Below are positions 1 through 45,548 of a DNA stretch of 45,548 nt, in pieces. The stretch spans positions 1 to 45,548 of the forward strand of contig JAURIJ010000023.1 in the NCBI GenBank assembly GCA_030832825.1. The letters run 5' to 3'. A model generated the notes under the pieces. The model was not told the origin of the DNA. It saw nothing but the letters and a program-made list of their open reading frames with translations, and did not search any database. The position numbers and the translations under genes were made by a program. The stretch comes from Gammaproteobacteria bacterium. GTDB lineage: Bacteria; Pseudomonadota; Gammaproteobacteria; Pseudomonadales; Pseudohongiellaceae. Numbering within the stretch: position 1 is the first letter of the stretch; every line of letters starts with the position of its first letter.

Positions 1-144
1 CCCGATGCTCAGCTCGCGCTGCTCGGAAATGAAGCTCAGTTCACGCTGGCCGGTGACCGGGTTCACCGCGCAGCCGGCCAGCAGGAAGGCGCTGAGCACG
101 AGGGCAGTGGTCTTGAACAGGGGCGAATCGGGGGCGGTCAGCAT
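1..144 (-). CDS. M48-family metallopeptidase lipoprotein, 5' end only
   Basis: Only the first 48 codons lie in the window; the gene runs off the left edge. The translation has a hydrophobic signal with a lipobox ending F-L-L-A-G-C, followed by NPVTGQRELSFISEQRELSI. That stretch is characteristic of the mature N-terminus of periplasmic M48 (Ste24/LoiP/BepA-like) zinc metallopeptidase lipoproteins. The HExxH catalytic site would lie outside the window, so activity cannot be judged. The single ATG, reading from 144 leftwards, gives a signal peptide of normal length. It is divergent from tag, with about 147 bp between the two starts. Family assignment rests on the N-terminal signature alone. Confidence 0.75.
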   Translation of the reverse strand, partial: MLTAPDSPLFKTTALVLSAFLLAGCAVNPVTGQRELSFISEQRELSIG

Positions 145-291
145 GATGAACTCTCGTGTGGAAACAACGGCCGGGTCGGGGCGATTCTATGCCGGCACCC
201 CGCGCCACGGCCAGTGGCCGAGGCGGCAAGCCGCGCAGCAAACTTTCGCGCTATGCTTGGGCCACGAATCCCTCTTTCAAGGAAGACTGCC

Positions 292-852
292 ATGACGACA
301 CGCTGCGCCTGGTGCGGGACCGACCCGCTGTATGTGGCCTATCACGACACGGAATGGGGCGTGCCCGTGCACGACGACCAGACGCTGTTCGAGTTTCTCT
401 CCCTGGAATGCCAGCAGGCCGGGCTGAGCTGGATCACGGTGCTGCGCAAGCGCGAGCACTATCGCCGCGCCTTCTTCGACTTCGACCCGGTGCGGGTGGC
501 CGCCATGACGGATGCCGAGATCGAGGAACGCCTGCAGGACACGGGCCTGATCCGCAATCGCCTCAAGCTCTACTCCATGCGCAGCAATGCCCAGGCGTTT
601 CTGCAGGTGCAGCGCGAGTTCGGCAGTTTCGATGCCTACATCTGGGGCTTCACCGGGGGCAAGGTGCTCGATGGTCGACGGGCCAGTCTGCGCGACCTGC
701 CGGCCACCTCGCCGGAAAGCGACGCGCTGTCGAAGGACTTGAAGAAACGCGGCTTCAAGTTCGTGGGCTCCACCATCTGCTACGCGCACATGCAGGCCAC
801 AGGCATGGTCAACGACCACGTGCAGGAATGCTTTCGTCACCGGGAAGTGTGA
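292..852 (+). CDS. tag: DNA-3-methyladenine glycosylase I
   Basis: This 186-residue protein is full length for the Tag family, which excises 3-methyladenine from alkylated DNA in base-excision repair. It starts MTTRCAWCGTDPLYVAYHDT and carries the family's zinc-snap ligands: Cys5 and His18 near the N-terminus, and the His and Cys of the C-terminal V-N-D-H-V-Q-E-C motif. The E-W-G-V-P region and the L-E-C-Q-Q-A-G-L-S-W segment, with the conserved catalytic-pocket Glu, are also present. The ATG at 292 is preceded by AAGGAAG. Upstream in-frame codons only add a low-complexity Arg/Ala stretch. The gene stands alone and converges on the membrane protein gene that ends at 859. Confidence 0.95.
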   Translation: MTTRCAWCGTDPLYVAYHDTEWGVPVHDDQTLFEFLSLECQQAGLSWITVLRKREHYRRAFFDFDPVRVAAMTDAEIEERLQDTGLIRNRLKLYSMRSNAQAFLQVQREFGSFDAYIWGFTGGKVLDGRRASLRDLPATSPESDALSKDLKKRGFKFVGSTICYAHMQATGMVNDHVQECFRHREV

Positions 853-858
853 ACGCTT

Positions 859-1428
859 TTACAGCGCGCGCACGTTCAGTGTGTAGCTCGAAACCACGAT
901 CAGCACCAGATTGAACACCAGCACGGCCACGTGCACGCCGCGCCGCCGGGTGAAGAACAGGGGAATGAACGACACGGCGAGAAGGGCCGGGCCCACGACG
1001 CGGGAAGCCCAGGTCTCGCGGAAGTCGGGCAGCAGGCTGTCGGTGAGCAACGACAGCAGGAAGAACACCAGCACCATGGGGAAGAACCAGTCCTTGATGC
1101 GGAAGTAGTGCTCTTCCAGGTTGGTCAGCTGGCCTTCGCGCAGCTCGGGCGTGATCACGAAACTGAGCAGCACCAGCACCACGGGGGCGCTCAGCCCCAG
1201 CAGCATCTGCCCCACCGAGCGCAGGTCCACGCCGTACTGGTATTCCCAGAAACCCAGGTAGTGGAAGGTGATGACCACCAGCAGCCAGAACGACCAGCCC
1301 AGCACGAACAGCGGACGCTGCACCTGCGGCCAGCTGCGGATGAGCCGGCCCCAGCCCATCATGAGTTCGGCCAGGGCAAACGCCACCACCACGGACACGA
1401 ACATCATGATGAATTCGAACTTGGACAT
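859..1428 (-). CDS. Polytopic membrane protein of unknown function
   Basis: A 189-residue protein with about five to six hydrophobic segments: near residues 5-25, 40-60, 75-95, 115-130, 145-160 and 168-185. Short charged loops separate them, so it is an inner-membrane protein. I do not recognise a catalytic motif. The N-terminus (MSKFEFIMMFVSVVVAFALA) has a negatively charged residue embedded in the first helix. It begins 21 bp after the stop of the receiver-like gene 1450-1938 on the same strand, so the two are probably cotranscribed. A link to signal transduction would be a guess from position only. Confidence 0.7.
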   Translation of the reverse strand: MSKFEFIMMFVSVVVAFALAELMMGWGRLIRSWPQVQRPLFVLGWSFWLLVVITFHYLGFWEYQYGVDLRSVGQMLLGLSAPVVLVLLSFVITPELREGQLTNLEEHYFRIKDWFFPMVLVFFLLSLLTDSLLPDFRETWASRVVGPALLAVSFIPLFFTRRRGVHVAVLVFNLVLIVVSSYTLNVRAL

Positions 1429-1449
1429 GGGTGGCTGGCCTGGACTGTC

Positions 1450-1938
1450 TCAGTCCTGTTGCGACTGGGCGAGGAAGAGGCGCAGGGCCTCGCGGTTGAG
1501 ATCCTCCGCCTGCTTGTCGAACACGATGCGGTGCAGGGTGGGGACCAGGGCCTCGCGGAAACTGTCCTTGTGCAGGTACGCACAGACGCCGCCATCGGCA
1601 GGCTCCAGCGCGCGGCGCTTGAGGTCCTCGCGGTGATCCTCCGTGACCATCACCACCGGCGTGCGCTGGCGCAGCGGGCTGCGCCGCTCGATGTCCCGCA
1701 GCAGGTAGAGGAACTGGTCACGCGGCTTCTTGTAGTTGTTCCAGCCGGTGATGATGCAGGACAGCTTGTTGGTCAGCAGGCCGAAGCAGCGGTCGTACTG
1801 GCGCACGGCGTCCAGGGCATTGGCTTCGTTGTAGGTGTTGATGCTGGTGTACTGGCCTGTGGCGCCAATCTCGGCGGCAATCTCGTCCACCAGTCGGTTG
1901 TCCAGATCGTAGATCAGGATGACGGGCTTGAAACTCAT
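1450..1938 (-). CDS. Receiver-like protein apparently lacking the phospho-acceptor Asp
   Basis: A 162-residue single-domain protein with a CheY-like outline. It has an N-terminal beta strand with acidic pocket residues (V-I-L-I-Y-D-L-D-N), a P-V-V-M-V-T-E strand in the position of beta-4, and C-A-Y-L-H-K-D-S where the conserved Lys of beta-5 belongs. At the strand that normally carries the phosphorylated Asp, the sequence reads S-C-I-I-T-G-W-N-N, with no Asp. It may therefore be a pseudo-receiver controlled by protein contact rather than phosphorylation. This is inference from reading the pattern, not an alignment. A GAGG-rich stretch precedes the ATG. It is upstream of, and probably cotranscribed with, the membrane protein 859-1428. 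Confidence 0.65.
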   Translation of the reverse strand: MSFKPVILIYDLDNRLVDEIAAEIGATGQYTSINTYNEANALDAVRQYDRCFGLLTNKLSCIITGWNNYKKPRDQFLYLLRDIERRSPLRQRTPVVMVTEDHREDLKRRALEPADGGVCAYLHKDSFREALVPTLHRIVFDKQAEDLNREALRLFLAQSQQD

Positions 1939-1974
1939 TCCTCAACCTCTTCTTGTTCTTCTCGCCTGCGGCGC

Positions 1975-2073
1975 TCAGCGCAGCAGCTGGCCGCCATCCA
2001 CGCCAACAGTCGTGCCGGTAGCATAGCCATTGTGCATCAGGTAAAGCAACGCGGCAGCCGCGAAGGGCGGCAA
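1975..2073 (-). pseudogene. Orphan C-terminal fragment of a short-chain dehydrogenase gene
   Basis: Reading leftwards, the last about 33 codons before the TGA at 1975-1977 give PPFAAAALLYLMHNGYATG, then T-T-V-G-V-D-G-G-Q-L-L-R. This is the classical C-terminal end of a short-chain dehydrogenase/reductase (helix, small-residue turn, T-G-x-x-x-x-V-D-G-G). Upstream of position 2073 the same frame no longer resembles the family, and there is no Rossmann fold, Y-x-x-x-K or start codon. The rest of the gene is therefore gone. The fragment sits just upstream of the start of the receiver-like gene and is presumably a deletion scar. Confidence 0.6.
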
Positions 2074-2201
2074 TGGTAGCACACAAAACGCAGCCCCCTG
2101 CACGGCTGTGGCCTGACGCCCGTCATTTTCGCCGGGCAGGCTTTACGCTCACAGCCGAAGCTGGCATGGTAAGCGGGCATCAGCAATCACAGGAGAACTC
2201 C

Positions 2202-2519
2202 ATGCGCACAATCCTTCTGGCACTTGTCATTGGCGGCACCTTGAGCGCCTGCGGCAACTGGGTCAACCTGACCGCAGCCGGCCGCCTGGTCACTGTCGCC
2301 ACGCCGACGGAAGTCGCCAGTTGTCGCCGTATAGGCACCAGCACCTCCAACGCGCTGAGCGAGATCGTGTTCGTGGAACGCGGCTCCGCCAAGCTGCAGG
2401 CCGAGTTGATCGACCTCGCCCGCAATGAAGCGGCCGACATGGGCGGCAACCGCATCGTCGTGGAGTCCCCCATCACCGAGGGTCGCCAGAGCTTCGGCGT
2501 GTACAGCTGCGCCAACTGA
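2202..2519 (+). CDS. Small lipoprotein, DUF4156-like
   Basis: A 105-residue protein with a lipoprotein signal (MRTILLALVIGGTLSACGNW; lipobox L-S-A-C, Cys17). The mature part resembles the DUF4156/RcsF-like group: V-A-S-C-R-R-I-G-T-S, then A-R-N-E-A-A-D-M-G-G-N-R-I-V-V, and a final G-V-Y-S-C-A-N. Two mature-domain cysteines could form a disulphide. The ATG at 2202 follows an AGGAGAA ribosome site; the longer upstream frame has no signal peptide and is rejected. Small lipoproteins of this kind are typically envelope-associated, but no specific role can be read here. Confidence 0.75.
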   Translation: MRTILLALVIGGTLSACGNWVNLTAAGRLVTVATPTEVASCRRIGTSTSNALSEIVFVERGSAKLQAELIDLARNEAADMGGNRIVVESPITEGRQSFGVYSCAN

Positions 2520-2630
2520 CCGACGAGCGCCGTGCAGGACGCCGGCGCGTATGCACTGCAAGACAACAAGAACAAAGACTCTCCTGTGTGGTGATGTCGC
2601 AGGAAGAATGGAATCTGGAAGCAGGATCAG

Positions 2631-4841
2631 ATGGACAAGACGCTCCTCTCGCTCAGCCGTTTCTTCGCCCTCATTCCCTTGTGGTCTCTCAGGGCCCGCA
2701 CCGTGGTGCTGGCCTTGGTGCTGGGCTTCTCCCTTGTCATGGCGTGGGGAGCCTGGACGCGCACCACGCTCGACATGACCATCGTCAGCTTCATCGACCA
2801 GGACGACCCGGCCATCGCGGCGTTGAATGAGTTCCGCGAGCAGTTCGGCAGCGATGACTCCGTGTTCCTCGTCTATCGCGCCCTGGACGGCGATGTGTTC
2901 TCGGCCCGCTCGCTCCAGGCGGTGCAGCAACTCACGCAGGAACTCGACAACTGGCAGACGCTCGACCCGGCGGCCTACCCGGCCGCGATCGATGGCGAAC
3001 CGGTGGTGCTGGAGGAACTCGGCAAGATCCGCCGTGTGCAGTCGCTCAGTACCGCGCGCGTGAAGAGCGTGGAGGGCGACACCCTGCGTTCCGAGCGCCT
3101 CGTTCCAGAAACCCTGCCCGAATCCGCCGCCGAACTGCAGGCCATTCGCGACCGTGCGCTGGCCGAGGACGACTACCGACTGTTGTTCTACTCCGCCGAT
3201 GGTCGCTATGCCGGCATCCTGATCCAGACCGTCTTCGGCGCCGAGCCCATCGAGGGCTTCACGCCGCAGATCGATGGGGCGGATGTCACGCTCGATCTCA
3301 GCTTCAGCGCCTTCGATACCGACAGTGCCGTGACGCTGGACGTCGACGAGCAGGCTGACGTGCAGGACATCCCGTTCCAGACGGTGGACATGTTCGAGTA
3401 CTGCCGCTTCTTCACCGCCATCCGCGCCGTCTACGGCCAGCACGCCGATGTGCTCGAGTTCCATCCGGTGGGCAACCCGCCCATGAACGATTTCATCAAC
3501 CGCATGCTGCAGCAGATGATGGTGCTGGGCGTCGCCATGGTCGGTGTGTTCGTGGGCCTGCTGTGGGCCTTGTTCCGCTCCTTCAGCGCCGTGGTCTGGC
3601 CGATCCTGACCATCGCCCTGAGCCTGCTGTGGACCTGGGGCGCCACCGCCTGGCTGGGCGTGCCCATGTCCACCATGCTGGTGCTCACCTGCCTGCTGAT
3701 CTTTGCCTGTGGCATTGCCGACTGCGTCCACGTGATGAGTGCGTATTTCGGTTTCCGGCGCGAGGGGCTGGCGCATGCTACCGCTGGCAGGCATTCCCCA
3801 GCGCGGGCAAGGTGCTGTGCGGGGCCGTGCTAGTGCTGGCAGGCTTCCTGGCATTCGGCCTCTCTATCTGGCACTCAGCGGCGTGCTGACGGCGCTGGTG
3901 CTGCGCTGGCAACACACGCTGCTCGAGGCCATTCCGCGAATGGTGGCCCGCAGCCCAGCCACCATCCTGGGCGTGTTCGGCGCCATCCTGCTGCTGTGCG
4001 TCTACGGCACGAGTCAGGTGCGCATCGACAGCAACATCGCCGAGCTGACGCGCGAAGGCAGCGAGATGCGCGTGGCCTATGCCGTGGTGGACGAGCACAT
4101 GGCAGGGGCGCAGAGCATGGAGATCATGATCGATACCGGCGTGAGCGACGGCCTGCTCAACCCAGCCTTGCTGCAGGCAGTCGACACCCTGCAGACGCGC
4201 ATCGAGACCGAGTACGCAGGCGAGATCTCGCGCACCTGGTCCCTGGCCGACATCGTCAAGGACACCAACCAGATCATGAATGCGGATGACCCGGCCTTCT
4301 ACCGGCTGCCAGACTCCGAGGCGATGATTTCCCAGCTGCTCTACCTCTTCAACAGCGCCAACCCGGATGATCGTCGTGCGCTGGTATCTGACGACTACAG
4401 CCGCTCACACATCACTCTCAATGCCTATAACGCTGGCTCTTACCAGTACCAGCAGTTCTTCGAGGAGCTGGGCGTGTTGATCGACGAAGTCTTCGCGCCG
4501 CTGCGGCAGGACTTCCCGGAACTGGAGGCGCGCATGACGGGCTCGATCCCGCTGATGATGCGCGCCACCGACGAGATCGCCCAGTCGCAGTACAGCAGCT
4601 TCGCGCTGGCACTGCACAGCACGTGGGCGCAGCCGTGATCTTCACCACGATGGTGCTGGGCCTGGGCTTCGCGATCATGGGGTTCTCGGACTATCTGGGC
4701 ATCGCCAGGATCGGCATTTTCGGCTCATTGGCCATCTTCGTCGCCCTCCTCTGAGACCTGTTCCTGATCCCAGCCCTGCTGCACGTGTTCAAGCCCGACT
4801 TCGGCGTCAAGGATGTGCAGCGCACCTTCGCCCTGGAATAG
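2631..4841 (+). pseudogene. RND/MMPL-family exporter, degraded by frameshifts, a deletion and a stop
   Basis: The frame opening at ATG 2631 gives an MMPL/RND exporter N-half: a first membrane helix near residue 25, a large periplasmic loop, then V-F-V-G-L-L-W-A-L-F-R-S-F and C-G-I-A-D-C-V-H-V-M-S. Homology then moves to another frame around 3760-3890 and continues to about 4615 (second periplasmic loop, D-S-N-I-A-E-L-T). It returns to the first frame near 4623 with V-G-A-A-V-I-F-T-T-M-V-L-G-L-G-F. The RND C-half normally has several more helices between F-A-L-A-L and V-G-A-A, so roughly 100 residues are missing there. A TGA at 4752-4754 interrupts the last helix before the terminal TAG at 4839. 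The locus cannot make a working exporter. Confidence 0.88.
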
Positions 4842-4864
4842 ACTGACCCAAGGAGGATACCGGC

Positions 4865-5768
4865 ATGACGCCCGTACCGCGCCAGCGTTACCCACTGCCT
4901 CGCCGCCTGCAGGGCTGCCTCATCGCGCTCTGTCTGAGCCTCATGGCCCCTCTGGTCACGGCCCAGGAGTCAGCGCGCGAGATACTCGAGAAAGTCGAGG
5001 ACGCCCTGCGCAGCACCACTGACTCGGCCTTCAACCGCATCCAGCTCTCCAGCTGCCGGTTCGGCATCCGCGACAACCAGATCACCTGTGCCGAGCGCGC
5101 GCGCATCAAGGCGCTGGAATCGGTCGGCGTGAATTTCGGCCCGGACAAGAAAGACACCCGCTCCGTGGCCATCGTGCTGGAGCCGCCGGCCGAGCGCGGC
5201 ATCGGCATGCTCAGCGTCACCTATGATGATCCGACGGTGGACAACGAGACCTGGCTGTATCTCTCCGCACTCGGCACGGTGAAGCGCATTGCCAGCGGCA
5301 GCGCCGAGGACAGCGAGCCCGCCGCCCTTTTCGGGTCGGAGTTCACCACCGAGGACCAGGACACCGGCAAGCTCGACGAATACACCCTGAGCATTCTGGA
5401 ACAGACCACCGAGGCGGGCCGCGAGGTATGGAAGATCGAATCCATTCACAACGCTTAACGCGCGCGCAACACCCGCTACGCCCGCATCGTGCAGTACGTC
5501 GACAAGGAGCGCTATGTGACGCTGCGCTCGGACATGTACGACGAGCCCGGGCGCGAGGCTGGCCTTGCGCGTCGAGCAGGTGAACGGAGTCTGGGTGGCA
5601 CGCTCGCTCAGCATGATGAATCTGGTGAGCAACCGGCTCTCCAATCTGGCGATCCTGGAGATCAACACCGGTCTCGAGGTGCCCGAGGACTTCCTCAGCC
5701 AGCGCACCCTGACCGACGTGGCCTTCCGCGAGGCCGAACTGCAGAAACTGCGGGCACAAATTGACTGA
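4865..5768 (+). pseudogene. LolA-like outer-membrane lipoprotein-sorting protein, broken
   Basis: It opens with a good AAGGAGGA site and a signal peptide ending L-V-T-A-Q. A LolA-like sandwich follows, of the type usually encoded beside RND exporters (pfam17131-like): W-L-Y-L-S-A-L-G-T-V-K-R-I-A-S and F-G-S-E-F-T-T-E-D. The frame is stopped by TAA at 5456-5458 in the middle of the protein. Downstream codons continue the same homology (T-R-Y-A-R-I-V-Q-Y-V-D). A frameshift near 5555-5565 then moves the rest (L-R-V-E-Q-V-N-G-V-W) into another frame, which ends at the TGA at 5766. Two independent lesions make this a clear pseudogene, decaying along with the upstream RND gene. Confidence 0.85.
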
Positions 5769-6375
5769 GCGCGCACGCGTTCTGCTCTGCGCAGCGCTCC
5801 TAGTGCCCTGCCACACGGCGCTGGCCCAGGACTTCTCGCTGGACAATCTCAGCTTCGACGGCGCCGCCTTCGATGGGCCTGGCGAAGACCTCTTCGCCGG
5901 CAATGATGAAAACCACCCCGCCTGGCTGCAACCCTTCACCTTCCGCCTGAGCCAGCAACTGCTGGCACAGATCAATTCGCACACCAGCGACCTGCCGGGC
6001 GGTCTTGCCTTGCCCCGCAGCGCCGCCACCGAGAACAGCCGGCTGAGCCTGATCGTCGGGGTCTCAGCACAGACGGTGCTGCTGCAGTCCGAGGTGCTGA
6101 AGGCGGGAGAGCGCCTGACGGGGGATGAGGTGAGTGGCAATGCCCTGTTGCGCTATGCCAACAGCATGAGGAACGGGGATCTGCTGCTGGCCGTGACCCT
6201 GCAGAGTGCGCTGGATGCAGGCTCCGTACTGGGCAGCGTGGCACTGACGCACACGCTGAGCAACCACCTCACGCTGCTGACCCAGGTGATCGCCACCCGG
6301 GCCGATGAGGATGCCGCCTTTGCCACGCTGGATGAGGACGTGCGCGCCGGCCTCACCCTGACCTGGGCCTTCTGA
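5761..6375 (+). CDS. Porin-like outer-membrane protein, probably internally deleted
   Basis: An open frame of 204 codons starts at a TTG overlapping the end of the LolA-like gene. It has a signal peptide ending H-T-A-L-A-Q, an N-terminal stretch rich in Asp/Gly, then alternating amphipathic strands, and ends on an aromatic residue (L-T-L-T-W-A-F) as beta-barrels do. In cassettes of RND exporter + LolA-like protein, the third gene usually encodes a porin of 400 or more residues. This one is about half that length, and the join near residues 90-105 looks abrupt. I infer an in-frame internal deletion, so it may be non-functional. Exact family not established. Confidence 0.5.
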   Translation: MTERARVLLCAALLVPCHTALAQDFSLDNLSFDGAAFDGPGEDLFAGNDENHPAWLQPFTFRLSQQLLAQINSHTSDLPGGLALPRSAATENSRLSLIVGVSAQTVLLQSEVLKAGERLTGDEVSGNALLRYANSMRNGDLLLAVTLQSALDAGSVLGSVALTHTLSNHLTLLTQVIATRADEDAAFATLDEDVRAGLTLTWAF

Positions 6376-6400
6376 TCCACGCGCGTTTCAGCGCGCCCGG

Positions 6401-7645
6401 TCAATAACGATTGGGGCCGTCGAAGACGTCACGATCGAATTCGTTCTCCCAGTTGGCGACCACCGTGGCCACCGCCATGTCGCCCGTCACGTTGACGCAG
6501 GTGCGCGCCATGTCCAGGGGGCGGTCGAACGGCAGGATGAACCCCACCACCACCGCAATCTGTTCGGGCGACATGCCCACGGCGCTCATGACCACCGACA
6601 TCAGGAACAGCGAGGCGCCCGGCACGGCGGCCGTGCCCACGGACACCAGCGTGGTGGCGCCAATCACGATCAGGTAGTCGGCGAAGGCCAGCGGGATGCC
6701 AAAGGCCTGCGCGGCGAACAGGGTCACGATGCCCACATAGAGCGCAGTGCCATCCATGTTGATGGTGGCCCCCAGCGGAATCACCGTGGTGGCGACAACG
6801 GGACGGATGCCCAGATTGCGCTCGGCCACGGACAGCGTGACCGGCATGGTGGCGGAACTGGACGAGGTGGAGAATGCCACCAGCATCGCATCACGCGCTC
6901 CGCGAAAGAAATTGGCCGGGCTCAGGCGAAGCAGGAACTTCATCATGGAGCCATAGACGAGCAAGGCATGCAGGATGCAGCCGAGGAACACCGCGATGGC
7001 CAGCCGCACGACATCCAGCAGGGCCAGCACGCCCTGGGTGCCGGAGACCCAGGCGATCAGGGCAAAAACTCCGAACGGCGCCACTTCCATCACCCAGCTG
7101 GTGATCTTCAACATGATCTCCGAGGCCGCATCCACCACATCCGCGACTGGCTTCGCCTTCTCACCGATGACCAGCCCGGCCACCCCCAGCAGCAAGGCAA
7201 AGAAGATCACGGCAAGCACATTGCCCTCGGCCAGCGAGGCGATCGGATTGCGTGGCACGATGCTCATGAGGCGCTCAGAGAGCGGAATGGTTTCCTGCAG
7301 GGTGCCAGGCACCGCAAGAGAGAGATCGACGCCGTCGCCGGGCCGCAGCACGAGCGCCAGCGCAATGCCGATACAGATGGCGATAAGGGTGGTGAGCATG
7401 TAGAGCGCGAGCGTCTTGACCCCAAGCGAGCCGAGCTTCTGCGGGTCACCCATGGCCATGACGCCGGACACCAGCGTGAAGAAGACCAGGGGCACCACCA
7501 CCATGCCGATGAGGCGCACGAAGAGATCGCCTATCCAGCGGATCGACGCCGCGCCCTCTCCCCACAGACTGCCGACCACCACGCCCAGCACCAGGGCCAG
7601 CAGAATGCGTTTCCACAATGCGATCTCGAACCACGTGCGCAGCAT
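6401..7645 (-). CDS. Dicarboxylate/amino acid:cation symporter (DAACS family)
   Basis: A 414-residue inner-membrane symporter of the GltP/DctA type, taking up acidic amino acids or C4-dicarboxylates with H+ or Na+. Signatures in order: the serine-rich hairpin-1 tip (F-S-T-S-S-S-S-A-T-M-P-V-T), the N-M-D-G-T-A-L-Y motif of TM7, the hairpin-2 P-G-A-S-L-F, and D-R-P-L-D-M-A-R-T-C-V-N-V-T-G-D of TM8. The last contains the substrate-binding Asp/Arg region. The start at 7645 (MLRTWFEIALWKRIL) has a GAGGGGGAG ribosome site; the frame extends 17 codons further up without one. Whether it prefers glutamate/aspartate or dicarboxylates cannot be decided by eye. No cotranscribed partner. Confidence 0.92.
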   Translation of the reverse strand: MLRTWFEIALWKRILLALVLGVVVGSLWGEGAASIRWIGDLFVRLIGMVVVPLVFFTLVSGVMAMGDPQKLGSLGVKTLALYMLTTLIAICIGIALALVLRPGDGVDLSLAVPGTLQETIPLSERLMSIVPRNPIASLAEGNVLAVIFFALLLGVAGLVIGEKAKPVADVVDAASEIMLKITSWVMEVAPFGVFALIAWVSGTQGVLALLDVVRLAIAVFLGCILHALLVYGSMMKFLLRLSPANFFRGARDAMLVAFSTSSSSATMPVTLSVAERNLGIRPVVATTVIPLGATINMDGTALYVGIVTLFAAQAFGIPLAFADYLIVIGATTLVSVGTAAVPGASLFLMSVVMSAVGMSPEQIAVVVGFILPFDRPLDMARTCVNVTGDMAVATVVANWENEFDRDVFDGPNRY

Positions 7646-7795
7646 GAACTCCCCCTCGGATACATCCATTTGCCCCTTGATTCCGTACCAAGGCACTGGC
7701 GTTCGAGCCTACAGAAAAAGCACCTGCAGTGCCAACGCTTTCCCGGGATGTGCGACAATGCGCGCCCGCCACTTACCGCACACGAAGAGTCAACA

Positions 7796-8551
7796 ATGTC
7801 CGAGCAGATCACCCGGTGGATAGAAGGCAGTGTGGCCAGCAACACCCACTGGACGCCCAACCTGTTTTCCCTGCGCATTGACGCCGATGTCGCCCCCTTC
7901 AAGGCAGGTCAGTACACAGCGCTGGCCCTGGACGTCGCTGGCGAACGCGTTGCCCAGCCCTACTCCATCCTCAGCAGTCCGGGCACCTCACCTCTGGAGT
8001 TCTTCTTCCACACCCCGATGGATGGCCAGTTGTCGGCGGCTCTCGGTCGCCTGCAGGAAGGCGACCGCGTCTGGGTGCAGCAGACGCCCGAAGGGCGTTT
8101 CACGCTGGACCAGGTACCGGACGGACAGGACCTCTGGCTGCTGGCTACCGGGACCGGCGTCTCGCCATTCTTGTCGCTGCTGCGTACCCCGCAGCCCTGG
8201 GAGCGTTTCGGCCACATCGTGCTGGTCTATGCGGTGCGGCACTGGCAGGACATCGCCTACCACGCGCTGATCGAGCAACTGCGCACCCGCCACGGCGAGC
8301 GCTTCACTTTCATTCCCGTCGTCAGCCGCGAGAAGGCGAACAACGCGGTGCACGGCCACATACCCGCCAGCATCAGCAGCGGCACGCTCGAGCGTGTGGC
8401 TGACCGCAGCTTTGCGCCGGAGCGTTCGCGCTTCATGCTGTGCGGCAATCCCGGTATGGTGCAGGACGCCCTCGCGGCCCTGCAGCAGCGGGGTTTCGTG
8501 CGCAGCGTCGAGGGCCGCACCGGGCACATCACCCTCGAAGCGTACTGGTAA
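7796..8551 (+). CDS. fpr: Ferredoxin/flavodoxin-NADP(+) reductase
   Basis: A 251-residue FAD protein exchanging electrons between NADPH and ferredoxin or flavodoxin. Visible motifs: F-K-A-G-Q-Y-T-A-L-A-L and R-V-A-Q-P-Y-S-I-L-S-S (the FAD-binding R-x-Y-S type), the G-x-G-x-S/T NADP loop L-A-T-G-T-G-V-S-P-F-L-S, and C-G-N-P-G-M-V. It ends on an aromatic residue, H-I-T-L-E-A-Y-W, as the bacterial Fpr subclass does. The ATG at 7796 sits behind GAAGAG. Upstream in-frame codons are antisense to the symporter gene and are not credible. A single gene, divergent from the symporter and convergent with the receptor pseudogene. Confidence 0.95.
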   Translation: MSEQITRWIEGSVASNTHWTPNLFSLRIDADVAPFKAGQYTALALDVAGERVAQPYSILSSPGTSPLEFFFHTPMDGQLSAALGRLQEGDRVWVQQTPEGRFTLDQVPDGQDLWLLATGTGVSPFLSLLRTPQPWERFGHIVLVYAVRHWQDIAYHALIEQLRTRHGERFTFIPVVSREKANNAVHGHIPASISSGTLERVADRSFAPERSRFMLCGNPGMVQDALAALQQRGFVRSVEGRTGHITLEAYW

Positions 8552-8552
8552 A

Positions 8553-8582
8553 AAAGGGGTCCTCGGCTTCGCAGCCAAGGAC
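8553..8582 (-). terminator. Intrinsic terminator for the receptor pseudogene
   Basis: GGGTCCTCGGCT pairs with AGCCAAGGACCC around a TCGC loop, a 12-bp stem with one mismatch. Read on the minus strand, the hairpin is followed by a run of six T. It therefore ends minus-strand transcription coming from the receptor gene at 8610. It may also slow transcription out of fpr. Confidence 0.75.
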
Positions 8583-8609
8583 CCAAACTTCACTCATGAC
8601 CGAAACGGA

Positions 8610-11501
8610 TCATGCGCCAGGCGCCCAGTCCAACGACACCCATACCTGCCGGCCCCAGGGCACGGACAGTCGGGACTCGAATCCCCCGATGATGGCGAAG
8701 CGTTGCGGCCGGATGTCAAACAGGTTGCTCACCCCGGCACTCAGGGTGATCTCGCTGTCAAAGTATTGATCGAAGACATAGGCGTACTGCACATTGGTGA
8801 TGGTCTCTGCCTCGATCGTGCGGTCAGTCATCGCGATGAAGCCCTGCCCATAGCGGTCCACCGGGCGATCATCGAACAGGACGCTGTGCCGGTAATTGGC
8901 CGACACGCCCGCGCTGTGATTGCCGTTGAACCAGCCGACACGCAGGCTGCCCTTGACCTTCGGCAGCGGTGGCACGATGCCGGTCTGCGCGTTCTGCTTG
9001 CCCAGGGCGTCGATGGTGATGCCGACGTTGTCCTCGTACTCGTAGCTCAGGTAATAGGACCCCTCCAGCGTGGTGGTGAAAGTGCCCAGTCTGCCCGCGT
9101 CATAGGTGTAGCGAGCCTTGGCATCCAGCAGGTCGATGAACACCGATGCGATGTTCTGAGCCTGCCGGAAGATGGTATCCACCGACATGTCGGCGGGGTC
9201 GCGCAGCACCGGATTGCCCGGCCCGGCGATGGAGCGCAGATAGGCCACGGCAGCGGCATTGTCGGCGGGATTGGCCGGGTTGTAGGTGGACTCTGTCTTG
9301 CCCACTGCGGCCAGGAACTCGCGGAACTGGTCGTAGACCGTGTCGGTATCGTCCAGGGTACGGATCCGGTCGATGTACTTCACGCTCTGGTAGTCCATGC
9401 TCACGCTGAGATTCTCGATGCCCTCGTAGGTGAAGCCGATATTGCGAATGGTCGAGGTCTCCGGCGCCAGATTCGGGTTGCCGGCCTGGCAGGTGGAGGA
9501 GCCGATCAGCGAGGCGTTGAAGAACGGGTCATTCCCCGAGAACGCTTCGCCACACAGCTCATTCGGAATGAACGGTCTGGCCTGCACCGGTGTCGGCGCG
9601 AGGAAGCTCTCGCCCCAGCTGGTGCGCAGCGCCAGCCCGTCCATCACTTCCCAGCGCAGCGCCACCTTGGGTGTGGTGGCCTTGAGCCCGAAGTCCTTGA
9701 ACTCCTCGTGACGCACGGCTGCCTGCAGGGTCAGAGGCTCCAGGATCGGCACTTCAGCCTCGAGGAACACGGCACGCACTTCGCTGAAGTAGGTCGCGTC
9801 CTTGCGTACCGGGGTCGTGATGTCCACGTAGTAGTTGATGCGATTGGCCGACAGCGGATTGGCAAAATCCTGGTCGGTGGTATCGCGCCACTGGTAGCCC
9901 GTGGCGATGGAGACGGCGCCCGCCGGCAGGTCGAACACCTCCCCCGTCACTGTGACTTCGGCGATGTCCAGATATCCGCGGCTGGATGTCAGCTGAATGG
10001 GTTCGTAGAGCCAGTCCATCATCTCCAGCGTGTTGTCGGTGACGCCCTTGACGTAATACGGGGAGCGCGGATCAGAACTGACAAAGGGATTGAACCACTG
10101 ATTCCCCGTCGGCCCTCCCTTGCCCATCAGCGCCAACTGGAACTTGGGCAGATGCAGATTGCCGCTCATGGAGCGCGAGCGCACCTTTCGCTCCTGGCGG
10201 GAGTAGTAGGCATAGCCGGTCCAGGTGTCGCTCAGGTCGAAGCGAGTGCCCAGCTTGATGCGATTCGAGCTGGTGTCGCTGCCGCCGTCAGTCTCACCGA
10301 ATTCGCTGATCCAGCGCGGCGTGACGCCAAGGCCGGAGGACGGGCGCCACAAATAGGGCACCACGTCGAAGCCGAAGGTATTGGCCGGGTGACTGGCCGG
10401 AATGAACAGCACGTTGCGGTTGTTCGGGTTCAGCGCCGTGACAACGCCCTTGGTGCCCTCGTCCAGCAGATAGTTCCAGTTGCCGGTCAGCTCGAACTGC
10501 ACGGAGTCGTTCATGTCCCAGGTGACGTTCTGATAGAGGTTGTACTCCGTCATGCCTCGGGAATACGGGTAGGTATGCGTGTAGTTGTACCAGCAGGTGC
10601 GATTGCTCCCTGTGCCAGTGATGACGCCACTGGGCAGGGCGCCGCGTTTGGTGCGATCCTCCAGCCCCTGATTGAAGGTGCCGCAGCTCGGATCGGGCAG
10701 ATTGCCGCCCACGGTGCGCCCGCGGTGCAATTCTCCCAGCCTGGGTGTTGCTCCAGACACGCGGCGATAGGTGCCGGGATTGCCGGAACCGGACGAGCCA
10801 TCCGCCATCTCCCATTCGCGCGGCCGCTCATGCATCCCAAGCCGCGTGCGCTTGCGGGCGTCGAAGGCCCCGACATAATTGATGCCATTGTCGAAGCTCT
10901 TGCCCCAGAGCAGAGAGACATTGCCTTCCTCCTGGCCGCCCTCCTCCGGCGTCTGGTAATAGGCGCGCGCCCGAAAGCCGTCGAACTCCTTGATGGGAAT
11001 CATGTTGACCACGCCTGCCACGGCATCGGAGCCATAGAGCGCGGAACCGCCGTCCAGCACGATCTCGATGCGCGCCACCGCGATGTCGGGAATCATCGCC
11101 GTGACGGAATTGTCGATGCTGCGCACCCCGTCCATCATGCTGAGGGTGCTGTTCTCCCCCAGGCCTCTCAGATTGAAGGTGGTCCCGACGCCACTCTGAT
11201 TGCCCGACGCGCTGGCCAGCACGTTCTGCACATTGTTGGTGTTCTGGGTGAAACTCAGATCCCGGATGTAGTTGGCCATGCTGGGTGCACCGGACTGGTA
11301 GAGCTCGTCCTGGTTGATGGTGGCCACGGGGGAATTCTGCGCGAATGCGCTGTTGCGGATCTAGGAGCCGGTCACGACGACTTCTTCCACTTCCGGATCC
11401 TGGGCAGCTTGCGCCTGCACCAGAACCGGGGTGGCGAATGAAGCAATGAGGCAGGTGTGGATCAACTGGCGCAACTGTGTGCGCCTCGTGTTTGAGTGCA
11501 T
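8610..11501 (-). pseudogene. TonB-dependent receptor interrupted by an amber codon at position 47
   Basis: Outer-membrane TonB-dependent receptor gene of 963 sense-equivalent codons, paralogous along its whole length to the receptor 11767-14670. ATG 11501 has the spacing GGAG-6 nt-ATG and gives a signal peptide. The plug then starts E-V-E-E-V-V-V-T-G-S and is followed by TAG at 11363-11361, where the paralogue has Tyr (T-G-S-Y-I-R-N-S). After the stop the frame is fully open to the C-terminus (Q-V-W-V-S-L-D-W-A-P-G-A), with plug and barrel intact. Without suppression only a 46-residue signal fragment is made. No strong internal start with a signal peptide exists, so it is most likely a recent nonsense pseudogene; a base-call error is the alternative. 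Confidence 0.85.
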
Positions 11502-11591
11502 GTTCATCTCCAGTGATCGAACCGTTCCGCCATGCGGAGGAAGGCCCGTTTCCTTTTGTTATCAGCGGTGGTGCACTTTCAAAGGCACAAC

Positions 11592-11648
11592 ATGATTCAC
11601 ACTGGAGACTGCATGCAGAGTGCATTTCCGGTACGTCGAGAGACTACC
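11592..11648 (-). promoter_or_regulatory. Diverged copy of the shared leader element upstream of the receptor pseudogene
   Basis: About 57 bp clearly homologous to the leader elements near 14765-14823 and 16542-16602. It shares the C-A-C-T-G-G-A block, a G-A-C-T-G-C-A-T-G-C block and a GGTAC core. The 19-bp core at 11630-11648 matches the other two at 14 of 19 positions by my count, but the paired GTTGTA repeats are eroded. It lies 129 bp from the start codon, close to the spacing at the other two genes. It is probably a decaying operator or promoter part. Confidence 0.55.
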
Positions 11649-11719
11649 AAATCGCCTTTACTGCGTTTTCTTGCCGGGAGCCTCGTGCCCCCTCGCTGAA
11701 GCCATTGTTGCGAAAAGCC

Positions 11720-11754
11720 GTGCTGCAGCAGAGCACACGCCTCTGCCGCAGCAC
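11720..11754 (-). terminator. Intrinsic terminator of the intact receptor gene
   Basis: On the minus strand, G-T-G-C-T-G-C-G-G-C-A-G-A-G pairs with an imperfect C-T-C-T-G-C-T-G-C-A-G-C-A-C arm around a short loop. GGCTTTTCG follows. It lies just past the TGA of the receptor 11767-14670 and separates it from the next receptor gene. Confidence 0.65.
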
Positions 11755-11766
11755 GATGTCATGAGG

Positions 11767-14670
11767 TCAGGCCCCGGGTGCCCAGTCAAGAGACACCCAG
11801 AACTGACGACCCCAAGGGGTTGAGAGACGAGTTTCCGCCCCGCCAATGATCGCCAGGCGCTGGGGACGCTTGTCGAACAGATTGTTGATGCCCACGCTCA
11901 GCGTGATCTCGCTGTCGAAGTACTGATCGAAGACGTGTGCAAAGCGCGCGTCGACGATGTACTCGCCACGGATGTTGCGGGGCGGGTTCTTGGTGTTGTC
12001 GCCATCCTCCGGGTAGAAGTCCACCACCTGGTCATCGAACTTGATGGTGCTCCAGTAGTTGGCCGAAATCGACGCGCTCTGATTGCCTCGGAACCAGTTC
12101 ACACGTGCGTTGGCCTTGACCTCGGGCAACGGTGGCACGATACCGGTACGACCATTCTGCTTGCCCACCGCTTCGACACGAATCCCGTTCAGATCCATGT
12201 AGTCGTAGGTGTCATACAGTGTGGTCTGCACAGTGGTGGTGAAGCTGCCCAGGTTGTCCGTATCGAACTGGTACTGCGCCTTCACATCGAGCAGGTCGAT
12301 CCAGACCGAGCTGATGTTGGCGGACTGCACGAACAGCCTGGAGACGGAACCGTTGGGGTAGCGCTGGATCGAGTAGCCCGGAATGGCAGCCTTGGCGGCC
12401 AGCCAGGCATCCGCTGCGGCGCGGGTCGCAGAACCCGGCACGGCGGAGTAGGACGAGCGGGCAATGCCAGTCTCACCGAGGAACTGCTGGAACTGGAAGC
12501 CCACGGTGTCCTGCTGACTCAGGGTACGGATACGGTCGACGTATTCGATCTGTTGATAGTCCATGGACAGGTTGAGCCCTTCCAGGAAATTCCCGGTAGG
12601 TTCCCACGTGAAGCCGATGTTTTGGATGGTCGAGGTTTCCGGCTGCAGGTTCGGGTTGCCGGACTGACACCAGATACCGCCGATCAGCGGGGTGTTGGTG
12701 AACTCATCCAGACCACTGAACATGTCGGCACAACGGTCATCCGCCACGAAGGGTCGGGCCTGGAAGGGCGAGGGCGCCAAGAAGCTTTCGCCCCATGAGG
12801 CACGCAGCGCCAGACTCGGCATTGCTTCCCAGCGCAGCGAGACCTTGGGCGTGGTGGCTTCCAGACCGAAGTCCTTGAACTGCTCGTGACGCACGGCGAA
12901 CTGCGCGGCCAGGGTTTCCAGGATAGGCACTTCGATCTCGGCAAATACGGAGCGGGTCTCCGACACATAGACGGCGTCCTTCAGCCGCTCGCCCAACACC
13001 TGACTGTTAGCGTAATCCTCACCCAGCTTGTCGTAGGGGTCGGCATAGTCTTCGATCCGGATGTCGCGCCACTGATAGCCGAAGGCCATGGAGACGGCTC
13101 CTGCCGGCAGGTCGAACACCTCGCCGGTCGCCAGCGTCTCGAACACATCCAGAAAGTTGCGCCCGCCCAGACGATTGGGGTTGTAGGACATCATCCAGTC
13201 GATCAACTCCTGCGAGTTGTCGGTCTTGCCCTTCACATAGCGCGAGGAGTAGGGCGACTGTGAGCCGAAGGGGTTGAACCACTGATTGCCGTTCGGTCCT
13301 CCCAGGCCGGACATGGCGAGCTGCAGACGGCTGGACGTCACCACGTGCTCGTCGGAGGTGTTCTTGTCCTCCTGGATCGAGTAGTAGGTGTAGCCCGTCC
13401 ACGTCCCTGCCAGATCATACTCGGCGCTGAACTTCAGACGATTGAGCGCATAGTCGGAACTGACTTTCTTGGAGGAATCGGTGTAATAGCTGGACGGCAG
13501 ATTCGCTCCCGTGTTGCCGAACACACGCCAGCTCCAAGGGGTCAGGTCCACTCCCCACGGGTTGGCAGGATGATTGGCCGGGATCTTCATCACCGCACGG
13601 TCATTGCCGCCGTTAGGCGAGGTGCCCGTGGTGCGGTTCTGGTTGTAGCGGTAATGATTGTTCAGCGTCACATTGAGGCGCAGCCAGTCGGCGGCGTCGT
13701 AGGACAGCGTGTTGTAGAGGTTCCAGTTGACCTCGTGACGCGAATACGCGTGCTGGATACTGTACTCATAGGTACAGTTGCCGTTGTAGATGGTGCCAGA
13801 GGGGTTCGTGTACTGGCTCTCGCCGTGGGCGTCGAAACCCGCATTGAATTTGCCGCAATCCGGATCCAGCAGGACTGGGCCTGTGCTGGTGCCGCCGTGG
13901 GGCTGCAGCAGCTGCACGCCAGGCTTGGCGTTGATCAGACGTCGGAAAGAGCCGACGGGGCCCGAGTTCGAGGCATTGTTGGAATTCTTCCACTCACGCG
14001 GACGCTCGTACATCATGAGCGGCGTCTGTTTCTGCCCTTCGAAGGCGCCAACGTACTCGATGCCGTTGTTGAAACTCTTGCCCCACAGCAACGAGCCCGT
14101 GAAGTGCTCCATGGCACCGTCTTCGGTACGCTGATAATAGGTACGGGCACGCAGGCCCTCGAATTCCTTGATCGGGATGATGTTCACCACCCCCGCCACC
14201 GCGTCGGAGCCGTAGAGAGCGGAGCCCCCGTCCAGCACCATTTCCATGCGGCTGATGGCAATCTCCGGCAGACTGGCTGACATCAGCGGACTCAGGGTGC
14301 GAGCGCCGTCGATCAGTGTCAGGGTGGAGTTCTCTCCGAGGCCGCGCAGGTTGAAACTGCTGTTGCCCGTCTGGGCGCCATCGGAAGTTCCCAGCACCAC
14401 GTTGACCACGTTGGTGTTCTGGGTATAGCTGAGATCGCGGATATAGGCTCCCATGCTCGGCGCACCGGACTCCAGAAGGTCTTCCTGGGAAACGGTGTCG
14501 ACGGGGGAGTTCTGGGCAAAGGCACTGTTCCTGATGTAGGAACCTGTCACCACCACCTCCTCAACTTCAGGATCGGTCTGAGCCTGAGCGGAAAGCGGGA
14601 GCACGACGGAAGCGACAAGGCAGGAATGGATCAAGTGACGCAGTTGCCCGCGTCGAGTGAAGTTAAGCAT
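11767..14670 (-). CDS. TonB-dependent receptor, intact
   Basis: A 967-residue outer-membrane receptor. Order: signal peptide (ends S-A-Q-A-Q near residue 30), plug beginning E-V-E-E-V-V-V-T-G-S-Y-I-R-N-S, plug signature S-S-F-N-L-R-G-L-G-E-N-S-T-L, and L-D-G-G-S-A-L-Y-G-S-D-A-V-A-G-V-V-N-I-I. The barrel ends F-D-K-R-P-Q-R-L-A-I-I-G-G and V-S-L-D-W-A-P-G-A. Such receptors import scarce large substrates using TonB-ExbBD. The substrate cannot be read, and no siderophore or cobalamin genes are nearby. The start at 14670 has GGAG six bases upstream. Its leader is homologous to that of the haem c-copper protein upstream, suggesting co-regulation, and it has its own terminator. Confidence 0.92.
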   Translation of the reverse strand: MLNFTRRGQLRHLIHSCLVASVVLPLSAQAQTDPEVEEVVVTGSYIRNSAFAQNSPVDTVSQEDLLESGAPSMGAYIRDLSYTQNTNVVNVVLGTSDGAQTGNSSFNLRGLGENSTLTLIDGARTLSPLMSASLPEIAISRMEMVLDGGSALYGSDAVAGVVNIIPIKEFEGLRARTYYQRTEDGAMEHFTGSLLWGKSFNNGIEYVGAFEGQKQTPLMMYERPREWKNSNNASNSGPVGSFRRLINAKPGVQLLQPHGGTSTGPVLLDPDCGKFNAGFDAHGESQYTNPSGTIYNGNCTYEYSIQHAYSRHEVNWNLYNTLSYDAADWLRLNVTLNNHYRYNQNRTTGTSPNGGNDRAVMKIPANHPANPWGVDLTPWSWRVFGNTGANLPSSYYTDSSKKVSSDYALNRLKFSAEYDLAGTWTGYTYYSIQEDKNTSDEHVVTSSRLQLAMSGLGGPNGNQWFNPFGSQSPYSSRYVKGKTDNSQELIDWMMSYNPNRLGGRNFLDVFETLATGEVFDLPAGAVSMAFGYQWRDIRIEDYADPYDKLGEDYANSQVLGERLKDAVYVSETRSVFAEIEVPILETLAAQFAVRHEQFKDFGLEATTPKVSLRWEAMPSLALRASWGESFLAPSPFQARPFVADDRCADMFSGLDEFTNTPLIGGIWCQSGNPNLQPETSTIQNIGFTWEPTGNFLEGLNLSMDYQQIEYVDRIRTLSQQDTVGFQFQQFLGETGIARSSYSAVPGSATRAAADAWLAAKAAIPGYSIQRYPNGSVSRLFVQSANISSVWIDLLDVKAQYQFDTDNLGSFTTTVQTTLYDTYDYMDLNGIRVEAVGKQNGRTGIVPPLPEVKANARVNWFRGNQSASISANYWSTIKFDDQVVDFYPEDGDNTKNPPRNIRGEYIVDARFAHVFDQYFDSEITLSVGINNLFDKRPQRLAIIGGAETRLSTPWGRQFWVSLDWAPGA

Positions 14671-14764
14671 GTTTATCTCCGGTTGTTGGCTCTTGCCGCC
14701 ACTTCGCAACAAGGCCTTTATTATTTGGATATCAATAGCTTAGAGCTTTATAAGGCACTACTTC

Positions 14765-14833
14765 ATGACTATCACTGGAAGACAACAGGCCATTCGACCA
14801 TTCCGGTACAACGATATACAACCATCACACCTT
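14765..14833 (-). promoter_or_regulatory. Shared leader element with GTTGTA direct repeats (receptor copy)
   Basis: On the minus strand the core is GGTTGTATATCGTTGTACC (14823-14805), two GTTGTA half-sites ten bases apart, one helical turn. It is identical to the core at 16602-16584. The surrounding blocks C-C-A-T-A-A-G-G-T-G-T and C-C-A-G-T-G-A-T-A-G-T-C-A-T are also shared. The core lies 135 bp from the receptor start. This looks like an activator or repressor site plus promoter; the protein that binds is not known. Confidence 0.6.
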
Positions 14834-15005
14834 ATGGCCAGCGATGTAAGCAGGCGCGGGCATGAATTGCAATCCCCGAGACGCTCAGTCACAACTTGTC
14901 ACATATTTCCATGGAACGGTCGTTCGACACAGCACCACAGTTCACCTATGGAAAAATGGGGGCGCATGTGGCGCCACGATAAAAACGGGATTCTGGAATA
15001 GAAAT

Positions 15006-15036
15006 CGGGCGCCGCATGTTGCCACACGGTGCCCGA
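15006..15036 (-). terminator. Hairpin after the first haem c-copper gene
   Basis: On the minus strand the GGGC-ACC-G arm pairs with C-GGC-GCCC around T-G-T-G-G-C-A-A-C-A, which itself can fold as T-G-T/A-C-A. G-A-T-T-T-C-T-A-T follows. The same hairpin, with compensating small changes, is found after the paralogous gene at 16780-16809, which supports a real function. The T-tract is weak. Confidence 0.55.
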
Positions 15037-15060
15037 CCCTTACGAGGAGACTGCTGTTGC

Positions 15061-16440
15061 TTACTGGCCTGCGACCGAGCGCTGCTTGGCCGCTTCACGC
15101 TGAGCCACGATTTCCTGGTAGCCCGCCTCGTCCAGATGCGTGATGGCCAGCCAGGCGTGAGTCATTTCATCCGCAGTACGGCTTCCGGCCACCACCCAGA
15201 AATCCGGATCAGGATTGTTCGGGTTGTTGGCTGTGTTGTCGTACCACTGCTTGATGACCATCACGGCGCCGGTCGGAATGAGCGGCGCAACATCGGCTTC
15301 GTACAGGTGGCTGTGGTGCCAAGTGGCGCTCCAGTTGGAGATCTGGCTGATCTGCTCAGTGCGACCAGTCGCCGGGTAGTAGATCTCCAGCGAGGCGGCG
15401 CGCATGCGCAGGTGGCCGTGCGGCTGGAAGCTGTCTACACGCACCGGGTGATCGAACGAATGGAAGCCCTGGGTCATTGCCGTGCCGTGTGGCGGCACCA
15501 CCAGTTCGCCTTCGTCCAGCCTGTAGAGCTTCAGGTCCTGCTTGTACTTGGCCTGAGTCTCGTAGCCTTCCGGGTGCAGCCAGATGCCGATCTCGACGAC
15601 ATTGTCCTCAATCACGGTACCGGGAGCGGTGGCGCCAACACCGCCGGGGAACAGATGGATGTCCCAGCGAATGCGGGCATTGGCCGGCAGTGTGCGGCAC
15701 ACGCCGTCCGGAGCGATTTCGCCCCACTTGCCCATCGCGTACTCGGTCAGCATGCCGACATCTTCGTACTCGCCGTCAGCATTCATGATCTCGACATTGG
15801 AGTTGGCGTGGTGCACCACGGCCTTGGCATTGCCGGCCGGCTTCACCTGGATCGCCTTGATGCAGCGGTCAGTGGTGAGGCCTGTTTCCACGAAGGGACG
15901 GTGCCACATGTCATTGCCGAGAGCCGGCACGTCGATGGGCTCGGAGTCCAGAATCAGGGTGGGCTGGCCGAACTGGGCCGCAAAGGTCCACTCATCGCTG
16001 GCCGGCAGGTTGGCCACCGGGTGCGAACGATCTCCCCAATCCCCTTCCGGAGCGCCTTGGGCGACCCACTGGGTGATGGTGTTGATTTCTTCATCCGACA
16101 GACGCCAATCGCCCTGCAGCTCCTGAATGCCGATATGATCGTCGTAGGAGTACGGCGGCATTTCCTTGTTGGCGACACGCATGCCGATCAGGGGAGCCCA
16201 CGGGCGCACCTGCTCGTAATTGGTGAGCTGCATCGGGCCGATGGCGCCTTCGCGGTGGCAGACAACACAGTTGTCCGTAATGATTTGCGCGACGTGATCC
16301 GCATAGGTGATGGCTCCGGAATCAATGGACAGACCGGACTGCCCCTGAGCCTGACCACTCATTCCCATTACTGCCAGCACGGCAGCGCCAAGAGCCGCTT
16401 TACCGGTGTGCCGGACGCACCACCGTTGTTTCATCTGCAT
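15061..16440 (-). CDS. Secreted haem c / copper type II (PHM-like) monooxygenase-like protein, copy A
   Basis: A 459-residue exported protein; the signal peptide ends near residue 32. Residues about 42-135 form a small c-type cytochrome domain with haem motif CVVCH (58-62), likely axial Met94 (K-E-M-P-P-Y) and the W-V-A-Q-G-A-P-E-G end. The rest resembles the copper type II ascorbate-dependent monooxygenase (PHM/DBM) fold. Candidate CuH ligands are His210, His211 (A-V-V-H-H-A-N) and His262 (W-D-I-H-L-F). Candidate CuM ligands are His341, His343 (F-Q-P-H-G-H-L-R) and Met426 (T-A-D-E-M-T-H). So all six copper ligands are visible and electrons could arrive through haem. Substrate unknown. Start 16440 follows AAAGGAG. 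Nearly identical to 16839-18212. Confidence 0.82.
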   Translation of the reverse strand: MQMKQRWCVRHTGKAALGAAVLAVMGMSGQAQGQSGLSIDSGAITYADHVAQIITDNCVVCHREGAIGPMQLTNYEQVRPWAPLIGMRVANKEMPPYSYDDHIGIQELQGDWRLSDEEINTITQWVAQGAPEGDWGDRSHPVANLPASDEWTFAAQFGQPTLILDSEPIDVPALGNDMWHRPFVETGLTTDRCIKAIQVKPAGNAKAVVHHANSNVEIMNADGEYEDVGMLTEYAMGKWGEIAPDGVCRTLPANARIRWDIHLFPGGVGATAPGTVIEDNVVEIGIWLHPEGYETQAKYKQDLKLYRLDEGELVVPPHGTAMTQGFHSFDHPVRVDSFQPHGHLRMRAASLEIYYPATGRTEQISQISNWSATWHHSHLYEADVAPLIPTGAVMVIKQWYDNTANNPNNPDPDFWVVAGSRTADEMTHAWLAITHLDEAGYQEIVAQREAAKQRSVAGQ

Positions 16441-16541
16441 GTTCATCTCCTTTGCTTGACGAGTTGCCGGCCAGTGCGCAGCCGCGCACCAGACAGACAT
16501 TTTTATTGGAATTCCAACAACTTAGCTAGAGATAAGGAAGG

Positions 16542-16612
16542 CAATGACTATCACTGGATGACTGCATGCGGGGGGGCAAATCCGGTACAACGATATACAA
16601 CCATGACACCTT
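16542..16612 (-). promoter_or_regulatory. Shared leader element with GTTGTA direct repeats (haem c-copper copy)
   Basis: Carries the same 19-bp core as the receptor leader, at 16602-16584, exact in all positions. It also carries the flanking blocks C-C-A-T-A-A-G-G-T-G-T and C-C-A-G-T-G-A-T-A-G-T-C-A-T, and lies 144 bp from the start codon of copy A. Between core and gene both leaders share an A/T-rich stretch (T-G-C-C-T-T-A-T, A-G-C-T-A, A-T-A-A-A), where the promoter probably sits. Confidence 0.6.
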
Positions 16613-16779
16613 ATGGCTCGGAATGTACGCCTTCGCGCTCGGCAAAAGCAAACGGATTATTCCAGAGTCACATTTTGTTACATATTTCAGCGAGACTTCT
16701 GCCGTCATCCAAAGGGGGCGCTTTGCTGTGGGCGTCGTTCTGTATTGGCTGGCCACGGTACATGGCGGGACATAGAAAC

Positions 16780-16809
16780 CGGGCGCCGCATGTTGCCACA
16801 CGACGCCCG
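16780..16809 (-). terminator. Hairpin after the second haem c-copper gene
   Basis: The arms GGGCGTCG and CGGCGCCC (minus strand) enclose T-G-T-G-G-C-A-A-C-A. G-G-T-T-T-C-T-A-T follows. It lies about 30 bp past the stop of copy B and is homologous to the hairpin at 15006-15036. Confidence 0.55.
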
Positions 16810-16838
16810 ACCCTTTACGAGGATACTGCTACTGTTGC

Positions 16839-18212
16839 TTACTGACCTGCAACGGAACGCTGCTTGGCCTCTTCACGCTGAGCCACGATCTCCTGGTAGC
16901 CTTCTTCGTCCAGGTGAGTGATCGCCAGCCAGGCGTGGGTCATCTCGTCAGCGGTACGGCTGCCTTCAACCACCCAGAAATCCGGATCAGGATTGTTCGG
17001 GTTGTTGGCAGTGTTGTCATACCACTGCTTGATCACCATCACGGCGCCAGTCGGGACCAGCGGAGCGACATCCGGGGCGTACAGGTGGCTGTGGTGCCAC
17101 GTGGCGCTCCAGTTGGAGATCTGGCTGATCTGCTCAGTGCGACCAGTCGCCGGGTAGTAGATCTCCAGCGCGGCAGCACGCATGCGCAGGTGGCCGTGCG
17201 GCTGGAAGCTGTCGATGCGAACCGGGTGGTCAAACGAGTGGAAACCCTGGGTCATCGCAGTGCCGTTCGGAGGAACGATCAGCTCGCCCTGGTTCAGGCG
17301 ATACAGTGCCAGATCCTGCTTGTAGCGGACTTGACTCTCGTAGCCTTCCGGGTGCAGCCAGATACCGATCTGCACGACGTTGTCTTCAATCACTGTGCCG
17401 GGAGCTGTCGCTCCGACGCCGCCGGGGAACAGGTGAATGTCCCAGCGAATGCGGGCATTGGCCGGCAGTGTGCGGCACACGCCTTCCGGAGCGATCTCGC
17501 CCCACTTGCCCATGGCGTATTCGGTCAGCATGCCGACATCTTCGTATTCGCCGTCAGCATTCATGATCTCGACGTTGGAGTTGGCGTGGTGCACCACGGC
17601 CTTGGCATTGCCGGCCGGCTTCACCTGGATCGCCTTGATGCAGCGGTCAGTGGTAAGCCCGGTTTCCACGTAGGGACGGTGCCACATGTCGTTACCGATA
17701 GCAGGCACGTCGATGGGCTCTGAGTCCAGAATGACACTGGGCTGACCGAACTGGGCAGCGAAGCTCCACTCATCGGCATCCGGCAGGTTGGCTACCGGGT
17801 GCGAACGATCGCCCCAATCGCCTTCCGGAGCGCCTTGGGCGACCCACTGGGTGATGGTGTTGATTTCTTCGTCAGACAGACGCCAGTCACCCTGGAGATC
17901 CTGAATTCCGATATGGTCGTCGTAGGAGTAAGGAGGCATCTCCTTGTTCGCAACGCGCACGCCGATCAGAGGCGCCCAGGGGCGGACCTGATCGTAATTG
18001 GTGAGCTGCATCGGGCCGATGCCGCCTTCGCGGTGGCACACAACGCAGTTGTCGGTGATGATCTGGGCGACGTGATCAGCATAGGTCACTTCGCCGGATT
18101 CAATGCCCAGGCCGGACTGCGCCTGTGCGTTCGTTCCCAGCACCGCCAGAACGGCGAAGCCAAGAGCGGCCTTCCCGGTTTGCCTGATGCTCAAACGCTG
18201 CTTCAACTTCAT
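16839..18212 (-). CDS. Secreted haem c / copper type II (PHM-like) monooxygenase-like protein, copy B
   Basis: A 457-residue paralogue of copy A, nearly identical from about residue 42 on. Haem motif CVVCH at 56-60 with Met92 downstream; copper ligand candidates His208, His209, His260, His339, His341 and Met424 are all retained. The signal peptide (ends A-N/A-Q-A-Q) differs more from copy A than the mature part does. ATG 18212 has AAGGAGAGGATC before it; the frame extends 34 codons further upstream without a ribosome site or signal peptide. Copy B does not have the GTTGTA leader. Instead a perfect FNR-type palindrome lies about 190 bp upstream. The two copies may thus be isoforms used under different conditions. 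Substrate unknown. Confidence 0.82.
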   Translation of the reverse strand: MKLKQRLSIRQTGKAALGFAVLAVLGTNAQAQSGLGIESGEVTYADHVAQIITDNCVVCHREGGIGPMQLTNYDQVRPWAPLIGVRVANKEMPPYSYDDHIGIQDLQGDWRLSDEEINTITQWVAQGAPEGDWGDRSHPVANLPDADEWSFAAQFGQPSVILDSEPIDVPAIGNDMWHRPYVETGLTTDRCIKAIQVKPAGNAKAVVHHANSNVEIMNADGEYEDVGMLTEYAMGKWGEIAPEGVCRTLPANARIRWDIHLFPGGVGATAPGTVIEDNVVQIGIWLHPEGYESQVRYKQDLALYRLNQGELIVPPNGTAMTQGFHSFDHPVRIDSFQPHGHLRMRAAALEIYYPATGRTEQISQISNWSATWHHSHLYAPDVAPLVPTGAVMVIKQWYDNTANNPNNPDPDFWVVEGSRTADEMTHAWLAITHLDEEGYQEIVAQREEAKQRSVAGQ

Positions 18213-18353
18213 GATCCTCTCCTTACCTTGTAAATGGGCAGAACGCCAGCGTACCGGGTAGAGCGGCAAGCGCGCACAGCATTCGGGTTGGTTCTTGTTG
18301 GTCCCGATTGTCACTCTGACAGCAAGCAGACAACCACGCAGACTACGATGCTG

Positions 18354-18415
18354 AATATAGTGAAAGATTCATCGGGTTCAAGATTCTCACGATTGATTTT
18401 ATTGATGTAGATCAA
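18354..18415 (-). promoter_or_regulatory. FNR/Anr-type box with a class-I-spaced -10 for copy B
   Basis: TTGATGTAGATCAA at 18402-18415 is a perfect TTGAT-N4-ATCAA palindrome, the consensus of FNR/Anr oxygen-sensing activators. On the minus strand TATATT at 18359-18354 is centred 52 bp downstream. This would put the box near -61.5, a class I activation position, for the haem c-copper copy B. The box is also 97 bp upstream of the plus-strand gene at 18512 and could serve it. Sequence match seen; regulator identity inferred. Confidence 0.65.
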
Positions 18416-18511
18416 TTTATCTGCTTGTGTCGCCCGCAGCCATCCGGGCACGCTAGACTGCCAAGGCTGAACGCACCTGTTGTCGGGCCGCGAGCCCTCC
18501 GAGGAACCCCG

Positions 18512-18814
18512 ATGAAAGCCTTGCTGGCCATGACTCTGATCACCCTGATCGCCCTGGCGACGGCCTATCTGCAGTATCAGGACGCCCAGGCGCTGCGCGC
18601 GAGCCTGCAGCGCAGCGAAGCGGCACGCGAAGCCCTGCAGAGCCAGGCGGACGCCAGCGCAGCGCAGCTGGCTGCGAGCGTCGCGCAGCAGCAGAGCGTG
18701 CAGACACAGATCGAGCAATTGCAGGAAAGCCTGCGCAGCTCCTCGGCGCAGTTGCTGGAGCTGTCGAACAGCCTCCAGGAGGCTCGCGAGATGATCGCGC
18801 CTCCGCCCCCCTGA
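18512..18814 (+). CDS. Small membrane-anchored coiled-coil protein
   Basis: A 100-residue protein. Residues 3-19 are a hydrophobic anchor or uncleaved signal (MKALLAMTLITLIALATAYL). Residues 22-93 are a long Gln/Ala/Leu/Ser-rich heptad region predicting a continuous coiled coil. The end is a short proline tail (A-P-P-P-P). GAGGAACCCCG precedes the ATG. No family recognised; it could be a periplasmic spacer or scaffold. It is 152 bp upstream of the M16 peptidase gene on the same strand and may belong to that run, or to the FNR-box promoter between it and copy B. Confidence 0.7.
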   Translation: MKALLAMTLITLIALATAYLQYQDAQALRASLQRSEAAREALQSQADASAAQLAASVAQQQSVQTQIEQLQESLRSSSAQLLELSNSLQEAREMIAPPPP

Positions 18815-18966
18815 TGCTTGCGCATTCCAAGGTGCCATGCAGCGCCGCGCCGCGAAGTCTCTGGATTCGAGGCAGCTTTGTGGTGACCTTCGGGGTGGAA
18901 TTCTTTACATTAGCCGCCATCTGTCTCGGCATGAGAGACGGCGCCCGATCCCTTCTGGAGAAACCT

Positions 18967-21954
18967 ATGCCACACATCCCGACTTCCGGGTCCGCCCGCG
19001 CCATGCTGGGCGTCCTGGTGCTGTTTTCGGCCCTGTTTGCCTGCAGTCCGCAAGACACCCCCGCAACGCCTGCCACACCTGCAGCCGACGGGACCCAGAA
19101 CGTGGCCGGTGCCGGCTACCGGCGCATCAATTCTCCCAACCCGGACGACGCTCTGCACACCCAGATCTTCGAGCTGGACAACGGCCTGCAGGTCTACCTG
19201 ACCGAGAACCACGAGGAGCCGCGCTTCTACGCCGAGATCGCCGTCAAGGCCGGCAGCAAGAACGACCCGGCCGATGCCACGGGCCTGGCGCACTACCTGG
19301 AGCACCTGCTGTTCAAGGGCACACAGGCGCTGGGCACGCTGGACTACGCCGCCGAGAAGCCCTACCTCGACCAGATCACCGAGCTGTACGAGCGCCACTT
19401 CCGCGAGACTGACCCGACCGTGCGGGCCGAGATCTACGCCGAGATCAATCGCGTGTCGCAGCAGGCCGCCCAGTACGCCATCCCCAATGAGATGGACAAG
19501 CTCTACAACGCCATGGGCGCGTCCAACCTGAACGCCCACACCTGGCACGAAGAGACCGTCTACAAGGTCGGCCTGCCGTCCAACCGGCTCGAACACTGGG
19601 CCGTGATCGAGTCGAGCCGCTTTGTCGACCCGGTTTTCCGCCTCTTTCACACCGAGCTGGAAACCGTCTACGAGGAACAGAATCAGAGCCTGGACAACCG
19701 CGACCGCGTCTCCTATTACGCCATGGGCAAGCTGCTCTACAAGAAACACCCCTACGGACAGCAGACCACCATCGGGGATTCCGAGCACCTGAAGAACCCG
19801 TCCCTCGTGTACATCCAGAACTACTTCGACACCTATTACGTGCCGAACAACATGGCCATCTTCATCAGCGGCGATATCGACATCGACGCGACCATCGCCA
19901 CCATCGCCGAACACTTCGGCAAGTGGGAGCGCAAGGAGGTCCCTCAGGTGGGCCCCTGGGTGGAGGACCCGATCGAGCAAGTCGAGCGCGTGACCGTGCA
20001 GTACCTGGGCGAGGAAGAGGTGCAGATCGCCTATCGCACCGTGCCCAACGGCCATCCCGACAAGGAAGCCCTGATGCTGCTCGACATGATCCTGGACAAC
20101 CGCACCGCCGGCCTGATCAACATCAACCTGAACCAGGCCCAGGCCGTGCAGGCCGCCGGCTCGTCGCCGGAATTCCTCAACGACTACGGCTCCCAGCGCC
20201 TGTGGGGCGTGCCCAAGCAAGGCCAGACCCTGGCCGAGGTCGAGCAACTGCTGGTGGACCAGATCGCGCACATCAAGGCCGGCGAGTTCGAGGACTGGAT
20301 CATTCCGGCCATCGTCAACGACTTCAAGAAGAGCCAGAAGCAGGCGCTGGAATCCAACACCGCACGCGTCACCACCATGCGCCAGGCCTTCATGGCCAGT
20401 GAAGACTGGGACCACTACGTCGCCGAAATGGCGCGTCTGGAGCAGGTGAGCAAGGACGACATCGTGCGCGTGGCCAATCAGTATTTCGGCGACAACCATT
20501 ACGTGGCCGTGCACCGGGTGAATGAGCAGCACGAGATCCCGCACGTCGAGAAGCCGCAGATCGATCCGGTCAACATCGATCCGAGCCGTCAATCCGCCTT
20601 CGCCGCCAATATCCTGGCCATGCCCTACGAAGAGATCGAGCCCACCTTCGTGGACGCCAACGAGGACTACCGCGTGGTCGAGTTCGCGCCCGGCGTGCCG
20701 CTCTACTACGCCCCGAACCCGCTCAACGACCTGTTCTCCTTCTCCATCAGCGTGGAGAGCGGCTCCGAGGAGAACGATCGCCTCGGCCTGGCCACCGCGC
20801 TGCTGGAGAAATCCGGCGCTGGCAGCCTGAGCCCGGCCGACCTGCAGAAGGAGTGGTACCGTCTGGGCAGCGAATTCGGCATCAGTGCCGGCGCTAACGA
20901 GTCCTCCATCGGCGTCAGCGGGCTGGACGAGCAATTCGAGCCCACCCTGAGCCTGATGCTGGAGCTGCTGCGCAATCCGGTGTCGGACGAAGCCACGCTG
21001 GAAGAACTCAAGGTCATCATCCTGAAGTCGCGGGCAGACCAGAAGCAGGACCCGGGCGCCATCAGCCAGGCCCTGTTCCTCTACAACCGCTACGGCGAGG
21101 ACTCGCCCATGCTGCAGACGCTGACCTCGGCCGAGATCGCTGCGTCCACGGTGCCGCAGCTGCAGGACGAGATCCGCAATCTGCTGACCTACAAGCACAC
21201 CCTGAGCTACACCGGCTCGCTGTCACTGGAACAGCTGCAGGAGAAACTGCAGCGTCTCTACGAGGTGCCCGCCGAGCTCAAGGACACCCCGCCCTACCGT
21301 TTCCGCACGGCGCGGGTGGTGGACGCCAACGAGATCTACGTGGTGGACCAGGCGACAGCCCAGGCCCAGGTGCGCATCGAGTTCCCCGACGGAACCTATG
21401 ACGAGGCGCTCGTGATCCCTTCCTCGCTTTACAACACCTATTTCGGCACCAGCATGTCGAGCGTGGTGTTCCAGGAACTGCGTGAAGCGCGGGCGCTGGC
21501 CTATTCCGCCCAGGCCCAGTACGCCCAGGGCGGCCGCCTGAATGCCGAAAACCTCGCCATCGGCGCCATCGGTTCGCAGAACGACAAGACGGTGGATGCC
21601 CTCGCCGCCTTCCTCGACCTGTTCGACAACATGCCATCCTCGGGCGAGCGCTTCGAGGAAGCCCGCAGCTCGCTGGAGAACCGCTACCGCACCTCCACCG
21701 TCGGCTTCCGCCAGGTGATCGGCTCGGTGCGCTCATGGGAGCGTCTGGGCCTGGACGGGGACCCGCGCCCCGCTCGCTTCGAGCAGCTGCGCAGCGCCAC
21801 CCTGGAAGACATGCTGGCCTTCCAGCGCGACAACATCGCCGGCCGGCCGAAGCTGATCTCCATCGTCGGCGATCTGTCCCGCATCGATGTTGACGCGCTG
21901 GCGCAGTACGGCACGGTGACCCAGGTGCAGGTCGACGACCTGTTCGTGGACTGA
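18967..21954 (+). CDS. M16-family zinc metallopeptidase lipoprotein
   Basis: A 995-residue double-length M16 (pitrilysin/insulinase-type) peptidase with a lipoprotein signal (S-A-L-F-A-C, Cys26). The inverted zinc motif HxxEH is G-L-A-H-Y-L-E-H-L-L-F-K-G-T with His109, Glu112 and His113. The distal Glu lies in the E-T-V-Y-E-E-Q-N-Q segment. The second half (from about residue 560) repeats the M16 fold without a zinc site, as usual. It should sit in the periplasm, tethered to a membrane, and cut peptides in a closed chamber. ATG 18967 has T-G-G-A-G upstream; the longer frame has no signal. It is the first gene of a run whose next gene starts 13 bp after its stop. Confidence 0.93.
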   Translation: MPHIPTSGSARAMLGVLVLFSALFACSPQDTPATPATPAADGTQNVAGAGYRRINSPNPDDALHTQIFELDNGLQVYLTENHEEPRFYAEIAVKAGSKNDPADATGLAHYLEHLLFKGTQALGTLDYAAEKPYLDQITELYERHFRETDPTVRAEIYAEINRVSQQAAQYAIPNEMDKLYNAMGASNLNAHTWHEETVYKVGLPSNRLEHWAVIESSRFVDPVFRLFHTELETVYEEQNQSLDNRDRVSYYAMGKLLYKKHPYGQQTTIGDSEHLKNPSLVYIQNYFDTYYVPNNMAIFISGDIDIDATIATIAEHFGKWERKEVPQVGPWVEDPIEQVERVTVQYLGEEEVQIAYRTVPNGHPDKEALMLLDMILDNRTAGLININLNQAQAVQAAGSSPEFLNDYGSQRLWGVPKQGQTLAEVEQLLVDQIAHIKAGEFEDWIIPAIVNDFKKSQKQALESNTARVTTMRQAFMASEDWDHYVAEMARLEQVSKDDIVRVANQYFGDNHYVAVHRVNEQHEIPHVEKPQIDPVNIDPSRQSAFAANILAMPYEEIEPTFVDANEDYRVVEFAPGVPLYYAPNPLNDLFSFSISVESGSEENDRLGLATALLEKSGAGSLSPADLQKEWYRLGSEFGISAGANESSIGVSGLDEQFEPTLSLMLELLRNPVSDEATLEELKVIILKSRADQKQDPGAISQALFLYNRYGEDSPMLQTLTSAEIAASTVPQLQDEIRNLLTYKHTLSYTGSLSLEQLQEKLQRLYEVPAELKDTPPYRFRTARVVDANEIYVVDQATAQAQVRIEFPDGTYDEALVIPSSLYNTYFGTSMSSVVFQELREARALAYSAQAQYAQGGRLNAENLAIGAIGSQNDKTVDALAAFLDLFDNMPSSGERFEEARSSLENRYRTSTVGFRQVIGSVRSWERLGLDGDPRPARFEQLRSATLEDMLAFQRDNIAGRPKLISIVGDLSRIDVDALAQYGTVTQVQVDDLFVD

Positions 21955-21967
21955 AGGGAAGGCTGCG

Positions 21968-22927
21968 GTGTTCGAGGCTCCTGCGAATCCGCCCGTCCCG
22001 CTCAGCGTGACGGGGCTGCACAAGCGTTACGGCGCGACGACGGTGCTGCAGGACCTGCAGCTGCGCGTCGAGCCCGGCGCTGTGCATGGTCTGGTGGGGC
22101 TGAACGGCTCCGGCAAGACCACCACCCTGGAATGCATCCTGGGCATGCGGCCCTTCGACGGCGGCGAGATCCGCGTGCTGGGCCATGCCCCGGACGCGCT
22201 GTACCGCAGCGAAGGCGCCATTGTCAGCATCTTCGACAGCCCCAGCCTGCACCCGCACCTCACCGTCAGGCAAGTGCTGGAACACGCTGCACTGCTTTGC
22301 CAGCACCCGGTGCGCTCGCCGGCCGAGGTCGAGGCTCTGCTGGGCATCGTCAAGTACAGCGGCTACCGCATCCGCGAACTCTCGCTGGGCAATCGCCGAC
22401 GCGCCTCCATCGCTCAGGCCCTGCTGGGCAGCCCCGGTTTCGTGATTCTGGACGAACCCTTCAACGGCCTGGATGCCGGGGGCGTCGATGACGTGCTCGA
22501 CCTGATCGCCCGGCTCAACCGCGAGGAAGGCACAGCCTTCCTGCTCTCCAGCCATCAGCTGCCCTACCTGGAGCGGGTCTGCTCGCATCTGTCGGTGCTG
22601 CACAAGGGGCAGATCGTCTTGAGCGGTGCCGTCACCGAGCTGTTCAATGCCGGCGACACCCGGCTGCGCGTGCGCTGCGACGACGTGGTGCGCGCCCTCA
22701 CCCTCGTGCAGGACCTGCCCGGCGTGCAGGTGGAAGACACCCGCGAACCGGGCCTGCTGACGCTGCGCATCGGCCAGAGCAACCCGGCCCTGGTCAACCA
22801 GACGCTGGTGAGCAAGGGCATCCTGGTCAGCGAGCTGGCGCCCGAGCGCCCATCCCTCACTTCGCTCTTCCACGCGATCACCAGTGCTGACCCCTTGCAG
22901 GCCCCGGCCGAGCGAGGTGCCGCATGA
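21968..22927 (+). CDS. ABC transporter ATP-binding protein
   Basis: A 319-residue ATPase. Walker A is G-L-N-G-S-G-K-T-T (residues 44-52), the signature loop is L-S-L-G-N-R-R-R-A-S and Walker B is F-V-I-L-D-E-P-F-N-G-L-D. A C-terminal extension of about 90 residues follows, as in ABC-2-type export ATPases (NosF/bacitracin-type). It starts at GTG 21968 behind GAAGG, 13 bp after the M16 gene, and its stop overlaps the permease start (ATGA). It would power the permease 22924-23778. The cargo is unknown; linkage to an M16 peptidase hints at a peptide or an envelope protein. Confidence 0.92.
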   Translation: MFEAPANPPVPLSVTGLHKRYGATTVLQDLQLRVEPGAVHGLVGLNGSGKTTTLECILGMRPFDGGEIRVLGHAPDALYRSEGAIVSIFDSPSLHPHLTVRQVLEHAALLCQHPVRSPAEVEALLGIVKYSGYRIRELSLGNRRRASIAQALLGSPGFVILDEPFNGLDAGGVDDVLDLIARLNREEGTAFLLSSHQLPYLERVCSHLSVLHKGQIVLSGAVTELFNAGDTRLRVRCDDVVRALTLVQDLPGVQVEDTREPGLLTLRIGQSNPALVNQTLVSKGILVSELAPERPSLTSLFHAITSADPLQAPAERGAA

Positions 22928-23778
22928 GCGCCTTTATCGCCACGCTCCGGGCCGAACTCTATGTGGCGCGCCGCAGCACCAGCGCCTGGCTGCTCGTGCT
23001 GCTGCCAGCCTTCGCCGTCGTGCTGCGTGCCACCATCGTCAAGCTGGCCGAGTCCGGCCAGGCGGCCCGGGATGCCCTGCTGGGCGGGGGCGATGACATG
23101 GCCGTCGCCAGCAATGCCTGGGGCCAGTTCGTCGACGGCTTCGCCACCGGACTCACCCTGCTGAGCCTGTCGCTGGTGGCCTGGGCCGCCTGGTCCTTCG
23201 CCAGCGATCGCGACACCGGCGCCCTGCGCCATGTGTTGATCCGCCGCAGCAGCCGCATGCACCTGGTGCTGGCCAAGCTGTGCACTGTCTGGCTGCTCGC
23301 CCTCTGCGCCCTGCTGTTGCTGGCCGCCGGCACCAGCGCGACCTGCGCCCTGCTGTGGGAATTCGGGCCGGTAGTGGAAGACGGCTATGAGCTGATCGGC
23401 AGCGAGGAGATTCGCGAAGAGGTGTGGCTCGGCCTGCGTCTGGCGCTGATCCCCTTGCCCGCGGCGCTGGCCTTCGGCGTGCTGGTGTCGGTGCTGGCCC
23501 AGTCCGCCACCCAGGCCGTGACCGCCGCCCTGGGCATCAGCCTGGCGCTGGATGTGTTCAAGGGCGTGCTGGGCGAGGCCGCGCATTATCTCTACGCCCG
23601 CTATCAGCCCTCGCTGATCGACCAGTCCTATCTGCAGGATGTCGGCCGGCTGGTGCGGGGCTATTCCGATGTGATGATCGACCCGCAGGTGCTGGCCCTC
23701 AACGAATGGGTGCCGCTGCCCCAGCTGCTGCTGTTCGTGATGCTTGCCCTGCTGGCCGTGAGGAGGAAACCCCTGTGA
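22924..23778 (+). CDS. ABC-2 type permease
   Basis: A 284-residue membrane protein with about six hydrophobic segments (near residues 18-35, 70-90, 118-140, 175-200, 205-225 and 262-280). A cytoplasmic R-D-T-G-A-L-R-H-V-L-I-R-R-S-S-R loop resembles the coupling element of ABC-2 permeases. The ATG overlaps the ATPase stop by four bases, so translation is coupled. It has no maturation or peptidase domain. Its stop overlaps the GTG of the PDZ lipoprotein gene. Forms the membrane half of the transporter with the ATPase before it. Confidence 0.88.
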   Translation: MSAFIATLRAELYVARRSTSAWLLVLLPAFAVVLRATIVKLAESGQAARDALLGGGDDMAVASNAWGQFVDGFATGLTLLSLSLVAWAAWSFASDRDTGALRHVLIRRSSRMHLVLAKLCTVWLLALCALLLLAAGTSATCALLWEFGPVVEDGYELIGSEEIREEVWLGLRLALIPLPAALAFGVLVSVLAQSATQAVTAALGISLALDVFKGVLGEAAHYLYARYQPSLIDQSYLQDVGRLVRGYSDVMIDPQVLALNEWVPLPQLLLFVMLALLAVRRKPL

Positions 23779-24746
23779 GTTCTGTGCGCACCCTGCCCCT
23801 GGGCCTGTGTTCCCTGCTGCTGGCCGGCTGCCTGAGCACCGAGCCGCGTGCGCTGGTGCCCAGCATCACCCTGTCGCCGGAGACGGTCAGCCTGAGCGCG
23901 GGCGAACCGGTCGGCCGCGGCCTCAACTTCGGCATGAGCACGGCGCTGAACGAGAGCGACTCGCTGAGCAACATCACCGTGCTGCCCGGCGTGCGCATTC
24001 GCGCCGTCACCCCCGGCGGGGCCGCCGACCTGGCCGGATTGCGGGCGGGCGACGTGATCCTGCGCATCGACGAGCGGGAAGTGAACCACCCCGATCTGGT
24101 CGAAGCACTGGCGCAGCAGAGCAATGCCGCCGGCGCCTTCGTGCTGGAAGTGCGCCGGGCCACGACCGTGTTTCAGACCACCCTCAATGCCCGCCCGCAG
24201 ACCGACGGACGCGCCGAGCTGGTGGAGCTGTACCGGGCCGACCCGGTGGCCACCCGGGCGGGCTATGTCACCGAGATCTATGACACGGCCGGCGGCGCGC
24301 CGCACTCGGGCGCCCGCATCGTCGAGCTGTTCGCTGACAGCCCCCTGCCCGCCGCCGGGCTCGAGGTGGGCGACACCATCCTGGCGCTTGAAGACATCCC
24401 CGTCACGTCAGCCCAGGACCTGATCACACGCCTGAACACCGAACACGCCCTGGGGGACGAGGTCCGCCTCAGCGTGGCACGGGACACCGCGCTGGCGCTG
24501 GAGAGCTTCGGGCGGGAGGTGCGACTGTGGAGCCCCGGACGCCGGCTCTCCCGGCTCTCCCTCGGCCCGCTGCTGCAGTACGAATCCAGTCTCAGCCCCG
24601 CCCGCACCCAGCTGGCCATAGGCGATCTGTGGCTGTTCTCGCTCTTTCGTTACCGGCACGAAGAAGGCGAGAAGGAATACAGCCTGCTCAGCCTGTTCCG
24701 CTTCGCCACCGGCTATGGCGAACTGGTAGAGGAAGCGCAGCCATGA
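23775..24746 (+). CDS. Lipoprotein with two PDZ domains
   Basis: A 323-residue protein starting at GTG 23775, with AGGAGG upstream and a four-base overlap with the permease. The signal ends L-L-L-A-G-C (lipobox). PDZ-1 is about residues 70-145 (V-T-P-G-G-A-A-D-L-A-G-L-R-A-G-D-V-I-L). PDZ-2 is about 185-255 (A-D-S-P-L-P-A-A-G-L-E-V-G-D-T-I-L). No protease domain is present, unlike DegP/DegS, so it probably binds exposed C-termini and delivers or tethers partners. The tail (about 260-323) is Arg/Tyr/Phe rich and unassigned. An adaptor role for the M16 peptidase or ABC transporter is inference from context. Confidence 0.85.
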   Translation: MSSVRTLPLGLCSLLLAGCLSTEPRALVPSITLSPETVSLSAGEPVGRGLNFGMSTALNESDSLSNITVLPGVRIRAVTPGGAADLAGLRAGDVILRIDEREVNHPDLVEALAQQSNAAGAFVLEVRRATTVFQTTLNARPQTDGRAELVELYRADPVATRAGYVTEIYDTAGGAPHSGARIVELFADSPLPAAGLEVGDTILALEDIPVTSAQDLITRLNTEHALGDEVRLSVARDTALALESFGREVRLWSPGRRLSRLSLGPLLQYESSLSPARTQLAIGDLWLFSLFRYRHEEGEKEYSLLSLFRFATGYGELVEEAQP

Positions 24747-26290
24747 GCGCCGTCCGTCGCCCGCTGGGCGTGCTGTTCGCGGCCCTGCTGCTGGGCAGCT
24801 CCGCCCAAGCCCAGCCCAATCACATGGCCTCGGAAATCGGCCTGGGTGAGTGGCCCGATGACGTGCTGCGCGAGGACATGGACGGCGACGCCCGTCTCGA
24901 CCTGATCGTGCCGCACTGGAGCGCGGAGGCTGGACGCGAGCTGCTGGTCTACCTGCAGGACGCCGGCGGCCACTTCCCGGCCGAGCCCTCGCGCCGAGTG
25001 GAGATCAAGCCCGAGATCATCGCCTTCGCACTGGCTGACCTGCGCCCGGAACCCGGCCGCGAGCTGCTGCTGTTTGCGGGCAATGGTGTGTTCAGTCTCT
25101 CCTCCGCCATTGCCAGCTACACCGACAATCTGCGCCCGCTGTTCGACTGGCCGCTGGCCGCCTCGGTGCCCGACCGCCGCCGCGTGCTCTACCTGCCCGG
25201 CCTGCCGGACATGAACGGTGACGGCCATGCCGACCTGCTGCTGCCGGGCCGCGACGACTATGGCCTGTTCCTGGGCGGGCCGGACGAGCGCTTCACCCTC
25301 GCGCACCGCTTCAGCACGATCAATCAGGAACTCGACCCGGGCGAAGTGCCACTGGGCGGCGCGCGGCTCGACACGCAACTGGCGATCAACGAACGCCAGG
25401 GCATCGTGCTCAATGTGCGCGCGCTGGGAGCGAGTGCCTTCGAGGGCTTCCTGTCGTCCTGGCAGGACAGCGACACCACCACGCTGCTCGAAGCCGAGCA
25501 CTGGCAGCCGGCGGCGGTGGCCGCCCGCATGAACGACGATGATCAACAGGACATCGTGTTCATGAACATCGGCAATGACCTGTACGGCCAGATCAACATC
25601 CTGCAGCAGGATGCCGAGGGCGGCTTCGCCGCCACGCCTGACTGGCGCGGCCCCATCGACACGCGCGGCGACATTCGCCTGCTGGACGTCAACGGAGATG
25701 GCCGCTTGGACGTGCTGCGCATCCTCGACAATTCCAATGAATGGACCGTGCAGTTCCACCTGAACCAGAACGGCAGCTTCCGCCTCGACCAGCCCGACCA
25801 GGTCATGCGCTTCTCGGGGTATGACCTCACCCTGAGCGTCACCGACATCGCCGGAGACGGCCGCCCGGCGCTGAGCATCAGCTACTACACGATTCCGGTG
25901 GTCAATGCCGTGCGCAATGCCAGCATCGTGCGCTCGCAGCTGCTGTACGCCCCCGGCAGCGAGCCCGGCGAAGTCTTCAGCGCGCGGCCCGCGTTCCGGC
26001 TCGACGAGAATTTCTCTGCCGAGGCCGTGCGGGGCCTGTCGGCGCAGATCGATCTGCAGACCGATCTGGATGGCGACGGCCGCCGCGACGCCATCGCCCT
26101 GGCTCCGGACGGCACGCTGACAGCGCGGGCCATCGACGCCGGCCTGCAGTTTGCCGCCACCCCCTTCTGGCAGTACGTGCCCACCCGCTCCGTGTTGCGT
26201 TTCGACGTGCAGGACATGAACGGCGACGGGGTGGCCGATCTGCTGCTGTATCACTCCACCGCCATGACCCTGCTGGTATCCACGCCATGA
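24743..26290 (+). CDS. Secreted FG-GAP/VCBS-repeat propeller protein 1
   Basis: A 515-residue protein with a signal peptide ending S-S-A-Q-A-Q. It has at least five calcium-binding FG-GAP/VCBS loops of the D-x-D/N-G-D-x-x-x-D-L type: D-M-D-G-D-A-R-L-D-L, D-M-N-G-D-G-H-A-D-L, D-V-N-G-D-G-R-L-D-V, D-L-D-G-D-G-R-R-D-A and D-M-N-G-D-G-V-A-D-L. These are spaced as blades of a beta-propeller covering nearly the whole mature chain. No catalytic motif seen; such propellers bind ligands or proteins in the periplasm or at the surface. ATG 24743 overlaps the PDZ gene stop, and its own stop overlaps the next start (ATGA). Confidence 0.85.
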   Translation: MSAVRRPLGVLFAALLLGSSAQAQPNHMASEIGLGEWPDDVLREDMDGDARLDLIVPHWSAEAGRELLVYLQDAGGHFPAEPSRRVEIKPEIIAFALADLRPEPGRELLLFAGNGVFSLSSAIASYTDNLRPLFDWPLAASVPDRRRVLYLPGLPDMNGDGHADLLLPGRDDYGLFLGGPDERFTLAHRFSTINQELDPGEVPLGGARLDTQLAINERQGIVLNVRALGASAFEGFLSSWQDSDTTTLLEAEHWQPAAVAARMNDDDQQDIVFMNIGNDLYGQINILQQDAEGGFAATPDWRGPIDTRGDIRLLDVNGDGRLDVLRILDNSNEWTVQFHLNQNGSFRLDQPDQVMRFSGYDLTLSVTDIAGDGRPALSISYYTIPVVNAVRNASIVRSQLLYAPGSEPGEVFSARPAFRLDENFSAEAVRGLSAQIDLQTDLDGDGRRDAIALAPDGTLTARAIDAGLQFAATPFWQYVPTRSVLRFDVQDMNGDGVADLLLYHSTAMTLLVSTP

Positions 26291-27987
26291 CGCTGCTGAC
26301 CCGCCTGTTGCCGGCCCTGCTGCTGCCCCTGTCCTTGAGTCCCGCGCTGCTGGCGCAAGAGAGCGACACGCTGCCGGGTTATCGCAGCCTGCCTTTCACG
26401 TTGCCAGCCGACACCGAGCGACTGCTGCTGGTGGATGCCGATCAGGACGGCCTGACCGACGTGCTGGCCGTGGCTCCTTCGCGCTTCAGCCTGTATTTCC
26501 AGCGCACTTCTGCCACGGGCGGCGGCTTCGATTTCAGCGCGCCGGATACCGCCATCCAGCTCGAAGGCAGCAGCATCGGCTGGGAGCTGAGCGAGAACTA
26601 TCCGGATGCCGCTGGCGCGAGTCGCTTCTCCCTGCTCGCCCTGGTCGACGGCAGCCGCGTGCTGCAGTGGCCGATCCGCGAGCGCCAGTTCGCCGACCCG
26701 ATCGACGTGCTGAGCGGGCTCAGTGCTTTCGCTGGCGCGGGCGTCAACCGCCTGCATTTCTCCCGCGACATCAATGCCGACGGCCTGGATGACCTGATCA
26801 TTCCCGGTGCCGGCACCCTGCAGCTGTACATCCGCAACGCCGATGCCAGCTACCAGCCGCCGCTGGCCGTGCAGTCGGACATGCAGATCCGCACCAATCT
26901 GTTCGTGCGCCAGGGCATCGAGCGTGATGTCGGCCAGGCCCTGCGCATTCCGCTGGTGGCCTTGCGCGATGTGAACAGCGACGGCCAGCCGGACCTGATC
27001 TCGGAAACCGAGGAGCGTTTCGATGTCTTCCTGGCCAGTGGCAGCGGCGACTACTTCCCGCAGAGCCCGAGCTATTTCGTCGACCGGCTGGAGATTCGGG
27101 AACGCCTGGGCAATTTCGACTTCGACCAGCTCGACTTCGCCAATCTCACCGGCATGCTGTCACTGACCCACGAGGAGCTGCTGCAGGATGTCGACGGCGA
27201 CGGCATTGACGACTTCGTGCTGCGCGAAGGCGGCAAGGTCTCGCTGTTTTCCGGCACCACCACCGGCATGGATTTCAGTCAGCCGCGCCAGGTGTTGCGC
27301 TCCAGCGGCAATGTGCTCACCACCTTCCTGCACGACGAGAACGAGGACGGCCGGCCGGACCTCTGGCTGTGGCGCGTGGAGTCGATCTCGGTGGGCGATC
27401 TGTTCCTCTGGCTGGCCATCGCCGGCTCCATCAATGTCGAGGCCTTCGTCTACCCGAACGAGGGCGAGAGTTTCGCCCGCCGGCCCTCGCGTCAGCTGAC
27501 GGTGGCGCTGAAGTTCCCCTCGGCGGTGCGCATGCTCAGCTCCGCCATCGACATCCGCGAGCAGGCCCGGGCACTCGAAGAGGCGACGATCCTGCCTACG
27601 GCCATCGCGCAGATCGGCGGCGTGGAATCCACCCGTGACCTTCTGGTGCTGCTGGAGGATCAGGTGCAGGTGTTCATGGGCAGCATGGACGCGCCGGCAG
27701 CGGCGCCGGACGATCAGTTCCTGGCCTCGCTGGACTACAGCCGCAACCGCAACGAGTACGAGATCGACATCCGCCGCTTCATCGACGAATTCGAGATCGA
27801 GCAGAACAGCGAGCTGCGCCGAGTCGAAGGCCGCACGCCCGAGCACCGGCTGGCGTTGCCCGTTGCCATGCGCAATGGCGAGCTGCAGGTGGCCAGCCTC
27901 AACGGCGATGTCCACGACGACGTGTTCGTCTTCCTGCAGCGCGGCCGCGAATCATTGAGCGGCCTGCTGCTGCTCTCGGAGCCCTGA
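26287..27987 (+). CDS. Secreted FG-GAP/VCBS-repeat propeller protein 2
   Basis: A 566-residue protein, distantly similar in plan to the preceding gene, with a signal peptide (MTLLTRLLPALLLPLSLSPA, then L-L-A-Q). FG-GAP-type loops: D-A-D-Q-D-G-L-T-D-V, D-I-N-A-D-G-L-D-D-L, D-V-N-S-D-G-Q-P-D-L, D-V-D-G-D-G-I-D-D-F and D-E-N-E-D-G-R-P-D-L, with a degenerate last loop near the C-terminus. It contains a longer linker between the fifth and sixth loops (about residues 370-530). It is the last gene of the overlapping run. A pair of non-identical propellers in one operon suggests a hetero-complex, which is inference. Confidence 0.85.
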   Translation: MTLLTRLLPALLLPLSLSPALLAQESDTLPGYRSLPFTLPADTERLLLVDADQDGLTDVLAVAPSRFSLYFQRTSATGGGFDFSAPDTAIQLEGSSIGWELSENYPDAAGASRFSLLALVDGSRVLQWPIRERQFADPIDVLSGLSAFAGAGVNRLHFSRDINADGLDDLIIPGAGTLQLYIRNADASYQPPLAVQSDMQIRTNLFVRQGIERDVGQALRIPLVALRDVNSDGQPDLISETEERFDVFLASGSGDYFPQSPSYFVDRLEIRERLGNFDFDQLDFANLTGMLSLTHEELLQDVDGDGIDDFVLREGGKVSLFSGTTTGMDFSQPRQVLRSSGNVLTTFLHDENEDGRPDLWLWRVESISVGDLFLWLAIAGSINVEAFVYPNEGESFARRPSRQLTVALKFPSAVRMLSSAIDIREQARALEEATILPTAIAQIGGVESTRDLLVLLEDQVQVFMGSMDAPAAAPDDQFLASLDYSRNRNEYEIDIRRFIDEFEIEQNSELRRVEGRTPEHRLALPVAMRNGELQVASLNGDVHDDVFVFLQRGRESLSGLLLLSEP

Positions 27988-27989
27988 TG

Positions 27990-28098
27990 CAGACCATGAT
28001 GCCGGACACACTCGACAAGCAGCACCGGGACCAGGACTGATCCAGGTCATCCCCTGCCACACCGCCTCCGGGCATACAATCGCCGGCATCATGGTCTG
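27990..28098. repeat. Perfect 16-bp inverted repeat, arms 77 bp apart
   Basis: CAGACCATGATGCCGG at 27990-28005 returns as its exact reverse complement at 28083-28098. The left arm starts three bases after the propeller-2 stop; the right arm lies just before the remains of the SulP gene. The 77 bp between them are not themselves palindromic. This could be a large stem-loop ending the operon, or a rearrangement scar. No T-tract follows. Confidence 0.6.
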
Positions 28099-28144
28099 AA
28101 GAGGCACGCCGCTGCCCAGCCGTCGTCATCTGTTTCCCCTGTAG

Positions 28145-29518
28145 TTCGCCCACGCCCTGCGTGAGAGCGTGCTGCGCGAACCCTATTCCCGGCAGCGCTT
28201 CGGCCAGGATGCCCTGGCGGGACTCACCGTCGGGATCATCTCCATTCCGCTGGCCATGGCGCTGGCCATCGCCAGTGGCGTGGCGCCGCAGTACGGTCTC
28301 TACACCGCCATCATCGCCGGCTTCCTGATCGCGCTGGCCGGAGGTTCGCGCTACAGCGTGTCCGGACCGACCGCCGCCTTCGTCGTCATTCTCTACCCCA
28401 TCGCCCAGACCTGGGGCCTGGGCGGCCTGCTGGTGGCCACGATGATGTCGGGCGTCATCCTGGTGGGCATGGCCCTGCTGCGGCTGGGGCGGCTGATCCA
28501 GTACATTCCGGAGTCGGTCGTGCTGGGCTTCACCGCCGGCATCGCGGTGGTGATCGTGACGCTGCAGCTGAAGGATCTCTTCGGCCTGCCCATCGACGAG
28601 ATGCCCGAGCACTTCATCGACAAACTGCAGGTGCTGGTCGGCCAGGCCGGGGCCGTGCATCTGCCGAGCGTTGCCGTGGCCGCCCTGACACTGACGGTGA
28701 TGCTGCTGTGGCCGCGCCTGCGCACGCCGGTGCCGGCGCATTTGCCGGCGATCCTGCTGGCGAGCCTCGCCGCCTTGCTGCTGGCGGGCGCGGGACACCC
28801 GGTGGAGACCATCGGCTCGCGCTTCAGCTACACCCTGGGCGATGGCAGCCCCGGCGCGGGCATTCCGCCCGTGCTGCCCCTGCTGCAATGGCCCTGGCTG
28901 CGCGAGGGCGCTGACGGCGCGCCGATCCTCTGGAGCTGGCAAGCGGTGCAGGCGCTGCTGCTGATGGTGGCCTGGAACATGAGCGAGGCCCCCAAGGCCG
29001 TGCATCTGCTGCGCAAGGCGCCGGGCAGCGATGTGCTGGTGTTCCTGACCTGTTTCACGCTGACGGTGGTGTTCGACATGGTGATCGCCATCGGCATGGT
29101 GCTGGCGGCGCTGCTGTTCATGAAGGAGATCGCCGACATGACCCGCGTGGCAGACATCAGCGAGAACCGTCGCCTGGTGAGCGAGCCGCCCCCTGACGGG
29201 TGGTGCATCCTCTAGATCAGTGACCCGCTGTTCTTCGCCGCCGCCGATCGCGTCTTCGGGGAAATCGCCGCCGGCTGCGGCGCCCGCAAGGGCATCGTGC
29301 TCTATCTGGACGGCGTGCCGATCCTGGATGCGGGCGGTCTGGCGGCGCTGGAGCGTCTGGTGGCGCAGTGCCGCATGAACGGCACGCAATTGATCCTGAC
29401 CGACCTGCAGTTCCAGCCCCTCAAGACCCTTGCCCGCGCCGGCGTGACGCCCATCCCGGGCGTGCTGCAGTTTGCGCCAACCCTGGGGGAGGCACTGAGC
29501 TCAGTCAGCGGCAGATGA
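28145..29518 (+). pseudogene. SulP-family anion transporter with STAS domain, broken
   Basis: Matches the SulP (DauA/YchM-like) family: A-L-R-E-S-V-L-R-E-P-Y-S-R-Q-R-F-G-Q-D, then G-I-I-S-I-P-L-A-M-A-L-A-I-A-S-G-V and a C-terminal STAS domain (L-Y-L-D-G-V-P-I-L-D-A-G-G-L). Three lesions are visible. A TAG at 28142-28144 interrupts the N-terminus. An in-frame join near 28941-28970 runs W-Q-A-V-Q straight into A-L-L-L-M-V-A-W-N-M-S-E-A and loses about 100 residues, including the A-T-A-A-I-A-R-S-x-x-N helices. A TAG at 29213-29215 separates transporter from STAS. The usual length is about 550 residues. Substrate of the ancestral protein (sulphate, bicarbonate, dicarboxylate) cannot be told. Confidence 0.85.
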
Positions 29519-29689
29519 ATCGCTGCCCTCCCCCTCCGGCCTGCGCAGCCGCCCCTCCCGCCGCAGGGATTCGCGCAGCACATACTCGATCTGGCCGTTG
29601 AGCGAGCGCAGATCGTCGTCGGCCCAGCGCTGCATGGCCTCCAGCACGGCGGGGTTGATGCGCAGGGGATACGACTTGCGTTCACTCAT
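29501..29689 (-). CDS. Arc-type ribbon-helix-helix DNA-binding protein
   Basis: A 62-residue protein: the ribbon S-Y-P-L-R-I-N-P, then helices V-L-E-A-M-Q-R-W-A-D-D-D-L-R-S-L and N-G-Q-I-E-Y-V-L-R-E-S-L-R-R-E. This is the Arc/MetJ-class fold, with N-x-Q-I-E in the second helix as in Arc. The C-terminal tail is acidic and charged. Its ATG overlaps the stop of the SPFH gene (TGATG), so the two form one operon. It probably represses that operon through the palindrome at 30586-30602. The last 18 bp overlap the end of the SulP pseudogene on the other strand. Confidence 0.85.
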   Translation of the reverse strand: MSERKSYPLRINPAVLEAMQRWADDDLRSLNGQIEYVLRESLRREGRLRRPEGEGSDSSAAD

Positions 29690-30552
29690 CAGTACAGACT
29701 GCCTGCGTTCACCACCGGCTGGGTGGCCCGGTCAGAGCACAGCACCACCAGCAGATTGCTCACCATCTGGGCGCGCCGCTCGTTGTCCAGCTCGACCACT
29801 CCGCGCTCGCTCAGGGAATCCAGCGCCTGCTGCACCATGCCCACCGCGCCGTCCACCAGGCGTTCGCGGGCGCTGATGATGGCCCCGGCCTGCTGCCGCT
29901 GCAGCATCGCGCCGGCGATCTCGGGCGCATAGGCCAGGTGGCTGATGCGGGCCTCCAGCACCTCGATGCCGGCCTGGTTCAGGCGCTCCGAGAGTTGCTG
30001 CGCCAGGTCGTGGGAGATCTCGCTGGCGTGGCTGCGCAGGGCGATGGGGTGCTCGGGCGTGGGGTCGTAGGGATAGGCGGTGGCCATCGCGCGCAGGGCC
30101 GACTCCGCCTGGATGTGCACGAAGCTCTCGTAGTCATCCACGTTGTAGACCGCCTCGGCCGAGTCCAGCACCTTCCACACCACCACCGAGGCGATCTCGA
30201 TGGGGCTGCCCTCCAGCTCGTTCACCTTGAGCTTGCCGGACTCGAAATTGCGCACCCGCAGCGACACCTTGCGCGGCCGGTAGAACGGGTTCTGAAAGCG
30301 CAGGCCCTGGTCCTTCACCGTGCCGACATACTTGCCGAACAGGCTGAGCACCGCGGACTGATTGGGCTCCACCATGAAGAAGCCCTTGTAGCAGAGCACG
30401 CTGCCGACGATCAGCACCACGGCGCTGCGCTGACCGGACAGGCTGCCGCCCTCCAGGGACGTGAGCAGCAGCGAGACGGCGTAGAGGAACACGCAGACCA
30501 GGATGATGGCCATGGGAATGCCAGGCAGCGAGCCGATGTTGTTTTCTTTCAT
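29689..30552 (-). CDS. SPFH/band-7 (stomatin-prohibitin) membrane protein
   Basis: A 287-residue protein. Two hydrophobic segments (about residues 12-32 and 42-60) anchor an SPFH domain that starts G-F-F-M-V-E-P-N-Q-S-A-V-L-S-L-F-G-K-Y and includes G-L-R-F-Q-N-P-F-Y. A helical region follows, with A-P-E-I-A-G-A-M-L-Q-R-Q-Q-A-G-A-I-I-S-A-R-E. These proteins form oligomeric cages or rafts in the inner membrane and often modulate proteases or channels. The start has AGGAGA nine bases upstream. Cotranscribed with the Arc-type regulator, a pairing seen in many proteobacteria. No NfeD partner is present here. Confidence 0.9.
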   Translation of the reverse strand: MKENNIGSLPGIPMAIILVCVFLYAVSLLLTSLEGGSLSGQRSAVVLIVGSVLCYKGFFMVEPNQSAVLSLFGKYVGTVKDQGLRFQNPFYRPRKVSLRVRNFESGKLKVNELEGSPIEIASVVVWKVLDSAEAVYNVDDYESFVHIQAESALRAMATAYPYDPTPEHPIALRSHASEISHDLAQQLSERLNQAGIEVLEARISHLAYAPEIAGAMLQRQQAGAIISARERLVDGAVGMVQQALDSLSERGVVELDNERRAQMVSNLLVVLCSDRATQPVVNAGSLY

Positions 30553-30585
30553 GAGCAGGGTCTCCTGTGGAAGTCAAGGCAAGTA

Positions 30586-30602
30586 GATATCATTATGATA
30601 TC
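30586..30602. promoter_or_regulatory. Perfect 17-bp palindrome, candidate operator of the SPFH-Arc operon
   Basis: GATATCATTATGATATC is a perfect odd palindrome (8-bp arms about a central T), 34 bp upstream of the SPFH start codon and overlapping the expected promoter zone. Arc/MetJ-class proteins bind as paired dimers to short inverted half-sites, and the operon encodes such a protein. Autoregulation is therefore the simplest reading. The palindrome is strikingly AT-rich against its surroundings. Confidence 0.65.
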
Positions 30603-30716
30603 CATTGGCAAGCTCGCTTCGTCGCAGATCGACCTCGCGCGACGGCAGAATTCACCGCCACGGGTCCGCTGAGGTAAGCTTCCCGGCGAGCACTGCCACC
30701 CCAATCTGGTCACCAA

Positions 30717-31654
30717 ATGAGCAAACTCATGTCCAAACGCCCTGCATCAGCACGCACCGACCGGCGTCGCTGGCCGCTGCTGGCCCTGCTCTCTCTTACA
30801 TCGCCCCTTGCCGCGCAGGCCGACCCGTTCGCAGATCTGCAGCTGGGCGTGCAGCGCGACGACAATGCCACGCGCGCCTTCCTGGACAGCGACACCTACG
30901 CGGACAGCAGCGCCGCGCTGACGCTCAGCGGCGGCCAGTTCTTCCAGCTGCAGGCCTCGCGCACCGCCACCGTGTTCGCCAGCCTCAACGCCACACGCTT
31001 TGCCGATCTGCCCGGTCTGCACAGCAATGCCATCACGCTGGGGGGAAGTCTCACGCAGAAATTCGGTCTGGGCGCCTATGCGCCGGCCGTGGCGGCCCGA
31101 TTGAGCTGGCGCCACCACGACAGTCACAGTCAGACGCGGGACCGCGAGCTGCTGAGCCTGGAACTGGACTACAGCTAGCGCCTGTCGCCCGCCTGGGCCG
31201 TGACCCTCGGCACTGGGCTGGATGCCAGCAAGGGCCTGCATGACGCCCAGCGCCACGCCAGCCTCTACAGCACGCGCAATGACATCTTCGACTTCAATCA
31301 AGGAGGTGTGCTGGCCAGTGCGGAATACACCTTCGCCAATTACGCCACGCTCACGACGGGCTATACCTGGACGGACGGCTGCACCGTCTTCAGTGCCTTG
31401 GCGCCCAATCCGGGGCTGGGCGCTCTGTGCGCGCCCTGACCTCGGACCATGCCGTGCGTCCGCCGCCCGGCCGCAAGCAGGTGGCCTATGCGTTGCCAAC
31501 GAAGACACATGAATTGCGTCTGGACTACAGTCTGCCGTTCGGGCGCAACAGTGCCGTGAGCAGGGGCGTGGGCCGGCAGTTCATCAAGGCGAATCGCGGA
31601 GTGTATTGCCGGAACACCCACCTCAGCCTGAGCCTCGTGCACATCCTGCGCTGA
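30717..31654 (+). pseudogene. Beta-barrel outer-membrane protein gene, broken
   Basis: The frame opening at ATG 30717 encodes a signal peptide (ends L-A-A-Q-A-D) and amphipathic barrel strands (A-D-L-Q-L-G-V-Q-R-D-D-N-A-T-R, A-A-L-T-L-S-G-G-Q-F-F-Q-L). A TAG at 31176-31178 stops it after 153 codons. The same frame continues with more strands (W-A-V-T-L-G-T-G-L-D-A-S) to a stop near 31437. A frameshift around there places the C-terminal part (H-E-L-R-L-D-Y-S-L-P-F-G-R) in another frame ending at 31654. The parent family is an uncharacterised periplasmic/outer-membrane barrel; I cannot name it. Two lesions make it a pseudogene. Confidence 0.72.
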
Positions 31655-31694
31655 GCAGGCGGCACGGGCCCGGGCCGGGCCGGGCCGGGGAAGC

Positions 31695-32381
31695 TCAGCG
31701 CTTGACGAACTTCAGCGTCATGCGGTCGCTCTCGCCGATGGCCAGGTACTTCGCGCGATCGGCCTCACTCACGTTCTGCAGCGTGGGCGGCAGGTTCCAC
31801 ACGCCGCCCGGGTGATCCTTGGTGTCCAGCGGGTTGGCATTGATCTCGGAGCGTGCCTCCAGCGCGAAACCGTTGGCCTGCATCAGGTCGATGACCTGCT
31901 GCTCCAGAATGTAGCCGCGGCCGGCCACGAATGGCACGTCCGCGTCATGGCGATGGTCCACCAGACCGACCACCCCACCCGGCTTGAGCGCTGCATGCCA
32001 GGCCTGCACCATGGCGGCGGCATCTCCCCCCATCCAGTTGTGGGCATTGCGGAAGTCCAGGATCACGTCCACCGTGCCGGCCGCTGCCGGAATCTCGGCC
32101 GAGCGGGCCGGGATCAGGGTGCCGCCATTGGCGAGGTAGGGCGTCAGGATCTCGGTGTACCAGCCGCCACCCGGGAACATCTCGACGACGGTATGGGTGG
32201 GCTGCACGCCGAAGAAGCTCAGCGTCTCGTAGGGGTGGCGGTAGACATCGCGAGCCTTGTTGGCCTCGGAGCGCTGAGGGTTGTCGATGGCCATCATCAG
32301 CGCATGGTTGTGTCCCTGCTGCGCCTGGGCGCCGACGAGTGAGCAGAGGCTCAACGCGACGAGTGCCAGTATCTTCTTCAT
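31695..32381 (-). CDS. Exported class I SAM methyltransferase-like protein (COG4798 type)
   Basis: A 228-residue protein with a signal peptide (MKKILALVALSLCSLVGAQA). It has a methyltransferase core of the secreted 'predicted methyltransferase' group: V-V-E-M-F-P-G-G-G-W-Y-T-E-I-L (SAM loop), D-V-I-L-D-F-R-N-A-H-N-W-M and L-K-P-G-G-V-V-G-L-V-D-H-R. The family usually has some 40-50 more residues between Y-T-E-I-L-x-P-Y-L and the D-V-x-x-x-F-R-N segment. Here these are separated by only about 27 residues, so an in-frame deletion is possible. Start 32381 has GGAG upstream. It is divergent from hupE. The role of exported methyltransferases of this group is unclear. Confidence 0.78.
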   Translation of the reverse strand: MKKILALVALSLCSLVGAQAQQGHNHALMMAIDNPQRSEANKARDVYRHPYETLSFFGVQPTHTVVEMFPGGGWYTEILTPYLANGGTLIPARSAEIPAAAGTVDVILDFRNAHNWMGGDAAAMVQAWHAALKPGGVVGLVDHRHDADVPFVAGRGYILEQQVIDLMQANGFALEARSEINANPLDTKDHPGGVWNLPPTLQNVSEADRAKYLAIGESDRMTLKFVKR

Positions 32382-32510
32382 GAGGTAATCTCCTGTGGCC
32401 CCTGCGGGCGTGCGTGGTTGACGTGCCCGAGGCACGCAGGCAAAGACCCGCGAGCGCCCAGGTTTCGTGCACGCAGCACCCCACGGACTGAATTTCTACG
32501 AGGAATGCCG

Positions 32511-33287
32511 ATGCCCGCCCCACGAGTCACCCGCCCTGCCCGTCTGCTGGCCGGCCTGTTCTGCCTGGTGGCGCTGCCCGCAGTGGCCCACGATGTCTCG
32601 CCCGTCGCACGCGAACGCATGCAGAGCGGCGGCATCCTGGACTATATCTGGACCGGCGCGGAGCACATGCTCACCGGCTACGATCACCTGCTGTTCCTGT
32701 TCGGCGTCATGTTTTTCCTGACCCGCTTCATGGACATCCTCAAGTTCGTCACCGCCTTCACCCTTGGCCACACCCTCACCCTGGTCTTCGCCACCTTCGC
32801 CGGCATCACAGCCGATCACTACCTGATCGACGCCGTCATCGCCGTGACCGTGATGTACAAGGGCTTCGAGAACCTGGACGGCTTTCGGCGCTGGATAGGC
32901 ACGGCGGCACCGCCCCTGCTGGCGATGGTGTTCAGTTTCGGCCTGATCCACGGCTTCGGCCTGTCCGCCCGGCTGCAGGACCTGACACTGGGCGACGAGA
33001 GCGGCCTGCTGGGCAAGATCCTGTTCTTCAATCTGGGCGTGGAGCTGGGCCAGATCGCGGCCTTGCTGGTGATGGGCGTGGTCATTCGCGCCTGGCAGCA
33101 GACCACGGTCTGGGAGCCGGTCACGCGCATCTGCAACGGCCTGCTGGTGTTCTTCGGCTTCCTGTTGCTGCTCTACCAGCTGCACGGCTATCTGCACGAA
33201 CAGGGCCATGTGCACGGCCCCGCCACAACGACCGAGGCGGCCGGCGTGCCGCACAGCCACGACGGAGGGCCGCTGCATGTTCACTAG
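32511..33287 (+). CDS. HupE/UreJ-family membrane protein
   Basis: A 258-residue protein with a signal peptide (ends A-V-A-H) and about six membrane helices. The HupE/UreJ signatures are G-x-x-H-M-L-T-G-Y-D-H-L-L-F-L, F-T-L-G-H-T-L-T-L and F-G-L-I-H-G-F-G-L-S. The conserved His/Asp residues are thought to bind Ni2+ or another divalent metal. The C-terminal tail is His rich (H-E-Q-G-H-V-H-G and H-S-H-D-G-G-P-L-H-V-H), consistent with metal handling. ATG 32511 is chosen over one two codons upstream because GAGGA is better spaced. Overlaps the next gene by 11 bp. No hydrogenase or urease genes are nearby, so the metal substrate is open. Confidence 0.9.
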   Translation: MPAPRVTRPARLLAGLFCLVALPAVAHDVSPVARERMQSGGILDYIWTGAEHMLTGYDHLLFLFGVMFFLTRFMDILKFVTAFTLGHTLTLVFATFAGITADHYLIDAVIAVTVMYKGFENLDGFRRWIGTAAPPLLAMVFSFGLIHGFGLSARLQDLTLGDESGLLGKILFFNLGVELGQIAALLVMGVVIRAWQQTTVWEPVTRICNGLLVFFGFLLLLYQLHGYLHEQGHVHGPATTTEAAGVPHSHDGGPLHVH

Positions 33288-33681
33288 AGTGTTGTTCGCG
33301 ATGGCGCTGCTGCTTGGCAGTTCGAGCGTGAGTGCCCAGGACCTGCGCCTGGACGTGCTGGCCGATGGCACGCTGGTGTTCGGCGTCATCAGTCAGGCCG
33401 ACGGCAGCCCGGCCGGCAATCTGACGGTGCGCATCGCCCGCAGCGACAACGCCGGCGCCGAGGTGGCGAAGGTGCAGACCGATGCCGTGGGCGTGTTCTC
33501 CTGGAACGGGGACGCGCAAACGGCCTACACCGTCAGCGCCGGCAACGAGAGCGCCAGCGTGACCACCGGCGCGGCTCCCCCGCAGCCCTTCGAGTGGCCG
33601 CCGATCTACATCACCCTCGGCGCGCTGTTGCTGCTCTCCCTGATCCCTGCGCGGCTGCTGCGCAGGCCAGATCTGAGCTGA
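33277..33681 (+). CDS. Small exported protein with C-terminal membrane anchor, partner of HupE
   Basis: A 134-residue protein: signal peptide (MFTRVLFAMALLLGSSSVSA), then a beta-rich domain of about 80 residues and a C-terminal helix (Y-I-T-L-G-A-L-L-L-L-S-L-I-P) with a basic tail. The domain is G-T-L-V-F-G-V-I-S-Q-A-D-G-S-P-A-G-N-L-T-V-R-I through F-S-W-N-G, like carboxypeptidase-regulatory or transthyretin-type folds. This layout matches the small periplasmic partners found beside nickel/cobalt uptake proteins (CbiN/NikL-like). The start lies inside the end of hupE, so translation is coupled. Metal-uptake partner is inference. Confidence 0.72.
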   Translation: MFTRVLFAMALLLGSSSVSAQDLRLDVLADGTLVFGVISQADGSPAGNLTVRIARSDNAGAEVAKVQTDAVGVFSWNGDAQTAYTVSAGNESASVTTGAAPPQPFEWPPIYITLGALLLLSLIPARLLRRPDLS

Positions 33682-33683
33682 GT

Positions 33684-33844
33684 GCACAGAGTCCCTGCCT
33701 GCCCTTCAGGACCGTTGGCCGCCCGGACGGCGGCCACCGAGCCTACAAGGCCGGAAAATGCTCCTGCATTTCCGGCACTTCCGCCATCCATGGCGGTCGG
33801 ATGGGTTCACGGCGTGTCCTGAAGGGCAGGCAGGGATTCTGTGC
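33684..33844. repeat. 160-bp nested inverted-repeat element (MITE- or REP-like)
   Basis: Outer arms of 29 bp, 33684-33712 and 33816-33844, are reverse complements with one mismatch. Inside are two further palindromes: G-C-C-G-G-A-A-A with its mate around T-C-C-T (about 33751-33777), and CCGCCATCCATGGCGG (33781-33796). The element fills the gap between convergent genes ending at 33681 and 33861. It may terminate transcription from both sides, or be a small non-autonomous mobile element. No coding content. Confidence 0.75.
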
Positions 33845-33860
33845 CACGCTGAACCACAGG

Positions 33861-36122
33861 CTACGGCTGCCAGGCATAACTGAACTTCGCGAACAGCGTC
33901 CTGCTGCTCGTCTCGATGGATTCCAGACTGTCATTCTGGAATCCTGCGTCTGAATACCCCAGGAAGAACAGTGTCTGCGCACTCAGCTTGTAGCTGTACA
34001 GCAGCTGCGTCGTCAGCTCCTTCGAGCGCGACTGCACCGGGCGAATGTAAAGGCCGCGATCGCGCTGCGTGTCCGAGTGCTGCACGATGAAGCGCACGAA
34101 GCTGCGCACATTGAACTGCCAGGTGCTGCGCAGCTCCGTCAAGTCCGCTGTGAACAGGCGCCCCCCATCCACATCGAACGTCTGGTGCGTGTGGCTCAGG
34201 TCCAGCTGCAGATGCCGCCCCCACTGGTAATTGATCGAAGGCGTGTAGCGCCGCGAATCGCCCAGCCGCGTGTTGGCGAAATCCACGATGTCCTCGATGC
34301 GCACCAGCATGCGCACGTAAAGCTCGCTGCTCGGACGCGCCGACACCGAGAGCTGGTTGAACTGCTCGTCGAAATAGAAGCCGTTGTAATAGGTCTTGCT
34401 GCCGCCAAAGAGGCCGTTCACCTGGGACTGCAGCGGGCCGTCCATCTCCAGGAACACCTCGAATTCCTCTTCCAGTTCAAGCCCGGCCTGGTCGAAGGTG
34501 TTGTCCCAGTCCAGCGCGATGCGGATGCGGTCGAAGAAGCTGCCCGCCTCATAGCGCCAGGTGTGCCCCGCACGGACGGTGCTGCGGGTGTAGTCGACGC
34601 GGTTGATGAAGCCCATGTCGGCGCGGAAGTCCTTGCCGAAGTCCACGTACTCCGCCCACACGTCCCAGCGCCGGTCGTTGTGACGGTATTCCAGCAGCAT
34701 CGTCTGGTCGCTCAGGCGGTCGTCCTGGCCATAGCGGGTCTGCACGGCCAGCGGGTATTCGGACTGCGAGCGCAGCAGCTGCAGATTGATGACATCGCTG
34801 CCGCCCAGACGCCAGCGCCCGTCCACGCCCGCCACGGTGTTGCTGTAGTCGCCGCCTGCGCGATGGGTCAGCACGGTGCCGATGCTGGAGTTCTGCAGCA
34901 CGTCCTGGCGATAGCGCAGTACGGAGACATCGCTGCCGGTGCCGCCGAGAGAGGCCACCGACGAGGCGTCATTGGTGGGGATCATGAAGCTGGTGGTCGT
35001 ATCGCTGGCCTGCAGCACGCCGTAAGAATGCCGTCCGGCGCGTCCGGTCAACTTCACCCCGTAGTCCGGGTCGGCGATGTTGCGCGTGTGCACCAGATTG
35101 AGCGGGCTGTTGAAGTAGTTCGCGCCATCCAGGAAGAACGTGCGTTTCTCGGGAAAGAACAACGAAAACGTGTTGTTGATCTCCAACTGAGCGCTGTCGG
35201 CTTCCACCTGCGAGAAGTCGGGGTTCAACGTGGCATTGAGGTAGTTGTCCTGATTGATGCCCCAACGCAGGTCGGCACCGGCATCGGTGTCTGTCTCCAG
35301 ATCGCTCCAGCGATCCACCGCGGGATTGGGACGCGAGCGCAGACCCGAGGCGGTCAGCGTGGGAATGATCTCCAGATTGCGCCCAGGCTGCACGCTTTCG
35401 AGCCCGCTGGCCTTGCTGTACTGACAGACGAGGCAGGAGATGTTGCGATCCTGCGGCACGTTGGAGAAGCGGTAGCGGCGATCGCGCGGATAATCCCGCA
35501 CGAAGCGCACGCCCCAGGTCTTCAGGTCACTGCCGCTGCGAAAGCGCAGCTGCTTGAAGGGGATCGCCATCTCGGTCACGTAGCCGGTGTCGGTGATCTG
35601 TCCGGCGCTGTCCCACAGGGCGTTCCAGGACGCGTCCTCGTTGCCGGTGAGATCGTCATTGGTGGCGTCGTACTGCACGCCCAGCGGGCTGACGATGAAG
35701 TCGACGCTGCGCGCCTCATCGTTGAAGGTGTCCAGCGACACACCGACATAATCCGTGCCATTGATCTGGTCGCGATCGCGGTAGAACGCGCGAATCTGCG
35801 AGGGGTCCGGGTCCTGCGCGATGAAGGCCACGTAGAGCGTTTCGCCGTCTTCCATGATCAGCGCCTGGGTCTGCACAGCGGCGGGAATGTTCTCGGACGG
35901 CGAGAACTCGATGCCGAGCGTCACTCGGGTGGCGGCCGCCCACTCGGCGGGGTCCACCTCACCGTCGATGGCGGGCCGGGCGCTGGTGCGCGGAATGGCG
36001 AAATCGATGGCGTCCTGGGCCTGCAGCGCTGCAGGGGACAGCAAGACTCCCGCACTAAGCAGAAACACGAGAAACAGACAGGAACGGCGGGCAACACGGA
36101 CAGGCAGGCGGGCAATGGTCAT
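33861..36122 (-). CDS. DUF5916-type outer-membrane protein with CBM9-like N-terminal domain
   Basis: A 753-residue exported protein; the signal ends L-Q-A-Q. Residues about 40-220 are a CBM9-like/DOMON sandwich (A-I-D-G-E-V-D-P-A-E-W, L-Y-V-A-F-I-A-Q-D-P-D-P, W-N-A-L-W-D-S-A). The DUF5916 barrel follows, with the signature L-N-P-D-F-S-Q-V-E-A-D-S and F-F-P-E-K-R-T-F-F-L-D-G-A. It ends F-A-K-F-S-Y-A-W-Q-P, an aromatic barrel end. A C-L-V-C pair at about residue 235 could be a disulphide or metal site. Start 36122 is chosen because the signal begins there; the 37 codons above lack one. Function unknown; often found near peptidases or TonB receptors. Confidence 0.85.
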   Translation of the reverse strand: MTIARLPVRVARRSCLFLVFLLSAGVLLSPAALQAQDAIDFAIPRTSARPAIDGEVDPAEWAAATRVTLGIEFSPSENIPAAVQTQALIMEDGETLYVAFIAQDPDPSQIRAFYRDRDQINGTDYVGVSLDTFNDEARSVDFIVSPLGVQYDATNDDLTGNEDASWNALWDSAGQITDTGYVTEMAIPFKQLRFRSGSDLKTWGVRFVRDYPRDRRYRFSNVPQDRNISCLVCQYSKASGLESVQPGRNLEIIPTLTASGLRSRPNPAVDRWSDLETDTDAGADLRWGINQDNYLNATLNPDFSQVEADSAQLEINNTFSLFFPEKRTFFLDGANYFNSPLNLVHTRNIADPDYGVKLTGRAGRHSYGVLQASDTTTSFMIPTNDASSVASLGGTGSDVSVLRYRQDVLQNSSIGTVLTHRAGGDYSNTVAGVDGRWRLGGSDVINLQLLRSQSEYPLAVQTRYGQDDRLSDQTMLLEYRHNDRRWDVWAEYVDFGKDFRADMGFINRVDYTRSTVRAGHTWRYEAGSFFDRIRIALDWDNTFDQAGLELEEEFEVFLEMDGPLQSQVNGLFGGSKTYYNGFYFDEQFNQLSVSARPSSELYVRMLVRIEDIVDFANTRLGDSRRYTPSINYQWGRHLQLDLSHTHQTFDVDGGRLFTADLTELRSTWQFNVRSFVRFIVQHSDTQRDRGLYIRPVQSRSKELTTQLLYSYKLSAQTLFFLGYSDAGFQNDSLESIETSSRTLFAKFSYAWQP

Positions 36123-36239
36123 GAACGGGAACTCGGATGACGGATGTTTTTTTGTGAGCGCAGGAGAGTAGCAATTCCTGCGCCATAAAAAAATCCTTGC
36201 AATACAGCCTGTTGAAAATGCCGTCCAGAGCAAGGCCCG

Positions 36240-36704
36240 TCAGGGCTGGGCGACGGGCACGTTGAAGCGCACTTCAAGGTACGTGACAGCCCCTTCCACG
36301 GCGGTGTACTGGTGGGGCGTGCCTTCGGGAATCAGCACCGCGTCGCCCTTGCTCACGCGCTGGGCGACACCGCCTTCGATCGTCCCGGGCGCGCCCTCAG
36401 CTGAACGCACCACGACGCCTCCCGTGACCAGGGTGCCCGCGCCCTCGAGGATGTAATGCAGCTCGGTGCCCGGCACGTGCACGATGGCGCCCGCCGGCTC
36501 GGTGCGAGTGATCAGGTTGATGCGGTACTGATCGGTGGTGGTGATGGTGGAGACCCCCATGGCCGGACGCTCCTGCAGGGCCTGGCGCAGCCCCGCAGCA
36601 ATCTGCGCGTCGGGCACGAACAGGGCGGGCGGCACGGGAGTCTGAGCAGGACTGCTGCTCGCGGCGAACAGGGCAAGGGCAAGCACGACGGGCGTTCTGG
36701 ACAT
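36240..36704 (-). CDS. Exported cupin-domain protein
   Basis: A 154-residue protein with a signal peptide (ends S-S-P-A-Q). It has a cupin barrel: motif 1 is V-H-V-P-G-T-E-L-H-Y-I-L-E-G-A-G-T-L-V-T-G-G, with only part of the usual HxH-E-G ligand set (one His and Glu). Motif 2 is G-D-A-V-L-I-P-E-G-T-P-H-Q-Y. Metal binding is thus likely but with altered ligands. A-A-A-G-G-A-G sits before the ATG. It is divergent from the TonB-receptor-like gene at 36827 and may share its control region. Enzyme activity cannot be named. Confidence 0.82.
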   Translation of the reverse strand: MSRTPVVLALALFAASSSPAQTPVPPALFVPDAQIAAGLRQALQERPAMGVSTITTTDQYRINLITRTEPAGAIVHVPGTELHYILEGAGTLVTGGVVVRSAEGAPGTIEGGVAQRVSKGDAVLIPEGTPHQYTAVEGAVTYLEVRFNVPVAQP

Positions 36705-36826
36705 GACATTCTCCTTTCGCAGGATGTTGTGATTGTGGCCGGACTATACGCAGCAGCGCACAAAAAGTCACAAATTGATCAGCGGGCTGCCGCTATACTC
36801 CGGGGTTTTCAACCGTATGGGCTTCA

Positions 36827-39001
36827 ATGATGACACGCCGCATTCCACGTTCCCTCGCCACCCTCTCGGCACTCGCCCTGGTACTGAGTCTCGCCGGCAC
36901 TGCCAGCGCTCAGGCACCCGCCGGCGAAGACACCACCATCTTCTACCCCGCTGACTACTTCACCGAATACGCGCCCATCACCGCCAAGGACATGGTCGAC
37001 CGCATTCCCGGCGCCGGCAATGCCTCGGGCGGCGGGGGCGGGGGTGGACCGCGCGGGGGCGGCAATCCCGGTGCAGGCGGCCGGGGTCTGGGCGGCGGGG
37101 GCGGCGACAATCAGGTGCTGATCAACGGCAAGCGCACCGCCGGCAAGGACAACGACACCAACGCCATGCTGACGCGCATCAATGCCTCGCAGGTGGATCG
37201 CATCGAACTGATCCGCGGCACCAGCGGTGCGCTGGATGTGCGCGGCGGGGCTCAGATCATCAACGTGGTGCTGTTCGAGGAACTCTCCAACACCAGCATC
37301 TCCTACGAAGCCAACATGGACCGCTATGCCGACCACCAGACCGAGCCCGGCGGCTCGCTCTCCGTGAGTGGCCAGAGTGGCGCGCTGAACTACCTGTTCG
37401 CCATGCAGGCCGAGCCGCGCTACGACCATTACGTCAGCAAGGAAAACAGCATCCTGGGCAATTTCCAGCCCAACGACATCATCCGCGAGGATCGCATCCG
37501 CGAGCAGACGGATTACCGCTTCACCACCAACCTCGGCTACGACATCACGGCCAACAGCAGCCTGCGCCTGAACGCCCTGTTCGGCGACAGCGACAGCGAG
37601 ACGGCGCTGGATCGCGTGACCACCAATCTGCGCGTGCTTCCGAACACCCTCAGCTACGAGCGTGAGGACACTCCCGGCCGCAACCAGAACTGGGAAGTGG
37701 GCGGCGACTACGAGTGGCTGCGCGACAATGGCGATCGCTTCAAGGTGCTGTTCATCACCAACGAACGCGACCAGGGCACGGTGCGCGAGCGCTACCGCGT
37801 GAATGCCGATGGCAGCGAGACCAAGAACCTGTTCCTGGACAGCGGCAGCGTGGCCCAGGAGCGCATCGTGCGCAGCTCCTACACCACCGGCCTGGCCGCC
37901 GGCCAGGACATCGAGTTCGGCCTGGAGCGTGCCCAGACCATCCTGGATTCGTCGCTGCGCCTGGGCACGCTGAGCACCACCGGCATTCCCTCGGCAGCTT
38001 TTGGCGGTCTGGTGCCGCAGAACGTGGCCAATAGCAACACCAAGGTGGAGGAGATCCGCTACGAGCCCTTCGCCACCCACAACTGGCAGATCAATTCGCG
38101 CATGTCGCTGGAAAGCTCGCTGGTCTATGAGACCTCGGAACTGACCCAGAGCGGCGACGTGAACAAGTCCCGCGATTTCGACTTCTGGAAGCCGAAAGTG
38201 GACTACCGTTTCGACGTGACGCCGATGTTCCAGCTGCGCGGCATGGTCGAATTCGATGTGAAACAGCTGAGTTTCTCGGACTTCGTGGCCTCGGGTGACA
38301 ACGACGACAACGACATGAACACCGAGGGCGGCAATGCCAACCTCGAACCGGAAACCTGGATCAACGCCGACTTCGACGCCCAGTACCGTCTGCCCGACGA
38401 TATCGGCGTGGTGAGTGCCCGCGTGAACTTCATGCGCCATTTCGACAAGATCGAGCGCATCGACGTCTCCAGCCCCACCGCGCTGGCGGCCACCAACGGC
38501 AACATCGGCGACGGCGACATGTGGCAGCTGATCCTGCGCTCCAGCATCCGCATGAAGATGATCGACATGCCCAATCTGCTCGTCACCGCCAACTTCACGG
38601 TGCGCGATTCCGAGATCAAGGACCCGTTCCTGGGCCTCGACCGCCGCTTCACCAACTACGAGCGCGGCCGTCTGGAACTGGGCTTCCGCCACGACCTGCC
38701 GCAGTGGCGCATGAACTACGGTCTGAGCTGGAACAATCGCTTCGATGGCAACATCAAGCGCTACGACCTCGAGGACATCGAGCTGACGGCCGGTGACCCG
38801 ATGGTGATGGCCTTCGTGGAATACATCGCCTTCGGCAACACCACCATCCGCTTCGATGTGCGCAACGCCACCGACAACCTGCAGTGCCGTGAGCGGCAGC
38901 GTTTCGTCGGCCGCATCAGCGCCAACATCCTGGAAGAGATCGAGGATCAGTGTGGCGGCTCCGGCCGCGTGCTGGCCCTGAAGATCAACGGCACGTTCTG
39001 A
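36827..39001 (+). CDS. TonB-dependent receptor-like protein with glycine-rich plug loop
   Basis: A 724-residue exported protein; the signal ends A-S-A-Q. The plug is short and unusual. D-M-V-D-R-I-P-G-A (residues about 56-64) is followed by a run of some 30 residues, over half Gly, at about 66-95. V-L-I-N-G-K-R-T-A-G-K and I-N-A-S-Q-V-D-R-I-E-L-I-R-G-T-S-G complete the plug. The rest is a 22-strand-type barrel rich in alternating residues, ending V-L-A-L-K-I-N-G-T-F. Two Cys near the C-terminus (Q-C-R-E-R and Q-C-G-G-S) may pair. No substrate genes adjacent. Shorter than the two receptors at 8.6-14.7 kb and not closely related to them. Confidence 0.85.
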   Translation: MMTRRIPRSLATLSALALVLSLAGTASAQAPAGEDTTIFYPADYFTEYAPITAKDMVDRIPGAGNASGGGGGGGPRGGGNPGAGGRGLGGGGGDNQVLINGKRTAGKDNDTNAMLTRINASQVDRIELIRGTSGALDVRGGAQIINVVLFEELSNTSISYEANMDRYADHQTEPGGSLSVSGQSGALNYLFAMQAEPRYDHYVSKENSILGNFQPNDIIREDRIREQTDYRFTTNLGYDITANSSLRLNALFGDSDSETALDRVTTNLRVLPNTLSYEREDTPGRNQNWEVGGDYEWLRDNGDRFKVLFITNERDQGTVRERYRVNADGSETKNLFLDSGSVAQERIVRSSYTTGLAAGQDIEFGLERAQTILDSSLRLGTLSTTGIPSAAFGGLVPQNVANSNTKVEEIRYEPFATHNWQINSRMSLESSLVYETSELTQSGDVNKSRDFDFWKPKVDYRFDVTPMFQLRGMVEFDVKQLSFSDFVASGDNDDNDMNTEGGNANLEPETWINADFDAQYRLPDDIGVVSARVNFMRHFDKIERIDVSSPTALAATNGNIGDGDMWQLILRSSIRMKMIDMPNLLVTANFTVRDSEIKDPFLGLDRRFTNYERGRLELGFRHDLPQWRMNYGLSWNNRFDGNIKRYDLEDIELTAGDPMVMAFVEYIAFGNTTIRFDVRNATDNLQCRERQRFVGRISANILEEIEDQCGGSGRVLALKINGTF

Positions 39002-39030
39002 GCCCGGGCGCGGGCGCCGGGGCTGCGGCC

Positions 39031-40239
39031 TCAGCGCTCGCGCAGCACCCGGCTGTTGTAGAAGCCGATGAACACACCCACCTGCACCACCCCGCACAGC
39101 ACGAACACCGCCCGCGCCCCCGCCACATCCGCCAGCAGCCCCGAGCCGAACAGGGCCAGTGGCACACCGATCTTGAAGATCGACCCGGTCATGCCGCTCA
39201 CGCGCCCCATCAGCGGCGCGGCGGTGGTCTCGTGGCGATAGGCCCAGATGCAGATGTTCTGCAGGGTCGTCATGAAGCCGCAGCAGAACATCGCCAGGCC
39301 CACCGTCCACGCGGCGCTGGAGATCCCGGTGAGCGAATACGTCAGCGTCAGCACCACCAGGCTCAGGGCCAGGCAGGTGCCCAGCCCCAGCGCGGCGCGC
39401 AGCCGCTCGGCCGAGAGACTGCCCACCAGCCCGCCAATGCCGGCGCAGGACAGCACGATGCCCACCTGCGCCGTGCTCCACAGCAGCTCATCCTTGACGT
39501 GGAAGATGATCATCAGTTCGAAGCTGATGGCCGTGGCGTTGAAGAAAGACACGAACCACGTCAGCACCCACAGCGTCTCGTTGGCGCGCAGCTCCTGCCA
39601 GCCCTCGTGCAACTCCTGCCAGAAGCGCCGCTGTCGCGCTGGCGCCGGGGTTTCCTGCAGCTGCAGACGCGGCAGCACCAACAGCGCCGCCAGGTACATG
39701 AGCGCCGTGATCAGCAGCCCGTAGTAAAGACTGGACAGGAACAGAATGGCACCGGAAATCGCCGGCCCCATCACCTGCATGAGCGTCTGGATGAAGGTGA
39801 ACTTGGCATTGGCCGAGGTCATCATGGCGGTGGGCAGCGCCCACTTCACGCTGCTGATGCGGGCATTGATGTAGCCGTAGCTGAACATCATGAGCAGGAA
39901 GCCCGCGCCGTAGAACACCTGATGCGACGGCGGCCCCAGCTGCGCGTAGGCAAACAGGCCGAACAGCAGCAGCATCTGCAGCGCCACGGACCAGAGCATC
40001 CAGCGCTTCTTGTCCGCCCGGTCCACGAACACGCCGATGAACAGGCCGAACAGCAGGATGGGCAGGAATTGCAGCGCCCGCATGCTGCCCATGGCCACCG
40101 AGGACTGGGTGAGCTCGTAGATGATCAGCGGCAGGGCCAGCTCGTACACCCGCCCACCGAAGCTCAACAGGAAGCCGGTGGACAGCAGGATCACGAAGTT
40201 GCGGTTCTTCCAGATGCTGGCGGGCGATGAAACAGTCAT
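39031..40239 (-). CDS. MFS transporter (enterobactin-exporter-like)
   Basis: A 402-residue protein with 10-12 membrane helices and the MFS loop 2-3 motif G-V-F-V-D-R-A-D-K-K-R-W. The general look (F-G-G-R-V-Y-E-L-A-L-P-L-I-I-Y-E, a central loop of about 30 charged residues at 190-215, then W-V-L-T-W-F-V-S-F-F-N) fits the MFS_3/EntS-type subgroup of drug or siderophore exporters. The start at 40239 (MTVSSPASIWKNRNF) gives a normal N-terminus; the upstream 29 codons are rejected. Substrate unknown. Convergent with the receptor-like gene 36827-39001 and divergent from copA. Confidence 0.82.
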   Translation of the reverse strand: MTVSSPASIWKNRNFVILLSTGFLLSFGGRVYELALPLIIYELTQSSVAMGSMRALQFLPILLFGLFIGVFVDRADKKRWMLWSVALQMLLLFGLFAYAQLGPPSHQVFYGAGFLLMMFSYGYINARISSVKWALPTAMMTSANAKFTFIQTLMQVMGPAISGAILFLSSLYYGLLITALMYLAALLVLPRLQLQETPAPARQRRFWQELHEGWQELRANETLWVLTWFVSFFNATAISFELMIIFHVKDELLWSTAQVGIVLSCAGIGGLVGSLSAERLRAALGLGTCLALSLVVLTLTYSLTGISSAAWTVGLAMFCCGFMTTLQNICIWAYRHETTAAPLMGRVSGMTGSIFKIGVPLALFGSGLLADVAGARAVFVLCGVVQVGVFIGFYNSRVLRER

Positions 40240-40342
40240 GGGGTGCGGGACAGGACTCTTGCAGTCAACGACATTGCCGGGCAGTCTGGCCCCAGCGTGC
40301 CAGGCTTGCAAGCGGGAGTACCCCACTCCGGTCTGGTCAATT

Positions 40343-40348
40343 TATAAT
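40343..40348 (+). promoter_or_regulatory. Candidate -10 of the copAB promoter
   Basis: A consensus TATAAT lies 30 bp before the copA ATG. I could not recognise a good -35, nor a CueR- or CopR-type box, in the 140 bp to the divergent MFS gene. A regulated, activator-dependent promoter is possible. Confidence 0.4.
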
Positions 40349-40377
40349 CAGCCCCTCGACTCCATGAGCCATCCCTG

Positions 40378-42168
40378 ATGCGCAAGCCAGACTCCCGCCC
40401 GCCACACGCCACGCCACCCACGCCGCCCTTTCTGACACGCCGTCGCTTCGTGCAGGCACTGGGGGCCGCCGGGGCCATGTTCGGCAGTGGCGCGCGCCTG
40501 CAGGCGGCCAGCGGCACCCTGCCCGCGCCGGACGTGCTGCGCGGCACCGAGTTCGATCTGGTGATCGAGGAACAGACCATCAACCTGACCGGCAGTACGC
40601 GGCGGGCCACCACCATCAATGGCAGCTTTCCGGCACCGACTCTGGTATGGCGCGAGGGCGACACCGTCACCCTGCGCGTGCACAACCGCCTGCGCGAGGA
40701 CACCTCCATCCACTGGCACGGCATCATCCTGCCCTACGAGATGGACGGCGTGCCCGGCCTGAGCTTCGCCGGCATCGCCCCGGGCACCACGTTCACCTAT
40801 TCCTTCACGGTGCAGCAGCACGGCACCTACTGGTATCACTCCCACACGGGCGACCAGAAAGTCACCGGCATGTACGGCGCCCTGATCATCGAGCCACGGG
40901 ATGGCGAACACCTGCAGGCAGAGCGCGACTACATCGTGCAGCTCTCGGACTGGTCCGACACCGACATGCTGCGCGTGTTTCGCCGCCTCAAGCAGCAAAG
41001 CGATGTCTACAACCAGAACAAGCCCACCATCGGGGATTTCCTGCGCGATGTGCGCAGCACGGGTCTGGACGAGGCGCTGACCCGTCGCGCGATGTGGCAG
41101 CAGATGCGCATGAACCCCACGGATCTCGCCGATGTCTCGGGTGCCGTGCTGAGCTTTCTGCTCAACGGCCGCACACCGGAACAGCCCTGGACAGGACTCT
41201 TCGCTGCCGGCGAGCGCGTGCGCCTGCGCTTCATCAACGCGGCGGGCAATTCGATCTATGACGTACGCATTCCCGGCGTGCCCATGACCCTGGTGCAGGC
41301 CGATGGCATCGATGTGCAGCCCGTGCAGATCGACGAATTCCGCTTCGGGCCGGGCGAGACCTATGACGTGATCGTGCAGCCGGACACCGAGGCCTGCGCC
41401 CTCTTCGCGCAGACCATCGAGCGCAGTGGCTTTGCCTGCGGCTTCCTGGCCACCGCCGAGGGCCTGCGCGCGCAGGTGCCCGAGCCCGACCCGGTGCAAT
41501 GGCTGGAGATGAGCGACATGATGGGCAGCATGGATCACAGCGCCCATGTGCCGGCCGCCGTGGATCACAGCAGTCACGGCGCGGCGGCGCCGATCGATCA
41601 CAGCGCGCATCAGATGCCCGCCTCGGCGCTGGCCGTGCCCTCGCAGCAGGTACGCCATGCCAGCAGCGAGTTCGGGCCAGGCGTGGACATGCGGGTGGAC
41701 ATGCCGCGCACCACCCTGGATGACCCAGGCGTGGGCCTGCGCGGCAACGGCCGCCGCGTGCTCACCCCGCTGGATGTGCGCGCCCTGCACGGACCCTGGG
41801 ACACGCGAGCGCCCGAGCGCGAGATCGAGCTGCATCTGACCGGCAACATGGAACGTTACACCTGGTCCATCGACGGCCTTGCCTTCAACGACAGCACGCC
41901 CGTGCACATGCGCGCCGGCGAGCGCATCCGGGTGATCCTGCACAACGACACCATGATGACCCACCCCATGCACCTGCACGGCATGTGGAGCGATCTGGAG
42001 ACGCCCGAGGGCGAGTTCCTCACGCGGCGTCACACCATGCTGATCCATCCAGCCCAACGCCTGAGTTTCCTCACCACGCCCGAGGAACTCGGACGCTGGG
42101 CCTGGCACTGCCACATCATGTTCCACATGGACGCCGGCATGTTCCGCGAAGTGGTGGTGACCGCATGA
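40378..42168 (+). CDS. copA: CopA-type multicopper oxidase
   Basis: A 596-residue periplasmic copper-resistance oxidase. It has a twin-arginine signal (L-T-R-R-R-F-V-Q-A-L, Arg21-23). Copper motifs: H-W-H-G (112-115) and H-S-H (154-156), then H-P-M-H-L-H-G. The C-terminal T1/T3 cluster is H-C-H-I-M-F-H-M-D-A-G-M (His577, Cys578, His579, His583, Met588). A Met/His-rich insert at about 380-420 (M-G-S-M-D-H-S-A-H, V-D-H-S-S-H-G, I-D-H-S-A-H-Q-M) probably binds extra copper. Oxidises Cu(I) or sequesters copper. Its stop overlaps the copB start. Short for some CopA proteins but complete in all copper sites. Confidence 0.95.
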   Translation: MRKPDSRPPHATPPTPPFLTRRRFVQALGAAGAMFGSGARLQAASGTLPAPDVLRGTEFDLVIEEQTINLTGSTRRATTINGSFPAPTLVWREGDTVTLRVHNRLREDTSIHWHGIILPYEMDGVPGLSFAGIAPGTTFTYSFTVQQHGTYWYHSHTGDQKVTGMYGALIIEPRDGEHLQAERDYIVQLSDWSDTDMLRVFRRLKQQSDVYNQNKPTIGDFLRDVRSTGLDEALTRRAMWQQMRMNPTDLADVSGAVLSFLLNGRTPEQPWTGLFAAGERVRLRFINAAGNSIYDVRIPGVPMTLVQADGIDVQPVQIDEFRFGPGETYDVIVQPDTEACALFAQTIERSGFACGFLATAEGLRAQVPEPDPVQWLEMSDMMGSMDHSAHVPAAVDHSSHGAAAPIDHSAHQMPASALAVPSQQVRHASSEFGPGVDMRVDMPRTTLDDPGVGLRGNGRRVLTPLDVRALHGPWDTRAPEREIELHLTGNMERYTWSIDGLAFNDSTPVHMRAGERIRVILHNDTMMTHPMHLHGMWSDLETPEGEFLTRRHTMLIHPAQRLSFLTTPEELGRWAWHCHIMFHMDAGMFREVVVTA

Positions 42169-43133
42169 GACGACGACTCCTGCACGCACTTCTGCCGGCG
42201 GCCGTGCTGCTGCCGGGGCTGACTCTGGCCCAGACCCCCGCCGATCCGCATGCCGGGCATGTGATGCCGGCACCAGCCGCCGTGGATCATTCGCAACACG
42301 TCATGCCGGCCTCCGAACCCGTGGATCACTCCCAGCACGTGATGCCGGCTGCCGAGCCCGTGGATCATCCGCAGCACCTCATGCCTGCCGCGACCACGCG
42401 CGCCTTGCCGCCGGGCACACGCGACCCGCACGCCTATGCGAACGGTCACGCGGTCGGCAGCGGCGCCTATGCCCTGCCTGGCGGCCACGCCGCGCACATG
42501 CAGAGTCACGTCAACAAGGGCGCCATCGTGCTCGACCGGCTGGAAACCGCCGACACCGACGCCGGCCGCCACAATCACCTCGCCATAGACGCCTGGTATG
42601 GTCAGGACTTCGCCCGCTGGTGGCTGCTGTCCGAGGTGGAGCAAGAGGCGGGCGAGCAGGTGCAGGCCAGCACCGAGCTGCTCGCGTCGCGGGCCGTCAG
42701 CAGCCACTGGGATATCGTGGGCGGTGTGCAGCTGGACACGGGCGACAACACACGCTCCTGGCTGAGCACGGGGCTGCGTGGTCTGGCCCCGTACTGGTTC
42801 GAGGTGGATGCGCGTCTGCTGCTGGGGGAATCCGGGCAGAGCGCCGTGCATCTGGAGGCGGAGTACGAACTGCGCCTGAGCCAGAAACTCGTGCTGCAGC
42901 CGGTGGCGGAACTGGCCTGGCATGGCCGCACGCTGCGCGCGCAAGGCGAAGGCAAGGGCCTGGCCGAAGCCCGCCTGGGCCTGCGGCTGAGGCACGAGTT
43001 CACGCCGCAGTTCGCGCCCTATCTGGGCGTGGAACAGTGGCGCGACTTCGGGACCACGGCCGAGCTGACGCGCGCCGCAGGACTGGCCACACGCGACACT
43101 CAGGTGGTACTCGGCCTGCGTCTGTGGTTCTGA
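42165..43133 (+). CDS. copB: CopB-type copper-resistance outer-membrane protein
   Basis: A 322-residue protein: signal peptide, then a His/Met-rich N-terminal region (residues about 25-75) with repeats of V-D-H-S-Q-H-V-M-P-A. The CopB barrel runs from about 110 to the end (H-N-H-L-A-I-D-A-W-Y-G, L-R-L-R-H-E-F-T-P-Q-F-A-P-Y-L-G-V, ending L-G-L-R-L-W-F). ATGA overlap with copA shows one operon. Thought to bind copper and limit its entry at the outer membrane. No copCD, copRS or P-type ATPase is next to it in this window. Confidence 0.93.
   Translation: MRRRLLHALLPAAVLLPGLTLAQTPADPHAGHVMPAPAAVDHSQHVMPASEPVDHSQHVMPAAEPVDHPQHLMPAATTRALPPGTRDPHAYANGHAVGSGAYALPGGHAAHMQSHVNKGAIVLDRLETADTDAGRHNHLAIDAWYGQDFARWWLLSEVEQEAGEQVQASTELLASRAVSSHWDIVGGVQLDTGDNTRSWLSTGLRGLAPYWFEVDARLLLGESGQSAVHLEAEYELRLSQKLVLQPVAELAWHGRTLRAQGEGKGLAEARLGLRLRHEFTPQFAPYLGVEQWRDFGTTAELTRAAGLATRDTQVVLGLRLWF
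42282..42391 (+). repeat. 39-bp tandem repeats coding for His/Met units in copB
   Basis: Three consecutive copies (the last one shortened) of a 39-bp unit encode V-D-H-x-Q-H-x-M-P-A-x-E-P. The third bases vary while the His, Met and Asp codons are kept, so selection acts on the protein. The repeat number is likely to vary between strains. Confidence 0.7.
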
Positions 43134-43142
43134 TCGCCCGCT

Positions 43143-43739
43143 TCAGCGCAGCAGAGGCAGCAGCGAGACCAGCAAGAGCACGGCCATCACCCGATTGAAA
43201 TGCAGCAGGCGCCGCCCGTGCTGCAGCCAGTCCTTGAGCGCCACCCCACCCACATTCCACAGGCAGGTCAGCGGCAGCCCCACCAGCGCGAAAGTCACCC
43301 CGATCAACAGGGTACTCACCAGCATCTGCTGCGGATTCACATAGGTTGCCAGACCGGTGATCAGCATCAGCCAGGCCTTGGGATTCACCCACTGGAACAA
43401 CGCCGCCTGCAGGAAACTCAGCGGTCGCGCCTCGGCAGCCTCACCCAGCGCCGCCGCGCGCGGGCGCAGCAACTGCACCGCCATGTAGAGCAGGAAACCG
43501 CCCCCCGCCAGCTTCAGCAGCAGCACCGACAGCGGCCACAGGCTGAACATCTGCCCCAACCCCAGCGCGATCGCCAACAGCAGCACCTGACAACCCATCG
43601 TGATGCCCAGGATATGCGGCAGCGAGCGCCGGAAGCCGAAATTGGCGCCGGCCGTCAGCAGCATCAGATTGTTCGGTCCCGGCGTGCCCACCATGGCGAT
43701 CACGAAAAAGGCGACGGGAATCAGTTGGTCGAGGCTCAT
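43143..43739 (-). CDS. LysE/RhtB-family amino-acid exporter
   Basis: A 198-residue membrane protein with six hydrophobic segments and the family's N-terminal motif M-V-G-T-P-G-P-N-N-L-M-L-L-T-A-G. G-I-T-M-G-C-Q-V and Q-W-V-N-P-K-A-W also fit. Members export amino acids or related compounds. It is divergent from a MocR-type regulator, and two direct repeats lie in the 105 bp between them, so it is probably the regulator's target. Substrate unknown. Confidence 0.92.
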   Translation of the reverse strand: MSLDQLIPVAFFVIAMVGTPGPNNLMLLTAGANFGFRRSLPHILGITMGCQVLLLAIALGLGQMFSLWPLSVLLLKLAGGGFLLYMAVQLLRPRAAALGEAAEARPLSFLQAALFQWVNPKAWLMLITGLATYVNPQQMLVSTLLIGVTFALVGLPLTCLWNVGGVALKDWLQHGRRLLHFNRVMAVLLLVSLLPLLR

Positions 43740-43784
43740 GCGATGGGTTCCTTGTAGGCTGCCTATCCTGCAGGCACAATCCAG

Positions 43785-43824
43785 GGCAGTACAGAGTCAC
43801 ATTTTCTCAATTGTGGCAGTACAG
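43785..43824. promoter_or_regulatory. Two GGCAGTACAG direct repeats, candidate MocR operator
   Basis: GGCAGTACAG occurs at 43785-43794 and again at 43815-43824, 30 bp apart (close to three helical turns). Both lie in the gap between the divergent LysE-type and MocR-type genes. MocR proteins such as PdxR and GabR are known to bind paired direct repeats in divergent promoters. The second copy lies 20 bp before the regulator's ATG, so autoregulation is also likely. Confidence 0.6.
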
Positions 43825-43844
43825 TTTCCTTCCGGAGCCAGCCC

Positions 43845-45251
43845 ATGATCTACCAGCAACTCGCCGAACGCCTGCACACCCTGATCCGTGACGAGGTCTA
43901 TCCCGTGGGCAGCGCTCTGCCCGGCGTGCGCCGTCTCAGCGCGCAGCATGGCGTGAGCGTGTCCACCGCCGTGAACGCCTGTCAGGAATTGGAGAAGCGC
44001 GGGGTGCTGGAGGCGCGGCCACGCTCGGGCTTCTATGTGCGCCAGGCGCCCGCCCTGCGGGAACCGCCACGTCAAAGTCTGCCCGGTCGCGCGCCCCGGG
44101 CCGTCACCGGTCAGGAACGGGTGCTGCGCCTGCTGCAGGCGGTGAACGATCCCGCCATCGTCAATCTGGGGGCCGCCGTGCCTAACCCCGACCTGATGCC
44201 GGCAGCGGCCATCGAACGCGCCTTTCGCAGCGTGCTGCGCAGCCAGCGCCGGCGCTGTGTGGGTTACGAGTTTCCGCCCGGGGCACCCGAGCTGCGCAGC
44301 CAGATCGCGCGCCGCCTGGCCACTCTGCAGTGTGCCGTGCGGGCGGACGATGTGCTCATCACCAACAGCTGTCAGGAATCCATCAGCATCGCGCTGCGTC
44401 TGCTGACCCGGCCCGGCGACACGGTGGCGCTGGAGTCGCCCACCTACTACGGCCTGCTGCAGGTGATCGAGTCGCTGGGCCTGAAGGCGCTGGAGATTCC
44501 CACCGACCCGGTGCATGGCGTGTCGGTGGAGGCGCTGGACGATGCCCTGGGGCGCTGGCCCATAGCAGCGTGCGTGTTGATCCCCAATTTCTCCAACCCG
44601 CTTGGCGTGTGCCTCACGGACGCGCGCAAGCAGCAGGTCCTGGCGGTACTGAACCGGCACGGGGTGCCCCTGGTGGAGGACGACATCTACGGCGATCTGC
44701 CGCTCGCAGGCCCGCGGCCGCGCCCGATCAAGTCATGGGATACGAACGGTCTGGTCCATTACTGCGGCTCCTCGTCGAAGACGCTCTCGGCCGGTCTGCG
44801 TGTGGGCTGGCTGGTGCCGGGCAATGCTCGCCGCCAGGACGGCCCGAGCGCCGACTACCTGCAATACATGAACACCGTCGCCGTCGGCACGCCCTCACAA
44901 CTCGCGCTGGCGCACTATCTGCAGCACGGGCATTACGAACGCTATCTGCGCAAGGTCTGCACCGAACATGCCCTGGCGGTGGCCCGCATGACAGATCGTG
45001 TCACCCGTCTGTTTCCGTCGCAGACGCGCGTGTCGCGCCCGGCGGGTGGCTTTGTGCTGTGGGTGGAACTGCCCGGCGCGGTGGACACCACCGCCCTGAT
45101 GGAACTCTCTCTCAGCCGGGGCGTCAGCTTTGCGCCGGGCGCGCTGTTCTCGGCCTCGGGCAAATACAGCCACTGCCTGCGCCTGAATTGCGCCGTGCAC
45201 TGGGATGCGCGGGTGGAGCGGGCGCTGGGGGGGCTGGCCGACATGCTTTGA
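43845..45251 (+). CDS. MocR-type transcription regulator (GntR HTH + aminotransferase domain)
   Basis: A 468-residue fusion. Residues 1-67 form a GntR winged helix (Y-Q-Q-L-A-E-R-L, L-P-G-V-R-R-L-S-A-Q-H-G-V-S-V-S-T). From about 100 on there is a fold-type I aminotransferase domain. PLP-site residues are N-P-L-G (Asn251), D-I-Y-G-D (Asp280, Tyr282) and S-S-S-K-T-L-S-A-G-L-R with the Schiff-base Lys312. It senses PLP or a PLP-bound amine and controls neighbours, here probably the divergent LysE exporter. The ATG has G-G-A-G about ten bases upstream. No DUF or sensor extension beyond the two domains. Confidence 0.92.
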   Translation: MIYQQLAERLHTLIRDEVYPVGSALPGVRRLSAQHGVSVSTAVNACQELEKRGVLEARPRSGFYVRQAPALREPPRQSLPGRAPRAVTGQERVLRLLQAVNDPAIVNLGAAVPNPDLMPAAAIERAFRSVLRSQRRRCVGYEFPPGAPELRSQIARRLATLQCAVRADDVLITNSCQESISIALRLLTRPGDTVALESPTYYGLLQVIESLGLKALEIPTDPVHGVSVEALDDALGRWPIAACVLIPNFSNPLGVCLTDARKQQVLAVLNRHGVPLVEDDIYGDLPLAGPRPRPIKSWDTNGLVHYCGSSSKTLSAGLRVGWLVPGNARRQDGPSADYLQYMNTVAVGTPSQLALAHYLQHGHYERYLRKVCTEHALAVARMTDRVTRLFPSQTRVSRPAGGFVLWVELPGAVDTTALMELSLSRGVSFAPGALFSASGKYSHCLRLNCAVHWDARVERALGGLADML

Positions 45252-45487
45252 TTCGTTGGTTCGCCTGCAAGCAGGCTTGTATGTTTCGCTCCGGCAGGTG
45301 ATAAGGGCTTGCCGGGGGTGGAGGGACGAAGCAAGCATCTGCAACGACAGACTGTAGGAGACATCGCCCCACCCTCTCACCGCAAGCGCCAATAAGGAAT
45401 CTATCGTCCAAGACCGACGATTAGTGGCAAGCCAGCGTTCGCGTGAGCCCCGACAAGCATGGGTGACATTCACGTGGAGGTGAGTAC
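45252..45487. other. Gap before the transposase: no gene seen; likely holds the IS left end
   Basis: 236 bp without a credible gene. GCCTGCAAGCAGGC at about 45266-45279 and a C-C-G-G-C-A/T-G-C-C-G-G pair at about 45291-45317 may terminate the MocR gene. The left end of an IS110-type element should fall somewhere after these. IS110 elements often lack terminal inverted repeats, so I cannot place the boundary. Confidence 0.4.
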
Positions 45488-45548
45488 ATGGCAAATTCCG
45501 CAAAGGCGTTTCAGATCGGGGTGGATGTCAGCAAGCACGAGCTGGTGA
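45488..45548 (+). mobile_element. IS110-family transposase, 5' end only
   Basis: The last 61 bp encode the start of a protein, M-A-N-S-A-K-A-F-Q followed by I-G-V-D-V-S-K-H-E-L-V. The D-V-S-K-x-x-L pattern is the first Asp motif of the RuvC-like DEDD domain in IS110-family transposases. G-G-A-G-G-T-G precedes the ATG. The rest lies beyond the right edge, so completeness cannot be judged. Confidence 0.75.

Follow-up and report, generated by a model that had tools for sequence, protein, structure and literature searches.

Animals use the DBH/PHM-type copper domain for making noradrenaline and for finishing peptide hormones. In the present window, a term used here for the whole analysed stretch of 45,548 nucleotides, two adjacent genes place what looks like such a domain behind a haem attachment site. 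This arrangement raises the question of whether they encode copper monooxygenases that carry an electron donor in the same chain, and with which neighbours they might act.

The tandem genes and their relatives

The two genes, hereafter designated as copies A and B, are the following:

15061..16440, reverse strand: copy A, 459 aa, with an export signal (by eye), a haem c domain and a PHM/DBH-like two-domain copper part
16839..18212, reverse strand: copy B, 457 aa, with the same architecture as copy A and 89% identical to it

The preliminary description of a tandem pair of secreted-type genes was borne out, both frames being intact and on the same strand, with N-termini that, judged by eye, read as export signals. 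The start of copy A is the ATG at 16440, with AAAGGAG upstream. The 89% identity of A and B extends over 465 residues, and with a dN/dS of 0.091 and a dS of 0.57 (NG86) both copies look to be under purifying selection. In a tree of 13 copies, copy B was joined (support 1.0) to the copy of locus L012 rather than to A, which suggests that the A/B duplication predates the species. A leader segment also occurs twice, its two copies being 79% identical over 87 bases:

16544..16630, reverse strand: leader segment upstream of copy A
14765..14851, reverse strand: second leader copy, downstream of copy A and upstream of the first TonB-dependent receptor

There is also a repeat immediately behind each of the stop codons, at 89% over 70 columns. 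Together with the shared leader, it is what a tandem duplication of a gene plus its downstream spacer would leave.

Close relatives (E <=1e-100) were detected in 103 of the 137 genomes of the window's family, representing 5 of its 8 genera, and profile A1, which was built from 43 relatives and numbers residues one higher than copy A, matched 4 of 185 genomes of the class at E <=1e-10, the window's own included. A plasmid search gave no match. Among 203 homologous open frames, 197 were kept, each covering at least 330 query positions, and the 146 rows that share 40% or more identity with A (142 unique, A and B included) define the short type. Genomic surroundings were surveyed for the best 80 of the 218 relatives that a GTDB scan returned, corresponding to 74 loci, and therefore reflect the closest relatives. 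At least two short-type copies occur in 44 of these loci, and same-strand runs of two to five copies, less than 3 kb apart, in 39 (40 with an alternative gene list).

Haem and copper sites

The positions on which the assignment depends were read from the sequence for the haem attachment sites and taken from a profile alignment for the copper ligands; the distal haem ligand is proposed from the conservation of its methionine:

16255..16269, reverse strand: copy A CVVCH haem attachment site, residues 58-62
18033..18047, reverse strand: copy B CVVCH haem attachment site
16159..16161, reverse strand: copy A Met94 of MPP, likely distal haem ligand
15808..15813, reverse strand: copy A His210-His211, CuH-type ligands (DBH His262/263)
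15655..15657, reverse strand: copy A His262, CuH-type ligand (DBH His333)
15412..15420, reverse strand: copy A His341-Gly-His343, CuM-type ligands (DBH His412/414)
15163..15165, reverse strand: copy A Met426, CuM-type ligand (DBH Met487)

Each copy has one CxxCH, as first reported, followed by a conserved downstream methionine, and the A/B type thus has the sequence pattern of a c-type cytochrome. Both cysteines are kept in 144 of the 146 short-type rows, the other 2 being gaps in fragments, the MPP methionine is present in 146/146, and both features are invariant in the A1 profile alignment. The copies score 18.7 and 20.3 bits against Pfam Cytochrom_C, below its 21.3-bit cut-off, and in the PDB search with profile A1 a haem segment, that of hydrazine synthase alpha, came second (E 0.012).

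The best PDB match of A1, all PDB chains being searched, is human DBH (4zel_A, E 4.8e-4), in an alignment of positions 135-397 that spans both copper domains. The six ligands proposed earlier for copy A (His210, His211, His262, His341, His343 and Met426) were confirmed here, since all six columns pair with DBH ligands: counted by hand, they fall on chain positions 223, 224, 294, 373, 375 and 448 of 4zel_A, which an offset of 39 converts to His262, His263, His333, His412, His414 and Met487, the copper ligands of DBH named in a passage of PMC3197665. The haem and copper positions (CxxCH, MPP Met, HH, H, HxH, M) are all intact in 138 of the 142 unique rows, the other 4 being fragments. As the window's own genome contributes 7 of these rows (A, B, two other copies and three fragments), the count was repeated outside it, where 133 of 135 unique rows are intact, and conservation of this extent makes a chance arrangement very unlikely. 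Cys193 and Cys248 occur together in 146/146 short-type rows and 0/51 distant rows, from which we infer a disulphide, and His375, His376, His378 and His428 are near-invariant (143, 144, 145 and 144 of 146, respectively).

The fold agrees with this assignment. The preliminary description had staked its reading on two PHM-type sandwiches, and the claim survived: in a Foldseek search with the AlphaFold model (pLDDT 85.6, pTM 0.82, first 37 residues below 50), ranks 1-30 were all PHM or DBH, with about 290-330 aligned columns, including 3mll (E 7.5e-13, TM-score by target 0.66) and 1phm (TM-score 0.64). At rank 31 the E-value jumps from 9.9e-10 to 3.2e-6, and unrelated beta-sandwich proteins appear from there, with E near 1e-5. 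Identity to PHM in the Foldseek alignments is 11-13%, and when taken by query the TM-score reaches no more than about 0.45, the haem domain being extra.

Direct searches were empty. The proposed check with the N and C models of copper monooxygenases was negative, as neither PF01082 nor PF03712 recognised A or B at E <=1; nor did the copies match NCBIfam at E <=1 or, as single sequences, any PDB chain at E <=10. Kinship with copper monooxygenases is therefore visible only through the profile, the fold and an intermediate sequence. A Pfam match over cut-off is a detection test rather than a defining trait of type II copper monooxygenases, and PF03712 is matched by 3 of the 43 A1 members at E <=0.01. 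The intermediate is a 414-aa protein (L106:1480-2724(-), genome G408) that passes the cut-offs of both PF03712 (52.9 bits) and PF01082 (31.7 bits) and has a CVACH...MPPY segment ahead of them. Its alignment to A1 (hhalign 99.9%, E 4.1e-36) runs from one end to the other and matches every haem and copper motif in order. As the profile and L106 supply the link to PF01082/PF03712, we call A and B homologues of this family that lie outside its present models.

Within the phylum, PF03712 was found in 2 of 299 genomes, that of L106 and the window's own; in 14 control genomes it gave three weak, below-cut-off matches at E <=1 and none at E <=0.001. Copy A has ten matches in the window's genome, counting itself and B, and five of the ten have an AhpC/TSA domain over cut-off (L005, L006, L008, L009 and L010). 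The only own-genome paralogue passing PF03712, L009 (24.9 bits in one search, 21.0 against a cut-off of 23 by hmmscan), has lost most of its ligands, which read HS, R, QxH and I; it therefore supports homology and not function, and it slightly lowers our confidence in the main reading. On balance, the profile alignments and the predicted fold argue with moderate confidence that A and B belong to the PHM/DBH kind of type II copper monooxygenases, are exported to the periplasm and carry a c-type cytochrome within the same chain.

As to their substrate, Arg240, Asn316 and Tyr318 of PHM, which we take to hold the peptide glycine, correspond to Gln339, His428 and Trp430 in copy A when the columns are placed by counting from the ligands. 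The glutamine is present in 146/146 short-type rows, and the histidine and tryptophan in 144/146, with 2 gaps. Since the peptide-holding residues are not kept, peptide amidation is unlikely; the copies lack, at columns placed in this way, the residues of a peptidylglycine monooxygenase proper, and they probably do not act on the C-terminal glycine of a peptide.

Genomic neighbourhood and alternative readings

Two neighbours that are more frequent than TonB receptors in the surveyed loci are a secreted two-domain partner of about 310 aa and a divergent paralogue of the enzyme with a redoxin - haem c - PHM-like layout. The partner occurs in 53 of 74 loci, and in 51 of them it lies on the same strand, at most 1 kb upstream. 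Its model has beta-strand domains (pLDDT 85.4), a fold search returned generic beta-sandwich matches only (TM-score <=0.41 among the best 50 rows), and PKD was detected in 6 of 38 members; from such generic matches, no function follows for the partner. The redoxin-type paralogue was found in 41 of 74 loci, the redoxin domain being confirmed by Pfam in L033 and in the own-genome L008 and L010, and assigned by length and homology in the others. All 41 paralogues have lost both CuM histidines, and 36 of them keep the HH and H ligands of CuH. An MFS transporter was also seen in 27 of the 74 loci, a GMC oxidoreductase in 11 and a Gluconate_2-dh3-like subunit in 8, these being counts of clusters of which one member each was named.

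A possible reading, which falls somewhat short of probable, is that a haem-fed monooxygenase, the secreted partner and the redoxin paralogue work as one module, on compounds that may enter the periplasm in whatever way. The frequency of both neighbours favours it, and so do the partner homologues that adjoin three enzyme paralogues in the window's own genome (upstream on contig C17, downstream on C44 and C69). Against this stand the window's own pair, which has TonB receptors and no partner gene beside it, and the other three of the six own-genome partner matches (C61, C49 and a 92-aa piece on C8), which lie on contigs with no enzyme match; moreover, co-occurrence is no proof of a complex. A more specific version is unlikely, namely a one-family periplasmic copper hydroxylase module in which a fused haem c would stand in for ascorbate, with an Ig/PKD-like partner and a redoxin-haem-PHM relay (for electrons or copper) whose CuM site is dead.

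The same paralogues bear on a further reading, in which A and B would be PHM-fold haem-copper proteins other than monooxygenases, such as an oxidase, a copper/redox sensor or a copper-handling protein. With the haem motif kept, the three CuH histidines mostly retained and the CuM histidines gone, the long paralogues indicate that the scaffold is used without the full chemistry in the same loci, and the replacement of the residues taken as peptide-holding in PHM points the same way. We nevertheless consider this reading quite unlikely, because every non-fragment short-type row has all six ligands, and it is not obvious why a sensor would require them.

The preliminary description had placed the pair in an uptake-plus-oxidation system, with adjoining TonB receptors that share a leader with copy A:

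11767..14712, reverse strand: TonB-dependent receptor adjoining copy A, Pfam plug and barrel over cut-off
8610..11327, reverse strand: second, neighbouring TonB-dependent receptor

Two receptors do lie on the same strand, directly downstream of A, but the leader precedes only the first. At up to 3 mismatches, the leader core has two sites in the genome, both in the window, and its exact form is absent from 84 loci save the two that hold the window sites, a search that would miss diverged forms. A regulon that would unite the enzyme genes with TonB receptors was consequently rejected. Promoter-like (2 against 1.5 expected) and terminator-like (4 against 2.6 expected) signals were near expectation. 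Receptors also occur in the close relatives L011 (three) and L023 (two). Across the survey, a same-strand receptor within 1 kb was found only in L011, L023 and L039 (3 of 74 loci), and one anywhere in the locus DNA in 15 of 74, both figures being lower bounds as flanks stop at contig ends; a TonB receptor is thus no conserved neighbour of the enzyme. An 85%-identical copy on C17 instead has upstream a thiolase-like frame (named from a homologue) and the secreted partner. That the two receptors import a compound oxidised by A and B is therefore very improbable, and coupling to uptake finds no support beyond the window's close kin. What stands of the preliminary description is its central observation, a PHM/DBH-like six-ligand part joined to a haem c motif in one chain.

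Proposed electron transfer and comparison with known systems

If A and B are haem-fed copper monooxygenases, their electrons need not come from ascorbate. We know of no established electron source for bacterial PHM relatives. A passage of PMC6123673 places the two coppers of PHM about 11 angstroms apart and has each of them take one reducing equivalent from ascorbate. By analogy, a haem c fused in the same exported chain would be a natural donor, doing the job that ascorbate does in animals: the haem (CxxCH and Met94 of MPP) would accept electrons one at a time, either from the respiratory chain or from a donor in the periplasm, and pass them to CuH, and CuM would bind O2 and hydroxylate a small molecule. 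It is plausible that the haem replaces ascorbate in this way; more speculatively, the GMC dehydrogenase of some loci may oxidise the hydroxylated product further.

If one soluble chain holds both a haem and two copper sites, the path of the electrons could be followed in optical spectra, and the paralogue that naturally lacks the CuM histidines already provides a control. This redoxin paralogue with its lost CuM site is the most interesting side finding of the analysis. No paper on a bacterial haem c - PHM fusion was recognised by title or abstract among the matches listed, which mostly leave out subscription journals and are weak evidence of absence. With relatives in 103 of the 137 family genomes, and A and B matching no NCBIfam or above-cut-off Pfam model, many genomes would gain an annotation.

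Among known systems, DBH and PHM have in common with A and B the two-domain fold and the order of the ligands (HH and H, then HxH and M). A and B differ by the haem c domain in front, by the conserved extra histidines (His375, His376 and His378) and by Cys193/Cys248. In the redoxin - haem c - PHM-like paralogues (L008, L033), the haem c and PHM-like parts are homologous to those of A and B, with CuH ligands mostly kept, whereas an AhpC/TSA domain is present at the N-terminus and the CuM histidines are usually replaced to give RxN or KxN. L106 has the same haem-plus-PHM layout but aligns at 21% identity over 364 columns, in a genome related to the window's only at the phylum level; coming from outside the window's family, it indicates that A and B are not alone in this layout. 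In other phyla, fusions of PF03712 to a haem or redoxin domain are probably common.

Paralogues of the two enzyme genes

Divergent paralogues of the redoxin type, with haem c and a PHM-like part, were found in 41 loci (L033 and 40 others), with L008 as an example from the window's own genome. Both histidines of the CuM HxH motif were gone in all 41, their positions being occupied by RxN, KxN and similar combinations, and the three CuH histidines were retained in 36. In four of the five N-termini examined, the redoxin part had a lone cysteine, located within a CxxM motif; the fifth, from the own-genome locus L010, had CPAA instead. Among the own-genome paralogues, L009 (contig C55) alone passed the Pfam copper monooxygenase model PF03712, in one of the Pfam searches. 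Its ligand positions read HS, R, QxH and I, which makes it unlikely that this paralogue functions as a copper monooxygenase.

Neighbouring genes and spacers

Immediately upstream of the enzyme genes, 51 of the 74 related loci surveyed (best 80 of 218 relatives) carried a gene for a secreted partner protein (alignment A2), with the following reference member:

L100:1474-2442, + strand, secreted partner protein

For this protein and its A2 homologues, Pfam returned nothing or, at most, a weak PKD match; a CCWTN motif lies close to the C-terminal end. The window itself holds:

24527-27987, + strand, two consecutive long frames with FG-GAP repeats

Copies B and A, in that order below, are each followed by one unit of a repeat (89% identity between units), starting at the stop codon:

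16772-16841, spacer repeat unit
14998-15063, spacer repeat unit

An inverted repeat was seen by eye inside it. The repeat belongs to the duplicated spacer.

Records titled Klebsiella pneumoniae

Two loci, L011 (CAMCRC010000022.1) and L029 (CAMCRC010000005.1), come from records titled as a Klebsiella pneumoniae MAG, and the copies that they encode share 93% and 86% identity with copy A, respectively. Genome G230 is assigned to the window's genus and its match coordinates coincide with those of L011 and L029; the record title is therefore probably wrong.
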